DNA of 64,000 nt, from contig JAUJMU010000004.1 in NCBI GenBank assembly GCA_030446715.1, positions 294,931 to 358,930 of the forward strand, in the 5' to 3' direction. This document shows positions 1 to 64,000 of this stretch, piece after piece (within the stretch, counting starts at the first letter, position 1; every line of letters starts with the position of its first letter). This stretch comes from Cytophagales bacterium. Lineage in GTDB: Bacteria > Bacteroidota > Bacteroidia > Cytophagales > 172606-1. The position numbers and the translations under genes were made by a program. Below the pieces are notes generated by a model. The model was not told the DNA's origin. It worked only from the letters and a program-made list of their open reading frames with translations, and made no database searches.

Positions 1-500
1 TCCAGCAGCTCCTGGGTGCTGTCGGGCAGGCTGGCCTCCAGAAATTCGCGCATGCGTTTGGCAAGGGTGGGCGACTTGCCATTGGTGGAGATGGCAATCT
101 TGAGATCACCTTTTTTTACGACGGAACCTAAATAAAAATCGCAGAGAGCCGGAGTATCCGCCACGTTGATCAGAACCTTCCGCACTTTTGCCTCCGCCCT
201 GATCCGTTCGTGCAGGGCTTTGTCGTCAGTGGCGGCAATGACAATGTCGCGTCCGTTCAGGTCTTCATTGGCAAAAGAACGTTCGATCAGCTCTACGTTG
301 GGGTATTGGCCCGCCAGATCCCGCACTTCCTGATTGATTTCGCGGCTCACCAGCGTAACCGGCGCAGCGGGGCTGTTGCGGAGCACTGCGGAGAGTTTTT
401 CGTGACCCACGTTTCCACCGCCCACAATCAGCAGGTTCAGTTCCTCCAGCTTCAGAAAAACCGGAAAAAGGAGGTTGCCTTCGCGTTCGGTGGTTTGCAT
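1..500 (-). CDS. Precorrin-2 dehydrogenase / sirohydrochlorin ferrochelatase-like (CysG N-terminal type), 3' end outside window
   Basis: This protein would oxidise precorrin-2 to sirohydrochlorin with NAD+ and may insert iron, giving siroheme for the sulfite reductase upstream in the same operon. Translation from the ATG at 500 begins MQTTEREGNLL and reaches the dinucleotide-binding glycine motif VGGGNVG about 25 residues in. The family-typical segment ISTNGKSPTLAKRMR lies near the window edge. The frame is open through position 1, so the C-terminus is missing only because the window ends. It is the third gene of a minus-strand set (sulfite reductase, SUMT, this gene). A 187-nt gap holding a perfect inverted repeat separates it from SUMT. 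It is a separate gene from the methyltransferase, unlike the fused enterobacterial CysG. Confidence 0.88.
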   Translation of the reverse strand, partial: MQTTEREGNLLFPVFLKLEELNLLIVGGGNVGHEKLSAVLRNSPAAPVTLVSREINQEVRDLAGQYPNVELIERSFANEDLNGRDIVIAATDDKALHERIRAEAKVRKVLINVADTPALCDFYLGSVVKKGDLKIAISTNGKSPTLAKRMREFLEASLPDSTQELL

Positions 501-609
501 GGGGAGGATGGTGTGGGATACAAAGTATCAGGTATCAGGTACAATGTATCAGGTACAGATGTGCATCAGCGGGTGGGCCGCCAAAACCGGACTTGCCGGA
601 TATTGCATT

Positions 610-669
610 TTCTCTCAGTATTTCAGCAGGATAGGGTTAAAACCCTATCCTGCTGAAATACTGAGAGAA
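610..669. repeat. Perfect 29-bp inverted repeat with 2-nt centre
   Basis: The arms at 610-638 and 641-669 are exact reverse complements separated by AA. The structure sits between the SUMT stop (687) and the precorrin-2 dehydrogenase start (500) in a same-strand operon. It could be an attenuating or mRNA-processing hairpin, or a small palindromic mobile repeat. No T-tract marks it as a normal intrinsic terminator. Short direct repeats of GTATCAGGTA lie just to its left (about 525-555). Confidence 0.85.
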
Positions 670-686
670 TTGAGAATCACGTCAGT

Positions 687-1454
687 CTAATTACACTCCG
701 CAACCACCAGTTCCCGTAACCGGGCGGCGGGATGGCTGCGGACCACTTCGCCCAGTACAATAATGGCCGGCGAGCCGATGTTCTCCCGCTGCACGATTTC
801 GGTAATGGTATCCACCTCCGCGACCACAATCCGCTCCCCGGGCAGTGATCCGTTCTGAATCACGGCAACCGGCAGCGTCCCCCGGCCAGCCTGCTGGTAA
901 AGAGCCGTAATTTCGGCTAGTTTCCCCAGGCCCATCAGCACAATGGCCGTGGCACTGGATTGAGCGGCCAGCTGAAGATCAGCTGACAGTGCACCGGCCC
1001 GGGTGGTACCGGTCAGTACCCAGAAGCTTTCGCTTACCCCGCGCCGGGTCAGCGGAATGTGCTGCAACTCGGGCACGGCAATGGAGCTGGAGATGCCCGG
1101 CACTACGGAAGTTTCGATGCCGTGCTGCGCGGCGTACTCCATTTCTTCGCGGCCGCGGCCGAATACGAACGAATCGCCGCCCTTCAGCCGTACGACGTGG
1201 CCGTAGGTAAGGGCAGACTGAACAATCAGTTCGTTGATCCGGCTTTGCGGCAATTCGTGGTTACCGGCTCTTTTACCCACAAAAATGGCAGGCACGTTTT
1301 CGCCGGCGTACTCCAGCAGTTCCTTGTTCACCAGCGCATCGTACAGAATTACATCAGCCGACCGCAAGGCGCGGATTCCTTTGAGCGTGATCAGTTCGGC
1401 GTCGCCAGGCCCGGCTCCAACCAGCGTTACTTTAGGATGAATGTGCTTCTGCAT
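687..1454 (-). CDS. cobA: Uroporphyrinogen-III C-methyltransferase (SUMT)
   Basis: SAM-dependent enzyme that methylates uroporphyrinogen III at C-2 and C-7 to give precorrin-2, the first committed step to siroheme. The 255-residue protein has the family landmarks in order: VTLVGAGPGDAELITLKG at the N-terminus, DVILYDALV, VRLKGGDSFVFGRGREE (about residues 88-104), the VVPGISSSIAVP loop and the late segment IIVLGEVV. Length is normal for a stand-alone SUMT. The start at 1454 overlaps the end of the sulfite reductase gene (1432) by 23 nt, so translation is likely coupled. The pairing fits siroheme supply for that enzyme rather than cobalamin synthesis; no cobalamin genes are visible. Confidence 0.95.
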   Translation of the reverse strand: MQKHIHPKVTLVGAGPGDAELITLKGIRALRSADVILYDALVNKELLEYAGENVPAIFVGKRAGNHELPQSRINELIVQSALTYGHVVRLKGGDSFVFGRGREEMEYAAQHGIETSVVPGISSSIAVPELQHIPLTRRGVSESFWVLTGTTRAGALSADLQLAAQSSATAIVLMGLGKLAEITALYQQAGRGTLPVAVIQNGSLPGERIVVAEVDTITEIVQRENIGSPAIIVLGEVVRSHPAARLRELVVAECN

Positions 1455-3561
1455 ATTGTGCTTGCTGCTTAAGTCTGATGGAAAAAATAGTTTTCAAAAA
1501 ATCGGTGGCTTCGTCAAGGTATTTCCGGGCAAAGGCTTCACCCGGCTCATTGGCATTGATCTGCATCACCAGCGTCTTAAAGTCGCCGGGGAGCGGCACC
1601 AGACCGGTCTGGACGGCGTGCTTGTCAAAATCACTGATAATGCCGTGCTGCGTGTTGCAGTTGATTTCCTGCGTGAGCAGCCAGGCTTTGGCGGTGCTCA
1701 CGAATGTGCTGTAGCTGTGATAGATGGAATCGGCCCATGCACCATTCGCGTACGTTTCTCTGGCCCAGCTGATTTTTTCCTCCGACTCAAAAAGCAACGT
1801 TGCGATCAGGTCTATCTGCACCCCGGCGCACTCCCCTACCCCAATGGCGGTATGGAATGAATCTGATTGCCCCCAGTCAATAAAATCCATCGGCGTCAGG
1901 TTTTCCAGGTTGGCCAGCGGCTTGAGCATCTGGTAAAAATAATCCTTGCCCTGCCGGTCGTAGTAGTTGTTGAAATACTCGCCGTCCTGTGCGTGCCTTT
2001 CGTAGTCGTTGAACAGGTAGCGCAGCACTTCCGGACCGCGGCGGCTGGGTATTTTGATAATTTTATCGGCGATCCGGCCTTCTCCGTCTCCGAGCCGGCC
2101 GCCCCCCAGCATCACCTGCAGGGCGGGCACTACGGCGCCGGTCTTTTTGGCTTTGGATGAACTGCCGTGAAAACCGATCTGCGCAAGGCCGTGCTGTCCG
2201 CAGGCATTGATGCAGCCGCTGATCTTGATCTTGATGTCGGTATTGTAAATCAGATCAGGATACTCCTCGTTCATCACCCGCTCCAGCTCTACCGAAATGG
2301 CGGTACTGTTGGAGATGCCAAGGTTGCAGGTATCAGTGCCCGGGCAGGCGGTTATATCAGCGGTGCTGTCGAAGCCGGGTTCCGCAAGGCCGGTCCGGTC
2401 CAGTTCTTCAAAAAGCGCTGGCAGATACCCGGGGTGCACGTATTTGAGCAGCAGGCCCTGATTGATGGTTACGCGCATGTCATCGGCGGCGTATTTCTCC
2501 ACCACCGGAGCCAGCAGGCGGGCAGTAGCTGATGAAAGATCCCCGAGTTGCACCTTCACCCGAACCGCGTAAAAGCCTTTCTGTTTCTGCTCAAAAACGT
2601 TGGTTTTGCGCCAGGCCTGGTACTTCTTTTCGTCAGTAACGGCAACTTCGGTCACCGGTCCCGGTGGCGGGGCTGCGGGCTCCGGCACGGCTTCGCGGTT
2701 GATGTCAACCTGCTTGACTTTGATGGCAATTCTTTCGGCTTCCACCAGCCGCATAAACTCTTCAAAGCCTGCTTCTTCCAGCAGAAATTTCAGCCGGGCC
2801 TTGTGGCGGCGGTTCCGCTCTCCGTAGCGGTCAAATACGCGGAGCACACTTTCTGTAAATGGAATCAGCTGGTCCTCAGGCAGAAACTCATACGCAAGGT
2901 GCGCAAGATAGGGCTGGGCACCCAGACCACCGGCCAGCATGACCTTAAAGCCCCGGACTTCCTGCCCGTCCACTACTTTCACTTTGGGGATAAAGCCAAG
3001 GTCATGAATGAAGGCAAAGGCCGTATCCTGGTCACTGGAGGAGAAGGAAATCTTGAACTTCCGGCCAAGGTCCTGGCAGACCGGGTTGCGCAGGAAATAG
3101 CGGAAAGTACTGTCGGCGTACGGCGACACGTCAAAGGGCTCTGCCGGGTCAATGCCGGCCGTGGCGGAGGCAGTAATGTTGCGGACGGTATTGCCGCAGG
3201 CCTCCCGGATGGTGAGTTCGTCCTGCTCCAGCAGGGTCCATAGTTCGGGAGTACGGTCAAGGCTGACGAAGTGAAACTGAATGTCCTGCCGCGTGGTCAG
3301 GTGCAGATTGCCGGTGGCGTACTCGTCGGTAAGGTCGGCCAGCCGGAGCAGCTGTTTTACCGTAACGCGGCCAAAGGCAGTTTGATGCGGACCATCTGCA
3401 CACCCTGCTGCCGCTGGCCATAAATGCCGCGCACCAGCCGCAGGCTGCGGAACTTCTCGTCCGGGATCAGTCCGTCGCGGTACATTTTGATCTTCTTTTC
3501 CAAATCGAGGATGTCCCTCTGGACCACCGGATTCTCCAGTTCGGTACGAAAAACTTTCCAT
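1432..3561 (-). CDS. Ferredoxin-type nitrite/sulfite reductase with C-terminal HEPN-like domain (N-terminal frame disturbed)
   Basis: Siroheme/4Fe-4S reductase for assimilatory reduction of sulfite (or nitrite) by six electrons. The cluster/siroheme cysteines are visible as CPGTDTC (C-x5-C) followed about 45 residues later by CINAC (C-x3-C). Two ferredoxin-like half-domain regions precede the cofactor motifs. The last ~130 residues, from about IGVGECAGVQ onward, are helical and HEPN-like, an extension known in Bacteroidota homologues. Residues 5-65 of the direct translation are nonsense. The correct sequence (FRTELENPVVQRDILDLEKK...) lies in another frame between about 3550 and 3375. This implies one extra base in the A5 run at 3548-3552 and one missing in AAA near 3373, so sequencing error is likely. 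It is first in the siroheme operon. Confidence 0.9.
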   Translation of the reverse strand: MESFSYRTGESGGPEGHPRFGKEDQNVPRRTDPGREVPQPAAGARHLWPAAAGCADGPHQTAFGRVTVKQLLRLADLTDEYATGNLHLTTRQDIQFHFVSLDRTPELWTLLEQDELTIREACGNTVRNITASATAGIDPAEPFDVSPYADSTFRYFLRNPVCQDLGRKFKISFSSSDQDTAFAFIHDLGFIPKVKVVDGQEVRGFKVMLAGGLGAQPYLAHLAYEFLPEDQLIPFTESVLRVFDRYGERNRRHKARLKFLLEEAGFEEFMRLVEAERIAIKVKQVDINREAVPEPAAPPPGPVTEVAVTDEKKYQAWRKTNVFEQKQKGFYAVRVKVQLGDLSSATARLLAPVVEKYAADDMRVTINQGLLLKYVHPGYLPALFEELDRTGLAEPGFDSTADITACPGTDTCNLGISNSTAISVELERVMNEEYPDLIYNTDIKIKISGCINACGQHGLAQIGFHGSSSKAKKTGAVVPALQVMLGGGRLGDGEGRIADKIIKIPSRRGPEVLRYLFNDYERHAQDGEYFNNYYDRQGKDYFYQMLKPLANLENLTPMDFIDWGQSDSFHTAIGVGECAGVQIDLIATLLFESEEKISWARETYANGAWADSIYHSYSTFVSTAKAWLLTQEINCNTQHGIISDFDKHAVQTGLVPLPGDFKTLVMQINANEPGEAFARKYLDEATDFLKTIFSIRLKQQAQYAEAHSS

Positions 3562-3591
3562 ATTTTTTATTCTATATAGGAATATATATAT

Positions 3592-3621
3592 TCAGGCACA
3601 ATCAAATCAGGCACAATCAAA
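3592..3621. repeat. Tandem 15-bp direct repeat in the intergenic region
   Basis: The 15-mer TCAGGCACAATCAAA occurs twice back to back (3592-3606, 3607-3621), about 30 nt upstream of the sulfite reductase start. The 546-nt gap 3562-4107 holds this repeat and AT-rich runs but no coding sequence I can support. The repeat could be a binding site for a regulator of the sulfite operon; this is inference from position only. Confidence 0.6.
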
Positions 3622-4041
3622 GTCTCTGAGGCTTGATTGGTAGGGAATGATGTTTTCTTTGCAGGTAACGCTTTCACCCGGATCACACCGTTCAATATGC
3701 CAAATAATCCACTGCTATTCTCTATAAAATCAATAGATTTAAAGGTGGATATTTGTCTAACTTAATGAGAAGTTTAATAATTCCAATGTCCTCACCGGAA
3801 TATTTCTTAACTTATAGGATTCATTCAAATATATATTTGCTGTATCCAAAATGGTCTGACTTTCGTCGTTTTGGGGGAAAAGAATGCGTGGCGAAAGAGC
3901 AGTAAACGTACCTTATATACAGCCGGGCACCGGTTCCGGGGAACGACCAGGGTCAGGTAATCGCGCAGGATTTTTCGCCTGCCTCTGTTCAGGGGCTAAA
4001 ATGTCCTCATCATTCCGCACGGATTAGTATATTATATGTTC

Positions 4042-4049
4042 TATATTTG
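4042..4049 (+). promoter_or_regulatory. Possible Bacteroidota -7 box upstream of parA
   Basis: TATATTTG matches the Bacteroidota -7 consensus TAnnTTTG exactly and lies 58 nt before the parA start. No clear -33 TTTG is found at the usual ~19-20-nt distance, so this is a weak call. A second TATATTTG occurs at 3832-3839. Confidence 0.35.
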
Positions 4050-4107
4050 AGAAATACTTACATTACCGGACTTGTACTTGTGGTGTTACCCAATTTAGAA
4101 TAATTGT

Positions 4108-4887
4108 ATGGGCAAAATAATAGCCATAGCGAACCAAAAAGGCGGTGTGGGCAAAACCACCACGACCATCAACCTGGCGGCGAGCCTGGCAGCACTTGAA
4201 TATAAAACACTGATCGTAGACGCTGATCCGCAGGCCAACTCTACATCCGGACTTGGCTTTAACCCGAAAGAAATAGAAAACAGCATATATGAATGCATGG
4301 TGGGAGGCGTAACGGCCCGCGAAATCATCCTGCATTCGGAGCTGGAATATCTTGACATTCTTCCCTCCCACATTGACCTTGTGGGTGCCGAGGTAGAAAT
4401 GATCAATCTGAAGAACCGTGAGGAGAAAATGAAGGAAGCCCTCCGGGAAGTGAAGGATGACTATGACTTTGTGGTCATTGACTGTTCGCCCTCCCTGGGT
4501 CTGATCACCATCAACAGCCTCACGGCCGCCGACTCGGTAATCATACCCGTTCAATGTGAATATTTCGCGCTGGAAGGACTGGGCAAACTGCTGAATACCA
4601 TCAAAATCATTCAGTCGCGCCTGAACACAAACCTTGAAATCGAAGGCATTCTCCTGACTATGTACGACCTGCGGGTGCGGCTCTCCAATCAGGTGGTGGA
4701 TGAGGTAAATTCGCATTTTCAGCAGATGGTTTTCAGCACGATCATTCCCCGGAATGTGAGGCTCAGCGAATCGCCCAGCTTCGGAATTCCGGCCATTGCC
4801 CACGATGCTGAAAGCAAGGGAGCTGTCAGTTACCTGAACCTTGCCCGGGAAATTCTGGTGAAAAACGGCATGGTACAACCCAGTTGA
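4108..4887 (+). CDS. parA: Chromosome-partitioning ATPase ParA (Soj)
   Basis: Walker-type ATPase that forms ATP-dependent DNA-bound dimers and moves ParB-parS complexes to segregate chromosome origins. The 259-residue protein shows the deviant Walker A motif KGGVGKTTT near residues 11-19, including the signature lysine. It also shows the switch segment [10 protein letters not shown], the Walker B-like [12 protein letters not shown] and the [12 protein letters not shown] segment typical of Soj proteins. Length is normal. It is followed by parB 158 nt downstream on the same strand, the standard chromosomal par arrangement. This suggests the window is not far from the replication origin, although no parS-like 14-16-bp palindrome was noticed nearby. 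Confidence 0.97.
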
Positions 4888-5045
4888 CTCCCTCCTGCCG
4901 GGATGCAGCAACCGGTGACTGCAAGCCGCCTAAACCCGTAATTTCTGGCCGCGTGCCTGTATTTTTGTCTGGCAACCTATAACTTTACTATTCCATGCAT
5001 CGGAATATCCGGCGCAGTGCCGGTTTTTCCACCTTCTGACAGATT

Positions 5046-5963
5046 ATGATATCCAATAATAATAACAATAAAGCCTTAAAGAAACGCAGCGGCCTGGGAA
5101 GAGGCTTGGGAGCCTTGTTACAGGACTCTGAAGCAGTGAATGAATCGAGGGGAGTAAAACTGGAATCTTTCAATACGATGTCGGACATCGACGTGGAGTT
5201 CATTGAGGTGAATCCCTTCCAGCCCCGCACGTATTTTGACATGGATGCCCTCAACGAACTGGCCGAATCCATCCGGGTCCAGGGAATCATCCAGCCCATC
5301 ACCGTCCGGCAGCTTGACCATAACCATTACCAGCTGATCTCCGGTGAGCGGCGTCTGCAAGCCTCCAAACTGGCCGGCCTGAAAACGATCCCGGCGTACG
5401 TGCGCACCGCTAACGACCAGCAGATGCTGGAACTGGCGCTGATCGAAAACATTCAGCGGGAAAACCTCAATTCCATAGAAATTGCCCTCAGTTACCAGCG
5501 CCTGATCTCCGAGTGCAGCCTCAAGCAGGAAGAGCTTGGCGACCGGGTTGGCAAGAACCGGACCACCGTAAACAACTACATCCGTTTGCTGAAGCTGCCG
5601 CCGGACATTCAGGTTTCGCTTCGCGACAACAAGATTACGATGGGTCATGCCCGGGCACTGATCAACATTGATAACATTGATACCAAGCTGGCCGTGTTCC
5701 GCCGCATCGTGGAAGAGGATCTTTCGGTGCGTCAGGTGGAGGAAATCGTGCGTAATCTGGCCAACGGCGCGGCTCCGCAGAAAAAACGCAAGGACAAGCA
5801 GAACCTGAAGTATGAGTTTACCCAACTTCAGTATAAGCTGTCTTCTCATTTCGGTACCAAAGTGAACCTGAAATGCGATGACCAGAGCCGCGGGGAAATA
5901 AAGATCCCCTTTGCTTCCGAAGATGATCTGAACCGGATTCTGGAATTGCTCAGCTTTGCATAG
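5046..5963 (+). CDS. parB: Chromosome-partitioning protein ParB
   Basis: CTP-dependent DNA clamp that loads at parS sites and is acted on by ParA. The N-terminal arginine-rich stretch KKRSGLGRGLGALL is the ParA-stimulating peptide. The ParB/Sulfiredoxin-like domain follows with NPFQPRTYFD and the CTP-binding motif SGERRLQAS (about residues 98-106). Then comes ALIENIQRENLN, and the KorB-type helix-turn-helix region with VGKNRTTVNNYIRLLKLP. The 305-residue length is normal. The next gene (DUF5683) starts 39 nt after the stop, consistent with co-transcription. Confidence 0.97.
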   Translation: MISNNNNNKALKKRSGLGRGLGALLQDSEAVNESRGVKLESFNTMSDIDVEFIEVNPFQPRTYFDMDALNELAESIRVQGIIQPITVRQLDHNHYQLISGERRLQASKLAGLKTIPAYVRTANDQQMLELALIENIQRENLNSIEIALSYQRLISECSLKQEELGDRVGKNRTTVNNYIRLLKLPPDIQVSLRDNKITMGHARALINIDNIDTKLAVFRRIVEEDLSVRQVEEIVRNLANGAAPQKKRKDKQNLKYEFTQLQYKLSSHFGTKVNLKCDDQSRGEIKIPFASEDDLNRILELLSFA

Positions 5964-6002
5964 CAGCACGGTTCTTGCTGAGCCTTCCAAAAAAAGATTA
6001 AT

Positions 6003-6644
6003 ATGAATTACCCGATCCATTTCCTGAGCAGGAACCGGCATACGTTCCTGCTCATCCTTCTTTTCTGCCTGGCTTTCCGGCTTCCGGTCCATGGGCAAAC
6101 CGATTCGGTCCGCGTGGTTCCGGAAATTGTGCCGGAGGCAGGTATTCTGGATGAAGGTGATTCTGCCGTCTCCAGGCGTCTGCCAAATCCACGGAAGGCG
6201 CTGATTTTGTCAGCAGTATTGCCGGGCGCCGGGCAGTTTTACAACAAACGTTACTGGAAAATCCCGCTGATTTACATTGGTGCCGGTATATTCGGCTATC
6301 TGATTCAGGACAACTACGGCAAATACGTGATCTTCCGTGATGCCGTTATTGCCAAACGGAAATATAATCAGTTTATTCTGAACCGTTATTATCCGGAGTT
6401 GTCGGAGAACAATCCCCGGGTGAACGATCTTGAGTTTATGCGCCGTAACGGGAATCAGTTCCGGCGCTTCTTCGAACTGAACATTATTCTTTCCGCCGCC
6501 CTGTACGCCCTCAACATCGTGGATGCCAATGTAGACGCGCACCTGCGCGGCTTCCAGCTCGGCAACGACGGCCTGAGCCTGCTGCCTGCCATGCCCGCCG
6601 ATGCCCCCGGTGCCGGACTTACCCTGCGGCTTACACTGAAATAA
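6003..6644 (+). CDS. DUF5683 family membrane-associated protein
   Basis: A 213-residue protein with an N-terminal hydrophobic signal segment (about residues 15-30, ending near VHGQ). A second hydrophobic segment comes after KALILSAVLPGAGQFYNKRYWKIPLIY. The AVLPGAGQFYN..YWK motif is the DUF5683 hallmark, and the gene position between parB and dapB is conserved in many Bacteroidota. The function is unknown. The protein is probably exported or inner-membrane bound. It lies 39 nt after parB and 93 nt before dapB, so it likely shares their transcript. Confidence 0.88.
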   Translation: MNYPIHFLSRNRHTFLLILLFCLAFRLPVHGQTDSVRVVPEIVPEAGILDEGDSAVSRRLPNPRKALILSAVLPGAGQFYNKRYWKIPLIYIGAGIFGYLIQDNYGKYVIFRDAVIAKRKYNQFILNRYYPELSENNPRVNDLEFMRRNGNQFRRFFELNIILSAALYALNIVDANVDAHLRGFQLGNDGLSLLPAMPADAPGAGLTLRLTLK

Positions 6645-6737
6645 TTCATTTCCGCGGAGGCTTTTTCAGGAATCGCATCTAATTTGCGGTTCACCGGGAT
6701 TTGCTGTTTATTCCCGAACACTTCCACGAATAGCCAT

Positions 6738-7454
6738 ATGAACATACTTTTGCTCGGATACGGCAAAATGGGCAAGTCTATTGAAGCATTTGCCCTGGAG
6801 CGCGGCCACCAGATTGCCCACCGGATCAATATCGGCAACCACCACGAACTCTCCCGGGTGGACCCCGCCACGGTAGATGCTGCCATTGAATTCAGCCAGC
6901 CAGAGGCTGCTGCCGGCAATCTTTTTTACTGCTTCGACCACAAGATTCCGGTGGTGTGCGGTACTACGGGCTGGCTCGACCGGCGGTCTGAGGTGGAGGC
7001 GTACTGCATGCAGAAAGGAGCCGCTTTTTTCTATTCTTCCAACTACAGCCTCGGCGTGAACCTGTTTTTTCACCTGAATAAGGTGCTGGCCCGGCTGATG
7101 GATGGTTATCCGGATTACGAAATCACCCTGGAAGAAACGCACCATACGGAAAAGAAAGACGCCCCCAGCGGAACGGCGCTTACCCTTGCCGGTGACATTC
7201 TGAACGAGGTTTCCCGCAAAACCAACTGGGTCAGTAACCTGCCCAAAAACCAGTCGGAGTTGCCGGTTCTGTCGCACCGGTTGCCTGATGTACCGGGCAC
7301 CCACGTAGTGCGGTACGACTCTGCCATTGACAGCATCGAACTCAGACACACAGCGCATAGCCGGACCGGATTTGCCTCCGGGGCCGTGATTGCCGCCGAA
7401 TGGCTGCAGGGAAAACGGGGCGTTTTCGGTATGGAGGATATGCTGAAGTTTTGA
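6738..7454 (+). CDS. dapB: 4-hydroxy-tetrahydrodipicolinate reductase
   Basis: NAD(P)H-dependent reductase of the diaminopimelate/lysine pathway. The start at 6738 gives MNILLLGYGKMGKSIE, placing the Rossmann motif GYGKMG at the normal position; an ATG at 6684 would add an unlikely leader. The 238-residue protein has the catalytic signature ETHHTEKKDAPSGTA, with the His pair, Lys and dipicolinate-binding SGT, and also VCGTTGW. Length agrees with short Bacteroidota DapB enzymes. In relatives lepB often follows, but here the next gene is a nuclease A inhibitor-like gene 27 nt downstream. Confidence 0.96.
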   Translation: MNILLLGYGKMGKSIEAFALERGHQIAHRINIGNHHELSRVDPATVDAAIEFSQPEAAAGNLFYCFDHKIPVVCGTTGWLDRRSEVEAYCMQKGAAFFYSSNYSLGVNLFFHLNKVLARLMDGYPDYEITLEETHHTEKKDAPSGTALTLAGDILNEVSRKTNWVSNLPKNQSELPVLSHRLPDVPGTHVVRYDSAIDSIELRHTAHSRTGFASGAVIAAEWLQGKRGVFGMEDMLKF

Positions 7455-7481
7455 GCTGCTTTGCTTTTTATTTCCAAATGC

Positions 7482-7883
7482 ATGGATACGAATCTGAAAA
7501 AGATACTTACGGAGGCTACGGGTGGTCTGCTTTACCAAAGTGAATCTGATTACCCGTTTGAATACGTGGAGTGGGACCTGCCCGAGAGTCAATCCCTCAC
7601 CGAAGAGCAGGTGCGCCGCTGCTCAGGTCGCCCTCCGGATGCGCCGGTTGTGGTACAGTCCCTGGCAAAGCTCTTTGGACGGCTGACTGAGGTGAAAGAC
7701 TGGTATGGAGAGGAGGAGACCAGAACTGCCGGACAGTACGCAGCCCTGAAAGAAAAACTGGAGAAAGAGCTTACCGGTATTCAGGTGTTCAGGATCGGGA
7801 GCATTGAAACCGATGTTTTTATTTTAGGCAAGTCTCCTTCCGGAAAGTGGGCCGGCCTGAAAACCAAAGCCGTAGAAACATAA
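7482..7883 (+). CDS. Nuclease A inhibitor-like protein (NuiA family)
   Basis: Small 133-residue acidic protein whose N-terminal half (LLYQSESDYPFEYVEWD) and late segment FRIGSIETDVFILGKS match the NuiA-type inhibitor family. NuiA was described in Anabaena as an inhibitor of a sugar-nonspecific nuclease. The start at 7482 (MDTNLKKIL) is preferred over an upstream TTG. It lies 27 nt after dapB and ends in a terminator hairpin. No nuclease gene is adjacent, so the partner, if any, is elsewhere. In Bacteroidota this family may have a broader role; the assignment rests on sequence resemblance only. Confidence 0.75.
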   Translation: MDTNLKKILTEATGGLLYQSESDYPFEYVEWDLPESQSLTEEQVRRCSGRPPDAPVVVQSLAKLFGRLTEVKDWYGEEETRTAGQYAALKEKLEKELTGIQVFRIGSIETDVFILGKSPSGKWAGLKTKAVET

Positions 7884-7910
7884 AAGGCACCCGGAGGCGC
7901 CTTTCTTTTT
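7883..7910 (+). terminator. Intrinsic terminator after the nuclease-inhibitor-like gene
   Basis: Stem AAAGGC (7883-7888) pairs with GCCTTT (7899-7904), followed by CTTTTT. It overlaps the stop of the upstream gene and closes the parA-dapB strand set. It may also serve the convergent lipoprotein gene ending at 7916. Confidence 0.75.
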
Positions 7911-7915
7911 GGGTT

Positions 7916-8536
7916 TTACTGCTTCTTTTGTTGCGTACTTGTTTCCGGCTGATTGTAATTATCCTTATTCTGCGATTCATTGGCCGGCTGCGCCTGACCG
8001 TTTTGAATCGGGCGGCCGTTTGGATCTACATTGCCTGTGGAGGGCCGTTCAACCTTGTTGGAACCTGCGGGTTGCGTACCGGTTGGTGTAAGGGGCACTT
8101 CGCGACCCGTAGTCGTTACGTTGCTGCCGGCTGCCGGCGTCTGGTTGATCTGCCGGGGATTGGTTGTACTGCTGGAGGGCCGTTGTTCGTTCACACTCAC
8201 ACTGGAACCTACATTGCCGGTACTCGACCGGCCGTTGATGCTGCTGTACGACTCACTGGTATCATACTTTTCTGCCACCCGGGTTTCGGTCAGCTCAGTG
8301 TCATCGGCAGCGGTATCAGCCTTGACGGCACCCGAGACAGCATAGCCGGAAACAGTTGAATCCTGGCCTTCCGTCAGTTCGTAGTTGGATTCCCCGGTAC
8401 TATTTCCGTCACCGGTACCGAGGGCACGGCGGCTTTCGCCCTCGTTGCCGCAACCGGACAATACCAGGGTTACTCCCAGTGCGACGGCACTCATGCTGGT
8501 CAGTATATATGAAATTCTTGTTTCCTTGCGTAGCAT
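7916..8536 (-). CDS. Low-complexity lipoprotein of unknown function
   Basis: A 206-residue protein with a lipoprotein signal peptide: MLRKETRIS, a hydrophobic core of about 20 residues, and the lipobox LSGC with the lipidated Cys near residue 29. The mature part is rich in Ser, Thr, Asn, Gln and Gly, with no recognisable domain. It looks like a flexible, probably surface- or periplasm-exposed tail. It ends in a Gln/Lys-rich stretch. It is convergent with the upstream plus-strand genes and shares the terminator at 7883-7910. No homologous family is recognised by eye. Confidence 0.75.
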   Translation of the reverse strand: MLRKETRISYILTSMSAVALGVTLVLSGCGNEGESRRALGTGDGNSTGESNYELTEGQDSTVSGYAVSGAVKADTAADDTELTETRVAEKYDTSESYSSINGRSSTGNVGSSVSVNEQRPSSSTTNPRQINQTPAAGSNVTTTGREVPLTPTGTQPAGSNKVERPSTGNVDPNGRPIQNGQAQPANESQNKDNYNQPETSTQQKKQ

Positions 8537-8653
8537 AGCTGTTAAAATTGGTAATACTCCGGTGTGTACGCAATGCCAGGTGCAGGGTTTTGGATTAATA
8601 CAATTTAACCCTTAGATTGGAGTCTGCTCCAACCATGTTAGTTTATTCGCTTG

Positions 8654-8971
8654 ATGCTGATCCTGCACGTTCCTTTTCTGCCCGCCCGGGGGATGGCCTT
8701 GTTTCCATTTATACTGGTCAAGTATCAGAACGACTGCCGGGATGAGTGCCTGCTCAGGCACGAGAAGATTCACCTGCGGCAACAGGCTGAACTGCTGATA
8801 TTGCCATTTTACGTCTGGTATCTGCTGGAGTACCTGTGGCACCGGCTCCGCGGGCTGGGCCACCACAGTGCTTACCTGCGCATCAGCTTTGAGCGGGAGG
8901 CCTACAAACATGAATACGATCCGCGGTACCTGGCCCGCAGGAGATGGGGCAGTTTTTTGAAATATCTGTAA
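8654..8971 (+). CDS. Small HEXXH-motif protein of unknown function
   Basis: A ~105-residue protein with the segment LLRHEKIHLRQQAELLILPFYVWYLLEYLWHR (cited in part: RHEKIHLRQQ), in which HEKIH fits the HEXXH zinc-peptidase pattern. A hydrophobic helix follows immediately. A later SFEREAYKHE supplies a Glu that could be a third metal ligand, as in gluzincins. Similar short proteins occur in Bacteroidota, but I know of no experimental function. A TTG three bases upstream (8651) is an alternative start. No signal peptide is evident. It is convergent with the protease gene; a hairpin at 9080-9104 separates them. Confidence 0.65.
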   Translation: MLILHVPFLPARGMALFPFILVKYQNDCRDECLLRHEKIHLRQQAELLILPFYVWYLLEYLWHRLRGLGHHSAYLRISFEREAYKHEYDPRYLARRRWGSFLKYL

Positions 8972-9079
8972 CCGAATCGGGTTATCGGGTGTTTGGCTGT
9001 CAGCCAGCTGCCGTAAGCCCGTATATCCTGTGGGTACCTGAAAACTGCTTTATCATTCAGGTTAGCCTTTATAAAAGAT

Positions 9080-9104
9080 AAAGCCTGGTTTGCAGCCAGG
9101 CTTT
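9080..9104 (-). terminator. Terminator-like hairpin after the anti-sigma/protease gene
   Basis: AAAGCCTGG (9080-9088) pairs exactly with CCAGGCTTT (9096-9104) around a 7-nt loop. On the minus strand it is followed by a T-rich stretch (ATCTTTTAT). It therefore best fits termination of the sigma/anti-sigma transcript, whose last stop is at 9130. Confidence 0.7.
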
Positions 9105-9129
9105 CCAGTACGGGAAGAAAATTATACGG

Positions 9130-10248
9130 CTAAACGCCGGATTTGTATACTCTTACGTTGAATACAACCCCCTGCAACTTCTTGATCTGGTCACGCCGGT
9201 TAAGCTCTCTGACGTAGTTTTTTCTGGGAAGCATCACCGGAGCCGGCAAAGAGTCGGGTGCAATCTCCTCAATCATCCTCATCAGATACTTGGCCTTCAC
9301 CGCGAAGGCAGTTCCCTCGGCTGCCGTATTCTTGCCGCTGATCACCCCGATCAGATTCCCTGATTCATCCAGCAGCGGGCCACCACTGTTGCCTGGGTTG
9401 ACAGGAATGGAAATCCGGTAGGCGGAGGTATCCCCGTCGAAGCCGCGGTGCGAGCTGATGGAACCATCATTGTACACAAGGTCATCCCCCGGGTAACCCA
9501 GCGTATACACGGGCTCCGCAAGGTCGGCCTCTTTGGTGCTCAGGGCAAATGGCAGCCGTCTGAGCGGCGTGAAACTTCTGTCTTCTATCTTCAGCAGCGC
9601 AAGATCTGCTCCCGGCTCCCGGTGAATCACTTTCACTTTATACCGGTATATACTATCCTGCACGGATTCGATGTACACCGAGTCCGCATCCTTTACGACG
9701 TGGTAGTTGGTGATGATGTAGCCGTTGGGAGAAATCATAAAACCGGTGGCACTGTAGCGGGCAGACCGCATCTCCGGCGCGACCCTGGTGGAAGCCGCAC
9801 TGGAAATTGCCTTGCTGGTTGCCCTCTTAAAGCTGTCAATTTCCCGTTTCAGCTGCCGGTAGTAGGTCGTCTGGCGGTTGTCCAGCGACCGGAGATGGTT
9901 GATTGTCAGAACTGTACTGAGCACAGTGATGAGTGCTACCGATGCAGCTACGGCCATGGTCGGCAGGTATTTTTTCCAGAACACGCGGAGGCTGTACCGG
10001 TCTACTTTGAAGGTAGCCGGCATTTCTACCGCTTCCATTTCGGCGTGGAAAACATCCATTCTGTTCTTCAGCTTCGTTCTGCTGCTGTAAATCCGCAGGC
10101 TGTCGTCCAGCAGGCGCTGCCGGCTGACTTCTTCAGCCAGTCCACCGTCACTGTCCATGGCAAGCTCAAAGGCAATTCTTTCGGACGCAGACAGCCGGCC
10201 GGAAAGGTAATTTTCGATTTGCTCGTATGCCGATGTGTTCGTGTTCAT
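9130..10248 (-). CDS. Membrane anti-sigma-like domain fused to trypsin-like (HtrA-type) serine protease
   Basis: A 372-residue single-pass membrane protein. Residues 1-85 (EQIENYLSGRLSASERIAFE...) resemble the cytoplasmic N-terminal helices of Bacteroidota anti-sigma factors but lack the zinc-binding His/Cys set. Residues ~94-116 form one membrane helix. Residues ~118-150 are a charged, helical linker. Residues ~165-325 are a trypsin-like domain with His183 (TNYHVV), Asp215 (GADLALLK) and Ser288 (NPGNSGGPL), so the catalytic triad is complete. No PDZ domain follows. The gene starts 10 nt after the ECF sigma stop, so the two are co-transcribed. Inferred role: hold the sigma factor at the membrane and release it by periplasm-triggered proteolysis, or act as its effector. 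The fusion, rather than separate proteins, is the unusual point. Confidence 0.85.
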   Translation of the reverse strand: MNTNTSAYEQIENYLSGRLSASERIAFELAMDSDGGLAEEVSRQRLLDDSLRIYSSRTKLKNRMDVFHAEMEAVEMPATFKVDRYSLRVFWKKYLPTMAVAASVALITVLSTVLTINHLRSLDNRQTTYYRQLKREIDSFKRATSKAISSAASTRVAPEMRSARYSATGFMISPNGYIITNYHVVKDADSVYIESVQDSIYRYKVKVIHREPGADLALLKIEDRSFTPLRRLPFALSTKEADLAEPVYTLGYPGDDLVYNDGSISSHRGFDGDTSAYRISIPVNPGNSGGPLLDESGNLIGVISGKNTAAEGTAFAVKAKYLMRMIEEIAPDSLPAPVMLPRKNYVRELNRRDQIKKLQGVVFNVRVYKSGV

Positions 10249-10258
10249 ATGCTGTTGA

Positions 10259-10828
10259 TTAGCTTCCCCGGTACTGGCTGAAGAATATCTTCTTCAGCCG
10301 CATTAAGCACTTATACTTTTGATTCTTGGCATTGTCGACATTGGTGTAGCCCATCTTATCCGTGATCTGCTGCATGGTAAAATCATGGATAAAAAAGTCT
10401 TCCAGTATAGTCCGGCAAGGCTCCCCCAGTTCATCCATGGCTACCTTCATGGTCTTGAACTGCTCGTCTTTATCTTCTGCTTCCGAATCGTCCCTGGTAA
10501 AGGGAATAAAGGATTCAAAATCTTCTATCCGACCTACAAACCGGCTCTTTTGGGCCAGTTTTTTCAGCCATAGGCGCCGGCAAACCGAATAAATATAGGT
10601 TTTTACCTTGCAAGTGAGCTCAAAGTGCTCTTCCTGAGTATGTTCATAGAGTACAATAATGGCTTCCTGATAGATGTCTTTCGCCTCCTGCTCCGTTCCA
10701 CTGTTCTGGGTGATAAAATGGATTACCATCGGGAAATACATTTTATAGAGTGAACCCAGCGCTTGCTGGTCACCACGCTGTATCGCCGACAGTAATTCAC
10801 CTTCTGTATGAAACGCTACCTTATTCAT
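10259..10828 (-). CDS. ECF-type RNA polymerase sigma factor
   Basis: A 189-residue sigma-70 family protein of the extracytoplasmic-function class. The sigma-2 region spans about residues 20-95 (GSLYKMYFPMVIHFI...EAKDIYQEAIIVLYE, with the DIYQE polymerase-binding signature). The sigma-4 region spans about 130-185 (LGEPCRTILEDFFIHDFTMQQITDKMGY, then DNAKNQKYKCLMRLK, the helix-turn-helix). There is no sigma-3 domain. It is co-transcribed with the anti-sigma/protease gene. A GGTTACC-N14-GTATTA element lies 15-41 nt upstream of the start, very like the element before the small lipoproteins on the other strand. This suggests positive autoregulation. Confidence 0.95.
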   Translation of the reverse strand: MNKVAFHTEGELLSAIQRGDQQALGSLYKMYFPMVIHFITQNSGTEQEAKDIYQEAIIVLYEHTQEEHFELTCKVKTYIYSVCRRLWLKKLAQKSRFVGRIEDFESFIPFTRDDSEAEDKDEQFKTMKVAMDELGEPCRTILEDFFIHDFTMQQITDKMGYTNVDNAKNQKYKCLMRLKKIFFSQYRGS

Positions 10829-10842
10829 TCAAGAATTTGTTT

Positions 10843-10869
10843 TAATACCTGTAATGGTGACAGGTAACC
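10843..10869 (-). promoter_or_regulatory. Putative ECF-sigma promoter for the sigma/anti-sigma operon
   Basis: On the minus strand GGTTACC (10869-10863) is followed after exactly 14 nt by GTATTA (10848-10843). The same spacing and boxes occur at 11231-11257 and 11578-11604. A start site about 7 nt downstream would leave a leader of roughly 9 nt before the sigma ATG at 10828. Confidence 0.6.
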
Positions 10870-10963
10870 TGATACTGCCCGAAATTTAATTCATAAATAT
10901 ACGTGTAACCATTTGAATCAGCGTCCGTTACTAATCAACTGAAACCAAACTACTTATAAAGTC

Positions 10964-11174
10964 ATGAAAAAAAATGGCAGCTGTTTGTGCCGTAGTTCTC
11001 GGGACTTACGCATTCAGTGCCTGTGACAATAAAACTGAAAACAGCGACGAAACAGTGGTTGACCGGGATGTGGTAGTTGAATCTGACACTACCGTCCGGG
11101 AGACTGTCATTGAAACCGATACCTCTGTCAGAACCCGTGAGGGCGGATCTGGAACTGATACAATCCGCAGGTAA
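10964..11174 (+). CDS. Small lipoprotein, copy 1 of tandem set (frameshifted in poly-A)
   Basis: Encodes a small Asp/Thr/Val-rich lipoprotein nearly identical to the next gene: SACDNKTE lipobox region, then DETVVDRDVVVESDTT and RETVIETDTS. Directly after the ATG at 10964 there are eight A residues where seven would give MKKMAAVCAVVLGTYAFSAC. As written the signal peptide is out of frame, and only an ATG at 10974 opens the mature part. Either one A is a sequencing error or the tract is a phase-variable switch. The function is unknown. Position next to the ECF sigma gene and similarity to copy 2 suggest an envelope-stress product. Only a degenerate sigma motif (TGTAACC near 10904) lies upstream. 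Confidence 0.7.
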
Positions 11175-11194
11175 ATAATACAAGATTTGGAATT

Positions 11195-11220
11195 GAAAGC
11201 CCTCTTTGGGGGCTTTTTTT
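11195..11220 (+). terminator. Intrinsic terminator after lipoprotein copy 1
   Basis: GAAAGCCC pairs with GGGGGCTTTT around TCTTT and is followed by a run of T residues ending at 11220. It separates copy 1 from copy 2, so the two are independently transcribed. Confidence 0.8.
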
Positions 11221-11230
11221 ATTTTGAGTG

Positions 11231-11257
11231 GGTTACCTTTTTAATTTGAAAGTATAC
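11231..11257 (+). promoter_or_regulatory. Putative ECF-sigma promoter for lipoprotein copy 2
   Basis: GGTTACC (11231-11237), 14-nt spacer, GTATAC (11252-11257). It lies 34 nt before the ATG at 11292 and directly after the upstream terminator. Boxes and spacing agree with the sites at 10843-10869 (minus) and 11578-11604 (plus). Confidence 0.65.
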
Positions 11258-11291
11258 AGGAAGAATTTTAACCTTAAACCTTTACAACGAT

Positions 11292-11501
11292 ATGAAGAAA
11301 CTTCTTTTTATGGGTGCCTTAGTTCTGGGAACTTACGCATTCAGTGCCTGTGACAATAATAAAACTGAAAACGACGAAACAGTGGTTGACCGGGATGTGG
11401 TAGTTGAATCTGACACTACCGTCCGGGAGACCGTCATTGAAACCGATACCTCTGTCAGAACCCGTGAGGCCGGTTCCGGAACCGATACAATCCGTCGCTA
11501 A
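11292..11501 (+). CDS. Small lipoprotein, copy 2 of tandem set
   Basis: A 69-residue lipoprotein: MKKLLFMGALVLGTYAFSAC is a complete signal peptide with lipobox FSAC and the lipidated Cys at residue 20. The mature part has repeated Asp/Thr/Val motifs (DETVVDRDVVVESDTT, RETVIETDTS) and ends in GTDTIRR. It is almost identical to copy 1 over the mature part, so the pair arose by recent tandem duplication. It has its own putative sigma promoter and its own terminator. No known domain is recognised. An acidic, extended lipoprotein next to an ECF sigma gene may be an envelope-stress regulon member (inference). Confidence 0.85.
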   Translation: MKKLLFMGALVLGTYAFSACDNNKTENDETVVDRDVVVESDTTVRETVIETDTSVRTREAGSGTDTIRR

Positions 11502-11527
11502 ACCAGCCTCATTGAATAGTTATACAA

Positions 11528-11555
11528 CTGCCCGGAATCCGGGCAGTTTTTTTTT
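11528..11555 (+). terminator. Intrinsic terminator after lipoprotein copy 2
   Basis: CTGCCCGG (11528-11535) pairs perfectly with CCGGGCAG (11539-11546) around AAT and is followed by nine T residues. This is a textbook rho-independent terminator. Confidence 0.92.
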
Positions 11556-11577
11556 GAAATATTTTGTCCTCTCCCTG

Positions 11578-11604
11578 GGTTACCTGTAAAAATTCAGGGT
11601 ATTG
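11578..11604 (+). promoter_or_regulatory. Putative ECF-sigma promoter for lipoprotein 3
   Basis: GGTTACC (11578-11584), 14-nt spacer, GTATTG (11599-11604), 34 nt before the ATG at 11639. The distance to the start codon equals that of the copy 2 promoter, strengthening the case that the motif is functional. Confidence 0.65.
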
Positions 11605-11638
11605 AACCCGGATTTCAACTTAAACCCAAAAAATTCAG

Positions 11639-11821
11639 ATGAAAAAAGTACTATTCGCCGGTCTGATCCTTATGGGAACTTTCCTATTCGCTGCCTGCGA
11701 CAACAAAACCGAAACCAGCGATGCTGAAGTGACCACAGATACAACCACCGTAATGGAGACTGAGTCGGCTCCTATGGTAGCTGATACCACTGCTGATACT
11801 ACTGGCTCTGCAGCTCAGTAA
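11639..11821 (+). CDS. Small lipoprotein 3, divergent member of the tandem set
   Basis: A 60-residue lipoprotein with signal peptide MKKVLFAGLILMGTFLFAAC, lipobox FAAC, and an acidic, Thr/Ala-rich mature tail (TETSDAEVTTDTTTVMET...). The N-terminal third is clearly related to copies 1 and 2, while the tail has diverged. It carries its own motif upstream. It ends 17 nt before the convergent SRAP gene. The function is unknown. Confidence 0.82.
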   Translation: MKKVLFAGLILMGTFLFAACDNKTETSDAEVTTDTTTVMETESAPMVADTTADTTGSAAQ

Positions 11822-11837
11822 TCTGATCTTTCCTTTT

Positions 11838-12527
11838 TTATTCAAACAAAAAATAATTACCAAACTGATCGGCTGGCTGCACCGGCTGGATAATGGAAGC
11901 GGAATTGTTGTCCCTGTCGTTCACCAGCGGCGAAACCGGAAAAATTTTTACGCCATCTGCCGGAAGCATCAAACTGCGTAAACCTGGCAGGTTGATGCCC
12001 TGCGTCAGCCATCCCTTTTCCTCTTCAAGCGGCAGGATCAGCGGCATTGAAGTCTGGTACGGCCTGATCAGAGAGCTGCTCCCGGTTGTGAGCACCGCAA
12101 AAGAAATGGTACCCGAATTCTCTTCCTGAGTCTCCACGGCCCAGACACCGGCAATGGCAAACGGGAGATTCCACTTGAGCGTAACCCGGTACGGAATACG
12201 GCTGCGCTTTGATACATGCCGCCAGAGATAAAAGCCATCCGCCGGAATCAGGCAGCGCTGAGCGAACAGGTATCCGGTAGTTTCCTGGTCTTTCAGCTTA
12301 TTGATGTCAATCGTTGTTACGGGCCTGCCAAAGCGACCGGTAATGTTTGCCGAGTGCCCGATTCCCCACCTGGCTGGCTGGAGTACATCAGGTGCACTGT
12401 CGCGGATGGTGAGGGCCTGCCTGCCGGGTGCAATGTTGTACTGCGCTTCCAGTGGCCCCGGCACCCTGACGCCGAACCGCCGGACTGTTTTGTCCCCTGG
12501 CAATGCAAATGAGAAGCGTTCGCACAT
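11838..12527 (-). CDS. Divergent SRAP-domain protein (HMCES/YedK family)
   Basis: SRAP proteins use the N-terminal Cys2 to form a covalent, protective crosslink with abasic sites in single-stranded DNA. The start at 12527 gives MCERFSF, so Cys2 is exposed after Met removal; an upstream ATG at 12611 would bury it and is rejected. YNIAPGR and RCLIPADGFY are clear family motifs, and the Asn of the IN-type motif is kept (DIN, about residue 76). However, the catalytic Glu of the usual GF(Y/F)EW motif is Leu101 here (GFYLW). The His of the usual IHxRMP motif is absent (YQTSMPLIL). Two of four active-site positions are therefore altered. It may be a structural or non-canonical paralogue. At 230 residues, length is normal. 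Confidence 0.85.
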   Translation of the reverse strand: MCERFSFALPGDKTVRRFGVRVPGPLEAQYNIAPGRQALTIRDSAPDVLQPARWGIGHSANITGRFGRPVTTIDINKLKDQETTGYLFAQRCLIPADGFYLWRHVSKRSRIPYRVTLKWNLPFAIAGVWAVETQEENSGTISFAVLTTGSSSLIRPYQTSMPLILPLEEEKGWLTQGINLPGLRSLMLPADGVKIFPVSPLVNDRDNNSASIIQPVQPADQFGNYFLFE

Positions 12528-12657
12528 ACAATGAATGGACGCATGACCAACGCCCCGTAATCTCCCCGGCAAAGATACCAAAGTGGTTTCATCCCGTAAC
12601 ACTTCCGGCATTTACCGGCGGGAGAAAATGCAATGGGGACTAAAACCGCTGATCAGG

Positions 12658-13020
12658 TCAGGCCTGTTCCGGCCGGCTCCGGCGGGATGTGCCCTTCAAC
12701 ATGAAAAAGTATGTTACCGGCAGACTGACGGCAGACAAGGTGACCAGCACCGCAATAATTCTGGTCAATATACCGCCCCCACTTCCGGTGCGGACCTGAT
12801 GTACGGCCCGCCGGCTCTTCATTCCTCTGCTGACGGTTTCGTAAGACCGGCCTTTATCATTTCTCCGGTGTATGGATCAAAATAGAACCAGCTGACTACA
12901 CTGGAGATGATGAACGCCCGAAAATCTTCACTTCCTGCAGGTACTGAACAGTTTCGTTCATCTGAAATGCAGCTTCCCCGTTTACCCCCTGTTACTACCG
13001 TCTGCCGGATTGAGAATAGC
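12658..13020 (-). pseudogene. Remnant of a PepSY-type transmembrane protein
   Basis: Minus-strand fragments read FYFDPYTGEM and, in a shifted frame, ILTRIIAVLVTLSAVSLPVTYFFML. Together these match the end of PepSY-associated TM proteins, which have a DPYTG motif followed by a final membrane helix with SLPVTG. Frames change at least twice and stops interrupt it. The 5' part appears to be cut off or displaced by the IS982-type element at 13044. Intact family members often accompany TonB siderophore receptors, none of which is seen here. Confidence 0.55.
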
Positions 13021-13043
13021 CACCAAAGTAGTTGTTACTATTT

Positions 13044-14052
13044 AACGTGAGTTATCGAGGTAATTAATTGATAGAGAAACACTTAAAGTTGTAAGAAGTC
13101 CAACACAGTTGCACAAAGAGTAGTTTAAGGAATTGTCACAAACCAAGAAACTACTACAATGAGAACCATACTGGACAGCTTAAAGTTAGTTGAAATCTTC
13201 ATTGCCTGCGATGACTTTTGTAAACAATTCGAGCAGTACTCTATGCAAGAGAACGATGAGCCGCCGAAACAAAGACAGATGAGCGATAGTGAAATGATGA
13301 GCATCCTGATCTTTTACCATCATTCGGGCTTCAACTTCAAGTACTACTATGAACAGATCATTTTAAGAGCCATGCGCAGCTATTGAAAACCCTTATGCCT
13401 ATGCGGCTTTTGTGGCTCAGATACCAAGAGTCAACTTTGTCTTGTTTGCTTTCCTTTCGGCTTGTCGTTTAGCTGCCACTACGGAGGCCAATTACGTTGA
13501 TTCTACCCCCTGGTAGTGGCCCACAACCGCAGAAAACAGAGCAACAAGACCCCGCCAGAACCGGTAAAACCTCTACTGGCTGGTTCTTTGGCTTCAAACT
13601 TCAGCGGTCATTAACCAAAAAGGGCAATTAGTCGTCTTCCGCATCACTACGGCTAATGTAGCCGATAACAACCATGATCTGCTCGAAAAGCTTACTCAAA
13701 AACTCAAAGGCTTTCTCTACGGAGACAAAGGGTATCTGACCGGGTCGCCAGACTCAGGGAAAGAGGAGGAAATCGTAACCAAATACCGAAAACAATGGGA
13801 CTGCAAGCAATCACTTACAAGAAAAACTACTATCTCTCCCATCGCGGACTGATTGAAACCGTATTTGACTGTCTCAAAAACCTCTGCGACCTGGATCACT
13901 CCCGGCACCGGAGCCCTTGAACTTTTTATTCTGGTCGGCGCTTATTGCCTATACCTTCTTTGATCAGACCCTTCCATTACCCCTTTCAAAGAACGTATTG
14001 CCCAATCCTGCGAAATTGTAGTTATCTAAGAACCTACTATATAACTCACGTT
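13044..14052 (+). mobile_element. Degenerate IS982-family insertion sequence with terminal repeats and 4-bp target duplication
   Basis: The element is 1009 bp. Its ends are inverted copies of AACGTGAGTTAT (13044-13055 and 14041-14052), flanked on both sides by ATTT (13040-13043, 14053-14056), which fits a 4-bp target-site duplication. The transposase begins at 13159 (MRTILDSLKLVEIFIACDDF) and runs 76 residues to a stop. Later pieces in other frames (VDSTPW, KGFLYGDKGYL, SHRGLIETVFDCLKNLCDLDHSRHRSP) are IS982 transposase motifs, including the end of the catalytic domain. At least four frame breaks show the transposase is dead as written. The clean ends suggest insertion was not ancient, or that some breaks are sequence errors. 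Confidence 0.82.
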
Positions 14053-14056
14053 ATTT

Positions 14057-14654
14057 AAACCGGCAGATTCTGGTTTGAAAAACCGTTCATAACAGAGACT
14101 GCGCCATGCGTGGTTCCCTCCGGTTGGATACTTCCCGCCGGTACGGGTTTATTAAACCCTGCCAGCCAGAATGCTGCTTTCCGTGTGCCCACAGGCAGGC
14201 GCAAGGTCAGGAAAAGAGGCGCGAAATGGAGATGAACCAGCCTTATAGATGAAGTAAGTGGATGTTGACATTTATTCGGTTTTCAAAATAGCTTCAACAA
14301 AGCTTATCTCTTGTTTACAGCAATTTCATATTACCCAATCTTCTTCAGAGCCGCTGGTATAAAAACAGAAAGCTTACCTAGTGGTAAGCCTTCTGTAGTT
14401 AAACAACCCCTGATTGTGATGAGATACTTTTACCAGATCTTTGAAAAGCAAAAGTCATTTTTCAGCTGTAAATGCCATTGTAAGGTATACAGGTAACTCG
14501 TAAGAAATCGTGTATTCGACAAATCTTCCTGCCGGTACTACCAATGGCATTCTGCCAGTGTCTAACCAAACTCACAGGGGAGTAAAAAAAGAATTTAAAA
14601 AAGAGGAGGATACAAACCACTTTGCGCCAGGGCTGGTGGAAAGTGACTATGCTG
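14057..14654. other. Gene-poor stretch right of the IS element
   Basis: About 600 nt without a convincing coding region on either strand. The part next to the IS can be joined in frame to the PepSY-remnant side if the IS and one ATTT are removed. It is therefore probably the other half of the interrupted locus, but it is too degraded to assign. Confidence 0.4.
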
Positions 14655-15209
14655 CTACCACCCGATGCGGTTGAACGCTCCTGTGATCCGTACGGACTTT
14701 TCAGGGTTTCCGGCATGAGCAAAAAACCGGCCGCTCAGAAATCTTTCTACCAGGTTATATTCTGTAACCTGAAGCATACCGGGCTTAGGCTGGCAACCGG
14801 TTGTGGCTAGAAAATCGAGGGCATTCCGGCTGCCGCCAGGGAGGTACAAAAGAGCATTCTCTTTTCCGGAAGCTTTCATCCGGCGCAGATCAGGTGCAAA
14901 AAAATAAGTGGAGTCGACTTCCCGGTTCAGCGTAAGCTCAATATTCAAGGCAGAGTTATCCTCGTGACACAGAGAATAAACAGAACACCGGGCACCTTCC
15001 ATACAGACTTTTACCGTGGTAGCTTTCCAAAGTAAACCATCAATATCCGCCATCATTTCACCGGCAAGTGCAGGCAAAGAAAAGGAATCCAATTGCCCAC
15101 TTTCCTTTTTAAGGAAGCTGAATGCGTTGGCAAGAGGGGTAAAAAGGTGAAACAATCCCATGGAATAACTAGCAGACATAGCCTGGCCTGAAGGTAGAAT
15201 AAACGGCAA
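14655..15209 (-). CDS. Hypothetical beta-rich protein, resembling DUF6252-type lipoproteins
   Basis: A 184-residue reading frame. From about residue 48 it has the pattern of small Bacteroidota exported beta-sandwich proteins: GEMMADIDGLLWKATTVKV, then alternating hydrophobic strands, and near the end GMLQVTEYNLVERFLSGRF followed by SVRITGAFNRI. The first ~45 residues are unusual and no lipobox is seen, so the true 5' end may be frame-disturbed or the start wrong. It is followed upstream by a small minus-strand gene (15230). The function is unknown. Family resemblance is by motif spacing only. Confidence 0.5.
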   Translation of the reverse strand: MPFILPSGQAMSASYSMGLFHLFTPLANAFSFLKKESGQLDSFSLPALAGEMMADIDGLLWKATTVKVCMEGARCSVYSLCHEDNSALNIELTLNREVDSTYFFAPDLRRMKASGKENALLYLPGGSRNALDFLATTGCQPKPGMLQVTEYNLVERFLSGRFFAHAGNPEKSVRITGAFNRIGW

Positions 15210-15229
15210 AATGAAAGACAGGGTAAAAT

Positions 15230-15445
15230 TTATTGTGCGGACGATCCGGACTCAGGTTCTGTAATGGATATTACCTCCCATTCCGAATGAAAATCGTTCC
15301 AGTCCCGATAAACTACCTGCTTGCCACCAGCCTCCAGTACGATAAAGCCAGATTCAGCCTCAGTGCTATACACCAGGGAGTACTTCTTCCCGCTCTGGAA
15401 GCCCTTCCGTCCATCTGGTCCACGGTATATTAAATCTGCTTTCAT
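15230..15445 (-). CDS. Small hypothetical protein (71 aa)
   Basis: A 71-residue protein beginning MKADLIYRGPDGRKGFQSGKKYSLVY and continuing with alternating strands (GFIVLEAGGKQVVYRDWNDFHSEWEVI). The pattern suggests a small beta-barrel such as an SH3-like or immunity-like fold. It is upstream of and on the same strand as the DUF6252-like gene, 20 nt apart. No family or partner is recognised. Confidence 0.55.
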   Translation of the reverse strand: MKADLIYRGPDGRKGFQSGKKYSLVYSTEAESGFIVLEAGGKQVVYRDWNDFHSEWEVISITEPESGSSAQ

Positions 15446-15672
15446 GCAATTTCTGTGGTAGTTAAAGTGACAGGATCAGAAAGATAAAAAAAAATGTAGT
15501 CCTTATTATACAAAAAATATAAATAATTCTACAGATTTCTAACCGGCTATTTGATAGCCATCTACTTTCCGGAGGGAGTTTCCGTGGCAGAATTAAAAAA
15601 TCTCTCCCTGCGGGTGAGCAGAATACAGGCAAAAAATTTGCGTCTCGGTAAATAAATACGGCCCCTGCCAAC

Positions 15673-16098
15673 TCATACCTGCGTACTGGCGTAGTGATCG
15701 GCCAGAATCTGTTCCAGTGCCTCGGGCGTAAGTGGTTTGGTAATGCAGGCCTTGATCAGCGGGTAATTGCCTGCCCTTTTCATATCGGGTGGATTGATGC
15801 CGGAAGAAACCATGTAAAGCAGAGACTGCCCGGTCAGACTATCGGGCAGGGTGCTGTACTCATTCATAAAATCCCAACCGCTGAAAACCGGCATATCCAT
15901 ATCCGGCAGGATTACCTCCGGAGCAGGGTTGCTGCCTTCCATCCCCTCCTTCAGGACGCCTAGGGCATCCACCAGCCCATCCTCAAAAGCGTCCGCTGCG
16001 GCCGGCCAGTTGTGCTTCCGCAGGAGCAGTTTGGTAATTTTATTACTCACGGGGTCATCATCAATGACCATTACCCTGACAATGGTAGTCTGCTCCAT
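15673..16098 (-). CDS. Single-domain response regulator (CheY-like)
   Basis: Receiver-only protein of about 141 residues. The acidic pocket is VMVIDDDPVSN, the phosphoacceptor is the first Asp of DMDMPVFSGWDF, and the conserved Lys lies in ITKPLTPEALEQIL. The Thr/Ser switch position is in LLYMVSSG. I chose the ATG at 16098 (MEQTTIVRV), which puts the receiver at the usual distance from the N-terminus; an ATG at 16158 would add a 20-residue leader. It is immediately downstream of the broken hybrid kinase and is probably its output or phosphorelay partner. No DNA-binding domain is present. Confidence 0.85.
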   Translation of the reverse strand: MEQTTIVRVMVIDDDPVSNKITKLLLRKHNWPAAADAFEDGLVDALGVLKEGMEGSNPAPEVILPDMDMPVFSGWDFMNEYSTLPDSLTGQSLLYMVSSGINPPDMKRAGNYPLIKACITKPLTPEALEQILADHYASTQV

Positions 16099-16167
16099 AT
16101 TTTGCGTCAGTAAATTAAAAAGGATAAAATCTGCCTTAACTGCGTTTGCGTTAGCCATTAAACTGTC

Positions 16168-18122
16168 TCAGCCAGCTCTCAGCTCAGTTGCTGCCAGCAC
16201 CAAGTCCCGGTCAATGGCTTCTGCAACCTTGTCCAACGCTCCGTCGTCACCCTGATGCTCAACCAGCTTTACTGCTTCCAATCAATTTGCCCAGCCGGTG
16301 TGCCTCCAGCAGATGCAGAAGGGCTTTAATCCGGTGGGCAAGCCGGCTCAGAACCTTACTGTCCCGGTCCAAAAGACTGGTTCTGAATTCCTCACGGTAG
16401 GTTTCCAGTTCTTCTGCGCTGATCATGATCAGAGCGGTCAGGTCTGTGGGTTCGTGTCCGGCCAGTTCAATGCATCCCTTCATGCTGATCACCGGACCCG
16501 CTGACGGGAATCCGGACCGGTCTTTCATCCCTTTAGCCGGATTTCCGGACTGCGTATCGGCTGCATTGCCCGCCGTCTCCGGAGGTCGCCGGCCGGCAAT
16601 GCAGGCGGAAATACAGTTCAGCAGTTCTTCGGGAATAAATGGCTTGCTGAAAAACGCGGCAAAACCGGCTGCCATGGCTTTTTCGGTCACCTCCTTCCAC
16701 TTTCGGCCGAAAAGGCGATGACCGGCAAATAGCGGTACTTTTCGCTTTCCAGCCGGCGGATTTTCCGGATTGCCTCGTACCCGTTCAGTTCCGGCATCTG
16801 GAGGTCCATCAGGACCAGGTCGTAATCCTTCTGCATTACTTTTTCCACTGCCAAAACTCCGTTTGCGGCCACATCAAACTGCGCGCCCCATTTTGCCAGA
16901 AACCGCGTGATTACAAACACATTGATCTGACTGTCTTCGGCCACCAGCAATATTTTCCCTTTGAGGATTTGCGGATCAGCGGTAATCTTTGCCGGAGCCG
17001 CCGGCCCGTAGGCTTCAGCCCCTTTTTCAACCCAAGCGTAAAAAAGAACTTTGACCCTCTGCCAGGCTCACTCTCCACGGCCAGCCTGCTGCCGTACAGC
17101 TGGAGCAGTTTGCGGCTGATCGAAAGGCCAAGGCCGGTGCCGCCAAACTGCTCCCGGATCCCCGGGTCCGCCTGCTCAAACTCTTCAAAGATCTGCTGCT
17201 GCTTCTCCGGGGGAATGCCAATTCCGGTATCAATCACCGAAAAATCAATGGACAGAAATTCGTCGCCGATCTCCCTGGCTTCCAGCCTGACCTTTACGGA
17301 ACCCTGCGGCGTGAATTTGAGGGCATTGCCAATCAGATTGGTAAGCACCTGGGTTATTTTCACCGGATCTCCCTGAAACAAGAGCCGGTATCTGTTCGTC
17401 AATCTCGGCGTGGAGGGTCAGTCCTTTTTCATCGGCCATTACCCGCAGACTGGCCAGCGTACTGAAGATCAGTTCCCGGATCGGAAAACTTTTCTCTTCC
17501 AGTTCCATCTTTCCCGACTCAATGCGGCTCAGGTCCAGCACATCATTGATGAGGCTGAGCAAGTGCCCGGATGAATACTGCAGTACGTTCAGCAGGGAAG
17601 TCTGCTCCGGCGTGGGACCAGTCCCCTTCAGCAGATTGACAATTCCGACTACCGCATTGAGCGGCGTACGGATCTCGTGGCTGATCGTGGACAGCAGGGC
17701 TGCCTTGGCCCGGGTGGCTTCCTCGGCTTTCTTTCTGGCGTGCAGCAGCTCCATTTCGTACTTTTTGCGGTCCGTGAGGTTAACTATGGTGAGGCGGATC
17801 AGCATGGGCTTGCCGTCTTTATCTTTCAGCAGCACGGAGTTGACCAGGGCCGGGAAAGAAGTGCGGTCCTTACGGGAAATGCTGTAATTCAGTTCATTGG
17901 TAAACCCCTGCATCCGGAGCAGGGGCGCGTGATGGGTTTCAAAGAATATCTTGCCCCCGGTGGTAAAAAGGGTCTGGATCTTTTGGTCCCGATCAGTTCC
18001 TCCTTGCCATACCCGGTCCATCTGAGCAGCGTCAGGTTGAGCTTTACAATGGTGCCGTCGGGCAGCGTGGAAACGTAGCCGCAAGGCGCATTTTCATACA
18101 GATCCTCCGCACTTTCCTCCAT
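16168..18122 (-). pseudogene. Hybrid sensor histidine kinase (PAS-HisKA-HATPase-REC-HPt), broken by five frameshifts
   Basis: Pieces in different frames join into one protein. A PAS domain (DLYENAPCGYVSTLPDG, from 18122) is followed by a second part of the PAS region and a HisKA domain (LLSTISHEIRTPLNAVVG, His present). Then come HATPase_c (NLIGNALKFTP, DTGIGIPPE, GGTGLGLSISRKL), a receiver (LVLMDLQMPELNGY, Asp present) and an HPt-like tail (LSRLAHRIKALLHLL), ending at 16168. Frame breaks fall near 17930, 17395, 16925, 16690 and 16270. The PAS sequence is of the RsbP-like type that pairs with an RsbQ hydrolase, and a hydrolase remnant lies just upstream. All motif residues are intact, so the breaks are either recent mutations or sequence errors. 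Confidence 0.85.
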
Positions 18123-18183
18123 TTAAATCTCTGTATGATGGTATCGGGCAACTGGCATCCGGGTAATGGGTCAGGGTGTGGGA

Positions 18184-18630
18184 TCAGGCGGCCAAAAACG
18201 CTTTGATGGCGGCGGTGGTTTCTTCCGGGGCACTCAGATTCGGACAGTGCCCGGTGGCTTCCAGCAATACCATGCTGCTGCCGGCAATCTGCTGATGTAC
18301 GCAGGTGCCCACTTCCACCGGCGCAATGGCGTCATCGGTACACTGCAGAATCAAGGTTTTAGTCTTCAGCTTTGGCAGATCGGCCCGGTTATCGGACAGA
18401 AAGGTGGTACGGGCAAATTGCTTGACAATCTCAGGGTCGGCCTGGCAAAATTTGTTGGTCAGTTCTTCACCCAGTTCCGGTCTTTCGGCATTGCCCATAA
18501 TCACCGGTCCCATTGTACTCGACCAGCCAAGGTAATTGTCATCCAGAAACTCCAGCAAGCCCCCGATGTCTTCCTCCGAAAACCCGCCAAAATAATCCCC
18601 GTCGTTGATGTAGCACGGGGTGATTACCAA
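18184..18630 (-). pseudogene. RsbQ-like alpha/beta hydrolase, N-terminally truncated
   Basis: A 148-residue C-terminal half of an RsbQ/KAI2-type hydrolase: PCYINDGDYFGGFSEEDI, FLDDNYLGWSSTM, the catalytic Asp region LILQCTDDAIAPVEVG and the catalytic His in EATGHCPNLS. The N-terminal half (nucleophile Ser elbow, normally GHSVS) is missing. The 320 nt upstream (18631-18951) hold no coding sequence I can match, so this is a real truncation rather than a single frameshift. In relatives RsbQ supplies the signal to a PAS-domain phosphatase or kinase encoded next door, which fits the neighbouring gene. Confidence 0.82.
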
Positions 18631-18951
18631 TGCAGACCTGCCGTTTTTTAGAGTACGGTAAAACTATGGCCTGAAGCGTTTATGAGGGCCGTTGAAAATT
18701 TCCCGGACCAAACCAGGGTAATATTCAACTCTAAACATGGTGACATTTACCGGTGTTGCCGGGATAACGCGGTGCAACTGGCCGGAAGCAGGAATTGCTC
18801 AGCAAGCAAGGCTTTCGCAGTGATACATTTTTTGAAAAACGAAAGGAGTTCTATCCGCCGGAAAGGAAAAAATTGCCGGAACATTACATCTGAAAAAGCC
18901 AGAAACGGGAGCCGGCCAACCCGGAAGCGGTTACCACTGCCCGGTTAGCTT

Positions 18952-20049
18952 TTAAGGAATTAACGAATGAATAATCCGCCGTAGCCCGGGGTATACTTTT
19001 TCCATCCGGCTGAGGTAAGCAAACTGGGCCCGGGCCCGCTGAAGGTTGTGCCCTGGAAAGGCAGTTTTATAGTAAGTGTCGCCGTCGAGGTAGTCAGTCA
19101 GGAAGCGGACCCCCATGAGGTAAGGCATGAGTTTGCAACCCAACGGCAGCGATGCTACCTCGGCCGGTGTCAGAAAAGAACCCATTTCCTCCAGATAGCC
19201 TCTGGCACAGGCTTCAAACATACCGGTGTCGAAATCGATCCGGGACAGATCAGCTTCGTCTTCAGCGGCCGTGCAGGCGGTAGTCCGGATGGAGTCGCCG
19301 AAGTCGCAGGCCACGTAGCCGGGCATTACCGTGTCGAGGTCCACCACGCACAAGGCCTGTTCGTGTTCGTCGAGCAGCACGTTATTGAATTTGGTGTCGT
19401 TGTGCGTAATGCGGAGCGGCAGTTTTCCTTCGCGGCCCAGTTGCAGAATTGCGGTCATCTCCCCGGCCCGCCGGTTGACAAATGCGACTTCCGGGGCAAT
19501 CTCCCTGGCACGGCCCCGGGAGTCCGCCGCCAGTACCGCCGCGAATATCCGCAGCCGCCTTTCGATGTCGTGGAAATGGGGCAGCGTTTCGTGCAGTTCC
19601 GCGGCCGGCAAGTCGGCCAGCAGGGCGCCGAACCGGCCGAAAGCCTTTCCGCCCTGATAGGCCTGTGCGGGCGTACGCACCAGATCGTAGCTTTTCGCGC
19701 CGGGAATCAAAAGATAAAGTCGCCAGAAATTACCATCCGGGTCGCGGTGGAAGCTGCTTCCATCCAGGGTATAAATCACCGTCAGCGTCTGCCGGTCGGG
19801 ATCGTTGCCGGGTACAGCCATCAGCTTTTGCCGCAGGTGCGCAGTAACGCGGCCGATGTTTTCCATCAACTGCGGAATCTGCCGGAAAATGTGGTGATTA
19901 ATGCGCTGCAGCAGGTATTCGGGGCAACCGGGTGCGGTATTCCGGACGCGGTAGGTATCGTGAATATGGCCGGAAACGAAAGGCACCACGGCCCCGGCAT
20001 CTCCCCGGATAACGAACTGTGCCAGTATTTTGCCCAGGTGTAAAGACAC
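18952..20049 (-). CDS. N-acetylhexosamine kinase-like phosphotransferase (NahK/aminoglycoside-phosphotransferase fold)
   Basis: A 365-residue kinase of the aminoglycoside phosphotransferase fold. The catalytic loop is ITHNDTKFNNVLLDE (Brenner-type HxDxxxxN), the Mg-binding DLDT follows in CVVDLDTVMPG, and the late helix contains KTAFPGHNLQRARAQF. This architecture matches Bifidobacterium-type NahK, which makes GlcNAc- or GalNAc-1-phosphate. The upstream gene encodes a sugar-1-phosphate nucleotidyltransferase-like protein with a gap of 7 nt. Together they could form UDP-HexNAc or a related sugar nucleotide from salvaged amino sugar. Substrate assignment is inference. Confidence 0.82.
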   Translation of the reverse strand: MSLHLGKILAQFVIRGDAGAVVPFVSGHIHDTYRVRNTAPGCPEYLLQRINHHIFRQIPQLMENIGRVTAHLRQKLMAVPGNDPDRQTLTVIYTLDGSSFHRDPDGNFWRLYLLIPGAKSYDLVRTPAQAYQGGKAFGRFGALLADLPAAELHETLPHFHDIERRLRIFAAVLAADSRGRAREIAPEVAFVNRRAGEMTAILQLGREGKLPLRITHNDTKFNNVLLDEHEQALCVVDLDTVMPGYVACDFGDSIRTTACTAAEDEADLSRIDFDTGMFEACARGYLEEMGSFLTPAEVASLPLGCKLMPYLMGVRFLTDYLDGDTYYKTAFPGHNLQRARAQFAYLSRMEKVYPGLRRIIHSLIP

Positions 20050-20056
20050 TATGCTG

Positions 20057-20971
20057 TTATTTATTACTCCAAAGCTGCTCAGGGTAGGCTCCTTCTTTCA
20101 CGAGAGCCGCCAGTTTGCCAACTACCATCGGTTTGTCTTCGAGGTAGGTAACCCCAAACCAGTTGGCGGTAGTCGGCAGAACCTTTACCTGCACCAACCC
20201 CTCTCCCACCAGCCGGTTGACCAGTACGGGCAGATAAAACTCCGATTTGAGTTCTTTTCCCTCCTGCTCCAGAAACCTCCCGAAATACTGCCGGCAGTAG
20301 CCAAAGACCGAAGGCGTAAAGCCCATCATGTTCATGGAAACGGATTCGTCACCGGACAAAATCCCTTCGTTTCCTGCCTCGTCCTGGTACACAATGCCGC
20401 GTCCGGTACGGCGGATGCTGGTCCTTTCGGTTACACTGCGCAGGTTGCCGGCGGCATTCATCTCACAGATTCCCCGGGCCACCGGGCCATGATCGGAAAG
20501 GGTACTGTTCAGCTGGTAACCGACAATCGCGTATTGATTCCCCGATGGGTCAGGCAGGTTCCGGAGAAACTCCGAAATGATTTTGAAGGATTGGGTACCG
20601 TAAAAATCATCGCCGTTGATTACGGCAAACGGTTCATTTATCTTCTGGCCGGCCAGCATGACGGCGTGGCCCGTGCCCCAGGGCTTCTGTCGTCCTTCCG
20701 GTGCGGTGAAGCCTTCCGGCAGGTAATTCAGTTCCTGAAACACGTACTCCACTGGTATGTGCCGGGAGAGCGGCGTAAAAAACTGTTCGGTGAAAACCGG
20801 CTCAAGACTCTCGCGGATCACAAACACCACTTTGCCGAAACCAGCCCTTACGGCATCATAGACCGAGTAGTCAATGATGGTTTCGCCCGACGGGCCAAAA
20901 GGATCGAGTTGCTTCAGCCGGCCGTATCGGCTTCCCATGCCAGCGGCCAGTACGAGTAAGGTAGGTTTCAT
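20057..20971 (-). CDS. Sugar-phosphate nucleotidyltransferase family protein
   Basis: A 304-residue Rossmann-like nucleotidyltransferase. The nucleotide-binding start is LLVLAAGMGSRYGRLKQ (glycine-rich GxGxR), followed by PFGPSGETIIDYSVYDA, the metal-binding FAVINGDDFYG (the D-D pair), and PWGTGHAVMLA. It likely couples a sugar-1-phosphate to UTP or another NTP. It is co-transcribed with the hexosamine kinase-like gene just downstream, and a repeat-rich 150-nt gap separates it from nagB. The exact sugar cannot be read from sequence. Confidence 0.85.
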   Translation of the reverse strand: MKPTLLVLAAGMGSRYGRLKQLDPFGPSGETIIDYSVYDAVRAGFGKVVFVIRESLEPVFTEQFFTPLSRHIPVEYVFQELNYLPEGFTAPEGRQKPWGTGHAVMLAGQKINEPFAVINGDDFYGTQSFKIISEFLRNLPDPSGNQYAIVGYQLNSTLSDHGPVARGICEMNAAGNLRSVTERTSIRRTGRGIVYQDEAGNEGILSGDESVSMNMMGFTPSVFGYCRQYFGRFLEQEGKELKSEFYLPVLVNRLVGEGLVQVKVLPTTANWFGVTYLEDKPMVVGKLAALVKEGAYPEQLWSNK

Positions 20972-20984
20972 AAGCTTAGCTGGT

Positions 20985-21090
20985 TGAATTGCTGAATTGC
21001 TGGATTGTTTTCTGAAAAATTATTCTGACCCTGCGGCCCCTTAACACTTAAGCCATTCAGCCATATAACATAACAATTCAACAATTAAAA
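20985..21090. repeat. Intergenic imperfect inverted repeat, GTTGAATTGCTGAATTG family
   Basis: GGTTGAATTGCTGAATTGC on the left and the reverse-type CATATAACATAACAATTCAAC on the right face each other across ~50 nt and could form a long hairpin. Close relatives occur at 25398-25508 and 29680-29770, with a shorter piece at 29985-30015. Confidence 0.65.
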
Positions 21091-21124
21091 TACAACCTCA
21101 CTTGTCAGTACAGCTAATGGCTGT

Positions 21125-23038
21125 TCAAAACCGGTGCCGGACAAAGGCCTCAATGGCCTCGTATTCTGTCAGGCCCAACTGATCGTACAGTTCGGCGGTG
21201 GTCCGGTTGCGGTCTTCGGCCCGCTGCCAGAATTCCCGCTTGTCGTTGCCAGGGAATACGGGGCTGTCTTTCTGCGACTGGTGCTTGAAAATCGCCTGCC
21301 GCTTGCGCAAAAGTTCTTCGGGGCTGATCGGCACGGCCATTTCAATGTCTTCTACATCCCACTCCTGCCAGGCACCGCGGTACAGCCACACATAGCATTC
21401 TTTCAGCCATTCTTCGCCTTTCAGCCGTTCCAGGGCACCGAAAATGGCATCAAGGCAGACTTTGTGCGTACCGTGGGGATCACGGAGGTCACCGGCGGCG
21501 AAAATCTGGTGCGGCTGTATTTCCTGTAAAAGTTTGGCCACTACCTTAATATCGGCTTCACTCAACGGCTTTTTCTTCACCTGACCTGTTTCGTAAAAAG
21601 GCATGTTCAGGAAGTGTACGTTCTGTTCCTTCACGCCGCAGAACCGGCAGGCAGCCGAAGCTTCGCCCTTCCGGATCAGGCCCTTGATCTCCTGCACCAC
21701 CGGCACATCTTCCTGACCTAATTTTTTGACCCTCAGGAATTCCACGAGGTCATGGTGCAGCTGTTTCACCTGATCACTGCAGAAGCTGTATTTTTTGGCA
21801 AAGCCCAGCATGAAGTCGGCGTAACGGCGGGCATCGTCGTCGAAAACGGCAATGTTGCCGGAAGTCTGGTAGGCTACGTGCACGTCGTGGCCCTGATCCA
21901 CCAGGCGCAGCAGGGTACCGCCCATGGAGATTACGTCGTCGTCAGGGTGCGGACTGAAAATCACCGAACGCTTTCGGGCCGGCAGGGCACGCTCCGGACG
22001 GTTGGTGTCGTCGGAATTTGGCTTGCCGCCGGGCCAGCCGGTAATGGTATTCTGTATGGAATTGAATACCTGAATATTCAGCTGGTAGGCGTTTCCCGCG
22101 TGCACCAGCAGATCCACCAAACCGGCCTCCTTGTAATCTTCGTCGGTGAGTTTGAGAATAGGCTTGCGCGATTTGGTACTCAGCCAGATCACCGCCCGGC
22201 GCGTCAGCTGCGGATTCCAGTTGCACAATCCAACCAGCCACGGGGTTTTGATCCGGGCCAGTTCGAGAGCCGCAAATTCGTCCACCATCACACTGATGTC
22301 GGGGTGCTCCTGCAGAAAGGAAGCCGGTACCTCATCAGATACTTTTCCTTCCACTGTTTTCTGCAAAATCTTGGCTTTGGCCTCGCCCCACGCCATCAGG
22401 AAAATCTTGCGGGCCTTCATGATGGTGCCAACGCCCATGGTGATGGCCCGCAGCGGTACGTATTCTTCCTTGATGAAGTCCTTGGTGGCATCGGCAATGG
22501 TGAGCGGGTCGAGCTTGACGAGGCGGGTCAGTGAATTGATTCCCGAACCCGGTTCGTTGAAACCGATGTGACCGGTACGGCCGATGCCCAGCACCTGCAC
22601 GTCAATGCCGCCCAGTTTATCAATTTTCCGTTCGTAGGCATCGCAGAACTCCTTGACTTTCTCAATCGGCAGCGTACCGTCGGGGATGTTGACGTTTTCG
22701 GGCTTGATGTCAATGTGATTGAACAGGTGTTCGTTCATGAAGAACACGTAGCTCTGCAGCGCATCGGGCTGCATCGGGTAGTATTCGTCGAGGTTGAAAG
22801 TGACTACATTCCGGAAGCTGAGGTTTTCATCCTTGTGCAGCCGGACCAGTTCCTGATACACCCGGATCGGGGAAGAACCTGTGGCGAGGCCAAGCACAGC
22901 CGTTTCGCCCCGGCCGGCTTTCTCCCGGATGGTTTTGGCTATTTCGCGGGCTACGTGGACAGCCCCGCTTTTTTCATCTTTAAAAATGGTGACCGGTAGT
23001 TTCTCCAGACTTCTTTCGGAATAATTCAGGACTTCCAT
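21125..23038 (-). CDS. nagB: Glucosamine-6-phosphate deaminase fused to a PIG-L deacetylase domain
   Basis: Converts glucosamine-6-phosphate to fructose-6-phosphate and ammonia. Residues ~20-275 are NagB-like: AVLGLATGSSPIRVYQEL (phosphate loop), TFNLDEYYPM (catalytic Asp/Glu region), GIGRTGHIGFNEPGS. Residues ~350-637 are a PIG-L/LmbE-type domain with the zinc motif SPHPDDDVISMGGTL and a late DPHGTHKV. The 637-residue two-domain layout is typical of Bacteroidota NagB. The fused part suggests coupled deacetylation, though its substrate is not established. The ROK kinase gene lies 11 nt upstream on the same strand, giving an amino-sugar catabolic pair. Confidence 0.94.
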   Translation of the reverse strand: MEVLNYSERSLEKLPVTIFKDEKSGAVHVAREIAKTIREKAGRGETAVLGLATGSSPIRVYQELVRLHKDENLSFRNVVTFNLDEYYPMQPDALQSYVFFMNEHLFNHIDIKPENVNIPDGTLPIEKVKEFCDAYERKIDKLGGIDVQVLGIGRTGHIGFNEPGSGINSLTRLVKLDPLTIADATKDFIKEEYVPLRAITMGVGTIMKARKIFLMAWGEAKAKILQKTVEGKVSDEVPASFLQEHPDISVMVDEFAALELARIKTPWLVGLCNWNPQLTRRAVIWLSTKSRKPILKLTDEDYKEAGLVDLLVHAGNAYQLNIQVFNSIQNTITGWPGGKPNSDDTNRPERALPARKRSVIFSPHPDDDVISMGGTLLRLVDQGHDVHVAYQTSGNIAVFDDDARRYADFMLGFAKKYSFCSDQVKQLHHDLVEFLRVKKLGQEDVPVVQEIKGLIRKGEASAACRFCGVKEQNVHFLNMPFYETGQVKKKPLSEADIKVVAKLLQEIQPHQIFAAGDLRDPHGTHKVCLDAIFGALERLKGEEWLKECYVWLYRGAWQEWDVEDIEMAVPISPEELLRKRQAIFKHQSQKDSPVFPGNDKREFWQRAEDRNRTTAELYDQLGLTEYEAIEAFVRHRF

Positions 23039-23049
23039 GTTTTATTTTT

Positions 23050-24018
23050 TTAAGTGAGTGAATGAGCGGTTTTTTCCACTTTCTGCCACGCAAGGGCGGC
23101 TGCGCCAAGCACGGCGGCATCCGAATGCGGCAAGGCAGAAGGCAGCAGGGGTATATCGGGATTATAAAGGAAAAGCATATACTGCTTCAGGTAACGCGCA
23201 GTGGGTTCCATCAGCAACTGACCGGCGCCGGCCAATCCACCAAACAGGATAATGGCTTCCGGACTGGTATGCGCAACTGCATCAGCCAGTTTCAGCCCGA
23301 GCACTCTGCCGGTATAATCGAAGGCTTCCAGCGCAACCGGATCACCGGCGGTGGCAGCTTCGCTGATCTGGCGGGCAGTGAGGGCATTGTAGCTATACTC
23401 CCGCAGTACACTTGGGGCGGTTCGCTGCGAAAGGAAATGGAATACAGTCCTTTTCAGACCATTGGCCGACACGTAAGTTTCAAGGCAACCCTTCCGGCCG
23501 CATGCACAGTCACGGCCGTCAATATCCACGCAGATGTGGCCCATCTCGCCGGCCAGACCGTCGCTGCCGGACACCACTTCGCCGTTGACCACTATGCCGC
23601 TGCCCAGACCGGTGCCCAGGGTAATCAGGACAAAGTGCCGGAAAGACCGGGCCGCACCAAAAAGCATTTCGCCGAGTGCGGTGGCATTGGCATCGTTGTC
23701 CAGTGATACGGGAATGTCGTAATGCTGCGAAAGGGCTTCCACGAAATTTACCCGGCCGCCCCAGTTCAGGTTTGCGGCCTGAACGGTGCCGTAACGGTTG
23801 TTCCCCGCCGGGGCACCCACTCCGATTCCCACCACTTCTCCGCCCATCTGGTCCCTTCCGGCTTCAATCTCGCGGCTCAGCTGGCGGATATAAGCCGGGA
23901 AATCAGCCGCTGACCGGGTATCAAAGGTCTGCCGCCACCGGATTTCGCCCGACCGGGTTACGGCTCCCAGCGTGGTTGTGGTACCTCCCAGATCAACTCC
24001 GATCACTACGTTTTCCAT
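23050..24018 (-). CDS. ROK-family sugar kinase (N-acetylglucosamine/glucokinase-like)
   Basis: A 322-residue ROK kinase: N-terminal ATP loop GVDLGGTTTTLGAV, sugar-binding NLNWGG and LDNDANATALGE (catalytic Asp), the adenosine motif ITLGTGLGSGIVVNG, and the ROK zinc site GRDCACGRKGCLETY. Next to nagB, the most sensible substrate is GlcNAc or glucosamine, but ROK specificity cannot be read reliably. It is the first gene of the minus-strand operon running through nagB, with a well-formed promoter and operator-like dyads upstream, divergent to a LacI-type regulator. Confidence 0.92.
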   Translation of the reverse strand: MENVVIGVDLGGTTTTLGAVTRSGEIRWRQTFDTRSAADFPAYIRQLSREIEAGRDQMGGEVVGIGVGAPAGNNRYGTVQAANLNWGGRVNFVEALSQHYDIPVSLDNDANATALGEMLFGAARSFRHFVLITLGTGLGSGIVVNGEVVSGSDGLAGEMGHICVDIDGRDCACGRKGCLETYVSANGLKRTVFHFLSQRTAPSVLREYSYNALTARQISEAATAGDPVALEAFDYTGRVLGLKLADAVAHTSPEAIILFGGLAGAGQLLMEPTARYLKQYMLFLYNPDIPLLPSALPHSDAAVLGAAALAWQKVEKTAHSLT

Positions 24019-24071
24019 ACGGTCAGGGGCGTTGAAATTTGACTTTCACAAGTTGACGTCTTTTGACGTCC

Positions 24072-24103
24072 CAAATTTATTTATAGTTCTTCTCAAAAAC
24101 AAA
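24072..24103 (-). promoter_or_regulatory. Bacteroidota-type promoter for the ROK kinase-nagB operon
   Basis: On the minus strand TTTG (24103-24100) and TAAATTTG (24079-24072) match the -33/-7 consensus TTTG and TAnnTTTG with a 20-nt spacer. The -7 box lies about 54 nt before the ATG at 24018. A TTGACGTC direct repeat just downstream (about 24053-24071) overlaps the likely start region. Confidence 0.65.
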
Positions 24104-24120
24104 CAATTTGTTCAAAAAGT

Positions 24121-24132
24121 GTGTGCGCACAC
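24121..24132. promoter_or_regulatory. Perfect 12-bp palindrome, LacI-type operator candidate
   Basis: GTGTGCGCACAC is a perfect dyad with a central CG, as in many LacI/GalR-family operators. It lies 18 nt upstream of the -33 box of the ROK promoter and 220 nt before the LacI-type gene. Confidence 0.55.
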
Positions 24133-24145
24133 GCAAAAGTTTACC

Positions 24146-24171
24146 ATATTGCGTTACCGTACACGCAATAT
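24146..24171. promoter_or_regulatory. 9-bp inverted repeat with 8-nt spacer, second operator candidate
   Basis: ATATTGCGT (24146-24154) and ACGCAATAT (24163-24171) are exact reverse complements. It lies in the same divergent region as the 24121 palindrome and is a likely binding site for the adjacent LacI-family protein or another dimeric regulator. Confidence 0.55.
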
Positions 24172-24351
24172 ATAGAGCAGCATTTTATCTTTTCGGGCCG
24201 GAGACTATTTTACTGTAACAAATAATATAATTATTCTTACAAATCCCTTACTGATTATGAATTTAAAAACAAGTTTTACAGCCATTACCGGCCCTGCCTG
24301 CCTACCGGGACTAATTTTCAATTATCAATTGTCAATTGTCAAGTAACCCCC

Positions 24352-25395
24352 ATGGTCCGGATCAAAGACATTGCAGTAAAGGCGAATGTATCGGTAGGCA
24401 CCGTGGACCGGGTATTGCACAACCGCGGCCGGGTGGCGGAGGAAGTACGCAGGAAAGTGCTGCAGATTGCGCAGGAGCTGCAATATGAGCCCAACTTGCT
24501 GGCCCGGGCATTAGGCTCTAACCGGCTGTACCGGGTGGCTGCCCTGGCGCCCGATGCTGGGCCGGACCCGTACTGGCAACAGCCCTGGGACGGCATCCGC
24601 AAGGCAGAGACGCAACTGAAGCGGTACGGCATCCGGGTGGAGCCGTACGTTTTTAATCAGCATGAGGTGGAATCGTTCCGGAAGCAGGCGGCTATGCTGT
24701 CCGGAAATCCCCCGGATGGCGTGCTGGTGGCACCGCTTTTTTACCGGGAATCGCTGCCCGTATTTCAGGAGTGGCAAAAGATGGGTTTACCGTATGTGCT
24801 GTTCAACACGCAGATCACGGAAAGCCAGCCGCTCAGCTTTATCGGCCAGGACTCGTACCAGAGCGGCTTTCTGGCCGGAAAGCTGCTGCACTACGGCCAG
24901 CCGGCGCCGGCGACCTTTCTGGTGGCGCACATCGCCGAAGACTTCACCAACTCAGCCCACCTGATCCGGAAGGAACAGGGCTTCCTGAGCTACTTTGAGC
25001 AGAACAAACTTACAGACCGGTACACGGTGGTACACGCCGACTTTTCCGCGGATGCCGTGAAGGAACAGATGCAAAGCCTGCTCTGGCAGCACCCCGTCAT
25101 CCGGGGCATATTTGTCACTACCTCCAAAGCATACGTGCTGGCCCCTCACCTCCCGGTTATTGGTGGAGGGAGGATCCGGATGGTCGGCTACGATCTGCTG
25201 ACGCAAAACCAGGCCCTGCTGCAGGATGGCACGATTGACTTTCTGATCAACCAGAACCCAAAGGGTCAGGGCTACTGGGGAGTTGTCCGGCTGGCCGACC
25301 ACCTGATGTACAAAAAGGAGGTCGCGCCCATTCACTACCTGCCGCTGGATATTATCACCAAAGAAAACCTGCAGTATTACGTGGACGGAGAGTAA
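24352..25395 (+). CDS. LacI-family transcriptional regulator
   Basis: A 347-residue regulator. Residues 1-60 are the LacI helix-turn-helix and hinge: MVRIKDIAVKANVSVGTVDR, then NRGRVAEEVRRKVLQIAQEL and a hinge with EPNLLARALG. The rest is a periplasmic-binding-protein-like sensor domain (YRVAALAPDAG, DGVLVAPLFY, VRIMGYD-like RMVGYDLL). The GTVDRV version of the recognition helix is common in Bacteroidota sugar regulators. It is divergent from the ROK-nagB operon with two dyads between them, so it likely controls amino-sugar genes and possibly itself. The effector is unknown. Confidence 0.93.
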   Translation: MVRIKDIAVKANVSVGTVDRVLHNRGRVAEEVRRKVLQIAQELQYEPNLLARALGSNRLYRVAALAPDAGPDPYWQQPWDGIRKAETQLKRYGIRVEPYVFNQHEVESFRKQAAMLSGNPPDGVLVAPLFYRESLPVFQEWQKMGLPYVLFNTQITESQPLSFIGQDSYQSGFLAGKLLHYGQPAPATFLVAHIAEDFTNSAHLIRKEQGFLSYFEQNKLTDRYTVVHADFSADAVKEQMQSLLWQHPVIRGIFVTTSKAYVLAPHLPVIGGGRIRMVGYDLLTQNQALLQDGTIDFLINQNPKGQGYWGVVRLADHLMYKKEVAPIHYLPLDIITKENLQYYVDGE

Positions 25396-25397
25396 TT

Positions 25398-25508
25398 GTA
25401 TGGTTATATGGTTGAATTGCTGAATTGCTGAATTGTCAGAGTGTCTGCTTCTGAAGGATCATGCCGGCCAGACAGCCATTCAGCCATATAACCATTCAAC
25501 AATTCAAC
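25398..25508. repeat. Intergenic inverted repeat, same family as 20985-21090
   Basis: The left arm GGTTATATGGTTGAATTGC and the right arm CCATATAACCATTCAACAATT are near reverse complements across ~45 nt. It separates the convergent LacI and MFS genes and could act as a bidirectional terminator or be a small dispersed element. Confidence 0.65.
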
Positions 25509-26752
25509 TACTCCCTCTCCACGTAATCCAGATCCTTGGTGAAGGTTTCTTCGAGAAAATAAAGGGCAACCAGGGCAACGGCAATGGTGAAAAGACCCAC
25601 AATCAGTGCGCCTTGCACCACGCCCACCATGCTCTTTGCCTGCAGGAAAAGGGCCGTAAGGGGAATGACTGCTCCCCGCACGAAGTTGGGCACCGTTGTA
25701 GCTACGGTTGCCCGCAGGTTGGTGCCGAACAACTCCGCGCCGATGGTCACAAACAGCGTCCAGTACCCGTTGGCAAAACCGAGGCAGATGCAGATGGCGT
25801 AAAACACATTCACATCCCTGGTTGGAAAAAGCAGATAAGCCAGCACAAAGAAAGTGGACATGAGGATGAACAGGAGAATGACTTTTTTCCGGCTCCTGAC
25901 GTACTGGCTAAGGAAGCCGCTGGAAATATCGCCGATTACCTGACCGGCAAAGGCCAGCATGACTGCTTTACCGGCTTGGACCGGCTCACTCAAACCGAGG
26001 GCAGCGCCGAATTCCGGGGAAAAGGTAATGAGAATGCCCACCACAAACCAGATCGGCAGCCCTACCAGAATACATTGAAAATATTTGGCCAGCCGCTTCC
26101 GGCTTCGGAAAATCATCAGGAAGTTGCCCCGCTCTACGCCCCGCTCCTTTACCTGCTTGAAAATACCCGATTCAAATACCCGTACCCGCATCAGAAGCAG
26201 CAACAAGCCGAGTCCGCCGCCGATGAAGTATGACACCCGCCATTCAAACAGATCAGCTACAAAATAGGCAAGGATGGCTCCCATTACGCCCATGGTGGCC
26301 ACTAAGGTGGTGCCGTAGCCGCGGATTTCCTTCGGCAGCACTTCAGCCACAAGCGTAATTCCGGCCCCGAGTTCACCGGCCAGACCAATGCCGGCAATAA
26401 ACCGCAGCACGGCGTATTGTTCGATGGTGGTAACCAGTCCGTTGGCAAGGTTGGCGAGGGAATAGATCAGGATAGATCCGAAGAGCACGGAAAGCCGCCC
26501 TTTCTTGTCTCCGAGAATTCCCCAGAAAATGCCGCCGATCAGCAGGCCGGCCATCTGCATGTCCAGCAGAATGATGCCATCCCGCAGCAGGGCGTCTCCT
26601 TCCAGTCCCAGCGACTTCAGACTCGGCACCCGTACAATGCTGAAAAGAAAGAGATCGTACATATCCACGAGGTAGCCCAGCGCGGCTACCATGACGGGTA
26701 TGGTCAGCAACTTGCCGGAAATGGTGGATTTGGTTGCGGATTGATTTGTCAT
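25508..26752 (-). CDS. MFS transporter, sugar/organic-acid type
   Basis: A 414-residue protein with about twelve predicted membrane helices. The start at 26752 (MTNQSATKSTISG) is preferred; a farther ATG at 26863 would add an unlikely leader. The MFS signature loop between helices 2 and 3 is visible as GILGDKKGRLSVL. An acidic DMYDLFLFS in helix 1 is typical of the metabolite:H+ symporter branch. RFIAGIGLAGELGAGITL corresponds to the conserved helix 4/5 region. It is convergent with LacI and upstream of carbohydrate enzymes, so uptake of a sugar or uronate is likely; the substrate is unknown. Confidence 0.88.
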   Translation of the reverse strand: MTNQSATKSTISGKLLTIPVMVAALGYLVDMYDLFLFSIVRVPSLKSLGLEGDALLRDGIILLDMQMAGLLIGGIFWGILGDKKGRLSVLFGSILIYSLANLANGLVTTIEQYAVLRFIAGIGLAGELGAGITLVAEVLPKEIRGYGTTLVATMGVMGAILAYFVADLFEWRVSYFIGGGLGLLLLLMRVRVFESGIFKQVKERGVERGNFLMIFRSRKRLAKYFQCILVGLPIWFVVGILITFSPEFGAALGLSEPVQAGKAVMLAFAGQVIGDISSGFLSQYVRSRKKVILLFILMSTFFVLAYLLFPTRDVNVFYAICICLGFANGYWTLFVTIGAELFGTNLRATVATTVPNFVRGAVIPLTALFLQAKSMVGVVQGALIVGLFTIAVALVALYFLEETFTKDLDYVERE

Positions 26753-26923
26753 GGTTAAAATTTTAGACGGGAGACTGAAGATTTCAGATGAAAGAACCGG
26801 CGGCAGTTGCGGACAACGGGCAACCGGCAGAGCAAAATATTGACTGACGCGGCATCGCCTCACACTGTCGTTAAGTGATTTGCCGGCGTGCTGGTCAGCT
26901 TAGTTGCGGTTAGCTTAAGGCTT

Positions 26924-27394
26924 TCATTCTTTCTTCTCTTTTTTGTTTTTGGCTTTCTCTAACTTACTTGTATCTAATTTATCTTGTAATCTTCCAGATG
27001 CCCGCTTGTTGGTTATCAGATCGTCAAGGGCAATAAAATTGACTTTAATGCCCTCAAATTCAACTTCCTGACGGTTGGCAAAACAAGGCTCAAACTTTAC
27101 CCCGCTTGCTTGCGTGATCAGATCTATCCGGTTAGGGGGGTGGCCTAACTGAATAATGTTGTCCGGATTTAAAAAATCGTCTGCTGTTAAACCCAAAGAA
27201 GCAAAACCGAAGTCAGTAAGCACTTTGACTGTTTTTTCTGCATTTTCTTTATCAATCCACAGCCAAAAGTCCAGATCTTTTGTGTAACGCGGATAACCGT
27301 GAAAAGCCACTGCATAGCCACCTACCACCAGATACTTAACCCCGTTTGCGTTTAGCAATTTTATAAACTCTCTGAAATCCTCGTTGGTCACCAT
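26924..27394 (-). CDS. Nucleotidyltransferase-fold protein, toxin-antitoxin-like pair member
   Basis: A 156-residue protein with the minimal nucleotidyltransferase signature: VKYLVVGGYAVAFHGYPRYTKDLDFWL, i.e. GG(x)A(x)n(D-x-D), followed by RIDLI as the third acidic strand. The C-terminus is very basic (KLEKAKNKKEKKE). Such MNT/DUF6036-like proteins often form two-gene modules. Here the upstream 68-residue gene overlaps it by 59 nt in another frame. The module lies between the MFS and SDR genes and looks like an insertion into the sugar locus. Confidence 0.8.
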   Translation of the reverse strand: MVTNEDFREFIKLLNANGVKYLVVGGYAVAFHGYPRYTKDLDFWLWIDKENAEKTVKVLTDFGFASLGLTADDFLNPDNIIQLGHPPNRIDLITQASGVKFEPCFANRQEVEFEGIKVNFIALDDLITNKRASGRLQDKLDTSKLEKAKNKKEKKE

Positions 27395-27542
27395 ACTTCC
27401 ATTGATTGTATTCCTGCCGGATGGTTTCTAAGGCTGAAATGCGTTCTATCGGCATTCTCTCCATCCAGAAGAAGATATCATCTTCCTCCTCTCCTTTCTT
27501 CACTATCTTCAGCTGTGACCGGTCAACTCTTGAATTTGTCAT
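27336..27542 (-). CDS. Small basic partner of the nucleotidyltransferase gene
   Basis: A 68-residue protein (MTNSRVDRSQLKIVKKGEEEDDIFFWMERMP, cited only in parts: DDIFFWMERMPIERISALE). The FFWMERMPIERISALE...RQEYNQWKY segment matches a short family often found directly before MNT-type nucleotidyltransferase genes in Bacteroidota. It overlaps the next gene by 59 nt, indicating translational coupling. Role unproven: antitoxin or accessory subunit. Confidence 0.7.
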   Translation of the reverse strand: MTNSRVDRSQLKIVKKGEEEDDIFFWMERMPIERISALETIRQEYNQWKYGDQRGFQRVYKIAKRKRG

Positions 27543-27579
27543 TTGTCTTTCTTTTGGCTTAGGCCAATCTTAAAAACCC

Positions 27580-28350
27580 CTACAACCTCGGCAGCGTCAG
27601 GCCGCCGTCAATCATGAATACCTGCCCGGTGGAGTACGGAAAATAGCCTTGAGCAAGGGCAGCTACGGCTTTACCGATGTCGTCGGGAAAGCCCCAGCGT
27701 TTCTGCACGGTCAGGCCGCTTTCGATCAGCCGGTCGTATTTTTCGGTGACACCTGCAGTCATGTCGGTTTTGATGATACCCGGCCGAACCTCGTACACGG
27801 GAATGTTGAACTCCCCGAGGCGGGCCGCAAACAGTTGCGTGGCCATGCTCACGCCGGCCTTGGCAACGCAGTATTCTCCCCGGTTCACGGAGGCTACCGT
27901 GGCAGAGATAGACGAAATGTTGACGATGCAGCCGCTGAAGTCATCCCGCTTCCGCTGCTGATCAATCATCCAGTTGGCTACCTTCTGGGTCAGAAAATAC
28001 GGCCCCTGCAAATTAGTAGTCAGTACGTATCCGAAGCTTTCCTCGGTAGCTTCCAGAATGTCCCGGCGTTCCTTAGGGGCCACACCGGCGTTATTGACCA
28101 GCACGTCGAGCCGGCCGTAGTGGTCGCTGACGGCGGCCAGCATATTGATCCGGTCTTCGGCGGAGGCGATGTCGCCGCGGCAGTAGATCACGTCACCGCC
28201 CAACTCCTTCAACTGCCGGATTACGCCGGCAACGGCCTCTTCGGGCCGTACGCCATTGATCGCAAGGTCAAATCCCGCTTTTGCCAGGTGTCCGGCAATG
28301 CCGAGGCCGATGCCCCGGCTGCCACCCGTTACCAATGCTACTTTTTTCAT
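27580..28350 (-). CDS. SDR-family oxidoreductase
   Basis: A 256-residue classical short-chain dehydrogenase. It has the cofactor motif VTGGSRGIGLGIAG, NNAGVAP, the catalytic Ser in NISSISA, and the Tyr/Lys pair in EYCVAKAG (YxxxK). The C-terminus MIDGGLTLPRL is 3-ketoacyl-reductase-like. Its neighbours are a Gfo/Idh/MocA dehydrogenase, a TIM-barrel sugar isomerase and GH88, so a sugar or uronate-derived substrate is more likely than fatty acids. The gap to the Gfo/Idh/MocA gene is 112 nt on the same strand. Confidence 0.9.
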   Translation of the reverse strand: MKKVALVTGGSRGIGLGIAGHLAKAGFDLAINGVRPEEAVAGVIRQLKELGGDVIYCRGDIASAEDRINMLAAVSDHYGRLDVLVNNAGVAPKERRDILEATEESFGYVLTTNLQGPYFLTQKVANWMIDQQRKRDDFSGCIVNISSISATVASVNRGEYCVAKAGVSMATQLFAARLGEFNIPVYEVRPGIIKTDMTAGVTEKYDRLIESGLTVQKRWGFPDDIGKAVAALAQGYFPYSTGQVFMIDGGLTLPRL

Positions 28351-28462
28351 GGATCAGAATGTTGGGAAACGGAATGATTTTCATGAACTGCAAAACGACT
28401 TTTCGGGCAGGCTGTCCGGGCAGTTTGGGCAGGCACACGGGCCTGCCCCTACTAACCACTAA

Positions 28463-29617
28463 TCACTTACCACTCAATTCCTCCACCTCCACCCAGCAGC
28501 GTCTTTCCCAGCTTTCGATGCCCTTTTCGGCGAGCTGCACGCCTTTGGCTCCTTCGTAGAAGGTCCACGGGAATGGGTCGTCTTTGACTACGTGCTTCAG
28601 GAACAGTTCCCACTGCACCTTGAAGGCATTGTCGAAAGGCTCCTGCTCGGGTACTTTGGACCAGCCTTCAAAGAAATTGATGGGCTGCTGAATATCGGGG
28701 TTCCAGACGGGCTTGGGCGTATTGCCGTAGTGCTGAATATAACATTCCCGCAAGCCAGCCACGGCGGAGCCTTTGGTACCATCCACCTGGAGCGTCAACA
28801 GGTCGTCGCGGCGCACGCGGACTGTCCAGGAAGAATTGAACTGGGCAATCACACCGTTTTCGAGTTCGAAGGTGGCGTAGGCGGCATCGTCGGCGGTGCA
28901 GCGGTAGGGTTTGCCCTGTTCGTCGATCCGCTCCGGAATGTGCGTAGCCCCGAGGCAGGAAACGGATTTTACCTTGCCGAAAATATGATCCAGCACGTAC
29001 CGCCAGTGGCAGAGCATGTCCACGATAATGCCACCGTCGTCTTCCTTGCGGTAGTTCCAGGAAGGCCGCTGCGCCGGAATGGAATGGCCTTCAAACACCC
29101 AATACCCAAATTCGCCCCGTACGGAAAGAATATCGCCGAAGAAGCCGTTTTGCATGAGCCGCTTCAGTTTGAGCAGGCCGGGCAGCCAGAGTTTGTCCTG
29201 CACCACGCCGTTTTTCAGGCCGGCTTCCTTGCACAGCCGGTAAAGGGAAAGGGCCGTTTCGGTATCCACGGCGGTAGGTTTCTCGCAGTAGACGTGCTTG
29301 CCAGCCTTTACGGCCTTGCGTACGCCTTCGGCCCGGCGGCCGGTGGTCTGGGCATCGAAATAGATGATGTTGTGCGGGTCGGCAAGGGCTTCGTCGAGGT
29401 TGGTGGTCATTTTGGTGACGCCGGCCCGCTTGCAGAGGGCTTCGAGCTTGTTGGGGTCGCGGCCCACCAGAACCGGGTCGGGCATGATGGTTTCGTCGGT
29501 GCCGATTTTGACGCCACCCTGCCGGATAATTTCCACAATGGACCGCATCAGGTGCTGATTGGTACCCATCCGGCCGGTCACGCCGTTCATGATAATGCCG
29601 ATTTTGTGTTCTTTCAT
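28463..29617 (-). CDS. Gfo/Idh/MocA-family oxidoreductase
   Basis: A 384-residue NAD(P)-dependent sugar dehydrogenase-type protein. The N-terminal Rossmann start is IGIIMNGVTGRMGTNQHL. The conserved EKP appears in HVYCEKPTAVDTETAL, and the second domain contains GGIIVDMLCHWRYVLDHIFG with the catalytic His region. Family members oxidise or epimerise sugars, inositols and uronates. It lies in a minus-strand set between the SDR gene and, after a 430-nt repeat-rich gap, the isomerase/GH88 pair. Confidence 0.9.
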   Translation of the reverse strand: MKEHKIGIIMNGVTGRMGTNQHLMRSIVEIIRQGGVKIGTDETIMPDPVLVGRDPNKLEALCKRAGVTKMTTNLDEALADPHNIIYFDAQTTGRRAEGVRKAVKAGKHVYCEKPTAVDTETALSLYRLCKEAGLKNGVVQDKLWLPGLLKLKRLMQNGFFGDILSVRGEFGYWVFEGHSIPAQRPSWNYRKEDDGGIIVDMLCHWRYVLDHIFGKVKSVSCLGATHIPERIDEQGKPYRCTADDAAYATFELENGVIAQFNSSWTVRVRRDDLLTLQVDGTKGSAVAGLRECYIQHYGNTPKPVWNPDIQQPINFFEGWSKVPEQEPFDNAFKVQWELFLKHVVKDDPFPWTFYEGAKGVQLAEKGIESWERRCWVEVEELSGK

Positions 29618-29679
29618 AGGAGGCGGTTAGGAGTTAGCTTGTTAGGGGTTGGCTGGATTGACGGGTGATTTTGTTTCTG

Positions 29680-29770
29680 TATGGCTGTCTGGTTGAGTTG
29701 TTCAGTTGCTGAATTGTTGGAGATAGGAAAATGACCGTTCAACAATTCAACAGTTAAACAATTCAGCAAT
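29680..29770. repeat. Intergenic inverted repeat, AACAATTCAAC family
   Basis: GGTTGAGTTGTTCAGTTGCTG on the left faces CGTTCAACAATTCAACAGTT on the right (only parts quoted), giving a long imperfect hairpin. It belongs to the same family as 20985-21090 and 25398-25508. The whole gap 29618-30045 holds this, the next inverted repeat, a third short copy near 29985-30015, and on the minus strand the tail of an unrecognised reading frame (about 29910-29990, ending KVQKELNALKTK). Confidence 0.6.
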
Positions 29771-29803
29771 GCATCTATTTAAATCATAATCCCTTACAGG
29801 ATT

Positions 29804-29878
29804 GTCATTCCCGGAGGGAATCTTGATAGTGCAAAGCCTGAAGAGTGTTTCACAAAAAAGATTCCCTCCGGGAATGAC
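29804..29878. repeat. Perfect 21-bp inverted repeat around a 33-nt loop
   Basis: Arms 29804-29824 and 29858-29878 (GTCATTCCCGGAGGGAATCT plus one base, and its exact reverse complement). GTCATTCC..GGAATGAC repeats of this kind are dispersed in many genomes. It could be a small MITE or an mRNA-stabilising hairpin. Confidence 0.8.
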
Positions 29879-30045
29879 ACCCTGCGGAGACTACTCTGGC
29901 CAATACATACTTATTTGGTTTTCAAGGCATTGAGTTCTTTTTGAACCTTATTCCTGGTGAAGCGAATATGACTGGCCGTGAATAACCATTCAGCCATTCA
30001 ACCATATAACCATAATCTTTCTTGTCAATCCAGCTAACTGCTAAT

Positions 30046-30879
30046 TCATGAATGTTCGAGGTATGCCTGCGTAATTTTCTCCAGAAACTGACCCTGGTCG
30101 CCGGACCAGTAGTGATTGGAGAAAATCTCCACTTCATTGAAGCCACGGAAGCCGGCCTTCTCCACCCAACTCCTGATCTGCCGGACGTCAATGCACCCCT
30201 CCCCCATCAGACCCCGGTCATTGAGCAAGTCAGTAGTGGGTATTTTCCAGTCACAGATGTGGAAGGCCAGCAGGTGACCGTTCCGGCCGCAGCGGTAGAT
30301 TTCCGCTTCCAGCGCCGGGTCCCACCAGAGGTGGTACACGTCCACGGCAATGCCCACCCACGGAGAGTTCAGTTCCTCAGCCATGTCATTGGCCTGCCCC
30401 AGCGTATTGACTGCCGAACGGCTGTCGGCGTACATCGGGTGCAGCGGCTCAATGGCCAGCTTTACGCCGGCGGCCTGGGCGTGCGGAATCACCGCCGAAA
30501 TGCCGTCGCGGATCTGCTTCCGGGATTCGGTCAGTGGCTGGCCGGGAACGGCTCCGCACACCAGTACCACGTGGGGCGCACCGAGTTCGGCAGCTTCGTC
30601 CACGGCTCGTTTGTTGTCGTCAATAGCGGCCTGCCGTCCGGACTTTTCTGAATGGGGAAAGAACCCGCCCCGGCAGAGTGAAACCACCTGCAAACCGCTT
30701 TCGCGGAGCATGGCACCTGTTTCGCAGATACTCCGTCCGGCAAGGGTGTCGCGCCAGACAGTAATGCCACCGACACCCGCTTCGGAAAATCGTCTTGCGG
30801 CTTCTTCTATCTTCCACGGCCTGGTGGTGATCGTATGAACGCAGAGCCGCGACAAATCATTTATTGGTGCTGCGCTCAT
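30046..30879 (-). CDS. Sugar phosphate isomerase/epimerase (xylose isomerase-like TIM barrel)
   Basis: A 277-residue TIM-barrel protein of the AP endonuclease 2 / hydroxypyruvate isomerase-like superfamily. Metal-binding acidic residues are seen in LAIEPLHPMYADSRSAV, AVDVYHLWWDPAL, FHICDW and FNEVEIFSNHYW. It starts at 30879, overlapping the GH88 stop by four bases (ATGA), so translation is coupled. The substrate is probably a keto-sugar or uronate derivative produced by the neighbouring enzymes; this is inference. Confidence 0.87.
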   Translation of the reverse strand: MSAAPINDLSRLCVHTITTRPWKIEEAARRFSEAGVGGITVWRDTLAGRSICETGAMLRESGLQVVSLCRGGFFPHSEKSGRQAAIDDNKRAVDEAAELGAPHVVLVCGAVPGQPLTESRKQIRDGISAVIPHAQAAGVKLAIEPLHPMYADSRSAVNTLGQANDMAEELNSPWVGIAVDVYHLWWDPALEAEIYRCGRNGHLLAFHICDWKIPTTDLLNDRGLMGEGCIDVRQIRSWVEKAGFRGFNEVEIFSNHYWSGDQGQFLEKITQAYLEHS

Positions 30880-32258
30880 TGGACGGCCCGGAAAAAGGTA
30901 TAGTATTCTTCTCCGCGCACGATCCGGTTAAGGTAAAGAGCTGCTTCCCGGGCGTGATAATCACCCCACATGCTGGATTCACCGTTGGGAATTTTGCTTC
31001 CTCCGGGCACGTAATCCCAGCCATTGGGACGGTGGTAAATGGAATGCAGAATCAGTCCCTGATGATCAGGGCTGGTGCTTAAATAAGGCTCATCAAACAA
31101 AGTATTGAGCACGGTCAGCCCCGCCTGCCAGTAGCGGCTGCCGGCTTCCTTTTCGCCCTTTCCGGACAGATAACGGCCCAGCCGGAGCAACCCCTGCGCA
31201 CCGATAGCTGCTGCGGAGCTGTCTACGGGTTCAAATTCATTATAAGGATCGGCCGGACGGCTCAGGTAGTCGCCGAGTTTGTGGAGGTTCGGGGCACCGG
31301 TGTCCCAATACGGAATGCCGTCCGTGGGCGTGTGTTCAATGTAAAAGTCACAAGTAGCCTTAGCCGCCCTGAGCAACCAGGCTTCGATCCGGTGACGCCC
31401 ACCGAACGGTTCCAGTTGCGCATCGGGGATGGTTTCCAGACATTCCAGTTCCTCCGGAAAACCGCACATGGCCCAGGCGAGGCCGCGCGTCCAGGTGGTG
31501 AAGCCGGAGTAGCCCTGCTGCGAATTGGGGGCGCGGAAGTTGCCGTCTTTGGTATTGAAAATGCTTTCGTGCGCCGCGCGGCCCCGGAGGTCGTACGAAT
31601 CGCGGCCCTCACCGTAGTACACGGAGTAGTCGGCGGTGGCCTTCATGTGCTGCAGGGCCCTTTCCAGCAAATCAATTTTTATATCATTTTCTGCCTGAAA
31701 AACATGCCCCAGCAGGTGACTGACCATCAGGGCCCGGCAGGAACGGATGGTATCCACGAAAAGAGAGTGAGCCCCGTTGAAAGAGTAGATGTAGCCGCCG
31801 TTTTTGATCACCGTCCAGCGGCTGGCCTGCACGGCACCGGATATTTTCAGGGCCAGTTCGTAGAAGTTTTTCTCCCATTCGTTGTGCTCGGTCTTGCCCT
31901 CCTTCATCAGGCGGAGCAGATTACCGTAGGTGCTTACGTTGTTGAAGCCGTGGTCGTGCACACCAATGTGGCTGATATGCGGGGCCATGACCTCCAGCGT
32001 TTTTTTCCGGCCGCTTTCGAGAAACTCCCGTTCCCCGGTGGCGTCAAACTGCAGGATGGCTGAGCCAAACTGGAAGCCCTGCGTCCATTCGGTCCAGCCG
32101 CGTGTGGTATAGCGGCCGCCGGCGGTAAACACGGGTGACCCTTCGGAGAGGTCGTAGTTCCTTTCAATCAGTTTGATTTTCTCTCCGGATAATTCCCAGA
32201 AACGCCCCAGTTTCCGGGAAAGGTGGGCGGGTTGCAGTTCGTAGTTTACTTTGATCAT
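30876..32258 (-). CDS. Glycoside hydrolase family 88 (unsaturated glucuronyl hydrolase)
   Basis: Releases 4,5-unsaturated uronic acid from oligosaccharides made by polysaccharide lyases. The start at 32258 (MIKVNYELQPAHL) is preferred; the upstream extension is not family-like. The catalytic Asp candidates sit in VHDHGFNNVSTYG and LFVDTIRSCRALMVSHLLG. The C-terminal signature EPVDSSAAAIGAQGLLRL and HRPNGWDYVPGG...NGESSMWGDYH are typical of GH88. At 460 residues, length is normal, and no signal peptide is seen, so it is cytoplasmic. It is the first gene of the ATGA-coupled pair with the isomerase. It implies import of unsaturated disaccharides, although no lyase gene lies in this window. Confidence 0.92.
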   Translation of the reverse strand: MIKVNYELQPAHLSRKLGRFWELSGEKIKLIERNYDLSEGSPVFTAGGRYTTRGWTEWTQGFQFGSAILQFDATGEREFLESGRKKTLEVMAPHISHIGVHDHGFNNVSTYGNLLRLMKEGKTEHNEWEKNFYELALKISGAVQASRWTVIKNGGYIYSFNGAHSLFVDTIRSCRALMVSHLLGHVFQAENDIKIDLLERALQHMKATADYSVYYGEGRDSYDLRGRAAHESIFNTKDGNFRAPNSQQGYSGFTTWTRGLAWAMCGFPEELECLETIPDAQLEPFGGRHRIEAWLLRAAKATCDFYIEHTPTDGIPYWDTGAPNLHKLGDYLSRPADPYNEFEPVDSSAAAIGAQGLLRLGRYLSGKGEKEAGSRYWQAGLTVLNTLFDEPYLSTSPDHQGLILHSIYHRPNGWDYVPGGSKIPNGESSMWGDYHAREAALYLNRIVRGEEYYTFFRAVQ

Positions 32259-32446
32259 TGGCAGGTTCAGTGGGAGTATGCGCTGCTGTAATACTATACT
32301 AAAAGCAGGATAAATGCCAGTTCTACTCACCAAAGTTCAATAAAAAGATTTACCTGCGGACGAGCTTCGGTAGACTTTCCGGCTGGTTGGTTCAGAACAT
32401 AAATCACCGGCATTCCGTAAAGAGGCGTTATAAAAAATTACTGTAC

Positions 32447-32869
32447 ATGACTGTCAATCTGAGAGTATTCATTATTGATGATGACTATATCAGCAACATC
32501 GTGACTGAGAGTATACTGCAGCGGGCGGACCTGCCCGGCTCCGTTCATATCTATCAGAACCCGAAGGAGGCCCTGCAATTTATCAGGGACTCCGGCACCA
32601 GCGACGGGCAGCAGAATTTCCGGTACCTGATCTTTCTGGACGTACTGATGCCCCTGATGGATGGGGACGAATTTGTGGCCGAACTGGAAAAGATTCCGTC
32701 CCTGCCCCGGGCCGATACTTCGGTGGTGCTGCTGACCGGATCCGAATACTCCTACCACACCAGAAAATTTGAACAGTTCACTTCCATAAAGGCCAGCCTG
32801 ATCAAGCCGCTCACCGGGGAGGCCGTTGAATTGCTGCTGAAAAAACTGTACAACTCCCCGGCAACCTGA
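32447..32869 (+). CDS. Single-domain response regulator
   Basis: A 140-residue receiver-only protein: FIIDDDYISNIV (acidic pocket), LIFLDVLMPLMDGDEF (phosphoacceptor Asp), VVLLTGSEY (switch Thr) and LIKPLTGEAVELLL (conserved Lys). The start at 32447 (MTVNLRVFII) places the receiver correctly. It is divergent from GH88 and has no kinase next to it. Single receivers of this form are common in Cytophagales as phosphorelay shuttles; its partner cannot be named. Confidence 0.88.
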   Translation: MTVNLRVFIIDDDYISNIVTESILQRADLPGSVHIYQNPKEALQFIRDSGTSDGQQNFRYLIFLDVLMPLMDGDEFVAELEKIPSLPRADTSVVLLTGSEYSYHTRKFEQFTSIKASLIKPLTGEAVELLLKKLYNSPAT

Positions 32870-33062
32870 CCCGGCTACCGCCGGCCAAAATTATTTTCTG
32901 CTCCCCGACCCGGCTATGTGCCGGAGATCAAGTTTACGGTCAGCCGGTTGCGGCCTTTGGGTTCCACACCACCTTTACCAGTCGTTGCGCCTGATTGCGC
33001 GTATGATTTTGAGGGATCAGAAAATACTTTAATCTTTCCGTCCGGAAAACATCAGCCTGCCT

Positions 33063-34193
33063 ATGGTCACCGCCACCCAAGTCTCAACTGCATGGTACAC
33101 CGTCCGGAACATTGATACCGTGGATACACCGGCACTGCTCATCTACCGCGACCGGGTACTGGAGAATATCCGGATGCTCAAAAGCATGGCAGAGGGTGAC
33201 GTAAACTCGCTGCGGCCGCACGTAAAAACGCACAAAATGGCGGAGGTTGCCGGATTGATGCTGGCAGAAGGCATCCGTAAATTCAAGTGCGCCACCATAG
33301 CTGAGGCCGAAATGCTGGCTTCGGCGGGGGCTCCCGATGTACTGCTGGCCTATCAGCCGGGTGGTCCAAAGATACAGCGCCTGCTCCGGCTGGTGCAACA
33401 TTACCCCCAAACCCGCTTTTCCAGCCTCGTTGACAACCCGGCCACGGCGCAGGCCCTTTCGCACTTGTTTGAAACCGAAGGCGAAAGCGTGGGCATTTAC
33501 CTTGATCTGAATGTTGGCATGAACCGGACCGGAATCGTGCCCGGCCGGGAGGCGCTGGAGTTGTACCTGCTTTGCGCTACGCTGCCGGGCCTCCGGCCGG
33601 TGGGGCTGCACGTGTACGACGGGCATATCCGCGATCCGGACCTGATTCAGCGCAAAGAAAAGTGCGACAAGGCTTTTGAGCCGGTCACGATGCTGGCCCG
33701 TGAAATCGTCAATGCCGGGCAGACGCCCCCGGTGATTGTGGCGGGAGGTTCGCCCACTTTTCCGGTCCATGCCCGCCGGCCCGGCGTGGAGCGCAGTCCC
33801 GGAACGTTTGTGTTCTGGGACTGGACCTATTACACCGGTCTGCCGGAACAGCCCTTCCTTTTTGCTGCCATTCTGGCGGCGCGGGTGATTTCCGTGGTCA
33901 ATTCCGGAACGATCTGCCTGGATCTGGGCCACAAATCCGTTGCCGCCGAAAACCCGCTGCCAAGGGTAAAATTTCTGAATGCGCCCGATGCCCAGCCGAT
34001 TGCCCAGAGTGAAGAGCATCTGGTGGTAAAGGTGCCCGAAACGGCCGGCTACAAGGTTGGGGATGTATTTTACGGCGTGCCGGTACACATCTGCCCTACC
34101 TGCGCCCTCTACGACCGTGTGCAGGTGGTAGACGACAATGAGGTAACCGGTACCTGGAAGGTAGTGGCCCGCGACCGGTTGATCAGCTGCTGA
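33063..34193 (+). CDS. D-threonine aldolase family PLP enzyme
   Basis: A 376-residue alanine racemase-fold (fold type III) PLP enzyme that would cleave D-threonine or similar D-3-hydroxy amino acids to glycine and an aldehyde. The PLP lysine lies in LRPHVKTHKM. IYLDLNVGMNRTG and VAGGSPTFPVH are family motifs. The metal-binding end VPVHICPTCALYDRV carries the His/Cys pair of D-threonine aldolases. The start at 33063 is an ATG, with another methionine-like option not needed. It stands alone between a receiver gene and a broken uspA. Confidence 0.9.
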   Translation: MVTATQVSTAWYTVRNIDTVDTPALLIYRDRVLENIRMLKSMAEGDVNSLRPHVKTHKMAEVAGLMLAEGIRKFKCATIAEAEMLASAGAPDVLLAYQPGGPKIQRLLRLVQHYPQTRFSSLVDNPATAQALSHLFETEGESVGIYLDLNVGMNRTGIVPGREALELYLLCATLPGLRPVGLHVYDGHIRDPDLIQRKEKCDKAFEPVTMLAREIVNAGQTPPVIVAGGSPTFPVHARRPGVERSPGTFVFWDWTYYTGLPEQPFLFAAILAARVISVVNSGTICLDLGHKSVAAENPLPRVKFLNAPDAQPIAQSEEHLVVKVPETAGYKVGDVFYGVPVHICPTCALYDRVQVVDDNEVTGTWKVVARDRLISC

Positions 34194-34329
34194 TGATTGG
34201 CCCGGACGGGAATCTTTTTGGCAAAAACCTTGAAACACCTAATATTGACGCCGGCCTTCCATATTTTCCTGCTTTCAGAATTCTTGCGTCTGTGTTACCC
34301 GGTAGATGGCATCCGGAAATCCCTGTTTT

Positions 34330-34808
34330 ATGAAAACGATTCTGGTTCCTACCGATTTCAGTACCTGTGCCCTGGCCGGCCTCCGGTTCGCGTACCCGCT
34401 TGCCTTTCGTACCGGATCACAGCTGATTCTGATGCATTCACTGGACGTCGTGCCACCGACTTTCATGCATTCTCACCCGATGCATCACTGATGATGGATC
34501 TGGCGCGCCTCTGGAATGCCCGCGTCACGGTGATGCACGTTATGGAAGAAGCTACTGCTGAGAAGCAGACAAAAGCCGAAGAAAACTTCCGGAAACTATT
34601 CAGTCAGTTGCCGTACGACAATCTTTCCTTCCAGCCGGAGAATCATGATGACGTGGAAAAGGGCATTCTGGACTTTGTAAACCGCACGGGAGCGGACATG
34701 CTGGTCATGCAGCACCGCACCCGAAAATGGTGGCAGCAGCTTTTCCGCGACAGCCACACCAAACAAGTGGCCTACCAGGTCCGGATTCCCCTGCTGGCTA
34801 TTCACTGA
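34330..34808 (+). pseudogene. Universal stress protein (UspA), internally deleted/frameshifted
   Basis: From 34330 the first UspA half reads MKTILVPTDFSTCALAGLRF and stops at 34491. From about 34490 a different frame continues with VTVMHVMEEAT and ends with ADMLVMQHRTRKWWQQLFRDSHTKQVAYQVRIPLLAIH* (partly quoted: DSHTKQVAYQVRIPLLAIH), the usual end of a second UspA domain. Bacteroidota UspA proteins are about 280 residues with two domains. Here only ~160 residues are encoded, so there is an internal deletion as well as a frame change. Confidence 0.8.
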
Positions 34809-34892
34809 AAGACCAGATCCGGCACGCTTCATCCCGCCGGAAAAACACCTCTCAGCGTGGTTTGCATCCGCCGGCGTTCTAACTCACTGCCG

Positions 34893-35205
34893 CAGGACTT
34901 TCTCAAAAGAGGGTATTGTTGTAGTGGTCCACGCCTGAACCAGCAGGGGCCAGGCGTGGACACCTGAATCGCTACAGAAGTCAGGATCAGAATTTACAGG
35001 ATTAAAAGATAAACAGGATCTGCTCCCGCAATCCCTTCATCCTGCTCATCCCGCAAATCCTGATTCTGACAAATATCCCCAAGCCTTTCTCAAAGTACCG
35101 CTCGGTTGGCTCCGGGGCAGGTGGTCCAGGCGTGGACGTTTGAACCAGCAGGGGGCGTCCACGTCTGAATCAAGACAGCGATACCCAATTTTTGAGAAAG
35201 TCCTG
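34893..35205. mobile_element. MITE-like non-autonomous element with terminal inverted repeats
   Basis: CAGGACTTTCTCAAAA at 34893-34908 is exactly inverted at 35190-35205, and the similarity continues a few bases inward (GAGGGTAT versus ATTGGGTAT). Inside are two related blocks with GGCGTGGAC and AACCAGCAGGGG (about 34927-34962 and 35130-35175). An inner dyad has GTCAGGATCAGAATTTACAGG facing AATCCTGATTCTGAC (partly quoted). No reading frame is present. No clear target duplication was found. The whole 34809-35307 gap is noncoding. Confidence 0.7.
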
Positions 35206-35307
35206 AAAAAATAAAGCATTTCACGGCCGCCGCAAATCAGGCCCTGCGCAAACCTATTCCGGTTTACCGTAGTAAGTAGTCAATCAAAATTAGGGATAGG
35301 AATCGAC

Positions 35308-36215
35308 ATGGAAGAACAAAGTGCCACCAATTTGATTGCGTCTGCGGCGGGAGCTGTCTTTCTGGGAATCGTCCACCTCTTTGCTTACCGGCTAAAGTCA
35401 CTGATGGAATCCGCAGCAAATGGCTTTCCTTTGCCGGGGGAATTGAGACTTTCCCTCCATTGCGTACATATTTGTGCACTTGCTGCCGGAACGTAGGCAT
35501 GAGAAAACCACTCTCATCTCCAAACAAAGATCAAAAAGCAGCATGCCTTTGTGGAGTTTCATCCCGAAAGTGCAGACCAGTTAACCCGGTATCCGCTTAT
35601 ACCTCACTTAAAGAGTCCCAACCTTTTCTCAGCCTCTGCAGTTTTACGCGCTGTACTACGGAATTGAACGGCACGCCAAGCTCTCCGGGGTGTCAGTTCT
35701 TCACCCCAGCAAGTTCAACTTGTAAATACGGCCTTGACTTGATCCGGGCCAAAGCACCTTGATGAGCATCCTGAAAATACAACCGTATTTTACTTCCACA
35801 TTTTTATGTTCGGGATCTATAATGCACGTTGTGGGTCTTTCTTACACCCTCCGGCAGGAAGAGTGGGGATTAAAAGAACTGCTGACTTTTGTGCTGGCCA
35901 TGACTTTTGTGCTGGCCATTGGCTTTCACTTTATGGTCAATGACATCGGCTTTATTGAGCACTACCGGCATGTTTATATCAAAAGAGGGCGGTGGCTGCT
36001 CGGCTTTACGCCCATGTTTATATCTGCTGGGTTGGGCAACAGGCAGCCTGATCAGACTTGAAGAAGCCCATCTCGGGCTGGTACTGGCTTTCATTGCCGG
36101 CGGCACGATTCTCAACGTGATGAAGGAGGAATTACCGGAGGAGAGAAAAAGCAATTATATTTCTTTTATTGCCGGGGCTGCCGGCTACAGCCTGTTGTTG
36201 CTTTTGCTGTCCTGA
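35308..36215 (+). pseudogene. ZIP-like multi-pass membrane protein, broken in several places
   Basis: Plus-strand pieces in several frames line up as one ~260-residue membrane protein. They are MEEQSATNLIASAAGAVFLG, then WLSFAGGIE, IAYIFVHLLPE, FYALYYGIERHAK, FHFMVNDIGFIEHYRHVY, and LGLVLAFIAGGTILNVMKEELPEE to the end at 36215 (quoted in parts). The HLLPE and NVMKEELPEE motifs recall a ZIP-like permease family found in cyanobacteria and Bacteroidota. There are at least four frame breaks or stops. An exact in-frame 18-bp tandem duplication (35882-35899, 35900-35917) lies in a membrane helix. Confidence 0.65.
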
Positions 36216-36262
36216 CCATTCCGGTAACGGCCGCAAAGAGCTATGTGTGCGCTGTCTTTTTC

Positions 36263-36302
36263 AACACAGAAAGCCGGAAGTTTTCTCCCGGCTTTCTGTG
36301 TT
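36263..36302. repeat. Perfect 15-bp hairpin downstream of rplT
   Basis: AACACAGAAAGCCGG (36263-36277) and its reverse complement (36288-36302) with a 10-nt loop. It follows the rplT stop on the minus strand and probably ends or stabilises the infC-rpmI-rplT transcript, although no good U-tract follows. Confidence 0.7.
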
Positions 36303-36319
36303 GATGGTTTATGATAAAG

Positions 36320-36662
36320 TTAAGCTACCTTCTGAATGATTGCCTTGAAGGCTTCCGGATGGTTGAAGGCCAGATCGGCCAGCACCTTGCGGTTGAGGTC
36401 GATACCAGACTTGGATAGCTTACCCATGAATGCGGAGTAAGGACATGCCGTGTTCGCGTACGGCGGCGTTGATACGCATGATCCAAAGGGAGCGAAACTC
36501 TCTCTTCACCTTGCGGTCGCGGTAGGCATACAGCCAGCCTTTTTCAATGGCGTTTTTGGCTACTGTCCAAACGTTCTTTTTTCTGCCCCAGAAGCCCTTG
36601 GCGTGCTTCAGCATTTTCTTCCGGCGGGCCCGGGCGGCAACAACATTTACTGATCTTGGCAT
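36320..36662 (-). CDS. rplT: 50S ribosomal protein L20 (one-base frameshift)
   Basis: Binds 23S rRNA and is needed early in large-subunit assembly. [18 protein letters not shown] and [20 protein letters not shown] are unmistakable. As written, the frame breaks after REHGMS at about 36440 because of one extra base. The remaining [20 protein letters not shown]...IIQKVA continues in the next frame to the stop at 36320. Corrected length is 114 residues, normal for L20. Because the gene is essential, the indel is most likely a sequence error. It is the last gene of the infC-rpmI-rplT operon. Confidence 0.93.
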
Positions 36663-36769
36663 TACTTTTAGTTTTTTAGTGGTTGGCGGTTCTCAGGGAA
36701 CACTTAGGCGCCAGCAACCGGGTGAAACATGAATCAAACCGAAATACTATTCGATTGGGGAACTGTGCA

Positions 36770-36965
36770 TCAGATGTTCAGCAACTCTCTGACGCGGGGC
36801 ATATCAGCATCCGACACCAGGGTAAACTTGGACAGACGCTTCTTCTGCTTGTGGGTCTTCTTGGTCAGGATGTGGTTGTGGAAAGCATGCTTTCTTTTTC
36901 ACCTTGCCTGTCCCCGTGAGCCGGAAACGCTTCTTTGACCCCGAATTGGTTTTCGCTTTTGGCAT
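36770..36965 (-). CDS. rpmI: 50S ribosomal protein L35 (one-base frameshift)
   Basis: Small 64-65-residue ribosomal protein: [20 protein letters not shown], then in the corrected frame [19 protein letters not shown] and a C-terminus [12 protein letters not shown]. The frame breaks at a poly-T/poly-A run (36895-36899), where one extra A (minus strand) sits in GTGAAAAAGAAAG. It is positioned between infC (29 nt upstream) and rplT (107 nt downstream), as in most bacteria. Probably intact in reality. Confidence 0.92.
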
Positions 36966-36994
36966 TTTTATTTAGCTGATAGTTATTGAAAATT

Positions 36995-37548
36995 TTATTT
37001 GGCTTTTGCCGGCTTGGGCGACAGCATCAGAAACATCCGCTTTCCCTCCAGCTTTGGCATTTCATCTACTTTTGCTACGTCTTCCAGTGCCTGGGCAAAT
37101 TTCAGCAGCAGGATTTCGCCCCGCTCCTTGAAAACAATTGCCCGGCCAACGAAGTGAACGTAGGCTTTCACTTTGGAACCTTCCTTGAGGAAGTTCAGTG
37201 CATGCTTGAGCTTAAATTCAAAATCGTGTTCGTCGGTATTCGGACTGAAGCGGATTTCCTTGACAATGACCTTTTGGGCCTTGGCCTTCATCTCCTTTTG
37301 CTTCTTCTTCTGATCGTATTTAAACTTGGAGTAATCAACAATTTTGCAGACAGGAGGATCGGCACTGGGAGAAATTTCCACCAGATCCAGATTCTGAGCC
37401 CTGGCCATTGCCAATGCCTGTGGCGTTTCGTAAACACCTTGCTCCACGTTTTCACCGACTAACCGACGCGGGGTATACGGATTCTTTCGTTGATACGATA
37501 CGGCTCCTCGACTCTCCCCCGAGGGGCTGGTCTTTGCGGTCTGTTGAT
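36995..37548 (-). CDS. infC: Translation initiation factor IF-3, apparently with an AUC start
   Basis: Binds the 30S subunit and monitors start-codon choice. The C-terminal domain and most of the N-domain are clear from [20 protein letters not shown] and [16 protein letters not shown] to the end [10 protein letters not shown]-terminal residues [20 protein letters not shown] lie in another frame because one base is missing near 37464. In that corrected frame there is no ATG, GTG or TTG upstream of the core. The only sensible start is ATC at 37548-37546, five nt after a full AAGGAGGT. Unusual AUU/AUC/AUA starts are the known basis of infC autoregulation. Corrected length is about 184 residues, normal for IF-3. 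Confidence 0.9.
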
Positions 37549-37552
37549 AGGT

Positions 37553-37560
37553 ACCTCCTT
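37553..37560 (-). promoter_or_regulatory. Strong Shine-Dalgarno before the infC AUC codon
   Basis: AAGGAGGT (minus strand, 37560-37553) lies 4-5 nt before ATC. Shine-Dalgarno sequences are rare in Bacteroidota, so its presence here decides the start and suggests a specific initiation-control mechanism. Confidence 0.75.
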
Positions 37561-37651
37561 ATTTAAGTTAAAGAAATATAGACTAAATACGATTCAGCCT
37601 GCAAATATCCGATTATTTCAAAAATAATAAAAACGGCTACCCGCAAAAAAT

Positions 37652-37691
37652 AGAAAAAAGGGTATACCAGCGGATTATATCCGGTATACCC
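37652..37691 (-). terminator. Intrinsic terminator after thrS
   Basis: GGGTATACC (37660-37668) pairs with GGTATACCC (37683-37691). On the minus strand it is followed by CTTTTTTCTATTTTTT. It lies between the thrS stop (37707) and the infC start region, so infC probably has its own promoter rather than reading through from thrS. Confidence 0.8.
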
Positions 37692-37706
37692 CGTTAAAAG
37701 ACAACT

Positions 37707-39668
37707 TCATTGTACTGCCACCTGACCGGTCAGCATGCCTTCGGCCTCTTCTTTGAACATCCGCACGAATTCGGCCACCGGGAAGCTACCCGCATCGCCT
37801 TGTCCGTGCTTCCGGACGGATACCCTGCCTTCGGCAGCTTCCTTCTCGCCCACGATCAGCATGTAAGGCACCTTCCCTACTTCGGCATCCCGGATCTTGC
37901 GGCCGATCTTTCATCCCGGCCATCCACAAAACCGCGGATGTCCTGCTCCTAGTAGCTGGGTGAATACCCCGGCCGCGTAGTCAGCGTACTTCTCCGAGAT
38001 GGGCAGCACGGCAATCTGATCAGGCGCCAGCCACAGCGGGAAGTTGCCGCCGCAGTGTTCGATCAGGACGGCTACGAAGCGTTCAAGGGATCCAAACGGG
38101 GCGCGGTGAATCATGACGGGCCGGTGACGCGCTCCATCCGAACCCACGTATTCGAGTTCAAAACGCTGCGGCAACTGATAATCTACCTGAATGGTGCCCA
38201 GCTGCCAGCGCCTTCCGAGGGCGTCGCGGACCATGAAATCCAGCTTCGGGCCGTAAAAGGCCGCCTCCCGTACTCGATCACTGTATTCAGCGGCCGTTCG
38301 GCGGCCGCTTCCATGATATCGCGTTCGGCCTTCTCCCACTGGGCCTCGTCGCCGATGTATTTCTGCCGGTCGGTCTGGTGCCGGAGCGAGATCTGCGCAG
38401 TATAGTCACTGAAGCCCAGCGCTTTGAATACGTACAGCACCAGATCAATCACCTTGATGAATTCTTCCTTCACCTGATCAGGACGGCAGAAGATATGAGC
38501 GTCGTCCTGGGTGAAGCCGCGTACCCGGGTGAGGCCATGCAGTTCGCCGCTCTGTTCGTAGCGGTACACGGTGCCAAATTCAGCAAGGCGCAGCGGCAGA
38601 TCGCGGTACGAGCGGGGTTTGGTTTTATAAATCTCGCAGTGGTGCGGGCAGTTCATCGGCTTGAGCATAAACTCCTCATCCTCATCCGGCGTGCGGATGG
38701 GCTGGAAGGAATCAGCGCCGTACTTGTCCCAGTGGCCCGAGGTCACGTACAATTGTTTGCTGCCGATGTGCGGCGTAACGACCGGCTGGTAACCGGCCCG
38801 CACCTGAGCCTTCCGGAGAAAGCTTTCCAGCCGTTCGCGCAGCACGGTTCCCTTGGGCAGCCACAGCGGCAGTCCCATGCCTACCTTTTCCGAAAAGGCA
38901 AACAACTCCATTTCCTTGCCCAGCTTCCGGTGGTCGCGCTTTCTGGCCTCCTCCAGCATGGTCAGGTATTCGGTCAGTTCCTTCTGTTTGGGAAATGTAA
39001 TGGCATAAATGCGGGTCAGCTGCTTGCTGTTGATGTCGCCGAGCCAGTAGGCACCGGCCACGTTGAGCAGTTTAACGGCCTTCACAAACCCGGTGTCGGG
39101 AATGTGCGGTCCGCGGCAAAGGTCCACGAAGCTGCCCTGGGTATAAAACGTAATGGAGCCGTCTTCGAGCCGCTCCAGCAGGTCGAGTTTGTATTGGTCG
39201 CCTTTTGGGTAAAATAGTTCAGCGCATCGGCTTTGCTTACCGGCTTGCGCACGTAAGCATTCTTCTGCCGGGCCAGCTCCAGCATTTTCTCCTCGATCCT
39301 GGCGAAGTCTTCCTGCGAAAACGGCTGTCCGCCAAGGTCCACGTCGTAGTAAAAACCGTTTTCGATGGCTGGTCCGATGCCGAACTTTACGCCGGGATAC
39401 AGCGCCTCCAGGGCTTCAGCCATCAGGTGGGCAGATGAGTGCCAGAATGTAGACTTCCCTTCCGTGTCGTTCCATGTCAGCAGTTGTACGGCGGCATCGG
39501 TGTCAATGGGACGCGTGGCATCCCATACTTCACCGTTTACTTTGGCTGCCAGTACATTGCGGGCCAGCCCTCGCTGATCTGCAGGGCAATATCCATCCCG
39601 CTGCTGCCGCCGGGCACCTGCCTGACACTCCCGTCGGGAAGAGTAATGTTTATCTGTGGTTCACTCAT
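37707..39668 (-). CDS. thrS: Threonyl-tRNA synthetase (five single-base frameshifts as sequenced)
   Basis: Charges tRNA-Thr. Joining frames gives TGS ([18 protein letters not shown]), the editing/SAD domain ([16 protein letters not shown]), the class II core ([14 protein letters not shown], motif 2 [21 protein letters not shown] partly quoted, motif 3 [11 protein letters not shown]), and the anticodon domain ending [16 protein letters not shown]. The start at 39668 and stop at 37707 give about 650 residues, normal length. Single-base losses or gains fall near 39565, 39208, 38267, 37950 and 37910, mostly in homopolymers. An essential single-copy gene cannot tolerate these, so they are most likely sequence errors. 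The TPR gene lies 10 nt upstream. Confidence 0.94.
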
Positions 39669-39678
39669 ACCCGCAAAA

Positions 39679-40824
39679 TTACTCCTTAATCTCTAAAGGT
39701 ATGGTTTCAATGCTGAACAATTGTTTGCGGCGGCGGGCCAGCGAATCAAGGGCACGCCACTCACGTTTCTGATCCTCGCGTTTCTTCAGCAGACCGTATA
39801 CTTCGAGGACTGCCCTGTCGGTACTGTCCTTCTCAAGCGCCTCGGTATAGCGGGCCAGTGCACTGCGGCCGCGGCCGGTTTTGTCGTAGCAGAGATATAA
39901 CCGGTAAGGCACTTCTGGGCCAGCGGCTGCGGTAGTGGAGTAATTTTTCGTACCAGGGCAGCGCAAGGGAGTACTCTTCGCTGCCGAAGTGCAGCCCGGC
40001 CAGCCGGTGCATGGTCACGGGCAGTTCCTGGTTGCTCCGCAGGGCTTCGCGCAGGAAGATTTTGGCGCTGTCGTTTTGCCCGGTCAGCTGGTAGAGTTTT
40101 CCCAGATTCAGGTTCAGGGGCAGGTAAGCGGGGTCAAGGCTGTATCCCTTCAGTCCGTAGATTTTGGCCCGGCCCGTCTGGCGGCTGCCGATGCTGATTT
40201 CGGTCAGGCGGTTGTAGGCTTCCGGTAAACCGGCCGGCGGCGGATGGCTTCATGCAGATACTCAACCGCCCGGGCCGTATCACCGGTGCTGGCGGCCACG
40301 TGGCCTTTCCAGTAATAGAGCTGCGGCTCGGCCGGAGTACGGCGCAGGGCGTCGTCGAGGGAAGCATTGGCTTTTTTGTAGTCTCCGCGCACGGCATACA
40401 GCTGACCAAGCAGCGCCACGAAGCCCGGTGCCTGGCCTTCTTCCAGCTTGAGCGCCTGCTCGGCATCCCGGAAAGCCGAATCAATAAGCCCGCCCTCCAT
40501 CAGCAGCTGGGCCCTGAGGGCATAGTAGCGGCCGTAGCGTTCATTGGTTTCGCGGTGGTCAATGGCCTGGGTGAGGTCCTGAAGGGCCATCTGCTTCTTA
40601 CCCGCCTGCTGGTAAAGCAAAGCCCGGCGGTAGTAGTATTCACTGCGGCGCGGTTCATCGTCAATGGCATCGCTGAGGGCCAGCAGACTGGCTTCCTGAA
40701 TGGCCGGCAGGTTGTCGGGCAGGGGCGGAATTTTCACCTCCCGGTTCTCGGGCGCAGTACAGGCCGGCAGCCACGTCAGGGCCAGGAACAAAACGAACAA
40801 TTTATAATGACTCAGGCTTTTCAC
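39679..40824 (-). CDS. TPR-repeat lipoprotein (two frame breaks)
   Basis: Starts MKSLSHYKLFVLFLALTWLP followed by lipobox LPAC, with the Cys near residue 22. The rest is a series of tetratricopeptide repeats (EYYYRRALLYQQAGKKQMAL, YALRAQLLMEGGLIDSAF, LGQLYAVRGDYKKAN, LYYWKGHVAASTGDTARA, then LNLGKLYQLTGQNDSA and YLCYDKTGRG). The frame changes near 40215 and again near 39930, compensating each other, so the corrected protein is about 380 residues. It is likely an outer- or inner-membrane lipoprotein acting as a scaffold. It is just upstream of thrS on the same strand; the link may be transcriptional only. Confidence 0.8.
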
Positions 40825-41296
40825 GGGTTGAAGAGAAGAAAATGTCGGGAGGGACCGGCGGGCACCAGCCCTTATTCAAATTTGCGCAATCGGGTGCTGA
40901 TTACCAACAATAAGGCCGGTTCTGTTCGCTTGCAGCCCGATGCAGGTTCATGAAAGTTACCTCCGGTAATCTCAGGAATTAAATGGCAAACCTTCCGGTC
41001 CACCCGAACGGAAAACGAAAAAAGGCAGTTACATGTTCGTACTCCTCCGGGGTTGCCCATAATTGCCGGAAAAAAGATTTATGAGAAAAACAACAAATTT
41101 TTTCTCGCTTTCCTGCGAATTAAAAAAGGGGCCAGACTTGCTTCTTTTGGCGAATTAACCTAAATTTAAGAATTGAATACCTCCTTTGCTTATCCGAAAA
41201 ATTATATTTAGACTTTATGGTCTGTCTGACAGTTCTTGGCAATGACCGGGTATTTGTCTTTTTTCGCGGGTAGTTCAGGAACATTTCACAAACATT

Positions 41297-41314
41297 TTGT
41301 TCGCCTGCGAACAA
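41297..41314. promoter_or_regulatory. Dyad TTGTTCGC-CT-GCGAACAA upstream of parE
   Basis: Perfect 8-bp arms with a 2-nt centre, about 60 nt before the parE start. The size and symmetry fit an operator for a dimeric repressor. The rest of the 550-nt gap 40825-41374 shows AT-rich sequence, including TATATTTA near 41204, but no gene. Confidence 0.45.
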
Positions 41315-41374
41315 GTAAGTTCTGAGCCTTCTTTGATGCCCGGCTTTTACAATTCATTCATTCAGATATAAAAA

Positions 41375-43276
41375 ATGGCTGCACCTGTTCATAATTATAC
41401 CGAAGACAGCATCAGGTCCCTCGACTGGCGGGAGCACATCCGCCTGCGGCCCGGCATGTACATCGGCAAGCTGGGCGACGGCTCCTCCCCCGACGATGGC
41501 ATTTACGTGCTGGTCAAAGAGGTGGTCGACAACTCCATAGATGAGCACATGATGGGCTTCGGAACCAGGATTGAGATTACCATCAGCGAGCACCGCGTGG
41601 AAGTGCGCGACTACGGCCGGGGCATTCCGCTGGGCAAGGTGGTCGACTGCGTTTCCAAGATCAACACCGGTGGCAAGTACGACTCAGGCGCGTTTCAGAA
41701 ATCGGTTGGCCTCAACGGCGTGGGTACCAAGGCGGTCAATGCGCTTTCCAGCTACTTCAAGGTACAATCGTTCCGGGATGGCAAGACCCGGATGGCCGAA
41801 TTCAAACAGGGCATCCTGACCAAAGATTCGCCCGAGCAGCCGACCAAAGAGCGAAACGGCACGCTGATGGTGTTTGAGCCGGACGATTCCGTTTTCAAGC
41901 ATTATAAGTTCAATTCGATCTACCTCGAAAAGCAGATCTGGAACTACGCTTATCTGAATTCCGGACTGACCATTGTATTCAACGGGCAGAAATACGTATC
42001 GCAGCACGGCCTCCGCGACCTGCTGGAAAGCAACACGAACGTAGAGGAACTGCGGTACCCGATTATCCATCTGAAAGGCAACGACATTGAAATTGCCCTC
42101 TCCCACGGCAACGCGTACGGCGAGGAATACTATTCCTTCGTGAACGGCCAGTACACCACGCAGGGCGGCACCCACCTTGCGGCTTTCCGCGGATCGGTTG
42201 CCAAGACGGTAGTTGAATTCTTCAAGAAGCGGAAGAAAGACTTTGAAGCCTCCGACATCCGCGCCTCGGTTATCGCTGCCGTTGCCGTGCGGGTGCAGGA
42301 GCCGGTTTTTGAGTCACAGACCAAGACCAAGCTGGGTTCCCTGAACGTGGGTCCGGAGGGTCCCACGATGAACACCTTCGTGAACGACTTTGTCTCCAGG
42401 CATCTGGATAACTTTCTGCACGAGAACCCAAAAATTGCGGAAGCGCTGGAGAAACGGATTCAGCAGTCGGAAAGGGAACGAAAGGAAATTGCCGGCATCA
42501 AAAAGCTGGCCAACGAACGGGCCAAGAAGGCCAGCATGCACAACAAGAAGCTGCGCGACTGCCGCGTGCACCTGACAGATGTGAAAAACGAAAAGCACCA
42601 GGATACTACGCTTTTCATCACCGAGGGTGACTCGGCGAGCGGTTCCATCACCAAGTCCCGGAATGTGGAGCTTCAGGCCGTGTTCAGCCTGCGCGGAAAG
42701 CCGCTGAACTGTTTCGGGCTCACCAAGAAAATAGTGTACGAAAACGAAGAGTTCAACCTGCTGCAACACGCCCTTGACATTGAGGATGGCATTGATAACC
42801 TGCGCTACAACCAGATTGTGATTGCCACCGACGCCGACGTGGACGGGATGCACATCCGCCTGCTCATGCTGACATTCTTCCTGCAGTTTTTCCCGGATCT
42901 GGTGAAGAACGGGCACCTGTTCATTCTCGAAACACCCCTGTTCCGGGTGCGGAACAAGAAGCAGACCAACTACTGCTACACCGACGAAGAGCGGCAGCGG
43001 GCCATTGCCAAACTGGGTCCCAAGCCGGAAATCACCCGGTTTAAGGGTCTGGGTGAAATTTCACCGGACGAATTTGGTAAGTTTATCGGCGAGGACATCC
43101 GGCTGAAGCCGGTGATTCTGCGGAAGGATACTTCTATCCCTATGCTGCTGAGTTACTACATGGGCAAAAACACCCCCGACCGGCAGCGGTTCATTGTAGA
43201 CAACCTGCGGATTGAAAAAGACATTGTGAATGAAGACCTGGTGCCGGTGGAAGAAGCCGAACCTGCCGAAGTGTAG
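41375..43276 (+). CDS. parE: DNA topoisomerase IV subunit B
   Basis: ATPase subunit of the type II topoisomerase that decatenates daughter chromosomes. The GHKL ATPase motifs are [29 protein letters not shown] and [16 protein letters not shown]. The transducer domain follows, then TOPRIM with [11 protein letters not shown] and [12 protein letters not shown], and the conserved FKGLGEISP near the end. Its 633 residues fit ParE, and the extra insertion of GyrB is absent. parC follows 2.5 kb downstream, with Uma2, pheA and a toxin pair between. Starts and frame are intact. Confidence 0.95.
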
Positions 43277-43287
43277 TTAATATTTAG

Positions 43288-43330
43288 TTATTGGGTTATC
43301 GGGTTATTGGGTTATCGGGTTATCGGGTTT
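43288..43330. repeat. Tandem octamer repeat (GGGTTATC/T type)
   Basis: Five consecutive near-identical 8-bp units of TTATTGGG/TTATCGGG between parE and the Uma2 gene. A single related unit pair is seen near 8978-8991. Length variation by slippage is possible. Not a CRISPR: units are contiguous. Confidence 0.8.
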
Positions 43331-43346
43331 GATTAAAAAAAGAAAT

Positions 43347-43919
43347 ATGCTGACCACTCCAGCCATTGTTACTGCCGGGGATTACCTCGCCGCCGAACGA
43401 AAGAGTCCGGAGCGGCATGAGTTTTTACACGGAGAGATTATCCCTATGGGAGGCGCATCATTTCCGCACAATACAATCACGAGCAATCTTGTAATTCTGC
43501 TTGGTTCTTCCTTATGGGAGAAGGATTTCTTTGTCTGTCAGAGCGACATGCGGGTACACAACCCGGTTACCGGCAGTTACTTTTATCCCGATGTAGTCGT
43601 CACGCAGGGTGAACCCGGGTTCGCGGATGAGCAGTTTGACTCCCTGCTCAATCCGGTAATGGTCATTGAAGTACTTTCTTCCGGTACTGAGGCCTATGAC
43701 CGGGGCGACAAGGCTTACGTATACAGCCACATTCCCTCTATGCGCGAATACCTGATCGTATCGCAGGAAGAAGCCTCCGTTGAACACTGGACGAGACTGG
43801 AAGAAAACAAGTGGCAACTGGAAGAAATAAAGGGACTGGAACAGACGCTTCACGTGCTGGGCGGAAGCTGCAGGCTGAAGCTGGCAGACGTGTGCCGGAA
43901 GGTGGTTTTCAAGACCTGA
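43347..43919 (+). CDS. Uma2-family (DUF820) putative restriction-endonuclease-fold protein
   Basis: A 190-residue protein with the PD-(D/E)XK-like Uma2 pattern: RHEFLHGEIIPMGGAS, YFYPDVVVT (catalytic Asp region), NPVMVIEVLSSGTEAYDRGDK (E-x-L/V and downstream Lys) and YLIVSQEEASVEHW. The start at 43347 (MLTTPAIVT) is chosen over a TTG at 43329. Uma2 proteins are abundant in cyanobacteria and Bacteroidota, but their role is unknown. It is inserted between parE and pheA on the same strand, preceded by octamer repeats. Confidence 0.88.
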   Translation: MLTTPAIVTAGDYLAAERKSPERHEFLHGEIIPMGGASFPHNTITSNLVILLGSSLWEKDFFVCQSDMRVHNPVTGSYFYPDVVVTQGEPGFADEQFDSLLNPVMVIEVLSSGTEAYDRGDKAYVYSHIPSMREYLIVSQEEASVEHWTRLEENKWQLEEIKGLEQTLHVLGGSCRLKLADVCRKVVFKT

Positions 43920-43987
43920 ACCAGCCCTTTCAGTCAGCCGGTGTTTTCACGTCTTCCCATATCAAATAACAATTTTCTCTCCGCTTC

Positions 43988-45055
43988 ATGGACCTTACCC
44001 AACTCCGCCAGCAGATAGATGACCTTGATGCCCAACTGCTTCAACTGCTTAACCGGCGGATGGATGTGGTCAAAATGGTGGGTGAGCTCAAGCGGGCCAA
44101 CAAGGCCATCATTTACCGGCCGGAACGCGAAAAGTTTATCATTGACCGCTTGGTGGGCCTGAACAGCGGGCTTCTGACGCGACCAGCCATTGAAGCCATC
44201 TTCCTTGAGATTTTTGCGGTAGCCCGCAACATTGAACTGCCCGAACGCATTGCTTACCTCGGCCCGGAAGGTTCCTTTACCCACCAGGCGGCCGAAAGCC
44301 GGTTTGGGGCCATGAGTGAATACGTGGCGCTGCCCAGCATCCGGTCGGTATTTGAAAGCGTAAACACGGAGCGGACCCGCTTCGGCGTGGTGCCCATCGA
44401 GAACAACCAGGAAGGGATTGTCAACGAAACCATTGACCTGCTGTACGAACTGGACGTTAAGATTGTGGCGGAGCTGCCGCTGGCCATTCATCATACTTTC
44501 GCTACCAAAGCCGAGAAGCTGAGCGAAATCACCCGCATTTATTCGAAGGACATTGCCTTCCGGCAGTGCAACAAGTTTTTGCGGGAGTACTTTGAGCATC
44601 ATCCGGTGGAACTGATTCCGGTGGAGTCTACTTCCAGGGCAGCCCTGATTGTGTCGCAGGAGCCGCAGGCCGCAGCCATCTGTTCGCACATTGCCGCCAA
44701 GTTGTTTGAGGTGCCCATCCTGTTCCACAACATTGAAGACAGCGAGACCAACCGGACCCGCTTTCTGATCATCAGCAAGGATTTCAAGAATGCCAGAAGC
44801 GGCAACGACAAAACAACGATTCTGGTCAATCTGGACAACCAGGCCGGGTCGCTGGCCCGCTTCCTGCAACGGTTTGATGAGAAAAAGATAAACATGACCA
44901 AGATCGAAAGCCGCCCGCTGCGCGAGGGTGAGCAGTTCCGGTCGTGGTTCTATATTGACTTCGACGGCCACATTGACGACGACGACGTGCAGGAAATCAT
45001 CCTCGCCCGGCAGGGGCAGGTGAAATGGGCCGGCAGCTACGTGAAACTTACCTGA
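43988..45055 (+). CDS. pheA: Bifunctional chorismate mutase / prephenate dehydratase
   Basis: Two steps of phenylalanine synthesis in one protein. Residues 1-88 are an AroQ-type chorismate mutase (LRQQIDDLDAQLLQLLNRRM, KRANKAIIYRPEREKFI). Residues ~90-270 are prephenate dehydratase (YLGPEGSFTHQAA, VVPIENNQEGIVNETIDLLY, ETNRTRFLII with the TRF motif). Residues ~278-355 are an ACT domain with the Phe-binding signature KIESRPL, so feedback inhibition by phenylalanine is expected. At 355 residues, length is normal and the frame intact. Confidence 0.96.
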   Translation: MDLTQLRQQIDDLDAQLLQLLNRRMDVVKMVGELKRANKAIIYRPEREKFIIDRLVGLNSGLLTRPAIEAIFLEIFAVARNIELPERIAYLGPEGSFTHQAAESRFGAMSEYVALPSIRSVFESVNTERTRFGVVPIENNQEGIVNETIDLLYELDVKIVAELPLAIHHTFATKAEKLSEITRIYSKDIAFRQCNKFLREYFEHHPVELIPVESTSRAALIVSQEPQAAAICSHIAAKLFEVPILFHNIEDSETNRTRFLIISKDFKNARSGNDKTTILVNLDNQAGSLARFLQRFDEKKINMTKIESRPLREGEQFRSWFYIDFDGHIDDDDVQEIILARQGQVKWAGSYVKLT

Positions 45056-45130
45056 TGGCTGAATGAAAGAAGGATTTATTGAATACGAAGATTTGTTGTT
45101 ACTACGCGGGAAGAAAGAAATGTAATCCAT

Positions 45131-45370
45131 ATGAACGCACTTGAATTTTCGGGTAAGATTGAGGGAGGCGTAATTCGCCTGCCGGAAGGATATGAAGAGT
45201 ATGATAATAGCTATGCCCGGGTGCTTCTGCTTCTGCAGGAGCCTTCTCATTCTATGGATCAGAAAAACAAACTGGAGTTTGTATTCCGAAAAATGGAAAA
45301 CAAGGCTCTGTTTTCAGAAATCAGCACTCCGGTAGAGTGGCAAAAACGCTTAAGGGATGAATGGGAATAA
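45131..45370 (+). CDS. Antitoxin-like small protein of a PIN toxin pair
   Basis: A 79-residue protein (MNALEFSGKIEGGVIRLPEG...) of the kind that precedes PIN-domain genes. It has a short beta start like DUF104/AbrB-type antitoxins (SGKIEGGVIRLPEGYEEYD) and a helical tail (SEISTPVEWQKRLRDEWE) that would wrap the toxin. Its stop overlaps the start of the PIN gene by 14 nt, typical of coupled type II toxin-antitoxin operons. Confidence 0.78.
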   Translation: MNALEFSGKIEGGVIRLPEGYEEYDNSYARVLLLLQEPSHSMDQKNKLEFVFRKMENKALFSEISTPVEWQKRLRDEWE

Positions 45371-45753
45371 GGCTTTACCGGACTCCAATATTCTGATCTA
45401 TGCCTCCAGACGAGAGATAGATATTGAAGCACTTCTCAATGCTTACAACTCGTTTTCGGTTTCCATTATCACATATATGGAAGTTTATGGCTATAATTTT
45501 CAGGATGATACCGAGAGAAAGTTAGTCGATGAGCTCTTCCAGGTACTGGAGATTATAGACATCAACCGACCGATAGCCGATTTTACTGTTCGATACAAAA
45601 AAAATAAAACCAGAAAGATCCGACTGCCGGATGCTGTTATATTGTCTACCTGCCAAATGGATCGGTGCTGAGTTGGTAACCAATGACTTTGACGATTTCC
45701 GCGGCATCGATGATCAGATCATTATCAGAAAGATTGAAGACTTTAAAAAATAG
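45357..45753 (+). CDS. PIN-domain toxin (VapC-like), one-base frameshift near the 3' end
   Basis: A PIN ribonuclease of about 130 residues: ALPDSNILIYASRREID (first acidic residue), SIITYMEVYGYNF (Glu), KIRLPDAVILSTC (Asp) and, in the corrected frame, WIGAELVTNDFDDFRG with the last acidic residues. The frame breaks at about 45652 because of one extra C, giving an early stop at 45671. The corrected end is 45753. Whether the break is a sequence error or an inactivating mutation cannot be decided; the antitoxin is intact either way. Confidence 0.8.
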
Positions 45754-45817
45754 TTTTTATCTCACTCTTCAGTCCTTAATTCTATTAAATCAATAATTCA
45801 ATCATTTTCACTTATAC

Positions 45818-48424
45818 ATGTCGAACGAGCAAGCAGACAAGGAGATTCTGCACAATGCAGAAGTGATCTCCGGCATGTACGAAAACTGGTTTCTTGAATA
45901 CGCTTCCTACGTGATACTGGAGCGGGCCGTGCCCGCGATGGAAGACGGCCTGAAGCCGGTTCAACGCCGGATTCTGCACGCAATGAAAGAAATGGACGAT
46001 GGCCGCTTCAACAAAGTGGCAAACATCATCGGGCAGTCGATGCAGTACCACCCGCACGGTGATGCCTCCATCGGCGAGGCCATTGTGAACCTCGGCCAGA
46101 AGGACCTGCTCATTGAAACGCAAGGGAACTGGGGCGACGCACGGACCGGCGACGGGGCGGCAGCCAGCCGGTACATTGAGGCCCGTCTGAGCAAATTTGC
46201 CCTTGAAGTCGTTTTCAATCCCGATACCACCGAATGGCAGCTTTCGTACGACGGCCGTAAAAAGGAGCCCGTAACCCTGCCGGTTAAGTTTCCGCTGCTG
46301 CTGGCGCAGGGGGTGGAAGGCATTGCAGTCGGCCTTGCGACCAAGATCATGCCCCACAACTTCATCGAGCTGATTGAGGCTTCGGTTGATATTCTGAAGG
46401 GCAAGGAAGCCAGCGTGTTTCCTGACTTTATGACCGGTGGCCAGATTGACGTTTCGGCGTACAACGGCGGCCAGCGCGGCGGCAAGGTCCGCATCCGGGC
46501 GCACATTGAGGAGCTGGACAAGAAAACGCTGGTGATCCGCGACGTGCCCTACGGCGTCACGACCGAGCAACTGAAGGAATCCATTGTAAAAGCCGGGGAA
46601 TCGGGCAAGATCAAGATCAAAAAACCCGATAAGGGCACGCAGGCCGTGGAGGACAACACGGCGGCTGAAGTCGAGATTCTGGTTCACCTTGCGCCCGGCA
46701 CTTCGCCCGACATCACCATTGATGCGCTGTATGCCTTCACGGACTGCGAAGTATCGGTTTCGCCCAACGCCTGCGTGATTGTGGAAGATAAGCCCCACTT
46801 CCTGACGGTAAACGAAATCCTGAGGGTTTCAACGGCCAACACGAAGGAACTGCTGCGGCGGGAACTGGAAATCCGCAAGGCCGAATTGCTGGAAAGGCTG
46901 CTGTACGCTTCCCTTGAGAAAATATTCATCGAGAACCGGATCTACCGCAAAATTGAGGAGTGCGAAACGTGGGAAGACGTGATTCTCACCATCGACAAGG
47001 GCCTGAAACCCTTCAAAAAGCAGTTTTACCGCGAAATCACCACGGATGATATTGTACGCCTGACCGAGATCAAGATCAAGCGCATCTCCCGTTACGACGG
47101 CTTCAAGGCCGACGAACTGATGAAGCGGCTGACGGAGGAACTGGCCGAAACCGAGGACAATCTGGCCAACCTGACCCGCTACGCAATCGGGTACTTCAAA
47201 GACCTGCTGAAGAAGTACGGCAAGGGCCGGGAACGTAAAACGGAAATCCGGTCTTTCAATACCATTGCCGCCACGCAGGTAGCTGCCGCCAACCAGAAGT
47301 TGTACGTGAACCGCAAGGATGGATTTATCGGTTCCGGCCTGAAGAAAGATGAGAATACCGAATACATCGGCGACTGCTCCGACATTGATGACATCGTCGT
47401 GTTCCGCCGCGACGGCAAGTGTCAGGTCTCCCGGATTCAGGACAAGGTTTTTGTGGGCAAGGACATTATCCACGCCGCCGTGTTCAGGAAGAACGATGAA
47501 CGGATGGTATACAACATGTCCTACGTGGATGGCAAAACGGGCATCTGTTACGTGAAGCGGTTCCAGATTACGGCCGTCACAAGGGACAGAGAGTACGACC
47601 TTGCCGGCAAGAATCCCGGATCAAAGGTGCTGTATTTCTCGGCCAACCCCAATGCCGAAGCCGAAACCGTTTCCGTAAGTCTTACCCCGGCGAGCAAGGC
47701 CAAGCAGAAAGTATTTGATTTTGACTTTGCCACCATAGATGTCAAAGGCCGCGAAGCCATTGGCAACATGCTGACGAAGTACCCGGTGAAGAAGGTGCTG
47801 TTCAAATCGGCCGGTACCTCCACCATGGGCGGGCTGGACATCTGGTACGACGAGATCATCGGTCGGCTCAACACCGACAAGCGGGGCCGTTACCTGGGCA
47901 ACTTTGACGGTGAAGACCGGATTCTGGTGATTTACCACACCGGGGAATATGAACTCACCAATTACGAATTCACCAACCGGTACGAACCGAAGGACATTGC
48001 TGTAATCGGGAAATTCAATCCGGAGAAAGTAATTTCGGCGGTGCATTTCGACGGCGGATCGGCTCACTTCTACGCCAAACGGTTCCGGATTGACCGCACC
48101 ACCGTAGACAAGAAATTCAGCTTCATCAGCGAAGGAAAAAATTCACGATTGGTAGTGGTCACAACGGCGCTGCAGCCTCAGGTGGAGATTACAACCAAAA
48201 AGGGACGGGAAGAAGAAACCGCTACCTACGACCTTGACGTAATCACGGAGGTCCGGGGCTGGAAGGCGCTGGGCCACAAACTGCCCGGCGAGAAGATCAC
48301 CAGAGTAAAGCTGCTGGCTTCGCGGATAGATGCGGATGTGGAGTGGAAGATGAACGGCAAGAGCAAGGAGAAGGATGATAAGGACGAGGGGGATGAGAAA
48401 GGCGGGCAGTTGGGTATTTTCTGA
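45818..48424 (+). CDS. parC: DNA topoisomerase IV subunit A
   Basis: Breakage-reunion subunit partner of parE. GLKPVQRRILHAM and YHPHGDASIGEAIVN (quinolone-resistance-determining region, Ser84) precede the catalytic Tyr119 in GAAASRYIEARLSKF. The coiled-coil tower region follows, then a C-terminal beta-propeller-like domain with repeated blade motifs (EYIGDCSDIDDIVVFRRDGKCQ, partly quoted, and VLVIYHTGEYELTNYEFTNR-type). 868 residues; the acidic C-terminus DEGDEKGGQLGIF is typical of Bacteroidota ParC. It lies 65 nt after the PIN gene. Confidence 0.95.
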   Translation: MSNEQADKEILHNAEVISGMYENWFLEYASYVILERAVPAMEDGLKPVQRRILHAMKEMDDGRFNKVANIIGQSMQYHPHGDASIGEAIVNLGQKDLLIETQGNWGDARTGDGAAASRYIEARLSKFALEVVFNPDTTEWQLSYDGRKKEPVTLPVKFPLLLAQGVEGIAVGLATKIMPHNFIELIEASVDILKGKEASVFPDFMTGGQIDVSAYNGGQRGGKVRIRAHIEELDKKTLVIRDVPYGVTTEQLKESIVKAGESGKIKIKKPDKGTQAVEDNTAAEVEILVHLAPGTSPDITIDALYAFTDCEVSVSPNACVIVEDKPHFLTVNEILRVSTANTKELLRRELEIRKAELLERLLYASLEKIFIENRIYRKIEECETWEDVILTIDKGLKPFKKQFYREITTDDIVRLTEIKIKRISRYDGFKADELMKRLTEELAETEDNLANLTRYAIGYFKDLLKKYGKGRERKTEIRSFNTIAATQVAAANQKLYVNRKDGFIGSGLKKDENTEYIGDCSDIDDIVVFRRDGKCQVSRIQDKVFVGKDIIHAAVFRKNDERMVYNMSYVDGKTGICYVKRFQITAVTRDREYDLAGKNPGSKVLYFSANPNAEAETVSVSLTPASKAKQKVFDFDFATIDVKGREAIGNMLTKYPVKKVLFKSAGTSTMGGLDIWYDEIIGRLNTDKRGRYLGNFDGEDRILVIYHTGEYELTNYEFTNRYEPKDIAVIGKFNPEKVISAVHFDGGSAHFYAKRFRIDRTTVDKKFSFISEGKNSRLVVVTTALQPQVEITTKKGREEETATYDLDVITEVRGWKALGHKLPGEKITRVKLLASRIDADVEWKMNGKSKEKDDKDEGDEKGGQLGIF

Positions 48425-48426
48425 AG

Positions 48427-48475
48427 GGCCTCACCCCCGGCCCCTCTCCGAAAGAGAGGGGCCGGGGGTGAGGCC
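48427..48475. terminator. 22-bp perfect GC-rich hairpin between convergent genes
   Basis: Arms 48427-48448 and 48454-48475 (GGCCTCACCCCCGGCCCCTC plus two bases, and its reverse complement) with the loop CGAAA. It sits 2 nt after the parC stop and 17 nt before the convergent ABC gene stop, so it can serve both. The sequence resembles dispersed REP-like palindromes found in many genomes. Confidence 0.7.
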
Positions 48476-48491
48476 TCCGGAAGTGAGGCCC

Positions 48492-49175
48492 CTACGCCAG
48501 TTGCTCGGGTTTGCTCTCCACCAGGTAGCCGTCCATCAGCTGCACGATGCGGTTTCCGTACCGGGCATTGTGCTCAGAGTGGGTCACCTGAATGATGGTC
48601 ATGCCTTCATCATTCAGCTTCTTGAACAGTTCCATGATCGTTTTCCCCTGGTCAGAGTGCAGGTTACCGGTCGGTTCGTCGGCGAGGAGCAGCTTGGGCT
48701 GGCCGATGATGGCCCGGGCAATGCCGACCAGTTGTTGCTGGCCGCCGGAGAGCTGGGTGGGAAATAAGTCTTTTTTGGCCACCATTCCGAACCGGTCCAG
48801 GATGTCGGCCACCATGCTTTTCCGCTCCGATGACTTCACGCCTTTGTACAGCAGCGGAGTTTCGATGTTTTCGTAAACCGTCAGTTCATCAATGAGGTGG
48901 TACGCCTGGAACACAAAACCAATGTGGTGCTTGTGCAACTCGGTGCGGCGGCGGTCCTTCATCTGGTGCACCGGCTCATCAAGGAAATAATACTCACCGG
49001 CCGAGGGTTCTTCCAGCATGCCGATGATGTTGAGCAGCGTGGATTTGCCGGAACCGCTGGGTCCCATGATGGAAACAAACTCGCCCTGCTTTACATTAAG
49101 GTCAATGTTTTTGAGAATAAAAACCCGCTGATATTTGGAATCAATGAATTTGTCGATGTTACGGAGTTGAAACAT
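48492..49175 (-). CDS. ABC transporter ATP-binding protein (MacB/LolD type)
   Basis: A 227-residue ATPase. Walker A GPSGSGKS is at residues 38-45, the signature LSGGQQQ near 140, Walker [15 protein letters not shown] follows, and the H-loop is in [12 protein letters not shown]. The MacB/LolD subtype is indicated by [18 protein letters not shown] and the DEPTGNLHS sequence. Its permease is not adjacent in this window. It is convergent with parC and is followed upstream by the glycan cluster after a 178-nt gap with no recognised feature. Confidence 0.93.
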
Positions 49176-49353
49176 AACCAGAGGAGATAAAAGAACAAGA
49201 GGAAGATAGGAAAGAATTCAGGAAAAGCTTATCCAATATCAATGCCAGCATTGTAAATCACTGATAATCAACAGAGTTAATCAGAGACACACAGGAAAAC
49301 TGTCCGGAAACGGACAATGTCGTCCGGACAAGGACGGAATCTGCACCTACCCT

Positions 49354-50250
49354 CTACCTGACCTGGTTGAGCAGGCTGTGTTTTACAATTCCCAACGTTC
49401 TCCGTTCAAAGAGGGAGGGCGGGTGGTTCAGAACCGAACGGTAGAAATACTTCATCCCTTTTTTATTTTGCCGGGATAAGATCAGGTGCAGCGCAATGTA
49501 AGAGTCCCAGTAAGATTCGGTCTGCCTGTAATACCGGCCAAACTTCTCCTTCACAACCTTATCCGCAAAGGCGTACTGAAGGGCCAGTTCTTTCCGTTTC
49601 AGGAGCATATCTTCCGGATACTGCACCACACTCCGGCTTTCATGATCTACCAGGGCGGCCGATACGCGGTTGTCCGTTTTCAACCCGCAGTTAGCTGCCA
49701 CCCGGACCCAAAGTTCCCAGTCTTCGGATCCGGAAAGCTGCCGGTCTTCATTGAACCGAAACCGGGCCGCGGTGTCTTTCCGCAGAAAGCAGCCGGCACA
49801 GCTCAGGGGATTGCCTTTGATGAAGATTGAAATATCATCTGATTTCAGGGAATCAACTTTGACTTTGCTGTTTCCGTGACTGTCGGTCACCTCGTAAGCC
49901 AGGTGCAGGAAAGGAGGCGAAGCATACCTATAAATGGATTCCGCGGCGTTCTGGAGGTAGTGAGGATATAGCAGGTCGTCGGAGTCAAGAAAGGTTACGT
50001 AATCGCCAGTTGCCCGCGCTGTGCCATAGTTACGGGCCGCGGCTCTTTCTCCGTTTTCTTTTTTAAAGTACCTGACTTTGGGACTATTGATGCTTCTGAC
50101 TACTTCTCCAGTATTATCAGTGCTGCCGTCGTCCACTACAAGTACTTCGAAGTGGGGCCAGGTCTGGGATAGTACGCTGTTAAGGGTACGGGTAATGAAG
50201 CCGGCCCGGTTGTAGGTGGGGATGATGACGGAGAAGAGAGGCTGATTCAT
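49354..50250 (-). CDS. Glycosyltransferase family 2
   Basis: A 298-residue GT-A enzyme: FSVIIPTYNRAGFITRTLNS, VLVVDDGSTDNT, GDYVTFLDSDDLLYP (DxD-type metal site) and the later LSGSEDWELWVRVA with the ED acceptor motif. It is the last gene of the minus-strand glycan cluster in the direction of transcription, 24 nt after the membrane glycosyltransferase. It probably adds one sugar to a surface polysaccharide or lipid-linked oligosaccharide; donor and acceptor are unknown. Confidence 0.92.
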   Translation of the reverse strand: MNQPLFSVIIPTYNRAGFITRTLNSVLSQTWPHFEVLVVDDGSTDNTGEVVRSINSPKVRYFKKENGERAAARNYGTARATGDYVTFLDSDDLLYPHYLQNAAESIYRYASPPFLHLAYEVTDSHGNSKVKVDSLKSDDISIFIKGNPLSCAGCFLRKDTAARFRFNEDRQLSGSEDWELWVRVAANCGLKTDNRVSAALVDHESRSVVQYPEDMLLKRKELALQYAFADKVVKEKFGRYYRQTESYWDSYIALHLILSRQNKKGMKYFYRSVLNHPPSLFERRTLGIVKHSLLNQVR

Positions 50251-50274
50251 TAGGTTCCGGGCTTTTTATCAGTC

Positions 50275-52011
50275 TCACTTTTTGAGAACAAACACCCGCG
50301 CAAAACGGCTGATGTTTACATTCTGATAGGCTGCATCGGGTGCCATATCGCCTGAATCCTTTGGCAGAATCAGGCAATCCCTCTTTTGTTCACCGACTGC
50401 CACATCCTGACTGGATGTAGTTGCAGAGTATGACCGGCCACGCAGCGTGTAATGGTAGAAAAGTAACACTTCAAGGTAATCGTTATCACACCGAAAAGTA
50501 TTCAGATTCCCAGCCATGGCAAATTTTGCTATCTTTTCGGCATCCCGGTCAAGGGCATAATTTTCAGAATAAGCTCTGGCGAATAAAGCTGAATTAACCG
50601 TAATGATAGCGCAGATAAGAAGCGTTATACTAACCAGTCCGGCTTTTACAGAAGCCAAAACCCATAGCACCATCAAAGCTATTCCAATCGTCAGCGGCCA
50701 GAAGCAGTAAACCCACGTACGCTCAAATGGAATGACTGAATGTGCCAATAAAAATACCGGGGGGGTTATCAGAAAAATAAGGGCTCCGGCAGTCAGGCGA
50801 TGATAAATTTTACTGGTAAAGCATACAAGTAACAAGTATAAAACCACACCGGCAACAAACAAGTATCCATAGGAGAAGACTGATCCCAAAAACCAGTTGC
50901 CAGTTCTTAACAGGTGCGTTGGCAGGCCTGCCAGCACTTCCGACCTTGTCCGCGTACTGACGTATGGGTTATTGAATACGGATTGCCAGCCGCTTACCAG
51001 AAATACGGGGGTATACAACAGAAGAGTCAGCACTACGGTTACCAGCCCGGACCAAATCAATGCCCGAAGTTTCGCATAATCTCTATCCAGCAGGAAGAAG
51101 ATGAACCCGTAGATACCTGACGCAACGAAGGCATACAGATAAGATGGTATAGAATAAAAGCCAGCGGTACTGACTGCTATCCATAATCCCCAGTGGAACC
51201 TCCGGGCCGGACCACTGACTATTTTGTACATGATATAAAATCCAAGGAGGGCGAACCAGGCATACAGTAAATAGCCCCTTGCCTGCACCGAGTATAAGGC
51301 AACCGGGTAAGAAGAGGCAAACGTAACTGTTGAGAGAATGGCAACCTTGAAATCAAATAACTCCTTCAGGATCAGCAATACTGACCAGAATACCAGACCA
51401 AGTAAGATCACATTGGGTAGCCGGAGGGCAAAAGTAACATCCACTGGCAACAAGGTAGAAAGGTTGGTCAGCAGAGAAAAAAGAATGTGGTTATTGGGCG
51501 CAGGGTAATAGCTGGCAGATACCAGAACATTTTTGGATGACATGTTGAGATAAGTCCACGCCTCGTCATACGATACCGGATAAGTGGCGGCCTGGTAAAT
51601 TCTCAAAACCAGTAAACCTCCCAAAGCAAGCCAGCAAATAGCTTTTTCCTGCCTGTTCAGACAGGAGTAGCGGGTTTTGACCTTTTGCAAAAGGAGGATA
51701 AGGAATGCTGCAATTGATTTCAGGCCCGAGCAGATTTTCTGATAAGCCAGTAAAACAACAACCAGGTAAACGACAGTCAGTCCGGCCATGCCCCATCTGA
51801 TCACCGAGAACCGGCCGGGAGTCAGAAACTGCTGTTGAAATTCCTGCAGGCGGTGCAATTTGCCGGCAGATTGCAGAACAATCCGGCAAAAGTCCGGATA
51901 GGGAAAAGCCCACAGTACAATACCGGCCGATACCAGTACCAGTCCGATCAGCAGCAGTGTCCCTTTCAAAAGAAAGGTGGATATTGTTTTATTTGCAGGA
52001 TTAGCAATCAT
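50275..52011 (-). CDS. Multi-pass membrane glycosyltransferase (GT39/ArnT-like, GT-C)
   Basis: A 578-residue integral membrane protein with about 12 hydrophobic segments. The first large loop carries YPVSYDEAWTYLNMS, matching the Asp-Glu catalytic loop of GT-C enzymes that use polyprenyl-phosphate sugars. RLPNVILLGLV and the later helices fit the PMT/ArnT fold. It ends with a soluble tail (SRFARVFVLKK). It lies between GT2 and GT4 genes with 24-nt gaps, so it is part of the same transcript. Acceptor unknown. Confidence 0.82.
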   Translation of the reverse strand: MIANPANKTISTFLLKGTLLLIGLVLVSAGIVLWAFPYPDFCRIVLQSAGKLHRLQEFQQQFLTPGRFSVIRWGMAGLTVVYLVVVLLAYQKICSGLKSIAAFLILLLQKVKTRYSCLNRQEKAICWLALGGLLVLRIYQAATYPVSYDEAWTYLNMSSKNVLVSASYYPAPNNHILFSLLTNLSTLLPVDVTFALRLPNVILLGLVFWSVLLILKELFDFKVAILSTVTFASSYPVALYSVQARGYLLYAWFALLGFYIMYKIVSGPARRFHWGLWIAVSTAGFYSIPSYLYAFVASGIYGFIFFLLDRDYAKLRALIWSGLVTVVLTLLLYTPVFLVSGWQSVFNNPYVSTRTRSEVLAGLPTHLLRTGNWFLGSVFSYGYLFVAGVVLYLLLVCFTSKIYHRLTAGALIFLITPPVFLLAHSVIPFERTWVYCFWPLTIGIALMVLWVLASVKAGLVSITLLICAIITVNSALFARAYSENYALDRDAEKIAKFAMAGNLNTFRCDNDYLEVLLFYHYTLRGRSYSATTSSQDVAVGEQKRDCLILPKDSGDMAPDAAYQNVNISRFARVFVLKK

Positions 52012-52035
52012 AAAAATCGAAGACTATTCGGATAG

Positions 52036-53151
52036 TCAACTTTTATATAGTTTTTCAAGTTTATCCAGCATCCCTTCCAATTTAAAGTGCTGGTTTACAT
52101 CCTCCAGGCCTTGCCGGCTTAGGTGCTCCCGCAAATCCTTTTCTTCCAACAATCTTTTGGTAGCCAAAAAAATAGCTTCCTCATCTCTGAAGGGCACAAC
52201 CAGGGCATTCTGGCCATGCTCAACAAACTCAGTTGCTACTCCCGATAAAGTAAAAACAGACGGAATACCGGCAGCCAGTGCCTCCACGTATGTCTGGCCA
52301 AAAGCTTCGAGGTGATTGTTGATCGGCACGTGAACAAATACATCAAATAACTGGTACAAGGCGGCAATGTCCTCCTCGAAAGGAATTTCGCTATAGGTTC
52401 CCTTGGGGAGGTGAGACAGTAATTTATGAATTTCGGCGGCGTAGTTGCCGGAAGCATTGGCAAGGACCAGATGCGCATCGGGAAAAATATTCAGCAGTTT
52501 CCCAAATGCCGGAATTACAAATTGTATTCCCTTCAGTTCAAAGTAGCGGGAAATCACGCCGATAACCGGAGCTTTCCCTTCAGGATTGTATTTCCTCCGA
52601 AGGCTGTTCACCCGGTGTTCGGGCACCTGTCTGAATTCTTCCAGTCTGAACCCATGGTGAATCACGTGGATTCTACGGGCACTCACACCTTCCCTCAGCA
52701 GAGCCTGTTTTACATTCTCACTGATGGCTACTATATCCGTAGCCAATGCATGGATGAGCTTATCGTACCAGACAGCGCGGGGAAAATATACCTGATGGAA
52801 GGTTGCATAATGCCGGGTATACATCCGTTTTTTTACACCGGCCAGCTTTGCTGCAAGTAACCCGATCAGGGAGGCATCGAACAGGTGGCAGTGTACAAGT
52901 CGTGCCTTGTGGCGGAGTAAAATACGGACAACCCGGAAGATAGCCCTTATCACATCCTTCTTACCCGAATATTGGATCCGAAAAACCGGAATATTCCAGG
53001 ACTGCAATACTGTTTCCAGTTCCGACGGTCCGTGGTTAAGCAGGATAAAAGCCAATCCGGCCCGGTCCTTCTTCCACGCCTGGGCAATCCATTCAAAAGC
53101 AAGGGATTTATTGATTCCGGAAATAATATAAAAGAGCTGGGGCGAAGCCAT
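52036..53151 (-). CDS. Glycosyltransferase family 4
   Basis: A 371-residue GT-B enzyme. The N-terminal domain contains HCHLFDASLIGLLAAKLAG and RHYATFHQVYFP. The nucleotide-sugar side shows VIGVISRYFELKGIQFVIPA, then FVHVPINNHLEAFGQTYVEA (E-x7-E motif) and AGIPSVFTLSGVATEFVEHG. Retaining transferase of the surface-glycan cluster; sugar unknown. A 67-nt gap separates it from the upstream GT2 gene. Confidence 0.92.
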   Translation of the reverse strand: MASPQLFYIISGINKSLAFEWIAQAWKKDRAGLAFILLNHGPSELETVLQSWNIPVFRIQYSGKKDVIRAIFRVVRILLRHKARLVHCHLFDASLIGLLAAKLAGVKKRMYTRHYATFHQVYFPRAVWYDKLIHALATDIVAISENVKQALLREGVSARRIHVIHHGFRLEEFRQVPEHRVNSLRRKYNPEGKAPVIGVISRYFELKGIQFVIPAFGKLLNIFPDAHLVLANASGNYAAEIHKLLSHLPKGTYSEIPFEEDIAALYQLFDVFVHVPINNHLEAFGQTYVEALAAGIPSVFTLSGVATEFVEHGQNALVVPFRDEEAIFLATKRLLEEKDLREHLSRQGLEDVNQHFKLEGMLDKLEKLYKS

Positions 53152-53218
53152 GCTTTGTGTGGTTCAGCGGACCCGGATGGGCAGGTCCGGTTGTGGTCCG
53201 TGTCATTTATTTTTAGGG

Positions 53219-54127
53219 TTACAGAACCCGGTCAGGAAAATGTACTGCCAGACTGGTAGTGACAATGTCATACAGCTTATACCTGAGATTCCGGGGCAGG
53301 GATTTTAATTTTTCACGCTCAACCAGGTTGACTATCAGGGGAGTGGCGGCAATTTTATACATCAGCTTCTTCAACCCTTTTACCGGGCGGTACTCATACT
53401 GATTAAACTCCCGGTAAACCTCAGGCTTTAGCCGATGCAGCGCTGCGTGGGCCTCCTGATACTGCCGGAGACGTTTTGTGTATGACCGGGGGGTGACAAA
53501 ATCGTCGTGCCAGGCAAGCGCCTGCGCGTTGAAGAATACGGGTATTCCCTGCAGAGAAGCGCGCACAGCCAGGTCAAAATCTTCAGCATCCGTCAGGCGT
53601 TCATCAAAACCGCCCAGTTGCCTGAATAACCGGGCAGGAATCGAGAAATTGGCGGCAGTCAGGAACAGCCTGTCCCTGGACAGGGGTTCCTGACAATGGT
53701 TAAGCGGCTGGGTCCATTTGCGGCTCAGGTATGCTTTGTAGTGTTGGAAATCACTCTGCATGACGGCTATCTCCTCCAGTTGCGCCCCGCCGCATACGGC
53801 ATCTTTGAGATTGTAATGATGCCTCACGTGCGCGGCCACGCAACCGGGAACCGGCCTCATGTCATCATCGAAAAAAATCAGTAAGTCACCCTTGGCGGCC
53901 CTTGCACCCCGGTTGCGGGTTATACTCCGGCTTTGATTTGGAAAGTCCTGAACAGTCAGTGCCGGCAGCGTCTTCAGGGAGCTCAAAACCTGAAGAGAAT
54001 GATCCGCCGCACCATCCAGGGCTACAATTATTTCAAAGTCAGTATAAGTTTGCCGGGCCAGTGCCTCCAGCACGTTAGGGAGTTTATGGGCGCCCCGGAA
54101 AGATGGAATGATGACGGAAACGTGCAC
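53219..54127 (-). CDS. Glycosyltransferase family 2
   Basis: A 302-residue GT2: VSVIIPSFRGAHKLPNVLEA, DFEIIVALDGAADHS, NRGARAAKGDLLIFFDDDMRP (metal-binding DDD) and LTDAEDFDLAVRAS. It starts 3 nt after the stop of the upstream GT2 gene, so the two are tightly coupled. Role: one addition step in glycan assembly. Confidence 0.92.
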   Translation of the reverse strand: MHVSVIIPSFRGAHKLPNVLEALARQTYTDFEIIVALDGAADHSLQVLSSLKTLPALTVQDFPNQSRSITRNRGARAAKGDLLIFFDDDMRPVPGCVAAHVRHHYNLKDAVCGGAQLEEIAVMQSDFQHYKAYLSRKWTQPLNHCQEPLSRDRLFLTAANFSIPARLFRQLGGFDERLTDAEDFDLAVRASLQGIPVFFNAQALAWHDDFVTPRSYTKRLRQYQEAHAALHRLKPEVYREFNQYEYRPVKGLKKLMYKIAATPLIVNLVEREKLKSLPRNLRYKLYDIVTTSLAVHFPDRVL

Positions 54128-54130
54128 AGA

Positions 54131-55123
54131 TTATTTACTTCTGAAAAAATGGAGGATTGGCTTTGGTACGTACCGGCTCCGGAACCGGAGTCTGGAAAGC
54201 AGTTGCCTGTCCGGAGGTAAAAGTAACCTTTTTTCAATTGCATCTGCCAGCGAGGTAACCCGCCCGAATTCATTGCCCACGTAATATTCGTTGGCGCGCA
54301 GCAATAAAAAGTACTGCATTACCGCTCCGGCAAGATCGGCGGGAGGAGTCAGAGACGGACTGATTGCAGGACCGGGATTACAGAGCCGGTCAATCAACTG
54401 AGCACAGGCCGGCAAGCCCGCGGCACCGGCCAGGGCCCGGAAATAGGCATCGTGCTCCCTCCCGAAAGCAGCCGCCTGCGAAACGGTTTTGGAGGAATCG
54501 TGCAACCGGAAATTGACCAGTACGTCCGGGATTTCCCTGATGCCGCTCAGCCCGAAGGCAAACAGGTACCTGATCCACCAGTCGCGGTCCATGATATAAT
54601 GCAGGCGGGTGTCGAGCAACCCAACCTGAAGAATCTTTTCGCGCCGGAAAAAGGTTTCGGGCTGATCAATGCGGGCCCAGCCGATGGTTTTGGCCAGACT
54701 TTCCGGGTACACATCGGTGCCGGAACTGTACCTTACGGCTTGGTTGTCGCCGGTGAAAAGGCGGCTGCGGCCGCAGAGCACACTCATGGTTGGGTCTGCA
54801 AAGGCTTCAGCCACGGTCCGCAGGGCGTCCGGCTGGTAATAATCGTCGGAGTTGAGCCAGTTGATGATCTCGCCGGTGGCCCGCCGGAGTCCTTTGTTGA
54901 TGGCTTCACTCTGCCCGCCATCGGGCTCACTTACCCAGTAGCTGAGGTATTTTCCGTATTTCCTGATGATTTCAACCGAACCGTCGGTACTGCCCCCGTC
55001 AATGACCATGTACTCCAGGCTGGGGTATCCCTGGCTGAGTACGGAGTCGATGGTCTGTTCCAGGTATTGCGCCTGGTTGAAGGAGGGGGTGATGATGGTG
55101 ATGCGCGGCAGTGAATCAGACAT
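54131..55123 (-). CDS. Glycosyltransferase family 2
   Basis: A 330-residue GT2 with ITIITPSFNQAQYLEQTIDS, YMVIDGGSTDGSVEII, INWLNSDDYYQPDALRT (DD motif) and RIDQPETFFRREKI. The start at 55123 (MSDSLPRIT) overlaps the FkbM gene end by 8 nt, a natural coupled start. An ATG at 55144 would add seven residues. The WNS/LNSDD form is common in capsule and O-antigen transferases. Confidence 0.92.
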   Translation of the reverse strand: MSDSLPRITIITPSFNQAQYLEQTIDSVLSQGYPSLEYMVIDGGSTDGSVEIIRKYGKYLSYWVSEPDGGQSEAINKGLRRATGEIINWLNSDDYYQPDALRTVAEAFADPTMSVLCGRSRLFTGDNQAVRYSSGTDVYPESLAKTIGWARIDQPETFFRREKILQVGLLDTRLHYIMDRDWWIRYLFAFGLSGIREIPDVLVNFRLHDSSKTVSQAAAFGREHDAYFRALAGAAGLPACAQLIDRLCNPGPAISPSLTPPADLAGAVMQYFLLLRANEYYVGNEFGRVTSLADAIEKRLLLPPDRQLLSRLRFRSRYVPKPILHFFRSK

Positions 55124-56061
55124 CAGTCTTCTGGTTGAAGGCAATCAGATATTCACCGCTTCTGGAGCAGGCAAACCCGGCTTGCTCCAGTTTTCCGGCA
55201 ACTTCTGCTTCTGAGATACATTCCTCGTGTACTTCTACAGCAAGGCAACGCACCCAGGGCAGAAAAGATTGTAAGTGGGCATCATCAGAAAATACATATT
55301 GCTCTGCCCCTTCGATGTCAATTTTCAGAAGGTCCACGTGCGGAAAGTTATGGCGCGTGAGGAGTCCTTTTACCGTAAATCCTTCTACTGTGTTTTCCTG
55401 CCCATCCGTTGCACTGCTCACCGTAAACGCGGAGTGAGATCCATCCCTGAAATCGCTGCGCACACTTAGATTCTCGTCCTTTGTCCACAGGCCTCCGTGT
55501 ACCAGATGCACGCCGGAAAGTTTATTGAGGGAGACGTTCCTTTGGAGCAGGGTATAATTACTGCTTTCCGGCTCAACGGATATAACTTCGGCATCCGGAA
55601 ACCACGTTTTGAAAAGAATTGTGGCGCAACCGATATTGGCGCCAGCATCAATGATATAGGACACCGGACGGTGACCGGCCTGTTCGCGGATTGCATTGAG
55701 CAGGTGATCATAATCCCGGCGAATGAATATCTGATTGAATACAAAAAAATCGCTGGTGCCCCGTCGCAGCATCACCTCGCGGTCGAGGCAGCGTTCCTGA
55801 AATCTGATCAGATTACCACTGCCTGTTTTTCGGGCAGATCCACCAGCGTTCCTGAAATCTGATCAGATTACCACTGCCTGTTTTTCGGGCAGATCCATTC
55901 TGGTCGGCAGTATGAATGAATACCACCAGTGCTGAAAACAACGAATGATTGCTGTCATGCAGGGTTCCGGTAATAAAGTGCCCGAACAGGGCCCTGGTAA
56001 ACTCACCCGGCGAAAACTGCCTGAACAGAATGGCAATCCGTTTTAAGTTCGTCACCATCAT
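55116..56061 (-). pseudogene. FkbM-family methyltransferase interrupted by a 55-bp tandem duplication
   Basis: The SAM-binding domain is clear in the downstream part: YIIDAGANIGCATILFKTWF, AEVISVEPESSNYTLLQRNV and VDLLKIDIEGAEQYVFSD. The upstream part (MVTNLKRIAILFRQF..., from 56061) is in another frame. The break coincides with a duplicated block (55789-55842 repeated at 55844-55897). Removing one 55-bp unit joins HTADQNGSARKTGSGNLIRF directly to QERCLDREVMLRRGTSDFF in one frame, giving ~296 residues. The gene is therefore off as written but could be restored by a single recombination event. It starts with an ATGA overlap on the preceding GT2 stop. Confidence 0.88.
55789..55897. repeat. 55-bp-period tandem duplication inside the FkbM gene
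   Basis: A 54-nt sequence beginning CAGCGTTCCTGAAATCTGAT is repeated exactly at 55789-55842 and 55844-55897. The period of 55 is not a multiple of three, so the duplication causes the frameshift. Confidence 0.95.
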
Positions 56062-56855
56062 AATTTTACATTTAACTTGATTTCATGCTGCTTCACCGAA
56101 TTCCAGATCTGGAAATTGTACCATGCGTAGAACATACTCAGACCGAAACCCGTAAGGCCGTCCTGCCATCCTTTGTAAATCACGAATGAATCGTAAAATG
56201 CAGTCAGGAAATGCTTGTACTGTTTGCCGGTCTTATACCGCCAGCCCAGCTTGTATTTTGCTTCTCCTTCCGCTGAAAGGTAGCGGCGGTGTTTTTTGAG
56301 CAGTTGAGTATAATTGCTCATCCAGTAATGATGCAGCAGGTTCTCGCCTTTTCTCCGGATGGTGGCGATTTCAAACCTGGCTTCGTCGAACACATAGCCC
56401 TTGTGTACTTCTTCCGGAATGACTACCCGGTCCCGATGGACCAATATTGTTTTTTGGGCATCTTCATTGCCCCAGAAAGTACCTTTTAATCGTTTTCCGG
56501 CGTAATAGAACTGCCAGGGAACAGAGACTGCGGCAACTGTTTCGCGGATGGCGGGAAAAAGACGGGCCAGTTCTTCCGCCAGCAGGGGGTCTATTTTTTC
56601 GTCGGGGTCAATAAACAACAGCCAGTCGTGCTTCACCTTCCCGAGTGACCAGCGCCGGATTTTTTCAACTACGGGCACGCGTTCATGCGTGGTGAAGGTA
56701 GTGGCGTACCGGGACGCAATGGCTGCACTGTTATCCGACGACCCCAGGTCTACCACAAAAACTTCTTCACAAAACTGCACGGATTGCAGACACACTTCGA
56801 GCAGGTGCCCTTCATTAAAGCATACAACCACAGCAGATACCGGCAGTTTATTCAT
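56058..56855 (-). CDS. Glycosyltransferase family 2 (LPS core beta-1,4-glucosyltransferase-like)
   Basis: A 265-residue GT2 of the WaaE/KdtX-like branch: VSAVVVCFNEGHLLEVCLQS, EEVFVVDLGSSDNSAAIASR, DWLLFIDPDEKIDPLLAEEL and a C-terminal hydrophobic region (FGLSMFYAWYNFQIW). Such enzymes add sugars to lipopolysaccharide inner core or lipid carriers at the membrane. Its stop overlaps the FkbM start by four bases. Confidence 0.9.
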   Translation of the reverse strand: MNKLPVSAVVVCFNEGHLLEVCLQSVQFCEEVFVVDLGSSDNSAAIASRYATTFTTHERVPVVEKIRRWSLGKVKHDWLLFIDPDEKIDPLLAEELARLFPAIRETVAAVSVPWQFYYAGKRLKGTFWGNEDAQKTILVHRDRVVIPEEVHKGYVFDEARFEIATIRRKGENLLHHYWMSNYTQLLKKHRRYLSAEGEAKYKLGWRYKTGKQYKHFLTAFYDSFVIYKGWQDGLTGFGLSMFYAWYNFQIWNSVKQHEIKLNVKL

Positions 56856-56905
56856 ACTCTGATCCGGAGATAACGGGGAAACGGGTGGCGGAATACAGCT
56901 CTTTT

Positions 56906-57910
56906 TCAGATAAAATAGGTGTCAAGATATTGTTCCAGCTTCGGTATATCAACAATCAGATCGTCGATTCGGGGGTCCTTTTCCTTTTTTGCTCCAATAC
57001 ACTGTAGCAGCAGATACCTGATGCCATGTACGCTGGCCAGATTATAAAATCCATTGGAGGAATACTCCCGGTGCATTATATCCATAAACAGTTCTCCCTG
57101 AGTCATGTACATCAGATTGCTGAACCCGGCGCCGTGAATGCCGCTGAGCTTCTTTGTCCGCGTCAGCAACATTATCTGATCTTTGACGGTTAATTCTTCC
57201 ATGCACACTTTTTCAAAACCAAAGTTTTTAAAAAGTGGCCATACCTCTGACTCATTGACGGCGTGTCGGTACCGTGCCTTTTCGCGGCTTATAAAGACGT
57301 TTTTTGTGGGCTGGTCTTCCACAATAGCCAATCGGTTGAGAATATAAGCGGCTAACTCGGTAACTACTCTTTCATGAGGCACTAGTTCAGGCGTGATATG
57401 AGATGGAAATAATACTGAATCCGCGCTAATTAATTCATCTTCCTTTACGTAGATTATCTCCTGAAATTCAAACAAGTCAAGGTAAAACCGGTGAAAAGGA
57501 AGCAGCCTCTCAGGAATTATCAGCTTCAGCGATTTTGCCTCTTCCCTCACGCAAAACAATCGGGGCAGGCACTCAATGGTCCAATGGTAATAATTATCAT
57601 AAAATACGTTGTGGATTACCAGACAGGGCCCCTCTACCCTTCTAATCTTTCTGGTAAAAATTTTCTTGTAAAAAGTAGCTGAGCTTTTCAGGATTCCCGC
57701 CTTCTGGTTCAAAAAGGACTCCGGCATAGCCATGCCTTTTCTGAAAACAACTCCGTACGGGGAGATAAATGCATTGGCTACTTCATACAACGTTCCTGAG
57801 CTTGCCATTTCACTGGTATGCAAAAAAGTATTGTTTTCAATGTCAGCAAAGTTGACGGGGGCTATTCGCCTGATTTCGTGGGCCTCAGTAAGCTTTCTTT
57901 TTACTGCCAT
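56906..57910 (-). CDS. Glycosyltransferase family 61 (DUF563)
   Basis: A 334-residue protein matching DUF563/GT61: NVFYDNYYHWTIECLPRLF (the HW motif), the mid part LIIPERLLPFHRFYLDLF, VFISREKARYRHAVNE, and the C-terminal LSGIHGAGFSNLMYM (the HGA motif). GT61 members add xylose or other residues to glycans. The frame is intact. It lies 50 nt upstream of the WaaE-like gene and 108 nt downstream of the DUF5672 gene. Confidence 0.87.
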   Translation of the reverse strand: MAVKRKLTEAHEIRRIAPVNFADIENNTFLHTSEMASSGTLYEVANAFISPYGVVFRKGMAMPESFLNQKAGILKSSATFYKKIFTRKIRRVEGPCLVIHNVFYDNYYHWTIECLPRLFCVREEAKSLKLIIPERLLPFHRFYLDLFEFQEIIYVKEDELISADSVLFPSHITPELVPHERVVTELAAYILNRLAIVEDQPTKNVFISREKARYRHAVNESEVWPLFKNFGFEKVCMEELTVKDQIMLLTRTKKLSGIHGAGFSNLMYMTQGELFMDIMHREYSSNGFYNLASVHGIRYLLLQCIGAKKEKDPRIDDLIVDIPKLEQYLDTYFI

Positions 57911-58018
57911 AAAGCACTGGCTGCATTTTGTTAAGAAGCAACCGATCCGTTTAAGTTTTCAATTCAGGAGCAGCAGTATTCAATAATCTGCCTCCGGCAT
58001 TCAGGGCTTTGCCGCCAT

Positions 58019-58791
58019 TTAAGGAATAAAGTAGCCCTCCTGCCGGATAAAAGGCTTCCAGAAATCAAAATCCTTCAGGTACCATCCATGACACCCGAAA
58101 GGCAGGAGGTTGCCGTTTTGCTGATAACACTGAGCCGGTACCTGCTCAAAAGCAAACTGTAATGCTACCTCAACCGACGGAATCCGGAAATGGGGAAAAT
58201 AAGCAGGGCATACGGCGGACCAGAATACATCTTCGTGCAACCGTTGCCTGATGGCCTGTTTTTCAAAAAACCTGAGTACCGCCCTGTGCTTCTCCACATT
58301 GCGTAAAGACAATCCGCCATTGCCAACCCGCCGTTCCTTCTGTTGTCCGAACGGGTAAATAAATCTGAGAAACGGTCTGAAATTGAAATCAATCACTCTG
58401 AAACTGCGGTCCAGCCACGGAGCCCCTATGTAATCGTATCCTTTCCTGCACCAGTCAGTCAGTTCATCGCGAAATACAAAAGCGTAAAAGCGTCAAGGTG
58501 ATAGATCAGGATGTGTTTGTACTGCCGGAAGCACTGATCAAAAGAATGAGAAAGCATCAATTCGCTATACGTGATCAGATTCTTGAAATACCGGGAGTCA
58601 AAATGAATTACCTCCAGATCACCGGAAATGGATAGATAGTGCTGTAAATTTATATTATGCGGACAGACCAGAAACTTTTTGTACTTGCCCAGTACCCGGT
58701 GGCATTGAGTCAGAGAAATTACTTCAAACGCATCAAGCTGGTTCTTATACACCGGCATTACCACACAAACCTCTTCTTCACTCCCTCTCAT
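58019..58791 (-). pseudogene. DUF5672-family protein interrupted by an 8-bp tandem duplication
   Basis: DUF5672 proteins are ~260-residue glycosyltransferase-like proteins in glycan loci. The first frame reads EVCVVMPVYKNQLDAFE to ILIYHLDAFTLL and then stops. The second frame continues RDELTDWCRKGYDYIGAPWL to FDFWKPFIRQEGYFIP. The break sits on the tandem octamer AAAAGCGT (58478-58493). Removing one copy joins YHLDAF to VFRDELTDW in one frame. The gene is therefore disrupted by a minimal slippage event and is potentially reversible. It overlaps the upstream FkbM gene by 14 nt. Confidence 0.82.
58478..58493. repeat. 8-bp tandem duplication (AAAAGCGT x2) inside the DUF5672 gene
   Basis: AAAAGCGT at 58478-58485 is repeated immediately at 58486-58493. 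Eight is not a multiple of three. The position coincides exactly with the frame break of the host gene. Confidence 0.95.
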
Positions 58792-59605
58792 TACTTATTG
58801 CCTGTTTTTTATTCCTGAAAGCAAAAATATCAAGCTGCAAATCTGGTCCGCCGGTGAATAAATGAGAAAACGGTTTCTCAACAGTGTAAGCTTCCTTGAT
58901 ATGATAGCGGAAGCCGGCTTTTTTCAAAATTGCCAGAATCTCATCCAGCGACTGTTCTTCTCCGGCAAAGGAATGATACTCCACAAAAAGCCGGTCTACT
59001 CCGTCTAATTTATCGGCACAGTCTCTGAGCACCTCTGTTTCTGCCCCTTCAATATCAATCTTGAGCAGATCAATTTTTTGTTCCAGCAGCGAATGAAGCC
59101 GTTGAGTTTTTACTTTTTTAATGGTTTTGTTCTGAGACTGCTCGCTGATGCTACCTGAGAATCCGCCTTCCGCGTAAAAATCAATTTCACCATTCCACTT
59201 CCAGACTGCTTTCTGTACCAGTTCAATGTCCCGAAGGTGAAAATTCTTCACGTTCTTCTGCAGCACCTCAAAAATGGCAGGATCAGGCTCAAAGGCAATT
59301 ATCCGGCAATCCGGATACATCTGTTTGAAATACACAATACTTAACCCCACATTGGCACCGCAGTCAATGATATACGGAGCAGGATGGTTTGCAGTAAAGT
59401 GATAGATGTGTCTTTTGAAAATCTCATTGTAGCCATACACAAATGAACCGGCATCCGTAAGGCAGAAAACCTCACCAAATAAGGTGGTGGAGGCAGCCGT
59501 ATACCTCGGCAGCTGGCTGAGACGAGAAATTTCCCGGTACTCACTATCCAGCAGGAGTTTTACTGGATGTTTAACTGATTCGGGTACTAATCCTTTTACG
59601 TTCAT
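58778..59605 (-). CDS. FkbM-family methyltransferase
   Basis: A 275-residue SAM-dependent methyltransferase, intact, unlike the other FkbM gene of the cluster. YIIDCGANVGLSIVYFKQMY (SAM loop), CRIIAFEPDPAIFEVLQKNV, and IDLLKIDIEGAETEVLRDC are the domain signatures. It probably O-methylates a sugar hydroxyl of the surface glycan, often a capping modification. It starts with an ATGA overlap (59602-59605) on the preceding gene. Confidence 0.92.
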   Translation of the reverse strand: MNVKGLVPESVKHPVKLLLDSEYREISRLSQLPRYTAASTTLFGEVFCLTDAGSFVYGYNEIFKRHIYHFTANHPAPYIIDCGANVGLSIVYFKQMYPDCRIIAFEPDPAIFEVLQKNVKNFHLRDIELVQKAVWKWNGEIDFYAEGGFSGSISEQSQNKTIKKVKTQRLHSLLEQKIDLLKIDIEGAETEVLRDCADKLDGVDRLFVEYHSFAGEEQSLDEILAILKKAGFRYHIKEAYTVEKPFSHLFTGGPDLQLDIFAFRNKKQAISNERE

Positions 59606-60549
59606 GATAACCTGTTCTTAATTTTCTGCTTAATACCTTGGGGAAGTAAAACCTTGAGCCTGCTGATAAAAGCGTCAAACACCGGCGGCTTTATGTGAAT
59701 GGCTTGAGTGAAAACGTAGTGGTCGGCCTTGCGGTCAGGCGCTATCCTTACCGGGTGCCTGAGCGGAAACTCAATCGGGCGGGTCAGCATCTGTGCCAGT
59801 TTGCTTTGTTGCTGGGTAGTGTGCGTGGCACCTTCTCCGAAGCCGATATTGGAAATCAGATTAACATTGGGCGTGATACAGACTCCGCCACTGTTCCATA
59901 CCGAAAACAGCCACTGCGTATCCCAAGTATCCACTTGATTACCTGCCATCTGCCGGAAAGCTTCTAACCAGAAACTTCTTTCCTCTTCCGGCTCAATTAA
60001 ATTCTCCAACTTCCTCTCCTTTATAAAATCACCCAACCCTTCCATATGAACATCGTAATTGTGCCAGGCCCTGCGCCAGCTGGCCCAGCCCCATACGTGT
60101 GCATATCTGGAAAAAAAGTATGAGGCATTCCCCCGCCTGCGGCCAAACTGAAAGTCAACACCGCTGATGTGCATTACTTTATCTGCATGCCGGTAATGAG
60201 CTAATAAATGGGCACAATAGGTAAAGAAACTGGCTTCCGGCAGGGTATCATCTTCCAGAATTATCCCCTCTTCTACCCGCTCAAAAAACCAGTCAATGGC
60301 CGAACTCACTGCATACTTGCACCCTAAATTCTTTTCTCTGAAAAGCGTTTTTACGTCACAGTCCCAATCCACCTGCTCTGCTATTTGCCGGACAAGTCTG
60401 CATTTTACCGAATCACCGGGCCGGTCAGGTCTGGGGCCGTCTGCCGCAATAAACAATTGCTTTGGCTTTGCCCGCCGGATTGCCTCGAAAACCTGCCGGG
60501 TAGTATCGGGACGGTTGAAAACGAGAAATAAGACAGGGGTTGAATACAT
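59602..60549 (-). CDS. Nucleotide-diphospho-sugar transferase-like protein (HlpA-like)
   Basis: A 315-residue GT-A-like protein: PVLFLVFNRPDTTRQVFEAI, LFIAADGPRPDRPGD, EEGIILEDDTLPEASFFTYC (acidic metal site) and RYAHVWGWASWRRAWHNYD. This family is often annotated hemolytic-protein HlpA-like but has the structure of a glycosyltransferase. It is in the cluster with short gaps on both sides. Confidence 0.85.
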   Translation of the reverse strand: MYSTPVLFLVFNRPDTTRQVFEAIRRAKPKQLFIAADGPRPDRPGDSVKCRLVRQIAEQVDWDCDVKTLFREKNLGCKYAVSSAIDWFFERVEEGIILEDDTLPEASFFTYCAHLLAHYRHADKVMHISGVDFQFGRRRGNASYFFSRYAHVWGWASWRRAWHNYDVHMEGLGDFIKERKLENLIEPEEERSFWLEAFRQMAGNQVDTWDTQWLFSVWNSGGVCITPNVNLISNIGFGEGATHTTQQQSKLAQMLTRPIEFPLRHPVRIAPDRKADHYVFTQAIHIKPPVFDAFISRLKVLLPQGIKQKIKNRLS

Positions 60550-60597
60550 TCAATATATATTGAACCGGTATGATAAGCACCGGAAACGAAAACCAAT

Positions 60598-61494
60598 TTA
60601 CTGCAAATACTTTTCCGGTTTGATTCTTTTCCCCATCCTGCCAAGTATTGCGTCGGTAAAGCCATAAAACTCATACCAATCAAAAGGCTGCTCTTTTTTA
60701 AAAAAAACAAAGCGCCTGATGAGAAACAAAGCATAATATTCAGACAAATACTTGATCCGGCTCTCGTATGCTTCCGGGCGGTGCCTTTTGTAAAATATCA
60801 GGGTGTTGCGGGCAATGTAATACCGCATTGCCGCCCTGATTGCCGAATGTTTTCGGGCAGTTCCACCGTTTTCGTGCAGTACTCTGGAAGCCGGCACCAG
60901 ATAAATTTTTACTCCGCTTTGCCGCAACCGGAAGCAGTAATCAGGCACTAGCATACTGTTGCCGTAAAGGTTTGCTACGTGGAGTGGTTTCTTGTCCCGG
61001 CATACGCCACCAGTTTCATAATTGGCTGCCAGATTTACCGAGGCATCAAACAGCACTTCCTCGGCAGGCCCAAGTGTCCACACGGGCATTTCAGGAGTCT
61101 TGTCCAGATCCGAAAATGAAACACTGCCCAGCATACATTCCTCACCAGAAAGAACATAAGCAGTTATCAATTCCTGTAGTGTATCTTCAAAAACGGTAAG
61201 GTCGTTGTTAAGTATCCAGAGCAAGTGCGCTCCGGAAGACTTTGCATAATTCACTGAATAAACGTGACCACCGGCATAACCAAGATTTTCAGGAGTGGTA
61301 ATCACTCTCACAGAGGGATGTGAACGCTCTATCTGCGCAACTGAATCGTCTCCGGAATGGTTGTCTACGACCACAATTTCTTTATGCGGATACCGACACT
61401 TTTGCAGTGAATCAAGGCACCGGATTGTTTTGTCGGCCGCGTTCCAGTTGAGTACGGAAACCAGGACCAACGGATGTTTGCTTCTCGTTTTCAT
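60598..61494 (-). CDS. Glycosyltransferase family 2 (rhamnosyltransferase-like)
   Basis: A 298-residue GT2: VLVSVLNWNAADKTIRCLDS, EIVVVDNHSGDDSVAQI, LGYAGGHVYSVNYAKSSGAH, WILNNDLTVFEDTL (NND instead of the usual DxD, typical of WbbL-like rhamnosyltransferases). The start at 61494 (MKTRSKHPL) makes an ATGA overlap with the preceding GT4 stop. A farther ATG at 61530 is less likely. Confidence 0.9.
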   Translation of the reverse strand: MKTRSKHPLVLVSVLNWNAADKTIRCLDSLQKCRYPHKEIVVVDNHSGDDSVAQIERSHPSVRVITTPENLGYAGGHVYSVNYAKSSGAHLLWILNNDLTVFEDTLQELITAYVLSGEECMLGSVSFSDLDKTPEMPVWTLGPAEEVLFDASVNLAANYETGGVCRDKKPLHVANLYGNSMLVPDYCFRLRQSGVKIYLVPASRVLHENGGTARKHSAIRAAMRYYIARNTLIFYKRHRPEAYESRIKYLSEYYALFLIRRFVFFKKEQPFDWYEFYGFTDAILGRMGKRIKPEKYLQ

Positions 61495-62638
61495 TTGCTT
61501 CCGATATGTTCCTGCATCAGTTTGTCCCATTTTTCCACCTGCTTCACCAGATCAAATTTACCTTCCAATGCCTTTTTTGGACGGCATCAGGCCGTAAAGG
61601 TGCTTCCATTATACTTACCATCTGGGCAACGGCATCGTCAGTGTTCCAGGATTCGAGAATTATTCCCGTACTTCTGTCTTCAATGATTTCTCTCACACCT
61701 CCGCAGTCAAATGCCACTACCGGTTTGCCAGCGATTATTGCTTCGGCAGTTACCAGCGAAAGAGACTCCCGGCTGGAGGTTAGGATCACCGCGTCCGAAG
61801 CACACAGAAAAGCATAATAATCAGCCCCTTCGTTGCCGGTGAAGGTGACAGAATCCTGCAAGCCCATATTCTTGATTACATTGAGTAAATAGATACCGGC
61901 TCCGGACTTGTTATTGCCCCCAACCCATACAAAATGAGCATCTGGCCGGATCGCCAAAAGTTTTGAAGCAATTTCTATAAATCTGAGTGGGTTCTTGTTG
62001 TCGCAGTAATATCCTGCCATCAGCCATACAAAAGCACCTTCCCTGATTCCCCACTGACTTCGGAGAAGAAGGGTACTGTCATCAGCCATTTTCAGTCTTT
62101 TCACATCCACGGCTGGATAACAAACTTCAACTGCTTTCGTCCTGCCCAGATCAGATAGCATCCGGGCGGCTACCGAAGAACAGGCAAGCATCAGCCGGGG
62201 GTAGATACCAGGTTATCTACGTCTCTCCCCGAAAGAGAATACACACTCAGGGATGTTTCATGAGAGTGTACGATGCAGGGTATATTGTTCAGGCGGGCAT
62301 ACTCTAGTAAATGAGGATGCGCCAGCGTGTTTATATACCATAAGTCCGGCCGGAACGACTCATGCACAAATTCATGAAATTCTTTGTAGCCCTCTTTTTT
62401 TGAGGAATCGGCGGGCAAAATCAACTGTCCTTTCCCTGAATGACTGATTTCTTGCGTAATATTCATTTGAATGCCACCTGCTGATGCGCTCAGGAAGGGC
62501 ATCAAAAAGCTCTCCCCGCTCCCGGCTGGCTATCCCGACACCATGTTCCTTTAACAATCCGGAATGGCAAAGCAAATTGTAGAGTGCAATCTCAGATCCG
62601 GTTTTACGGAGGTGCAGGGTAAAAAAAAGAATTTTCAT
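61491..62638 (-). pseudogene. Glycosyltransferase family 4 with three frameshifts
   Basis: Pieces in different frames join into one ~380-residue GT-B enzyme. They run from MKILFFTLHLRKTGSEIALY (start 62638) to NNIPCIVHSHETSLSVYSLS, AFVWLMAGYYCDNKNPLRFI, and SRESLSLVTAEAIIAGKPVV (E-x7-E region), ending KQVEKWDKLMQEHIGSK at 61491. Breaks are near 62390, 62205 and 61585. No tandem duplication explains them, so they may be sequence errors. ATGA overlaps with both neighbours show an originally tight operon. Confidence 0.82.
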
Positions 62639-63663
62639 TGATGAGTCTTTTTCCGGTGAGCCAGACATTTTAACAGAAAGCCTGACTTTTGCCGGATGGT
62701 CAGGTCGTGGGTGTGCCTGAACGAAGATTTAAGGTACAGCATCAGCAAAGCCGGATTGTATTCTGGCCCTTCTATCAAGGTTTTCTGCCAATAGCTGCTC
62801 AGAATTTCTGCCAGCACGTACGGATCATATATATTCCGCTTTTGGTTTGCCTCCAGTATCCGGTCCAGCAGCAGCAAAAAATCAATCTGCCGGTATTTTC
62901 CGTGAGATTCCGCTCCGGTGAGAACTTCAAAAATTTCTGCGTCTGCCGGGGTAAAATCATCCAGCAGGAAATTCAACTGATTAAATCTGATTACTCTATC
63001 CTTTTCCTGCACAACAGCGTTTTTCAGACTGCTGATGTTATCGGCGTGGAGGCGATAGTACGTCAGGACTTTTGGCAAATTTGCGACTTTTGCCTTTCGC
63101 GCAATCCTTAACCACAGTTCATAATCTTCAGCCGGCGGAAAGTCATCGCTGTAGCCTTCTTCAGGAATCGCATCCCGGCGCAGCATAACGGATGGCTGGG
63201 CAAACTGATTACGCAACAACAAACCTGCTTTCAGCTCTTCGCTGGTACTGCCGTATTGCCAAACCGGACCTGCCGGCTTGCCCTCGCTGCCGATGGGCTG
63301 AACCCAACTACCCGCTAATGCATAATCCGGGTTGGCTTCCAGAAAGGCTACCTGGTCGGCGAGCCGGCAGGGCAAGGCTATATCATCACAATCCAGAACG
63401 GCGACATATTTGCCAGATGACTGCCGGAGCGCTTCATTTCGGGTAAAGGCCAGTCCTTTATTTTCGGTACGGCTGATCATCCTGATCCTCTGGTCAGTGA
63501 ACTGGCTTACAATCTCGTGCGTGGCATCCGTTGAACCATCGTTTACAACAATGAGTTCGAAATGCTGAAACGTCTGATTCAGGATGCTACTGATTGCTTC
63601 CCATATAAATTTTGCCCCATTATAGGCAGGCATATTTACCGATACCAGAGGCTTCTCATACAT
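62635..63663 (-). CDS. Glycosyltransferase family 2
   Basis: A 342-residue GT2: VSVNMPAYNGAKFIWEAISS, FELIVVNDGSTDATHEIV, KYVAVLDCDDIALPCRL (the DCDD metal site), and PPAEDYELWLRIARK. A helical C-terminal extension of ~100 residues follows. It is coupled to the downstream GT4 by an ATGA overlap and lies 4 nt after the GT11 gene. Confidence 0.92.
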   Translation of the reverse strand: MYEKPLVSVNMPAYNGAKFIWEAISSILNQTFQHFELIVVNDGSTDATHEIVSQFTDQRIRMISRTENKGLAFTRNEALRQSSGKYVAVLDCDDIALPCRLADQVAFLEANPDYALAGSWVQPIGSEGKPAGPVWQYGSTSEELKAGLLLRNQFAQPSVMLRRDAIPEEGYSDDFPPAEDYELWLRIARKAKVANLPKVLTYYRLHADNISSLKNAVVQEKDRVIRFNQLNFLLDDFTPADAEIFEVLTGAESHGKYRQIDFLLLLDRILEANQKRNIYDPYVLAEILSSYWQKTLIEGPEYNPALLMLYLKSSFRHTHDLTIRQKSGFLLKCLAHRKKTHQ

Positions 63664-63667
63664 GTGT

Positions 63668-64000
63668 TTATAATTTTACCCAGCCAGCGGGTACAATGTC
63701 TGCCGAGCTTAGCCGCGGATCGCTGAACCATTGGTGCGGGGCAACTACAATTTTATCCGGGTTGCTGTTCAGCCATGCCCCCCACCAGCTGTAAGAACTA
63801 TTGGCGATGATGTGGTGGCAGCACTTACTCATCAGGTACATGTCCAGATAATTTTCCACCGGATACTGATGGGTGACAAAATTTACCGGATAAGAAAAGT
63901 TCAGGTTCTCCCTGCACCATGCTATATCATCGGAAAAGATAAAGAAATGAGGATTTGAGACCCTTTCCGCTATGTATTTCACCGCCTGATCGTAATAAGT
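63668..64000 (-). CDS. Alpha-1,2-fucosyltransferase (GT11), 5' end outside window
   Basis: C-terminal part of a GT11 enzyme: FFIFSDDIAWCRENL, YLMSKCCHHIIANSSYSWWG (the HxIIANSSFSWWGAWL motif of GT11) and DKIVVAPHQWFSD. It would transfer fucose (or a similar 6-deoxy sugar) from GDP-fucose. The frame is open to the window edge. It shows that the glycan cluster continues to the right and that GDP-fucose is probably one of its donors. Confidence 0.88.
   Translation of the reverse strand, partial: TYYDQAVKYIAERVSNPHFFIFSDDIAWCRENLNFSYPVNFVTHQYPVENYLDMYLMSKCCHHIIANSSYSWWGAWLNSNPDKIVVAPHQWFSDPRLSSADIVPAGWVKL

Follow-up and report, generated by a model that had tools for sequence, protein, structure and literature searches.

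A conserved two-block element as the probable promoter of an ECF sigma factor regulon with small lipoproteins in Cytophagales

The window analyzed here, the whole stretch of 64,000 nucleotides, carries an ECF sigma factor gene, the gene for a predicted membrane protease next to it and, on the opposite strand, two small lipoprotein genes. The same pair of short sequence blocks stands in front of the sigma gene and of each lipoprotein gene, which raises the question of whether these boxes are promoters read by the neighboring sigma factor and, if so, which genes belong to its regulon.

Boxes in the window and in the source genome

A preliminary description of the locus had reported GGTTACC-N14-GTAT at three sites, with 34 nt between the box and the ATG of both lipoprotein genes, and the sequence bears out both statements. 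Exact matches, with the reported spacing, lie at 10845-10869 (minus strand), 11231-11255 (plus strand), and 11578-11602 (plus strand); the ATGs at 11292 and 11639 are each 34 nt from GTATAC and GTATTG, respectively, and the sigma ATG at 10828 is 14 nt from GTATTA. A fourth match, with one mismatch (9474-9498), falls within the gene downstream of the sigma gene. In dinucleotide-shuffled versions of the window, matches with at most one mismatch numbered 0.55 on average, and four were reached in 1 of 100 shuffles. The source genome (6.43 Mb) contains nine exact GGTTACC-N14-GTAT sites, three of them in the window. For the extended form GGTTAC-N15-GTATNNA, there are six sites, three again in the window, and none for the reversed control; of the other three, one precedes a gene for a DUF4349 lipoprotein, another falls within a 682-amino-acid open frame, and the third is without an evident target. 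GGTTAC-N15-GTATTAA with at most one mismatch occurs at nine genome sites, versus one for the control.

The sigma protein scored 69 bits against TIGR02937 (sigma70-ECF; cut-off, 42.9) over residues 23 to 180 of 189, and among the Pfam models Sigma70_r2 was above its cut-off and Sigma70_r4 below. By the cut-off of the ECF superfamily, it is predicted to be an ECF (group IV) sigma-70 factor. A loose search of the source genome returned 48 candidate sigma relatives, 3 of them with E values of 1e-20 or better. The leader of the sigma mRNA would be very short, since the box is placed such that only 13 nt separate GTATTAA from the ATG. The features of the locus are listed in Table 1.

Table 1. Genes and boxes of the locus, with positions in the window
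Feature	Position	Strand	Evidence
Fused probable anti-sigma/membrane helix/HtrA-DegS-type serine protease, 372 aa	9130..10248	-	Trypsin_2, predicted structure
ECF sigma factor gene, 189 aa	10259..10828	-	TIGR02937, Pfam Sigma70_r2
Probable promoter box GGTTAC-N15-GTATTAA, sigma operon	10842..10869	-	Window and genome motif scans, relatives
Third, degenerate lipoprotein copy	10964..11174	+	89% identity to lipoprotein 1 over 189 nt
Probable promoter box GGTTAC-N15-GTATACA, lipoprotein 1	11231..11258	+	Motif scans
Small lipoprotein 1, 69 aa	11292..11501	+	Lipobox FSAC; PG1828-family model, 32.1 bits (cut-off 50)
Probable promoter box GGTTAC-N15-GTATTGA, lipoprotein 2	11578..11605	+	Motif scans
Small lipoprotein 2, 60 aa	11639..11821	+	Lipobox FAAC; PG1828-family model, 31.1 bits (cut-off 50)

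Three things go beyond the preliminary description, namely, the degenerate third lipoprotein copy, a longer conserved element (GGGTTAC-N15-GTATTAA), and the DUF4349 site. In the third copy, the ATG at 10964 is out of frame with the remainder through an A-run; its upstream box is degraded, and a search for an intact one at 10964-11174 found none. The copy is either a decaying duplicate or a gene with a phase-variable start. By eye, an insertion sequence remnant with a broken transposase-like frame (13040-14060; no Pfam match for its first fragment) adjoins the regulon.

Conservation of the element and its sites across the order

Seven of eight sampled genomes of the family hold an orthologue of the sigma factor; their seven upstream regions have GGTTAC-N15-GTATWAA in common, and every other column varies. 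A set from named genomes comprised the best 80 of 473 loci, selected as close relatives of the sigma factor and, by name, mostly from Cytophagales and Sphingobacteriales; many are from Hymenobacter or Spirosoma, so they are not independent. Of these best 80 of 473, 69 show an exact box no more than 200 nt ahead of the sigma gene; in 7 others the spacer is 16 nt long, and in 4 the -10 block deviates at one position. If a single mismatch or additional spacer base is tolerated, a box precedes the sigma gene in 80/80. Markov-shuffled upstream regions of the same loci give 0.02 of 80. An unbiased count of 4-mer pairs at gaps of 8 to 25, run on the upstream regions of the best 80 of 473, ranked the GGTTAC-N15-GTATTAA element first. 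The logo reads GGGTTAC, fifteen positions with weak or no conservation, and GTATTAA, and the box is better written GGGTTAC-N15-GTATTAA. Chance origin of the boxes was ruled out by the shuffles, the reversed control, and the upstream-region statistics.

A second set, found through the fused protein, consists of 29 loci of the order with a sigma gene (L141 to L170 without L160). When only the 15-nt spacer was scored, 19 of the 29 had the exact box, 5 had one mismatch, and 5 (L156, L161, L166, L167, and L169) had no box within two mismatches. Across the phylum, the fused protein was found at an E value of 1e-40 or better in 35 of 395 genomes. These belong to the order or to two other families of its class (f23 and f24), except for six from outside the class, whose matches are partial and cover the protease part. 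The exact box is present at 10/10 f23 loci and 6/13 f24 loci; among the seven f24 loci without it, one has a 16-nt spacer and two have one mismatch. Upstream of 23 paralogous ECF loci, the full exact box was found in none.

Four of these paralogous loci (L048, L049, L050, and L059) carry GGTTAC 35 to 40 nt before the gene, with another block, ..CAT or ..CAC, downstream of it. By itself, the -35 block may thus not be specific, as if the -10 block might separate related ECF sigma factors.

We scored the module (105 rows at an E value of 4.8e-63 or better plus a weaker row, G191, at 7.9e-43) as present in 86 of the 241 genomes sampled from the order. The preliminary description had named an equal frequency of the motif at random places as the observation that would speak against a regulon, and we found the opposite: exact GGTTAC-N15-GTATTAA occurs 107 times in the 86 module genomes and 22 times in the 155 module-less genomes, a density per genome eight to nine times higher with the module. 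A reversed control gave 46 sites over the 241 genomes, 13 of them in module genomes. Of the 107 sites, 66 lie within 2.5 kb of the module and 41 elsewhere. Leaving out G191 lowers the count to 105 sites (65 near the module and 40 distal) in 85 genomes, versus 24 in 156, with 19 of 38 distal sites before lipoprotein genes.

The 41 distal places represent 39 distinct 28-mers, 19 of which precede lipoprotein genes and 20 of which are followed by none. Among the module-less places, 20 of 22 were examined (one G039 site and the G178 site, which has the same letters as G186, were left out), and a lipoprotein gene was called behind 1 of the 20; this single case does not look like a lipoprotein and is spurious. 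The 19 distal lipoprotein sites are followed, after 31 to 96 nt, by the ATG of a lipobox protein, and 16 of the 19 proteins are 58 to 122 amino acids long. Nineteen distal lipoprotein ORFs face with the box, and two, both poor ORFs, face against it. Nearer to the module, a tiny lipoprotein gene (45 to 130 amino acids, at most 1.5 kb from the sigma start) with its own exact box is present at 49 of the 80 named loci (best 80 of 473), and at these loci 53 of 115 candidate ORFs are boxed, compared with 2 when every other spacing between 8 and 23 is pooled (best 80 of 473).

Of the 8 sampled family genomes, 7 yielded the DUF4349 lipoprotein gene, each time with the exact box. The gene is interrupted by a stop in G004, and in G001 a palindromic stretch separates box and gene (about 235 nt). 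At L292 (about 1262-1498), the DUF4349 gene and its box are separated by a palindromic, MITE-like stretch that, by eye, has a short direct repeat on either side. In three genomes of one family, the box stands 100 to 176 nt before DUF2062-like genes (L222, L223, and L224; domain checked for one). In four genomes of family f15, it stands 40 to 42 nt before genes that encode long secreted proteins and lie about 4 kb away from the module (L214, L215, L196, and L250), so the regulon output may have shifted in that lineage. The preliminary view of a dedicated lipoprotein output was right in kind and too narrow, since DUF4349 lipoproteins and, in a few of the genomes, DUF2062 and secreted proteins are also boxed. 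Its reading of the locus as an ECF sigma regulon is strongly supported by the conservation of the box before the sigma gene and by the association of module and box.

The element, then, consists of two conserved, asymmetric blocks with a fixed, unconserved spacer of 15 (16) nt, usually one per gene and oriented toward that gene. We consider it highly probable that the boxes are the -35 and -10 blocks of a promoter of the neighboring ECF sigma factor, which would transcribe its own operon and a regulon of small lipoproteins. If the element were instead the operator of a dimeric transcription factor and no ECF promoter, its core would be TAC-N15-GTA, a 3-bp inverted repeat; TAC...GTA is indeed contained in GGTTAC-N15-GTATTA, and an operator next to its own regulator would be conserved as well. 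However, the blocks differ outside TAC/GTA (GGG versus TAA), where both are near-invariant, the box points toward the gene, and divergent genes mostly have one box each. A symmetric operator was rejected on this asymmetry, the orientation, and the separate boxes of divergent genes. Moreover, no regulator other than the ECF sigma factor recurs in all 80 loci (best 80 of 473), and position and spacing fit -35 and -10 blocks, making an operator very improbable. It is also very improbable that the boxes are genuine promoters of a different ECF sigma factor, the neighbor being a bystander or one of several sharing the motif. Such sharing is hinted at by GGTTAC before the four paralogues with a different -10-like block, by the 48 candidate sigma relatives in the genome (3 at 1e-20 or better), and by overlapping ECF regulons, which the available part of a study of Flavobacterium psychrophilum discusses (PMC9723704). 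Against it stand the eight- to ninefold denser sites in genomes with the module, the lack of the full element in all 23 paralogues, and the box before the sigma gene in 80/80 loci (best 80 of 473) with at most one mismatch or extra base.

The fused membrane protease and the small lipoproteins

The gene for the fused protein starts 10 nt after the sigma gene, and a fused protease gene is the next gene after the sigma gene in 80/80 named loci (best 80 of 473). The protein contains a Trypsin_2 domain (Pfam; E, 7.7e-27), and its predicted structure (mean pLDDT, 86) consists of three N-terminal helices, a long helix with the membrane segment, and the protease domain. Compared with HtrA1 and a PDZ-deleted DegS, the protease domain gave VIA Z scores of about 20, at 2.6-3.4 Å over 165-169 residues, and the triad His183, Asp215, and Ser288 is invariant across 41 relatives. 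Pfam found no PDZ domain in the fused protein, and the protease alignment ends at residue 334 of 372, with 38 residues left. Judged from the model, the protein is predicted to be a membrane-anchored protease of the HtrA fold with a His-Asp-Ser triad. With 56.6 bits against a cut-off of 422.95 for the DegS family model, and with no PDZ domain found, membership in the DegS family was rejected.

Folded alone, the N-terminal domain forms helices H3-16, H21-33, and H35-74, followed by the membrane helix. Eight of 15 Foldseek matches came from entries for sigma/anti-sigma complexes, four kinds in all (RslA, RsiW, MucA, and the SigK partner), in which the matched chains are presumably the anti-sigma chains; all matches are weak (best E, 2.9). 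The highest VIA Z score, 6.3 (4.3 Å over 70 residues, against an RsiW entry), is at a level that may reflect just a common arrangement. No Pfam model matched the N-terminal domain of the window protein; its relatives gave weak, scattered matches, with zf-HC2 in 5/29 (best E, 4e-4), and a PDB sequence search with the domain profile returned nothing relevant (best E, 0.48). The model NF052375, named "antisigma," matched five of seven members of the fused protein (best E, 4.4e-7) and gave 14.9 bits for the window protein (cut-off, 100), and none of the curated anti-sigma models scored above its cut-off on the fused protein. At 9 of the 80 loci (best 80 of 473), eight of the nine being Spirosoma by name or close to it, the match to the fused-protein profile begins at residue 33-43, suggesting that the N-terminal domain is diverged or shorter there.

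Because the gene next to the sigma gene encodes a PDZ-less protease of the DegS/HtrA type preceded by a membrane helix and by a helical N-terminal domain weakly similar to anti-sigma domains, an anti-sigma factor and a sensor protease are probably united in one chain. The low similarity of the N-terminal domain and the curated anti-sigma models, all below their cut-offs, would also suit an ordinary membrane HtrA protease that came into the operon by chance, with the sigma factor controlled otherwise, for example, by its own abundance. We think this unlikely in view of the linkage to the sigma gene at 80/80 named loci (best 80 of 473), the NF052375 matches in five of seven members, even with the window protein below the cut-off, and the pattern of three helices followed by a membrane helix, for which 8 of 15 structure matches came from sigma/anti-sigma entries.

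For the lipoproteins, D-S/T-A/L/V/I/M/T is described as the O-glycosylation motif of Bacteroidota in the available part of a review (PMC12871550). We counted this sequon in 51 distinct boxed lipoproteins (one with masked letters was left out), which after the signal are 34% threonine and 20% alanine. Each of the 51 has at least one sequon, and together they have 147, compared with 43.9 expected from composition-preserving shuffles (standard deviation, 5.6; maximum, 60), counts that are inflated by the relatedness of the lipoproteins. An excess was also seen in 62 unboxed candidate ORFs (72 sequons versus 23.8 expected), which include lipoproteins of the same look as the boxed ones; the excess is therefore not tied to the box. 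For the two window lipoproteins, the count is 5 sequons versus 1.8 expected (shuffle maximum, 6), which is not significant alone. From their sequences, the boxed lipoproteins are probably O-glycosylated.

Proposed circuit and comparison with known systems

In the ECF paradigm, a sigma factor recognizes its promoter, an anti-sigma factor sequesters the sigma factor, and proteolysis releases it. We infer recognition of the box by the neighboring sigma factor, positive autoregulation, sigma specificity, proteolytic signaling, and glycosylation; for recognition, sequestration by the N-terminal domain, and proteolytic release, this paradigm is the basis. With its helical N-terminal domain, the fused protein would keep the sigma factor at the membrane. 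A signal from the envelope would act on, or through, the periplasmic HtrA-type protease domain, and proteolysis, possibly of the fused protein's own kind, would free the sigma factor, the anti-sigma factor and a site-1-like protease being the same chain. With both in one chain, the sensor may cut itself or its membrane neighbors; alternatively, the protease domain may be a signal-binding domain. The freed sigma factor would raise its own level and drive production of the tiny, disordered-looking, sequon-rich lipoproteins, which are probably O-glycosylated and would act at the outer membrane or in the periplasm. Since the sigma factor, its partner, and the tiny lipoproteins share a promoter signal, and since this arrangement is kept in many relatives, the module looks like an envelope-sensing circuit with a small lipoprotein output. 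Tentatively, and with a low degree of confidence, one could go further: a single-polypeptide sensor (anti-sigma domain, membrane helix, and PDZ-less HtrA domain) might rule an ECF regulon in Cytophagales, Sphingobacteriales, and further Bacteroidia whose main product is a mucin-like, O-glycosylated coat of tiny disordered lipoproteins, possibly feeding back as substrate or ligand, so that the circuit would gauge lipoprotein export or glycosylation.

ECF autoregulons are a long known kind of circuit; what looks different here are the fusion, the lack of a PDZ domain, the promoter, and the output. In the SigmaE-RseA-DegS pathway of Escherichia coli, an ECF sigma factor is controlled by a membrane-spanning anti-sigma factor and an HtrA-type periplasmic protease, with autoregulation and envelope targets, and the C-terminal PDZ domain of DegS senses unassembled porins. 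The module resembles this pathway in its ECF sigma factor, probable membrane anti-sigma factor, HtrA-type protease, and envelope targets. It differs in that the probable anti-sigma factor and the protease are one polypeptide in which no PDZ domain was found, that its output is rich in tiny lipoproteins, and that its promoter is unlike the familiar SigmaE type.

Closer by phylum are the Das/Dma systems of Bacteroides thetaiotaomicron, which, in the available part of their description, pair an ECF21 sigma factor with a dual membrane-spanning anti-sigma factor, Das1/Dma1 acting through nigD1 (PMC13088901); the NigD group consists of lipoproteins according to NCBIfam. As in the module with its probable anti-sigma factor, a Bacteroidota ECF sigma factor stands there beside a large membrane anti-sigma factor with an elaborate extracytoplasmic part, but Dma, as far as that description goes, has a disordered tether and a C-terminal beta-barrel in place of the protease, and the available part names no promoter element (PMC13088901). 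Assignment to ECF21 and the Dma anti-sigma family was rejected, the C-terminal domain here being an HtrA-type protease. In Porphyromonas gingivalis, PG1827 is an ECF sigma factor according to the part of the source available (PMC9862357), and the locus numbers suggest that its gene and the gene for the small lipoprotein PG1828 are neighbors. The window lipoproteins match the PG1828 family (NF050142) weakly, at 32.1 and 31.1 bits, and membership was rejected with both below the cut-off of 50. For SM6 of F. psychrophilum, the part of the study at hand gives an ECF promoter with a CGT -10 box and T9SS genes among the targets (PMC9723704); a Bacteroidota ECF promoter motif and a sigma/anti-sigma pair in the regulon are common to both systems, whereas GTATTAA and tiny lipoproteins are found here. 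Searches, incomplete in coverage, of the literature on ECF promoters, anti-sigma/protease fusions, and ECF classification, and of that on DUF4349 with a sigma factor, PG1827/PG1828, and O-glycosylation, returned no description of the module, and the available part of a B. thetaiotaomicron regulon paper (PMC12596196) contains nothing on it.

The analysis provides a defined promoter element, a probable sigma factor, and a regulon for a module that 86 of the 241 sampled genomes of the order carry and that recurs in two more families of the class. The fused sensor would unite two steps that are run by separate proteins in the textbook SigmaE pathway, and a single catalytic-serine mutant would suffice to probe regulated proteolysis. 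The purpose of the general O-glycosylation system of Bacteroidota is mostly unknown, according to the available part of a review (PMC12871550), and the conserved tiny lipoproteins, packed with sequons, offer a lead to the purpose of this system in the phylum.
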